Translations under genes and position numbers: made by a program
The notes under the pieces: generated by a model
What the model was told of the DNA's origin: nothing
The model's database searches: none
What the model saw: the letters and a program-made list of their open reading frames with translations, nothing else
Part shown: positions 1 to 11,674 of the stretch, in pieces
Layout: the number at the start of each line of letters is the position of its first letter
Position numbering within the stretch: the stretch's first letter is position 1
Assembly: GCA_946543095.1 (NCBI GenBank)
Contig: CAMNLO010000022.1
Coordinates: 1 to 11,674, forward strand
Source: an uncultured bacterium
GTDB lineage: Bacteria > Bacillota > Clostridia > Lachnospirales > Lachnospiraceae
Reading direction: 5' to 3'
DNA length: 11,674 nucleotides

Positions 1-1
1 G

Positions 2-46
2 GAGCCGGAACAACCTGATGAGATAAGGCTTACGAATCAGGCCTGA
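2..46 (+). CDS. Possible C-terminal end of an upstream gene (partial)
   Basis: Reading from base 2 gives 14 residues (EPEQPDEIRLTNQA) and then a TGA at 44-46. The composition is plausible for a protein C-terminus, and in related clusters a tube or sheath gene commonly precedes the assembly-chaperone gene. Another frame also closes nearby (TAA at 24-26), so the frame choice is uncertain. No family can be assigned from 14 residues. Confidence 0.3.
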   Translation, partial: EPEQPDEIRLTNQA

Positions 47-98
47 TGCCGGAATGCGGGCTCCGCGCCGTAGGCGCGGGGCTCGCATGAGGCATTTT
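46..98 (+). terminator. Long GC-rich hairpin followed by TTTT; terminator-like or processing element
   Basis: The inner stem pairs 54-69 with 73-88 around a three-base loop (GTA, 70-72): 16 base pairs including two G-U wobbles. An outer stem pairs ATGCC (46-50) with GGCAT (91-95) across a small internal loop. A short T run (95-98) follows immediately. It lies directly downstream of a possible upstream stop codon and about 20 nt before the next start. The T run is short, so this may be a leaky terminator or an RNA-stability structure that lowers expression of the baseplate genes relative to upstream genes. The pairing is read from the sequence; the function is inferred. Confidence 0.5.
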
Positions 99-115
99 AA
101 GACATGAGGCAGAAT

Positions 116-478
116 ATGGAAACAATCTACGATTTTACATTACCCAAGGGTTATATCGACAAGGACGGCGAGCTGCACAGAAACGGCAAGATGCGTCTGG
201 CCACGGCGGGAGATGAGATCTCCGCCACCAAGGACCCCCGCGTCCTGGCAAACCCCTCCTATCTGACCATTGTTGTGTTAAGCAAGGTCATTACGGAGAT
301 CGAAGGGGTCATGGCCATCACTCCGACGTTAGTGGAGCGGCTCTTTACGGCGGACCTGGCCTTTCTGCAGGATATGTACCAGAAGATCAACGATATCGAG
401 CCCCCGAAGGTCCAGGCCATCTGCCCGGATTGCGGAAAGAGCTTTGAGGTACCGCTAAATTTTACATCAGAGGGATAA
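116..478 (+). CDS. Tail/baseplate assembly protein, T4 gp26 / P2 E-like (short frameshift partner)
   Basis: This 120-residue protein resembles the small 'phage tail assembly' proteins found in CIS and Mu/P2-like tail clusters, which are thought to chaperone baseplate hub or tape-measure assembly in the cytoplasm. It opens with a beta-rich segment (YDFTLPKGYIDKDGELHRNG), continues with a helical middle, and ends with one CPDC motif near residues 102-105, then FEVPLNF. ATG116 is preferred over the in-frame ATG104 because GAGG (106-109) sits 6 nt upstream of it and METIYDF is a typical start for the family. The gene's last codons contain the slippery heptamer AAATTTT in phase, and the next frame overlaps its end, so this is probably the unshifted product of a frameshift pair. 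Family assignment is from recalled sequence style, without a search. Confidence 0.75.
   Translation: METIYDFTLPKGYIDKDGELHRNGKMRLATAGDEISATKDPRVLANPSYLTIVVLSKVITEIEGVMAITPTLVERLFTADLAFLQDMYQKINDIEPPKVQAICPDCGKSFEVPLNFTSEG
446..450 (+). promoter_or_regulatory. Shine-Dalgarno-like GAGGT upstream of the slippery site
   Basis: GAGGT lies inside the assembly-protein gene, 6 nt before the slippery heptamer. In bacterial -1 frameshifting (dnaX is the classic case) an internal SD-like element upstream of the heptamer stimulates the shift, there at about 10 nt spacing. The element here is somewhat closer, so a stimulatory role is only a possibility. Confidence 0.35.
457..463 (+). other. Canonical -1 programmed frameshift slippery heptamer (A AAT TTT)
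   Basis: The heptamer AAATTTT fits X XXY YYZ exactly and lies in the correct phase of the upstream gene, which reads CTA AAT TTT (455-463). It falls inside the only stretch (448-478) where both the gp26-like frame and the DUF6760-like frame are open: the second frame has a TGA at 445-447 and the first ends with TAA at 476-478. A -1 slip after TTT continues at TAC (463-465) into the downstream frame. A 5-bp hairpin begins 9 nt later. The predicted fusion is 116 + 78 = 194 residues. Confidence 0.75.
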
Positions 479-699
479 CGTTCTATCCGGAAGAACAGCT
501 TTATAAGGAGATGGCATTTATTTCCTACTATTTTCACTGGAGCGAGGATGATGTGTTAAAGATCGAGCACATGAGGCGCAGAAAGTGGTGCGAGGAGATA
601 TCCGCCATAAACGCCTCCTTAAATCCCTCGGAAGACAGGAAAGAAAAGAGTATCGTGGACATGAAGTCCACAAGAGATATTTTGCGAAGCTTCGGCTAG
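463..699 (+). CDS. DUF6760-like CIS protein, expressed by -1 frameshift from the upstream gene
   Basis: This frame encodes 78 residues after the slip site and ends at TAG (697-699). The stretch YPEEQLYKEMAFISYYFHW, then an acidic helix and a MRRRKWCEEI segment, matches the style of DUF6760 proteins as I recall them from CIS clusters, which begin around YPxxxLYEEVAFxAYHFHW. That signature begins upstream of the only ATG (511), and no ATG, GTG or TTG occurs in this frame between its upstream stop (445-447) and 511. The AAGGAG before ATG511 touches the start codon with no spacer, so independent initiation there should be poor and would delete the conserved N-terminal motif. A frameshifted fusion is therefore the best explanation. 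ATA475 as a rare start is the alternative. The molecular role is unknown; the neighbourhood suggests tail or baseplate assembly. Confidence 0.7.
   Translation, partial: YIRGITFYPEEQLYKEMAFISYYFHWSEDDVLKIEHMRRRKWCEEISAINASLNPSEDRKEKSIVDMKSTRDILRSFG
473..488 (+). other. Small hairpin downstream of the slippery site
   Basis: GGATA (473-477) pairs with TATCC (484-488) around a 6-nt loop, giving 5 bp starting 9 nt after the heptamer. The distance is suitable for a frameshift stimulator. The stem is short and its contribution is uncertain. Confidence 0.35.
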
Positions 700-711
700 G
701 AGTAAAGCGCT

Positions 712-1206
712 ATGGCAGACATGCGAAACGGAGACGGCAATGGCAATATATTCGTAAGAAATTACGGAGTGAACCCTGCGCCGGCCTTTAACTTCATGCT
801 GAGGGTGGAAGGCGTCATCGATGTGCCCTGCAAGAAGATCCTTGCCTTTCGTAAGGAAAATGAATTTGAATACATCCAGGAGGGCGGGCTGAATGACTAT
901 GTCCACATGAGGAGAAAGCCCATTTCCCAGCCCTTCAAGCTTCAGGTGGAACGCTATATCGGCGTGGATTTCCTGGATCCCCTGACTCTGGGGACCGAGC
1001 TGATCCTGCCCTTATTCCTGATGGTTGGGAGAAACCTGGTTTATGATGAATTCGACCCGGTCCGGCTGTACCTGTTTACGGGCTGCGTCGTCACGGACAA
1101 GCAGTGGGGCGATCTGGACGCGGAGCGGAGCTCTTTGTTCACGGAGATCGTAACCATCGGCTACCGTGAGATGTTCTGTATACAGAATCCGTTAAACGGA
1201 GAATAA
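712..1206 (+). CDS. gp19-fold tail tube / tube-initiator protein (Afp5-like)
   Basis: This 164-residue protein has the T4 gp19 / CIS inner-tube pattern: an early beta-strand FNFMLRVEGV (about 26-35), then an EFEYIQEGGLND segment (about 47-58) followed by RRKPISQPFKLQVERYIG, which corresponds to the usual 'YxEGGxNxxxxxxPgxxxxxxLxRG' region. It lies next to the hub-adaptor genes rather than next to the sheath, so it more likely initiates the tube on the baseplate (Afp5/Pvc5 position) than forms the bulk tube. AGGAG (698-702) overlaps the preceding stop and sits 9 nt from ATG712, a good start; ATG721 is the weaker alternative. The structural subclass is inferred from position. Confidence 0.8.
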   Translation: MADMRNGDGNGNIFVRNYGVNPAPAFNFMLRVEGVIDVPCKKILAFRKENEFEYIQEGGLNDYVHMRRKPISQPFKLQVERYIGVDFLDPLTLGTELILPLFLMVGRNLVYDEFDPVRLYLFTGCVVTDKQWGDLDAERSSLFTEIVTIGYREMFCIQNPLNGE

Positions 1207-1221
1207 TAGCACAGGTCACTA

Positions 1222-1258
1222 TCTGCGGGGTCAGGCCGCGAGTTATGTAAACCGCAGA
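1222..1258 (+). promoter_or_regulatory. Leader hairpin just upstream of the 858-residue gene
   Basis: TCTGCGG (1222-1228) pairs perfectly with CCGCAGA (1252-1258), with 23 nt between them. The stem ends 7 nt before ATG1266, next to the only weak SD-like bases there (ACGAGA, 1258-1263). It could limit ribosome access to the long gene or set mRNA stability. The regulatory role is inferred. Confidence 0.35.
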
Positions 1259-1265
1259 CGAGAAT

Positions 1266-3842
1266 ATGCTGAAATTAAGACCACCGATACAACTGCAGAC
1301 CGACAAGCTGTTTACCACCGTATCCGATTCCTTCAGTGAGCGGGTGCGGGGGAACTACGGCATGATGGGTGCGAAATTCACGCCCGAAGCCTTTCTGCAT
1401 ATCGCAGCTACGCCTCCCTCCGTTTACATGGCGGAAGGAAACGTCATCAATCTCGTCGAACAGAACAATGTGTTTGAAAACCGGGGCAACTGGGTCTCGG
1501 TGTTCAACAATCTCGTAAACCGGATCCTGATCTCCGCAGACGCCCATCTGACCTATCAGGACACGGTCTACATCTCCAACATTCTGGATCAGCTGGGAGT
1601 CAAAAACGTACGTACCTTTATGAGCGAGGTGCAAAAGCTCACCCGTGAGAACAAGAATATCCGGGAGCTTTTACATCTGTACCGGGAAAATTCTGAGGAG
1701 CTCCGGGAAATGGTGCGGGACTATAAGACGGAAGTGGTGCGGGAAGGGGGACAGGTCCCGAAGGCAGAGGAGACCCCGGCGCTGTATCTGCATGAGAGTA
1801 TATTCAACCGCCTGCAGACAGCTCAGATCTACAATATCGTGAAGCAGAGCGCCACCACCTACGGCGCCCCCCTGGCCATTTCCAAGGAGGAATATTTCCT
1901 CTCCGAGCAGACCAGGCTTTCCCAGAATCTGGAGCTGCAGCGCTTCCAGAACTTTATCCGGGAAGAGAATCTGCCCCTTTCCTACAGACATGAGAATATC
2001 TATGAAGGCGACAGGTTCATGGAGACGGATTTAACGGAGCAGAGCGTCACCAACCGGATCTCCTCGGCGGTGCTCCTGAATCTTATCGACAATCTCTATC
2101 AGAGGCATTCCGAGCGGGCGGGGGATCTGTCCAACAAGTGGCTGTTCAACCAGAATTCCTTCTACGGCTCCGCGGACTCCACCTTCCGGAGGATCGAGAA
2201 CCGCACGGATTATATCCAGTACCTGCAGGAGCAGGGGGATATCAATCAGGAGCTGGCGGAATCCTACAACACGGAGATCAGCCTTGTCAACGAGCTCTTA
2301 ACGGAGACCTCAAAGAAGATCCGCCAGGGCGACAATGTAAGCATGGCAAGGGGCGGGGATATCTTAAACCAGTACGCCATGTACATTTCCCATGCCGGGG
2401 ACGTGTACATGGAAAATCCCAGGACCTATATCACCAACGAAAGCAGCCTGGATCAGGAGTACAGCCGGATCGAGCAGCGCAGGGAAGAAAACTGGTATTT
2501 CCCGGTGACCCGCAATGTGTCCGCAGACAACAGGCGCTCCGAGACCAATGTGGCCGGGACTGTATACGGAGACAGCATCAGCGATCAGACCCTCTTCTCC
2601 GAGAATAAAAACATCACGAACCTGCTACAGCAGCAGATCCGGAATCTGCAGAATGACCAGAGATATGAGGTGCAGGAGGGAGACAGGATTTCCTCTGTGG
2701 ACATGTATCACAGGGAAAGCAGTGTGACCAACGAGGGGGATCAGATCGCCCAGGAAAACATTGCCCTCAGGCAGGAATTAAACAATGTGCTCCGTCAGGA
2801 GCAGCAGTTTAAGAGCTCCCAGGAATTCAGGAATCTTTCGGAAAAGAACAATATCTTCGGCGGAAACACAAGCCGCACCGAAGAGACCAGTGTGAATATC
2901 TCAAACGCTTCCTCCCAGACAAACCAGTGGGGCGGGAGCTCCTCCAATACGGAGTTCAATTACGCCACCCAGCAGACCATGGAGGAGGAGATCAACAATG
3001 TCCAGGGGGATCAGTTCACCCTGGAGCAGCAGTTAAAACAGATCAACCAGGCCAATATCGAACGGTCCCAGAACTACTTCCAGGAGCTGAAAAAGCTGGA
3101 GATGGAATACCAGAACGCTCCCACAGCGGGCGGCAAGGAGCGGATCCTGCGGGAGAGCATGGCTGCCTTAAACGATCCTGCGGGCTTCGTGCAGCAGTTT
3201 AAGGAGCAGGCCCGCAGTGAGGAGCAGCGCAGGCAGGAGTTCATCAACAGGGCGGGGCAGCTTTTGGGAGCCAAGGAAGGCGTAGCCAACGAGGTGCTCA
3301 GGCAGTATCTGGAGAATCCGGACAAATACAGGGAACTGGAGTTTGTGACCCACAACGATATCGACCAGCTCACCAGGGATGCCAGGTTCTTCGAGAAAAG
3401 AACGGTGGACCATACTGAAACCCGCAAGGAGATCGAGGAGCGGATGAAAAACGTCACCACATCCGCCACGGACTGGGCGAAGGAACACACCACCACCAGC
3501 GGAAAGCAGCGTGAGGTCAGGGAAAGGATCCAGAATCTGGAGCTGACCCACAGACAGGTGGGACACACCTTTGACGAGGAGCTCTTCGAGGAGTTAAGAG
3601 AGCAGCAGAACACCACACAGCAGACCAACAGAGAGATCAGAAGTGTCCTGGAGAACAACGAGATCTCCAACCGCCAGATCATCAACAACCGAAGGAATAT
3701 GCGGATGGAGACCAACAATACCGAGGATATTTCCGAGATCGTAAGAAGAAGCGTACGCCGCCAGATGGACCAGATCTCCGAGAAGGTTTACAACCGCCTG
3801 GAGAGAAAGCTGGAAAACGAGAAAAGAAGACGGGGATTGTAA
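1266..3842 (+). CDS. Large Q/N/E-rich helical CIS protein, function unknown (tape-measure candidate)
   Basis: I do not recognise the family of this 858-residue protein. The first ~100 residues look globular (MLKLRPPIQLQTDKLF...). After this come long charged helices with likely coiled coil (about 110-165), a mixed middle, a Q/N-rich segment with Ser/Gly/Asn linkers (about 440-570), more helix (about 575-800), and a strongly basic C-terminal helix of about 38 residues ending ENEKRRRGL. There is no signal peptide and no hydrophobic membrane segment. It sits between the tube initiator and the hub adaptors, downstream of the frameshift pair, where phage tails often carry the tape measure. An extended helix of this length would span roughly 130 nm at 0.15 nm per residue. 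Lack of hydrophobic segments and the usual downstream place of Afp14-type tape measures argue against it, and an internal cargo or scaffold role is equally open. The start has only a weak SD. Confidence 0.6.
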   Translation: MLKLRPPIQLQTDKLFTTVSDSFSERVRGNYGMMGAKFTPEAFLHIAATPPSVYMAEGNVINLVEQNNVFENRGNWVSVFNNLVNRILISADAHLTYQDTVYISNILDQLGVKNVRTFMSEVQKLTRENKNIRELLHLYRENSEELREMVRDYKTEVVREGGQVPKAEETPALYLHESIFNRLQTAQIYNIVKQSATTYGAPLAISKEEYFLSEQTRLSQNLELQRFQNFIREENLPLSYRHENIYEGDRFMETDLTEQSVTNRISSAVLLNLIDNLYQRHSERAGDLSNKWLFNQNSFYGSADSTFRRIENRTDYIQYLQEQGDINQELAESYNTEISLVNELLTETSKKIRQGDNVSMARGGDILNQYAMYISHAGDVYMENPRTYITNESSLDQEYSRIEQRREENWYFPVTRNVSADNRRSETNVAGTVYGDSISDQTLFSENKNITNLLQQQIRNLQNDQRYEVQEGDRISSVDMYHRESSVTNEGDQIAQENIALRQELNNVLRQEQQFKSSQEFRNLSEKNNIFGGNTSRTEETSVNISNASSQTNQWGGSSSNTEFNYATQQTMEEEINNVQGDQFTLEQQLKQINQANIERSQNYFQELKKLEMEYQNAPTAGGKERILRESMAALNDPAGFVQQFKEQARSEEQRRQEFINRAGQLLGAKEGVANEVLRQYLENPDKYRELEFVTHNDIDQLTRDARFFEKRTVDHTETRKEIEERMKNVTTSATDWAKEHTTTSGKQREVRERIQNLELTHRQVGHTFDEELFEELREQQNTTQQTNREIRSVLENNEISNRQIINNRRNMRMETNNTEDISEIVRRSVRRQMDQISEKVYNRLERKLENEKRRRGL

Positions 3843-3845
3843 GCT

Positions 3846-4781
3846 ATGGACTTTTTGAATACCGCAATAGATAAAGTGAAAGGTTTTGGGAACGATCTGA
3901 AACCCCTGACCGGCAATATCCCGAAGGCCATGCTCTTTGTCCGGGATTTCACCGGGGATGAAGGCAGGGAGCGGCTGATGGATGATGCGAATAAGAAGGC
4001 CAAGAGCAAGGATGTCAGAGAGCTCCGAAAGCTGATCAAACAAAGGAAGAAGACCAGCCAGGAAAAAAAGACCGGACAGCTGTTAAAGAGCGCCGGGATC
4101 GGAGACGGCAGCTTCGGGGCCGGAGGAGGCAACGGTGCCAGCAAGGAGGAGATGATCCAGCAGCTGAAGGCAAGCAATTATCTTGCCTTTGAGGTCCAGT
4201 TCAATCCCAATAAGATCGCCCTGACCACCAGAGCCGGCAAGATCACGGATTATAAGTCTTTGGGGGATGCGGGGCGCCAGCAGCTGACCACCGTGGATCT
4301 GACGGCGGCCACCACCTTAAGCATTCAGCTGATCTTTGATGATATGAACATCCAGGATGCCTTCGTCAGGGAGGGAAATATCCTGACCAATCCCACCGTG
4401 GGCAATGTGGTGAGCACGGTCCAGAGCGTGGTGACCAATGCCAAGGGGGGATACTCCGTGAAGAACCAGACAGAGGGGCTTTTATCCCTTTTGGCCCACC
4501 AGCAGACCAGGGATGTGATCTTTACCTGGTGTGAGATGTTCTTCCACGGAATGGTGACGGATATCACAGCCCAGTACACCATGTTCAACAAGCTGGGGAA
4601 TCCGGTGCGCTCCACCGTGGACATGACCATCCGGCAGGCAGACTCCGGCGTGGAATACGAATCCGACAGGATGTACTGGGACGACGCCTTTACGGCGGCC
4701 TTCGGCGCGGCAGGGACCAAGATGCAGGCAAAGACCGACAGCGTTGTGTCAAAGGCCATGGGCGGCTGGTTCAACGTATAA
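3846..4781 (+). CDS. CIS tube/hub-adaptor domain protein, Afp7-like, copy 1 (no LysM)
   Basis: This 311-residue protein carries the N-terminal domain of Afp7/gp53-like CIS proteins, which join the hub to the first tube ring. The marks are FEVQFNPNKIAL (about 115-126), a central TLSIQLIFDDM segment, and a C-terminal block (about 235-264) with AQYTMFNKLGNPVR, then YWDDAFTAAFG. The first ~110 residues are a helical, Lys-rich extension with a Gly-rich linker. Family members such as Afp7 usually end in a LysM domain; none is visible here, as the protein stops shortly after the YW..AF..AFG motif. It starts 3 nt after the 858-residue gene, with GGGGA about 9 nt upstream, so translational coupling is likely. 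It is paralogous to the next gene. Confidence 0.8.
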   Translation: MDFLNTAIDKVKGFGNDLKPLTGNIPKAMLFVRDFTGDEGRERLMDDANKKAKSKDVRELRKLIKQRKKTSQEKKTGQLLKSAGIGDGSFGAGGGNGASKEEMIQQLKASNYLAFEVQFNPNKIALTTRAGKITDYKSLGDAGRQQLTTVDLTAATTLSIQLIFDDMNIQDAFVREGNILTNPTVGNVVSTVQSVVTNAKGGYSVKNQTEGLLSLLAHQQTRDVIFTWCEMFFHGMVTDITAQYTMFNKLGNPVRSTVDMTIRQADSGVEYESDRMYWDDAFTAAFGAAGTKMQAKTDSVVSKAMGGWFNV

Positions 4782-4793
4782 GGGGATAAGGAT

Positions 4794-5717
4794 ATGGACA
4801 TAGTCAGTAATCTGACATCGACCCTCACCGGAAATATCGAGAAGGCCGTCATCCGCATTGCGGACGACAGGGCCCCGACCCAGCTGGTGAAACGGGCTGC
4901 GGTGCAGGCCAACGGAACGGCGGCCTCCAAGAATTATACCAACGACAAGATGAACAATCTTGCGACGAATAAGGCGAATAAGGCCAGGTTAAAGGCCATC
5001 CATACGCAGATGGCGAATCTGAAGCAGGACTCTGCCTCCTATAAGGCGCTGGCGGAGGAAGAGAAGTCTTTAAAGCAGGCGCTGGCTGCGGACAGCGGGA
5101 ATCCGGTCTATGACAAGAGCTTTGAGGTGCAGTTCAACCCCTCCACGCTGACCCTTTCCAGCTACGCTGCGGACGATGATGTGGAAATCCAGGATTTCAG
5201 GACCGGCGGCGGCCAGATCAGCCGTGGCGCCGTGGATCTTCACGTGGAGCTGGGGGTGCAGCTGATCTTTGACAGGATGGTGAATGCCCGTGCTTTTTCA
5301 GAGGATGTGCTGAACTATTCCTACTCGGGGCTTGCGAAGAATATCGGGGGCGCTATCTCCAGGACCACGGAAGAGAAGACAGCCGGGCAGCCCAATTCCG
5401 TGCAGGTCATGGTGGAGGGTCTTACTGCGGCCCTGCGGGATGAGAACACCAGGAGAGTCTGTTTCGAGTGGGGCAAGATGAGCTACTCCGGCATTTTGAA
5501 AAACGTAAACGCCAATTACACCATGTTCGACAGAGAGGGAAGACCGGTCAGGGCGGTGGTGACCCTGAAGCTTTATCTGAGAGATTCCAGCGTCACGCCC
5601 ACGGACCAGGGCTACTGGGAAGAGGCCTACGAAGCGGCCTTCGGCGACAACAACGGCCTGATCACCACAAAACGCGCCGGACAGGCGGCGGGTTCCCTCA
5701 TCGGCGGACTCTTCTAA
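4794..5717 (+). CDS. CIS tube/hub-adaptor domain protein, Afp7-like, copy 2 (no LysM)
   Basis: This 307-residue protein is a clear paralogue of the preceding gene: FEVQFNPSTLTL (about 110-121), LGVQLIFDRM in the middle, ANYTMFDREGRPVR (about 240-253), and YWEEAYEAAFG near the C-terminus. The N-terminal ~105 residues form a different Ala/Lys-rich helical extension, so the copies share the core and differ at the front. Again no LysM is seen. AAGGGG (4780-4785) overlaps the previous stop and lies 8 nt before ATG4794. Two adaptors could occupy successive ring layers between hub and tube, or one could cap the hub. That division is inference. Confidence 0.8.
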   Translation: MDIVSNLTSTLTGNIEKAVIRIADDRAPTQLVKRAAVQANGTAASKNYTNDKMNNLATNKANKARLKAIHTQMANLKQDSASYKALAEEEKSLKQALAADSGNPVYDKSFEVQFNPSTLTLSSYAADDDVEIQDFRTGGGQISRGAVDLHVELGVQLIFDRMVNARAFSEDVLNYSYSGLAKNIGGAISRTTEEKTAGQPNSVQVMVEGLTAALRDENTRRVCFEWGKMSYSGILKNVNANYTMFDREGRPVRAVVTLKLYLRDSSVTPTDQGYWEEAYEAAFGDNNGLITTKRAGQAAGSLIGGLF

Positions 5718-5728
5718 GGTGATGGACT

Positions 5729-7006
5729 ATGGGTGCTGAAAGCTATCAATTTGAGGATCTGAAAAAAGAATACGGAAATTTCGCTTCTCCCGTGGCGGAG
5801 GTTCTGATCGACGGGGAGCCTCTGGGGGAAAACGATTACGGGATCTCCATCTCCGATCTGCGCATCGAGGAGACCTGCGGCTTTGAAGCCTCCATCGCCA
5901 GCTATATGATGTACAATGTGTTTGACGATGTGGCCACCCAGTACCGCTACAAGGCGGTGAAGAAGTATATCCAGCTGGGATCCGTGGTGGTGATCTACAT
6001 GGGCTATGATGCCGCAGTCAGAGAGGTGTTCCGGGGCTTTATCGCCAAGGTGAATTTTGTCTATGACGAGGACGATATCCCCGGGATCCGCATCACGGCC
6101 ATGGACTTAAAAGGCATTATGATGGCCAACAGCTATTCGAAGCAGTTCAAGGCCCAAAGCTATTCCGGGGCGGTGAAGGAGATCTTCCGGAACGAGCCCT
6201 ACAGCGCCATGCTCTCCCAGAACGCCCAGAACGCCATGCAGGATTCGCCCGGAGGAAGCGTGGGAGGAGGCGGCTCTCTCCCTGCGGGCGGAAGCGACAA
6301 GGCGGATGATTCCACCGCGGGAGTCATGATCACGGATGCCACCATCGAGGACACGCCGGATGCCAGCCAGAGCCAGCAGGGCGGCGGCGGAGGAGGCGAA
6401 GAGAACTCCAACAGGCAGAGCGAGAGCACCTACACCGTGGAAATGGTGGGGGAGAGCGACTACGAGTTTATCGTCAAGGCAGCGAAGAAATTCAATTTCG
6501 AGTTTTATATCCTGGGGGGCAGGATGGTGTTCCGCAAGGCGAAAAAGGACACCTCCACGCTGATGACCCTAAGCCCCGCCACCATGCTCCAGACCCTGGA
6601 CGTGGAATACGATATCACAGGGCTTGTAAGCTCCGTGGAGGTGCGGAATGTGGATCCCGGGAAGGGGAAGCTGCTCACCACCAAGAAAAAGAATTCCAAT
6701 AAGATCGGTTCCAAGGCGAAAAACCTGATCAAGAACATGGAGAAGGTCTTTATCGATCCCACGGCGGATTCCAAGGACGACACGGGCCACAGGGCGGAAT
6801 ATCTGCTGGAGGATATGGTGTACCGCTTCGGGACCCTCAGAGCCGGGATCATCGGCCTGCCGGAGCTGGTGCCGGGAAAATTCATCGACCTGAAGGATCT
6901 GGGGGACACGGTGGACAACACCTATTACATCATGAGCGTGATCCACACCATGAACAAGGACGGTATCTTCCGCACCGAGATCGTGGGGAAGGCCGCAAAA
7001 GTTTAG
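5729..7006 (+). CDS. Baseplate hub protein, gp27 / VgrG N-terminal half (Afp8-like)
   Basis: This 425-residue protein matches the gp27-like hub (late control D / VgrG N-terminal) pattern. The first beta domain contains VAEVLIDGEPL and ends near VFRGFIAKVNFVYDEDDIPGIRITAMDLKG, where the last segment corresponds to the family's 'G.i......D....i.v.A.D'. The second domain restarts at YTVEMVGESDYEFIVKAAKK and FEFYILGGRMVFRKAKKD. An unusual Gly/Ser/Asp linker separates them at about residues 170-232, with runs such as GGSVGGGG and GGGGGG. In VgrG and Afp8 the hub is fused to the OB-fold spike; here the spike is the next, separate gene, as in T4 gp27/gp5. SD AAGGTGA overlaps the previous stop and lies about 6-8 nt before ATG5729. 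Confidence 0.85.
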   Translation: MGAESYQFEDLKKEYGNFASPVAEVLIDGEPLGENDYGISISDLRIEETCGFEASIASYMMYNVFDDVATQYRYKAVKKYIQLGSVVVIYMGYDAAVREVFRGFIAKVNFVYDEDDIPGIRITAMDLKGIMMANSYSKQFKAQSYSGAVKEIFRNEPYSAMLSQNAQNAMQDSPGGSVGGGGSLPAGGSDKADDSTAGVMITDATIEDTPDASQSQQGGGGGGEENSNRQSESTYTVEMVGESDYEFIVKAAKKFNFEFYILGGRMVFRKAKKDTSTLMTLSPATMLQTLDVEYDITGLVSSVEVRNVDPGKGKLLTTKKKNSNKIGSKAKNLIKNMEKVFIDPTADSKDDTGHRAEYLLEDMVYRFGTLRAGIIGLPELVPGKFIDLKDLGDTVDNTYYIMSVIHTMNKDGIFRTEIVGKAAKV

Positions 7007-7092
7007 GGAAACGCTGATTACGCACTAAAGTGGTACTTATTATCGATCTGTAAGCACGCATTTGCGTAAGTTTTGAAAGGATTCGCATAAAA
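7007..7092 (+). other. 86-nt spacer before the spike gene with a short hairpin
   Basis: The only obvious structure is ACGC (7056-7059) pairing with GCGT (7064-7067) around ATTT, a weak 4-bp stem that is unlikely to be a terminator. GAAAGGA (7075-7081) is the probable ribosome binding site, 11 nt before ATG7093. I see no convincing promoter. Confidence 0.3.
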
Positions 7093-7938
7093 ATGGCACT
7101 TTTTGACGTCATCGAGGACATCTCCGAAAAGAATATCATCAAGACCGAGACCGGCGACAACCGGATCTTCGGCGTGGTCCTGGGAGAGGTGGTGGACAAT
7201 TTCAATGAAAAGCGCAAGGGCAGGATCTGCGTTTCCATCCACACCAGGGACCAGAACGCCAATGTACTGAAATGGGCGAGAGTGGCCATGCCCTATCTGG
7301 GGAAGGACTGGGGCCATTACTTTATCCCGGAGATCGGGGATCAGGTCCTGGTGGTCTTTGAGCAGGGAAATATCGAAAAGCCCTATGTCATCGGCTGCAT
7401 CCCCAAGGACACGGACAACTTCATCAAAGAGGTGAAGGGGGCGGACGACAACAATAAAAACCCGGCGAATCCCCACAAGAAGATCAAGACAAAACACGGA
7501 AACACCCTGTATTTCCTGGATGCCTTAGAGGGAGACGGCACCAAGGACAAGATCCAGCTCTTCACCGCGGGGGACGGCAAGACCGGCCAGCACTTGCTTG
7601 AGATGGACAATGAAAACAAGGAGATGAAGCTAAAGGACAAGGATGAGAACTGCCTTTTGGAGATGAAGACCGAGAAGGGCAATATCACCTTAAAGGCCGC
7701 GGAAAAGATCACCATCAAGGCAGGGGACAAGATCACCATCGTCCTAAACGGCACCAACGGCAAGATCACCGTGGACACCACGGATGTGAGCCTTTCCGCC
7801 CAGGGGCAGTTAAAGCTAAATGCCACGGGCAAGGCAGAGCTTTCCGGCGCCAATATCAATATCGAGTCCTCCGCCAGCCTGAAGCTAAATGCCAACGGCA
7901 TGACCACGGTGGGAGGCAATCTGATCAAGCTGGGATAA
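7093..7938 (+). CDS. Baseplate spike protein, gp5 OB-fold plus beta-helix (VgrG C-terminal half)
   Basis: This 281-residue spike completes the VgrG unit begun by the upstream hub gene. Residues ~15-105 form the gp5/VgrG OB-fold: GVVLGEVVDNFNEKRKGRICVSI, then VAMPYLGKDWGHYFIPEIGDQVLVVFEQGN and PYVIGCIP. After a Lys-rich linker comes KHGNTLYFLDALEG, the entry to the spike. Residues ~165-281 show short alternating hydrophobic/polar repeats (NITLKAAEKITIKAGDKITI, LKLNATGKAELSGANINIES), typical of the intertwined beta-helix of cell-puncturing spikes. It ends GGNLIKLG with no PAAR domain and no lysozyme or other enzyme insert. A separate PAAR tip would have to be encoded elsewhere. The long spacers on both sides set this gene apart from its tightly packed neighbours. 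Confidence 0.88.
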   Translation: MALFDVIEDISEKNIIKTETGDNRIFGVVLGEVVDNFNEKRKGRICVSIHTRDQNANVLKWARVAMPYLGKDWGHYFIPEIGDQVLVVFEQGNIEKPYVIGCIPKDTDNFIKEVKGADDNNKNPANPHKKIKTKHGNTLYFLDALEGDGTKDKIQLFTAGDGKTGQHLLEMDNENKEMKLKDKDENCLLEMKTEKGNITLKAAEKITIKAGDKITIVLNGTNGKITVDTTDVSLSAQGQLKLNATGKAELSGANINIESSASLKLNANGMTTVGGNLIKLG

Positions 7939-7945
7939 GGAAGGT

Positions 7946-7977
7946 GCGCCGGGGAGTGTCTTTTTTCCTCCGGGCGC
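7946..7977 (+). terminator. Strong hairpin after the spike gene; possible attenuator
   Basis: GCGCC (7946-7950) pairs with GGCGC (7973-7977), and GGAG (7953-7956) pairs with CTCC (7968-7971), with a small internal loop between and a loop containing six Ts. It begins 7 nt after the spike stop. No T run follows the stem, so it does not look like a complete intrinsic terminator. Partial attenuation or protection of the upstream mRNA end is possible. Confidence 0.4.
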
Positions 7978-7984
7978 GTATATA

Positions 7985-8041
7985 TATGATAACAGGGTCA
8001 AAAGGTTTAATGTTCACAGGTTTGACATTCGCGAGTTGAAC
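7985..8041 (+). promoter_or_regulatory. Structured leader before the gp25-like gene; weak promoter candidate
   Basis: This stretch lies inside the 122-nt gap 7939-8060. TATGAT (7985-7990) resembles a -10 box, but no good -35 box lies at the right distance upstream. GTCAAA (7997-8002) pairs with TTTGAC (8021-8026), and GTTCA (8012-8016) with TGAAC (8037-8041). These are alternative short stems. The arrangement could be a local promoter or a translational leader; evidence is weak. Confidence 0.2.
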
Positions 8042-8060
8042 GCAGGGAACGGAGGCGAAT

Positions 8061-8522
8061 ATGCCCGACAAATCATTTTTGGGACAGGGGATGAAATTCC
8101 CGCCCACCATCAATCCGGCCACGGGCAAATTTGAGACGGTGTCCGAAGAGCAGAGCGTCAGGGAGTCGGTCTATCTTCTTCTGATGACCCAGAAGACCGA
8201 GCGGCCCATGCGTCCGGAATTCGGCACCAACCTGATGTCCTACACCTTCCTGGATCTGGGGACCACAATGCTCAACATGGTCATCAGGACCCTCAGGGAT
8301 CAGCTGACGGTGCAGGAGCCCAGGATTCAGGATGTGGAGATCACGGCGGACACAAAGAGCCGTCCCGGAGCCATTTTGTTTGACATCGAGTACACAGTGC
8401 GGGCCACAAACGTGCGCGATAATCTGGTATTCCCGTTTTATATGAACGCGCAGGTGGAGACAGAGGGAGAGGAACCGGAGGAATATGAACCAGAGGAGAT
8501 CATCCAGGAAATTACAGATTGA
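8061..8522 (+). CDS. gp25-like baseplate wedge protein (GPW/gp25 family, Afp9-like)
   Basis: This 153-residue protein belongs to the GPW/gp25 family, which forms the innermost wedge component and provides the handshake template on which the first sheath ring assembles. Seen directly: a helical segment EEQSVRESVYLLLMTQKTERPMRPEFGTNL with the family's E-R-P.R.PEFG signature (residues 47-55), a long helix after it, and a final strand pair DIEYTVRATNVRDNLVFPF. The last ~20 residues form a very acidic tail (VETEGEEPEEYEPEEIIQEITD). Part of this tail is encoded by the 38 nt shared with the next gene, so it may exist partly because of the overlap. GGAGG (8051-8055) lies 5 nt before ATG8061, a strong start. 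Confidence 0.9.
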   Translation: MPDKSFLGQGMKFPPTINPATGKFETVSEEQSVRESVYLLLMTQKTERPMRPEFGTNLMSYTFLDLGTTMLNMVIRTLRDQLTVQEPRIQDVEITADTKSRPGAILFDIEYTVRATNVRDNLVFPFYMNAQVETEGEEPEEYEPEEIIQEITD

Positions 8523-11500
8523 TCCGAGGACAGCGGCGGATATCGAAAAAAAGATCGCCGAGCTGGCAGCCTGCTACGATACGGGCTGGCACTACGACCC
8601 GGAGGATCCCGATATCGGTGTGGCCCTGGCAAAGATCTTTGCCACCCAGATGGAAGAGAACATCGGTCTGGAGAATGATGTCTTAAACCGCTACCACACC
8701 GAGTTCATCAACCTGCTGGACATTTCGCTGCTTCCCGCCAAGCCTGCCAGCAGTGTCGTGGTGGCAAGCCTGATCGACGACGCCCTCTCCGGGGCCTTTC
8801 TGGAGAAGGGCACAAAGCTGTTTTCCGATGCGGATGAGCCTGTTATCTTTGAAACGGACAACGGCGTCTATGTCACGGGAGCCAGGATCAGCGCCGCCTA
8901 TATGACGGACCTGGAGGACGGGACTTTGGTGCCCTTGTTAGGGAGATTCCAGCCCCCCGAGATCCCGGGAGAGCTGGGGAGCCCCCGGGAGGAGTCCTCT
9001 GCCCTGGAGGATGACGCCTCCGTGGACGAGGAAGAATCCGGAGAAGAGAAGGAAAAGGATAACCTGAAGCCTGCCCCTTCCCGGGACCACAGAGGAGACT
9101 TCCCCTTCTTAAGGCGCATCCAGCCGGATACCGGGGATGACAATGATGAGCTTTTGGACAGAGCCCCGACGCTGCGTCCCTTCACGTTATTCGGAGAGCA
9201 CGACGGGATCGAGCGCAATGTTTTGCTGATGTACCATTCCACAGTCTTTGACGTGGAGAATGAGAGCATTTATTTCAGCTTTTCCGATGCGGAAAAGCTG
9301 GTGGAGGATATCAACGAAGGCAGGGTCCAGTTCGGCTATGTCTCCGCTGCGGGCATCACTGCCGTGGACAGCGTGGAAGCCCTGGATGACGGCAGGACCT
9401 TTGTGGTGAAAAAGAGTGAGGAGTGCCGCAGGGTCCCTATCGGTGAGAAGGAGTATTCCGTATTTCTTCTCATCGCAAAAGGCCCTGTGGAAGCCGCCAG
9501 AAAAGCCGGGAAGATCACCCTTTCCTCCTCCGGGGCGCCTGCCCCTGCGGAAAGCGTTTCCGACGGACAAAATGATTTTGAACCGAATTCCTTTGCTCCC
9601 TTCTCGGACACCCTTTCCCTGTATGCGGAATGCTTTATCGGGATGAATTCCTATTTCTCAAAGTCGGGCGCCAATATCACCATGGCCTTTGACGTGAGCT
9701 TCGAAGAGCACCGCCTCACCATGACTCCCGAGCAGCTGGATGAATCCTTAAAGATCATCAAGAGAAAGCCCCGGATCATCAGCAAGGAGGTCAGCGCGGA
9801 TTCCCGTGCGGAAGAGGTGGCTCTGGAATATTTCAACGGGACAGGCTGGAAAAAGCTTCCCCTGGTCGGTGATGTCCGTGCCCTGTTTGCCATGGAAAAG
9901 GCCGGCAGGGTGGAATTACGCTTTGTCTGCCCTTCCGACTGGCAGGAAACCTCTGCCGGAGCCTTTAACGGAAAGATCCTGCGGCTGCAGCTTCTGAAGG
10001 CGGATAACTGCTATTTAAGGCCCTGCGTGCATCACTATCCGGTGATGAAGAATCTGACCATCGCCTATGAGTATCCCCAGGACTACACGATCCCTTCCCT
10101 CCTGGAGGTCATCGCCGGGACAAAGAAGTACGATCTGACCCCGAAGATGAAAAACCCGAAGGGTTTTGTGACCTTCCGTCAGAGCGAATATCATGACGAT
10201 GCCCTGTATCTGTGCTTTTCCAAGGCCCTGGAGGACGGGCCCATCAGCCTTTTATTCGAGCTGGAGGACGCCGCCCGGTTTGAGGAGCTGAAGTGCAGAT
10301 TCGAATATATGACCTCGGACGGCTTTAAGATCCTGAAGGTCTCCGATCAGACCCAGGATTTCACCAGATCCGGTGTGGTGCGGTTTATTCCGCCCCCGGA
10401 TATGTTCAACACGGTGCTGGAAGGGCAGAAGGGCTACTGGATCCGGATCGTCCGGGGCAAGCGCCAGAGCGAAAACGAAAACATCTTTGATCTGCCCAAA
10501 ATCCGGAATATCTATCTGAATGCGGTGTCCGTCTCCAATATCGAGACGCTGGGGATCATGGATCTCTATGTAAATACCCTGGAGCCCAATATGCGGTTCG
10601 GCTTAAGCGCCACCAATATCCTGGACGCCGAGGTGTGGGTCAACGAGATCACCAGCTTCTCCAGGGATGAGATGAAGCGAAGGCTTTTGGAGGATCCGGA
10701 TAACAACTACGCGGAATTCGATATGATGGGGAATTTCACCGCCTTCTACACCAAATGGGAAGAGGTGACCCATTTCTCGGAGGCTGCCCATCCCAGGGTC
10801 TATATCCTGGACCGCTTAAGGAACCAGCTGATCTTCGGCGACGGCGTGGAAACCTATTTCCCCAGGGTCATGGACGATACGGCGATCCGGGTGCGGATCA
10901 GGCGTTCCGGCGGCGAGAGCGGCAATGTGGACGTGGGAAGCATCGACACCTCCATGTCCTACCTGATGTATATCGGGAATCTCTATAACCCGGTTCGGGC
11001 CTACGGCGGCTCCAACATCGAGAATATCGACGAGGCGCTGCAAAGAGGCGCCAATATCCTAAGCTCCGGGGACAGACTGGTCAGCCTTGAGGACTACAAG
11101 CGGGGCATCCTGTCCTATTCCGACACCATCGACCAGGTCCGCGGGGTCACGGGAGTGGCCATGGACGGGACGGAAACAGAGTCGGACATCTGGTTTGTGC
11201 TCCTGATGAAGGAGTTTGCGGACGGTTCCTTTGCCTTCCACCAGATCGTGGGGGGCCTGAAGAAATATCTGTTAGCGCATTCCGAGGTGACGGTCACAGA
11301 GGAGCGGCTGCATATCGTGGAGCCCATTTTCGTGGCGGTTTCCGTGGAGGTGTGGGTCAGCGTCATCGATATGGACGACAGCTTTGAGCTGCAGCCCCTG
11401 ATGAACGCGGTGATGGAGGAATACTTGAATCCCACGGGCTTAGAGTACGGAAAAGGCTGGCGCATCGGCACGCTGCCGAAGAAATCCCAGCTTCTGATGC

Positions 11501-11661
11501 GGCTGAACATCTTAAAGAGCAGGGCCATGGTCAAGCGGTCCATGATCACCGTCAGCTATCGGGACAGCAATGGATTCCATGAGGCGGATCTGGACGATGT
11601 GGAAGTGACGCCCTTCATGCTGCCGGTGAGCGGACAGCACAAGGTTCACGTGATGTACTGA
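8485..11661 (+). CDS. Large baseplate wedge protein, gp6 / BaseplateJ-like (Afp11-like)
   Basis: This 1058-residue protein matches the long 'putative baseplate assembly protein' family of CIS, which links wedges into the ring around the hub. The N-terminus has the expected 'IDPRTAADIEKKIAELAACY' opening and DPDIGVALAKIFATQMEENI. A mid-C-terminal BaseplateJ-type core contains LIFGDGVETYFP, then IRVRIRRSGGESGNV (about 780-822), and the end shows LEDYKRGILSY and GLEYGKGWRIGTLPKKSQ. An acidic, proline/serine-rich, probably disordered insert lies at about residues 156-229. The gene starts inside the gp25-like gene (38-nt overlap) with GGAGG (8477-8481) 3 nt before ATG8485, which points to translational coupling and equal wedge stoichiometry. 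Confidence 0.88.
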   Translation: MNQRRSSRKLQIDPRTAADIEKKIAELAACYDTGWHYDPEDPDIGVALAKIFATQMEENIGLENDVLNRYHTEFINLLDISLLPAKPASSVVVASLIDDALSGAFLEKGTKLFSDADEPVIFETDNGVYVTGARISAAYMTDLEDGTLVPLLGRFQPPEIPGELGSPREESSALEDDASVDEEESGEEKEKDNLKPAPSRDHRGDFPFLRRIQPDTGDDNDELLDRAPTLRPFTLFGEHDGIERNVLLMYHSTVFDVENESIYFSFSDAEKLVEDINEGRVQFGYVSAAGITAVDSVEALDDGRTFVVKKSEECRRVPIGEKEYSVFLLIAKGPVEAARKAGKITLSSSGAPAPAESVSDGQNDFEPNSFAPFSDTLSLYAECFIGMNSYFSKSGANITMAFDVSFEEHRLTMTPEQLDESLKIIKRKPRIISKEVSADSRAEEVALEYFNGTGWKKLPLVGDVRALFAMEKAGRVELRFVCPSDWQETSAGAFNGKILRLQLLKADNCYLRPCVHHYPVMKNLTIAYEYPQDYTIPSLLEVIAGTKKYDLTPKMKNPKGFVTFRQSEYHDDALYLCFSKALEDGPISLLFELEDAARFEELKCRFEYMTSDGFKILKVSDQTQDFTRSGVVRFIPPPDMFNTVLEGQKGYWIRIVRGKRQSENENIFDLPKIRNIYLNAVSVSNIETLGIMDLYVNTLEPNMRFGLSATNILDAEVWVNEITSFSRDEMKRRLLEDPDNNYAEFDMMGNFTAFYTKWEEVTHFSEAAHPRVYILDRLRNQLIFGDGVETYFPRVMDDTAIRVRIRRSGGESGNVDVGSIDTSMSYLMYIGNLYNPVRAYGGSNIENIDEALQRGANILSSGDRLVSLEDYKRGILSYSDTIDQVRGVTGVAMDGTETESDIWFVLLMKEFADGSFAFHQIVGGLKKYLLAHSEVTVTEERLHIVEPIFVAVSVEVWVSVIDMDDSFELQPLMNAVMEEYLNPTGLEYGKGWRIGTLPKKSQLLMRLNILKSRAMVKRSMITVSYRDSNGFHEADLDDVEVTPFMLPVSGQHKVHVMY

Positions 11662-11666
11662 TTGCA

Positions 11667-11674
11667 ATGGAAAC
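11667..11674 (+). CDS. Possible start of the next gene (cut by the window edge)
   Basis: ATG GAA AC begins 5 nt after the TGA of the gp6-like gene. In Afp/PVC order a gp7-like wedge protein (Afp12) would come next. There is no strong ribosome binding site; GTGAT at 11650-11654 is the only candidate, so re-initiation after the preceding stop would be needed. Confidence 0.25.

Follow-up and report, generated by a model that had tools for sequence, protein, structure and literature searches.

Known tail-assembly chaperones with frameshifted forms

In phage lambda, the tail-assembly chaperone is made in a short form, G, and in a -1 frameshifted long form, GT, with G GGA AAG as the slippery site. 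T4-like phages reportedly use a mechanism other than frameshifting. The record of phage Mu annotates a frameshift of gp41 as verified, with a shift of -2. The record of phage P2 places E and E+E', with a -1 shift, between the tube and the tape-measure genes. The -1 arrangement was found in P2 and all seven relatives analysed (8/8), with the sequence TTTTTTG in six of the eight and TTTTTTC or GGGAAAG in the others; the accessible part of PMC3091744 gives TTTTTTG as the slip site of P2.

The literature searched, which lay mostly outside subscription papers, contained no report of frameshifting in eCIS, and neither did the accessible parts of PMC13222765, PMC5411513, PMC8528098, PMC8718954 and PMC12210884. 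We analysed a locus at which a programmed -1 ribosomal frameshift very probably takes place in the tail-assembly chaperone gene of an eCIS. This reading is based on the reading frames, the missing start codon in the window, the conservation of the site, its constraint at the nucleotide level, the probable homology of the downstream protein with E', the chaperone-like upstream protein and the eCIS context. The slippage itself, the ratio of the products and the client of the chaperone are what we infer.

Two overlapping reading frames in an injection-system cluster

The window, i.e. the whole stretch of 11,674 nucleotides that was analysed, begins at the first base of its contig, and all the features described here lie on its forward (+) strand. 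The chaperone gene (116..478) runs from ATG116 or ATG104 to TAA476-478, coding for 120 or 124 residues, respectively, with a CxxC motif near the end. The -1 reading frame that contains DUF6760 (448..699) opens after TGA445-447 and ends with TAG697-699. The two frames are thus both open over 31 nt (448..478), and this overlap contains the slippery heptamer A AAT TTT (457..463) in phase with the chaperone gene, with AAT as the P-site and TTT as the A-site codon. The first ATG, GTG or TTG of the -1 frame is ATG511, which lies inside the conserved domain, past YPEEQLYKE. The preliminary description of this DNA had reported the heptamer and its phase, the 31-nt overlap and the lack of a start codon for the second protein, all of which hold. 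A -1 slip gives VPLNF followed by YIRGITFYPEEQLYKEMAF, as it had claimed. The predicted fusion, as computed, comprises 194 residues: the first 116 of the chaperone, counted from ATG116, are joined to a 78-residue extension encoded by 463..699.

On the 5' side of the chaperone gene, a GC-rich inverted repeat seen by eye at 60-82 (GCTCCGCGCC GTA GGCGCGGGGC, with one G-U pair) is a possible hairpin of the terminator or REP type.

The neighbouring genes confirm that the locus is part of a CIS cluster. Directly 3' of DUF6760 is a second tail-tube-like gene (712..1206; PF06841 at 0.003, below the cut-off; phrog_4542 at 1.3e-4), followed by a gene for an 858-residue protein without Pfam or NCBIfam match (1266..3842), which is a possible chaperone client or tape measure. 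Further genes code for a CIS_tube protein (3846..4781; PF19266, 5.4e-16), a spike of the Phage_base_V type (7093..7938; PF04717, 4.8e-20), the baseplate wedge protein gp25 (8061..8522; PF04965, 7.2e-20) and a baseplate assembly protein (8485..11661; TIGR02243, 7.5e-17, below its cut-off). A relative, G085, has the full set on one 3.8-Mb contig, in the order sheath, gp19 tube, chaperone, DUF6760, tube-like and hub-like proteins (both below cut-off), spike, two Baseplate_J proteins and an AAA ATPase (PF00004, 2.5e-30), and its upstream flank carries the host MreB and RecD2 genes. No phage head gene is present among the 20 ORFs scanned in G085. The combination of sheath, tube, baseplate and AAA ATPase with no head gene therefore indicates an injection system rather than a prophage, and as far as scanned the cluster appears to be a chromosomal eCIS. 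In locus L180, the chaperone gene comes after the tube gene.

Conservation of the heptamer and of the -1 overlap

In a sample of 397 genomes of the family, DUF6760 is present in 38, the window's own included. All 38 harbour an in-phase canonical X XXY YYZ heptamer within the -1-open overlap, namely A AAT TTT in 35 genomes, T TTT TTG in two (L010 and L031) and T TTT TTA in one (L199). Chance would yield ~0.056 in-phase heptamers per nine-codon overlap; elsewhere in the same kind of genes, in-phase X XXY YYZ is found at 45 of 7276 codon positions and AAATTTT at none. We also defined a near set of 69 loci, consisting of the window and L002-L070 minus L017; the counts do not include L001 and L017, each of which duplicates the window. 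One of the near loci, L068, belongs to the cultured Mediterraneibacter agrestimuris DSM 111629. These loci represent 67 distinct junction stretches, with two pairs having identical junctions. The downstream ORF is in the -1 relation in all 69, and the heptamer is A AAT TTT in 67 and T TTT TTG in the remaining two. An independent search by chaperone returned 39 loci.

Two frames of which the second has no start can resemble a single gene that has lost or gained one base, by decay or through an assembly error. The same arrangement is present in 69/69 near loci from many assemblies, with a conserved site, which refutes this explanation and leaves it a negligible probability. For the programmed frameshift, we consider the conservation of the heptamer decisive at the sequence level.

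At one of the T TTT TTG loci (L010 1354-1506, in genome G343, which also has a second DUF6760 copy), ~45 extra codons are found between the chaperone stop and DUF6760, with the -1 frame open; these codons look like a linker within the fusion.

Constraint at the nucleotide level

Third-base changes were counted in 68 distinct chaperone genes (70 loci) picked for having A AAT TTT, a choice that omits just two of the 69 near loci. The codon that precedes AAT is GTA in 22 genes, ATA in 19, CTA in 18 and TTA in nine. Its third base is A in 68/68, compared with 358 of 1904 Leu/Ile/Val codons ending in A elsewhere, and CTA is rare in the rest of these genes (12 of 723 Leu codons). Changes were counted on a tree built without the junction stretch, so that the counts allow for relatedness. 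The first base of the preceding codon has changed 23 times, and its second and third bases have not changed. For the three codons of the site, the numbers of third-base changes are 0, 0 and 0, whereas 99 of the 101 other codon positions have 5 to 38; the two other zeros are an invariant Met and the Gln at codon -30. The amino acid at the preceding codon varies and the third base never does, and thus selection at the level of the protein cannot explain this pattern in the aligned genes. The check proposed in the preliminary description, that homologues be aligned to see whether heptamer, overlap and synonymous-site constraint are kept, was strongly passed.

RNA polymerase stuttering at the site would also join the two frames and likewise yield a fusion. 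However, the conservation tracks codon phase, and AAATTTT has just a 4-base run, shorter than those known to cause polymerase slippage. We hence consider this origin of the fusion highly improbable.

A separate stretch with few third-base changes was noted at 368-382 of the window, chaperone codons -30 to -26 (CAG GAT ATG TAC CAG), where four of the five positions have low counts (0, 6, 7 and 5) and the Tyr codon has 18. Codon bias is a possible cause.

Start codons and possible separate translation of DUF6760

Another way to make DUF6760 is as a separate protein, by translational coupling. Ribosomes that end at TAA476 would restart at ATA475, ACG478 or TTC481, aided by the SD-like GAGGG at 470-474. 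This second SD-like word is found at codons +4/+5, just before the stop, in 47 of 68 genes; it is coding in both frames and could serve initiation. Possible starts exist in part of the loci as well. Ahead of the YP motif, the -1 ORF is entirely free of ATG, GTG and TTG in 26 of the 38 family genomes, and the other 12 have some, located between the slip site and the motif in eight and upstream of the slip site in seven, three of these having both. Among the loci of the distant G class described below, ATG or GTG is present in 6/22, and public annotation has separate DUF6760 genes in several plasmids. Nevertheless, no start is conserved, the codon at -9 being ATA in 42 of the 69 near loci and TTA in 16, and that at -6 being AAG, AGG, ACG or others. 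Coupling also leaves the zero third-base change at the heptamer unexplained. Moreover, the canonical starts coincide with a TGA stop in all six G-class cases and in five of the ten near loci that have one (L003, L004, L010, L063 and L067); they are possibly incidental there, because any TGA stop automatically places NTG in the -1 frame. In the other five near loci the start is the codon before YP. Altogether, we regard translational coupling as unlikely.

All 12 family genomes with a possible start still keep the heptamer. The preliminary description had named, as evidence against frameshifting, homologues with a clear start before the YPxxxLY motif and no canonical heptamer; there is no such case among the family genomes, 38/38 of which have the heptamer, but some occur among distant loci, i.e. 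the 6/22 G-class loci with ATG or GTG.

Candidate stimulators of frameshifting

Two elements flanking the heptamer had been put forward as possible stimulators. The upstream one, the SD-like GAGGT, is present at 446..450, with GAGG 7 nt 5' of the heptamer in the window. Glu at codon -4 is encoded by GAG in 45 of 48 cases versus 337 of 593 elsewhere, a bias that mildly supports its role. In 39 of 68 genes, an SD-like word of at least four bases occurs within the 15 nt that precede codon -1, versus 281 of 1488 control stretches. Taken together, these numbers lend moderate to mild support to a putative SD-type stimulator upstream of the heptamer.

The other element, the hairpin GGATA/TATCC (473..488), does have a 5-bp stem starting 9 nt 3' of the heptamer, but its role as a stimulator is not borne out by folding or covariation. 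The fold of the window at this place is no better than those of shuffled sequences (z -0.96), and no compensatory change was found in 21 sequences (RNAalifold -0.7 kcal/mol, five pairs). In 10 sequences, the fold energies range from z -3.4 to +0.8, and the folds differ. The hairpin was therefore rejected as a conserved element. The accessible part of PMC3091744 describes P2-like slip sites that also have no downstream structure.

The upstream protein

The preliminary description had called the upstream protein gp26-like, which agrees with our results. This protein matches phrog_508 at 1.1e-8, the family to which Mu gp41 also belongs (6e-49). Its structural model has a pLDDT of 85, and the best fold match is an uncharacterised protein of Bacillus phage BCD7 (E 1.3e-7). 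Named fold matches are T4-like baseplate hub assembly proteins (5.3e-6 and 1.4e-4). Against the PDB, none of 54 matches has E <=0.001, and the first one, 2ob9 (the HK97 tail assembly chaperone), is weak (prob 0.84, E 0.29, TM 0.48-0.54). The Nostoc homologue matches PF12322 weakly (0.077). The family match, together with the folds and the weak PDB match, assigns the upstream protein to the tail-assembly chaperones. A tblastn search of phages with the upstream gene gave no match, and hhalign detected no link with P2 E, as 138 of 200 shuffles score equally well.

Two peculiarities of chaperone frames were observed in other loci. In the IMG/VR loci L183-L188, the frame spans ~260-320 codons from stop to stop, with an apparent N-terminal repeat (LPIGY..., then LEDGY...). 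In L081, it is interrupted upstream (open run of 57 codons), and it has no stop near the junction and runs beyond the YP motif; decay or a sequence error is possible in this case.

The DUF6760 extension and its probable kinship to P2 E'

The DUF6760 assignment of the downstream protein was confirmed, with the domain at 478-648 of the window (PF20546, 1.4e-17). The model of this protein contains helices only (pLDDT 76). Comparison of DUF6760 with P2 E' and seven relatives by hhalign gave a probability of 89 and an E of 2.3e-6, a score reached by 0 of 200 column shuffles. With plain HMMER and the DUF6760 profile, four of eight E' proteins rank above all 2000 shuffled decoys (0.0087 for the best E' protein, 0.049 for the best decoy). 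As this HMMER signal is weak, the link is based on profile comparison, a shared FHW...W pattern and synteny. The extension is thus probably homologous to P2 E' (PF06528 family), and the analogy with P2 E/E' drawn in the preliminary description is borne out to the extent of this probable homology for the second protein.

Pfam searches of four DUF6760 proteins at E up to 10 listed PF20546 alone and no PF06528, and PF06528 was found in 0 of 249 genomes of the window's phylum. In phages, tblastn gave no DUF6760 match with the window or Nostoc query and two with the L080 query, at E 9 and 10. Viral contigs gave no DUF6760 with the window protein as a query and six loci with alignment A1. There was no meaningful match among solved structures searched by sequence, and none of 77 BFVD matches to the DUF6760 fold has E <=0.001. 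A 137-residue 'Tape measure chaperone' of Burkholderia phage Mica appears in the fold searches of both proteins, with the chaperone (prob 1.00, 87 columns, E 0.051) and with DUF6760 (prob 0.90, 36 columns, E 1.3). No paper naming DUF6760 was found in a literature search mostly confined to non-subscription papers.

Proposed mechanism and comparison with phages

We propose that the majority of ribosomes would make the 120-residue chaperone. In a fraction of them, the P-site tRNA-Asn (codon AAT) and the A-site tRNA-Phe (codon TTT) would move back by one base to AAA TTT. The slipped ribosomes would proceed in the -1 frame and add the 78-residue DUF6760 extension, giving a fusion of ~194 residues. 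The two forms, made in a set ratio, would chaperone tail assembly in the manner of lambda G/GT and P2 E/E+E'; their most likely task would be to bind the tape-measure protein and bring in tube subunits. The earlier observation is real and its main point was very likely read correctly, slippage itself remaining a prediction from sequence.

The locus resembles that of P2 gpE/gpE+E' in its order of sheath, tube and chaperone genes, its -1 arrangement, its type of heptamer and the relatedness of the extension. In contrast with P2, it has a longer extension, A AAT TTT is the heptamer usually found, and the host of the device is an injection system; moreover, no link between the upstream protein and gpE was detected, and the gene that comes next is a second tube-like gene rather than a tape measure. 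The upstream protein shares its PHROG, phrog_508, with Mu gp41. However, the shift is -1 at a heptamer here and -2 in the Mu record, and the locus did not behave as a Mu-type -2 case when tested for it. The likeness to lambda G/GT lies in a chaperone predicted to have a short and a -1 frameshifted long form. Finally, the chaperone model resembles the T4-like gp26/gp51 baseplate hub assembly proteins, although those are reportedly made by a non-frameshift mechanism.

If this reading is correct, eCIS, the subject of both basic research and engineering as protein injectors, gain a protein product overlooked by annotation, and an assembly step known so far from phages would extend to them. DUF6760 would get a likely identity as a relative of P2 E', and a shared translation device would tie injection systems to contractile phages. 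The model predicts that a cluster in which the two ORFs are uncoupled or their ratio is altered would assemble poorly.

Distant loci and a G-run class

Farther loci of the same phylum have the sites T TTT TTG (L080), T TTT TTA (L073, L190 and L191) and A AAT TTT (L079), and the merged site AAT TTT TTG is found in L071, L075 and L078, the last one read by eye. Six IMG/VR contigs (L183-L188) encode the chaperone and a DUF6760 relative; T TTT TT(A/G) is present in all five of the junction sites read (L183-L185, L187 and L188). Setting aside the loci with A/U heptamers and L085 (Haloferax) leaves 22 loci, which we call the G class. All of them have xxG GGG GRR at the same place, after CTG, TGG, TCG, ACG, TTG, GCG or CCG as the preceding codon, and xxG GGG is found at 8 of 2061 codons elsewhere. 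They span four bacterial phyla, that of the window together with Paenibacillus, Cyanobacteriota, Actinomycetota and Pseudomonadota. The chaperone frame ends with TAA or TAG without a start in 12 of these loci and with TGA in eight, and two have no nearby stop. Six of the eight TGA loci have ATG or GTG, and two have neither (CTG). These starts could be mere by-products of the TGA stop, or genuine ones for which the G run would serve as the ribosome-binding site.

Seventeen of the 34 plasmid records with a match were read. Annotated DUF6760 genes in public records start inside the domain in Rhodococcus, and at ATA in Nostoc, ATT in Pseudanabaena and CTG in S. cadmiisoli. Such odd starts, which include an internal TTG, were noted in L082, L083, L086 and L203; they fit a missing start codon. 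The suggestion that separate small DUF6760 genes conceal such an arrangement seems correct for many of them, given the 22/22 G-class junctions, but it is unproven there.

The presence of xxG GGG GRR at all G-class junctions means that the device is possibly general. Similar sites in distant relatives suggest that frameshifting may be common in such machines, and its generality across phyla in eCIS is plausible. A broader proposal, to which we give about an even chance, is that the -1 frameshifted chaperone is general and ancestral in contractile injection systems across bacterial phyla, stemming from a common stock of myophage tails. It would use two interchangeable classes of sites, A AAU UUU / U UUU UUR and the G run xxG GGG GAR, at which the P-site tRNA-Gly alone would re-pair. 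The separately annotated 'DUF6760 family protein' would then mostly be an artefact, the true product being a chaperone-DUF6760 fusion.

The archaeal Haloferax pair (L085 2950-2980), a single sequence, has an ATG (-12) overlapping the stop, and its overlap also contains G GGA AAC in phase.
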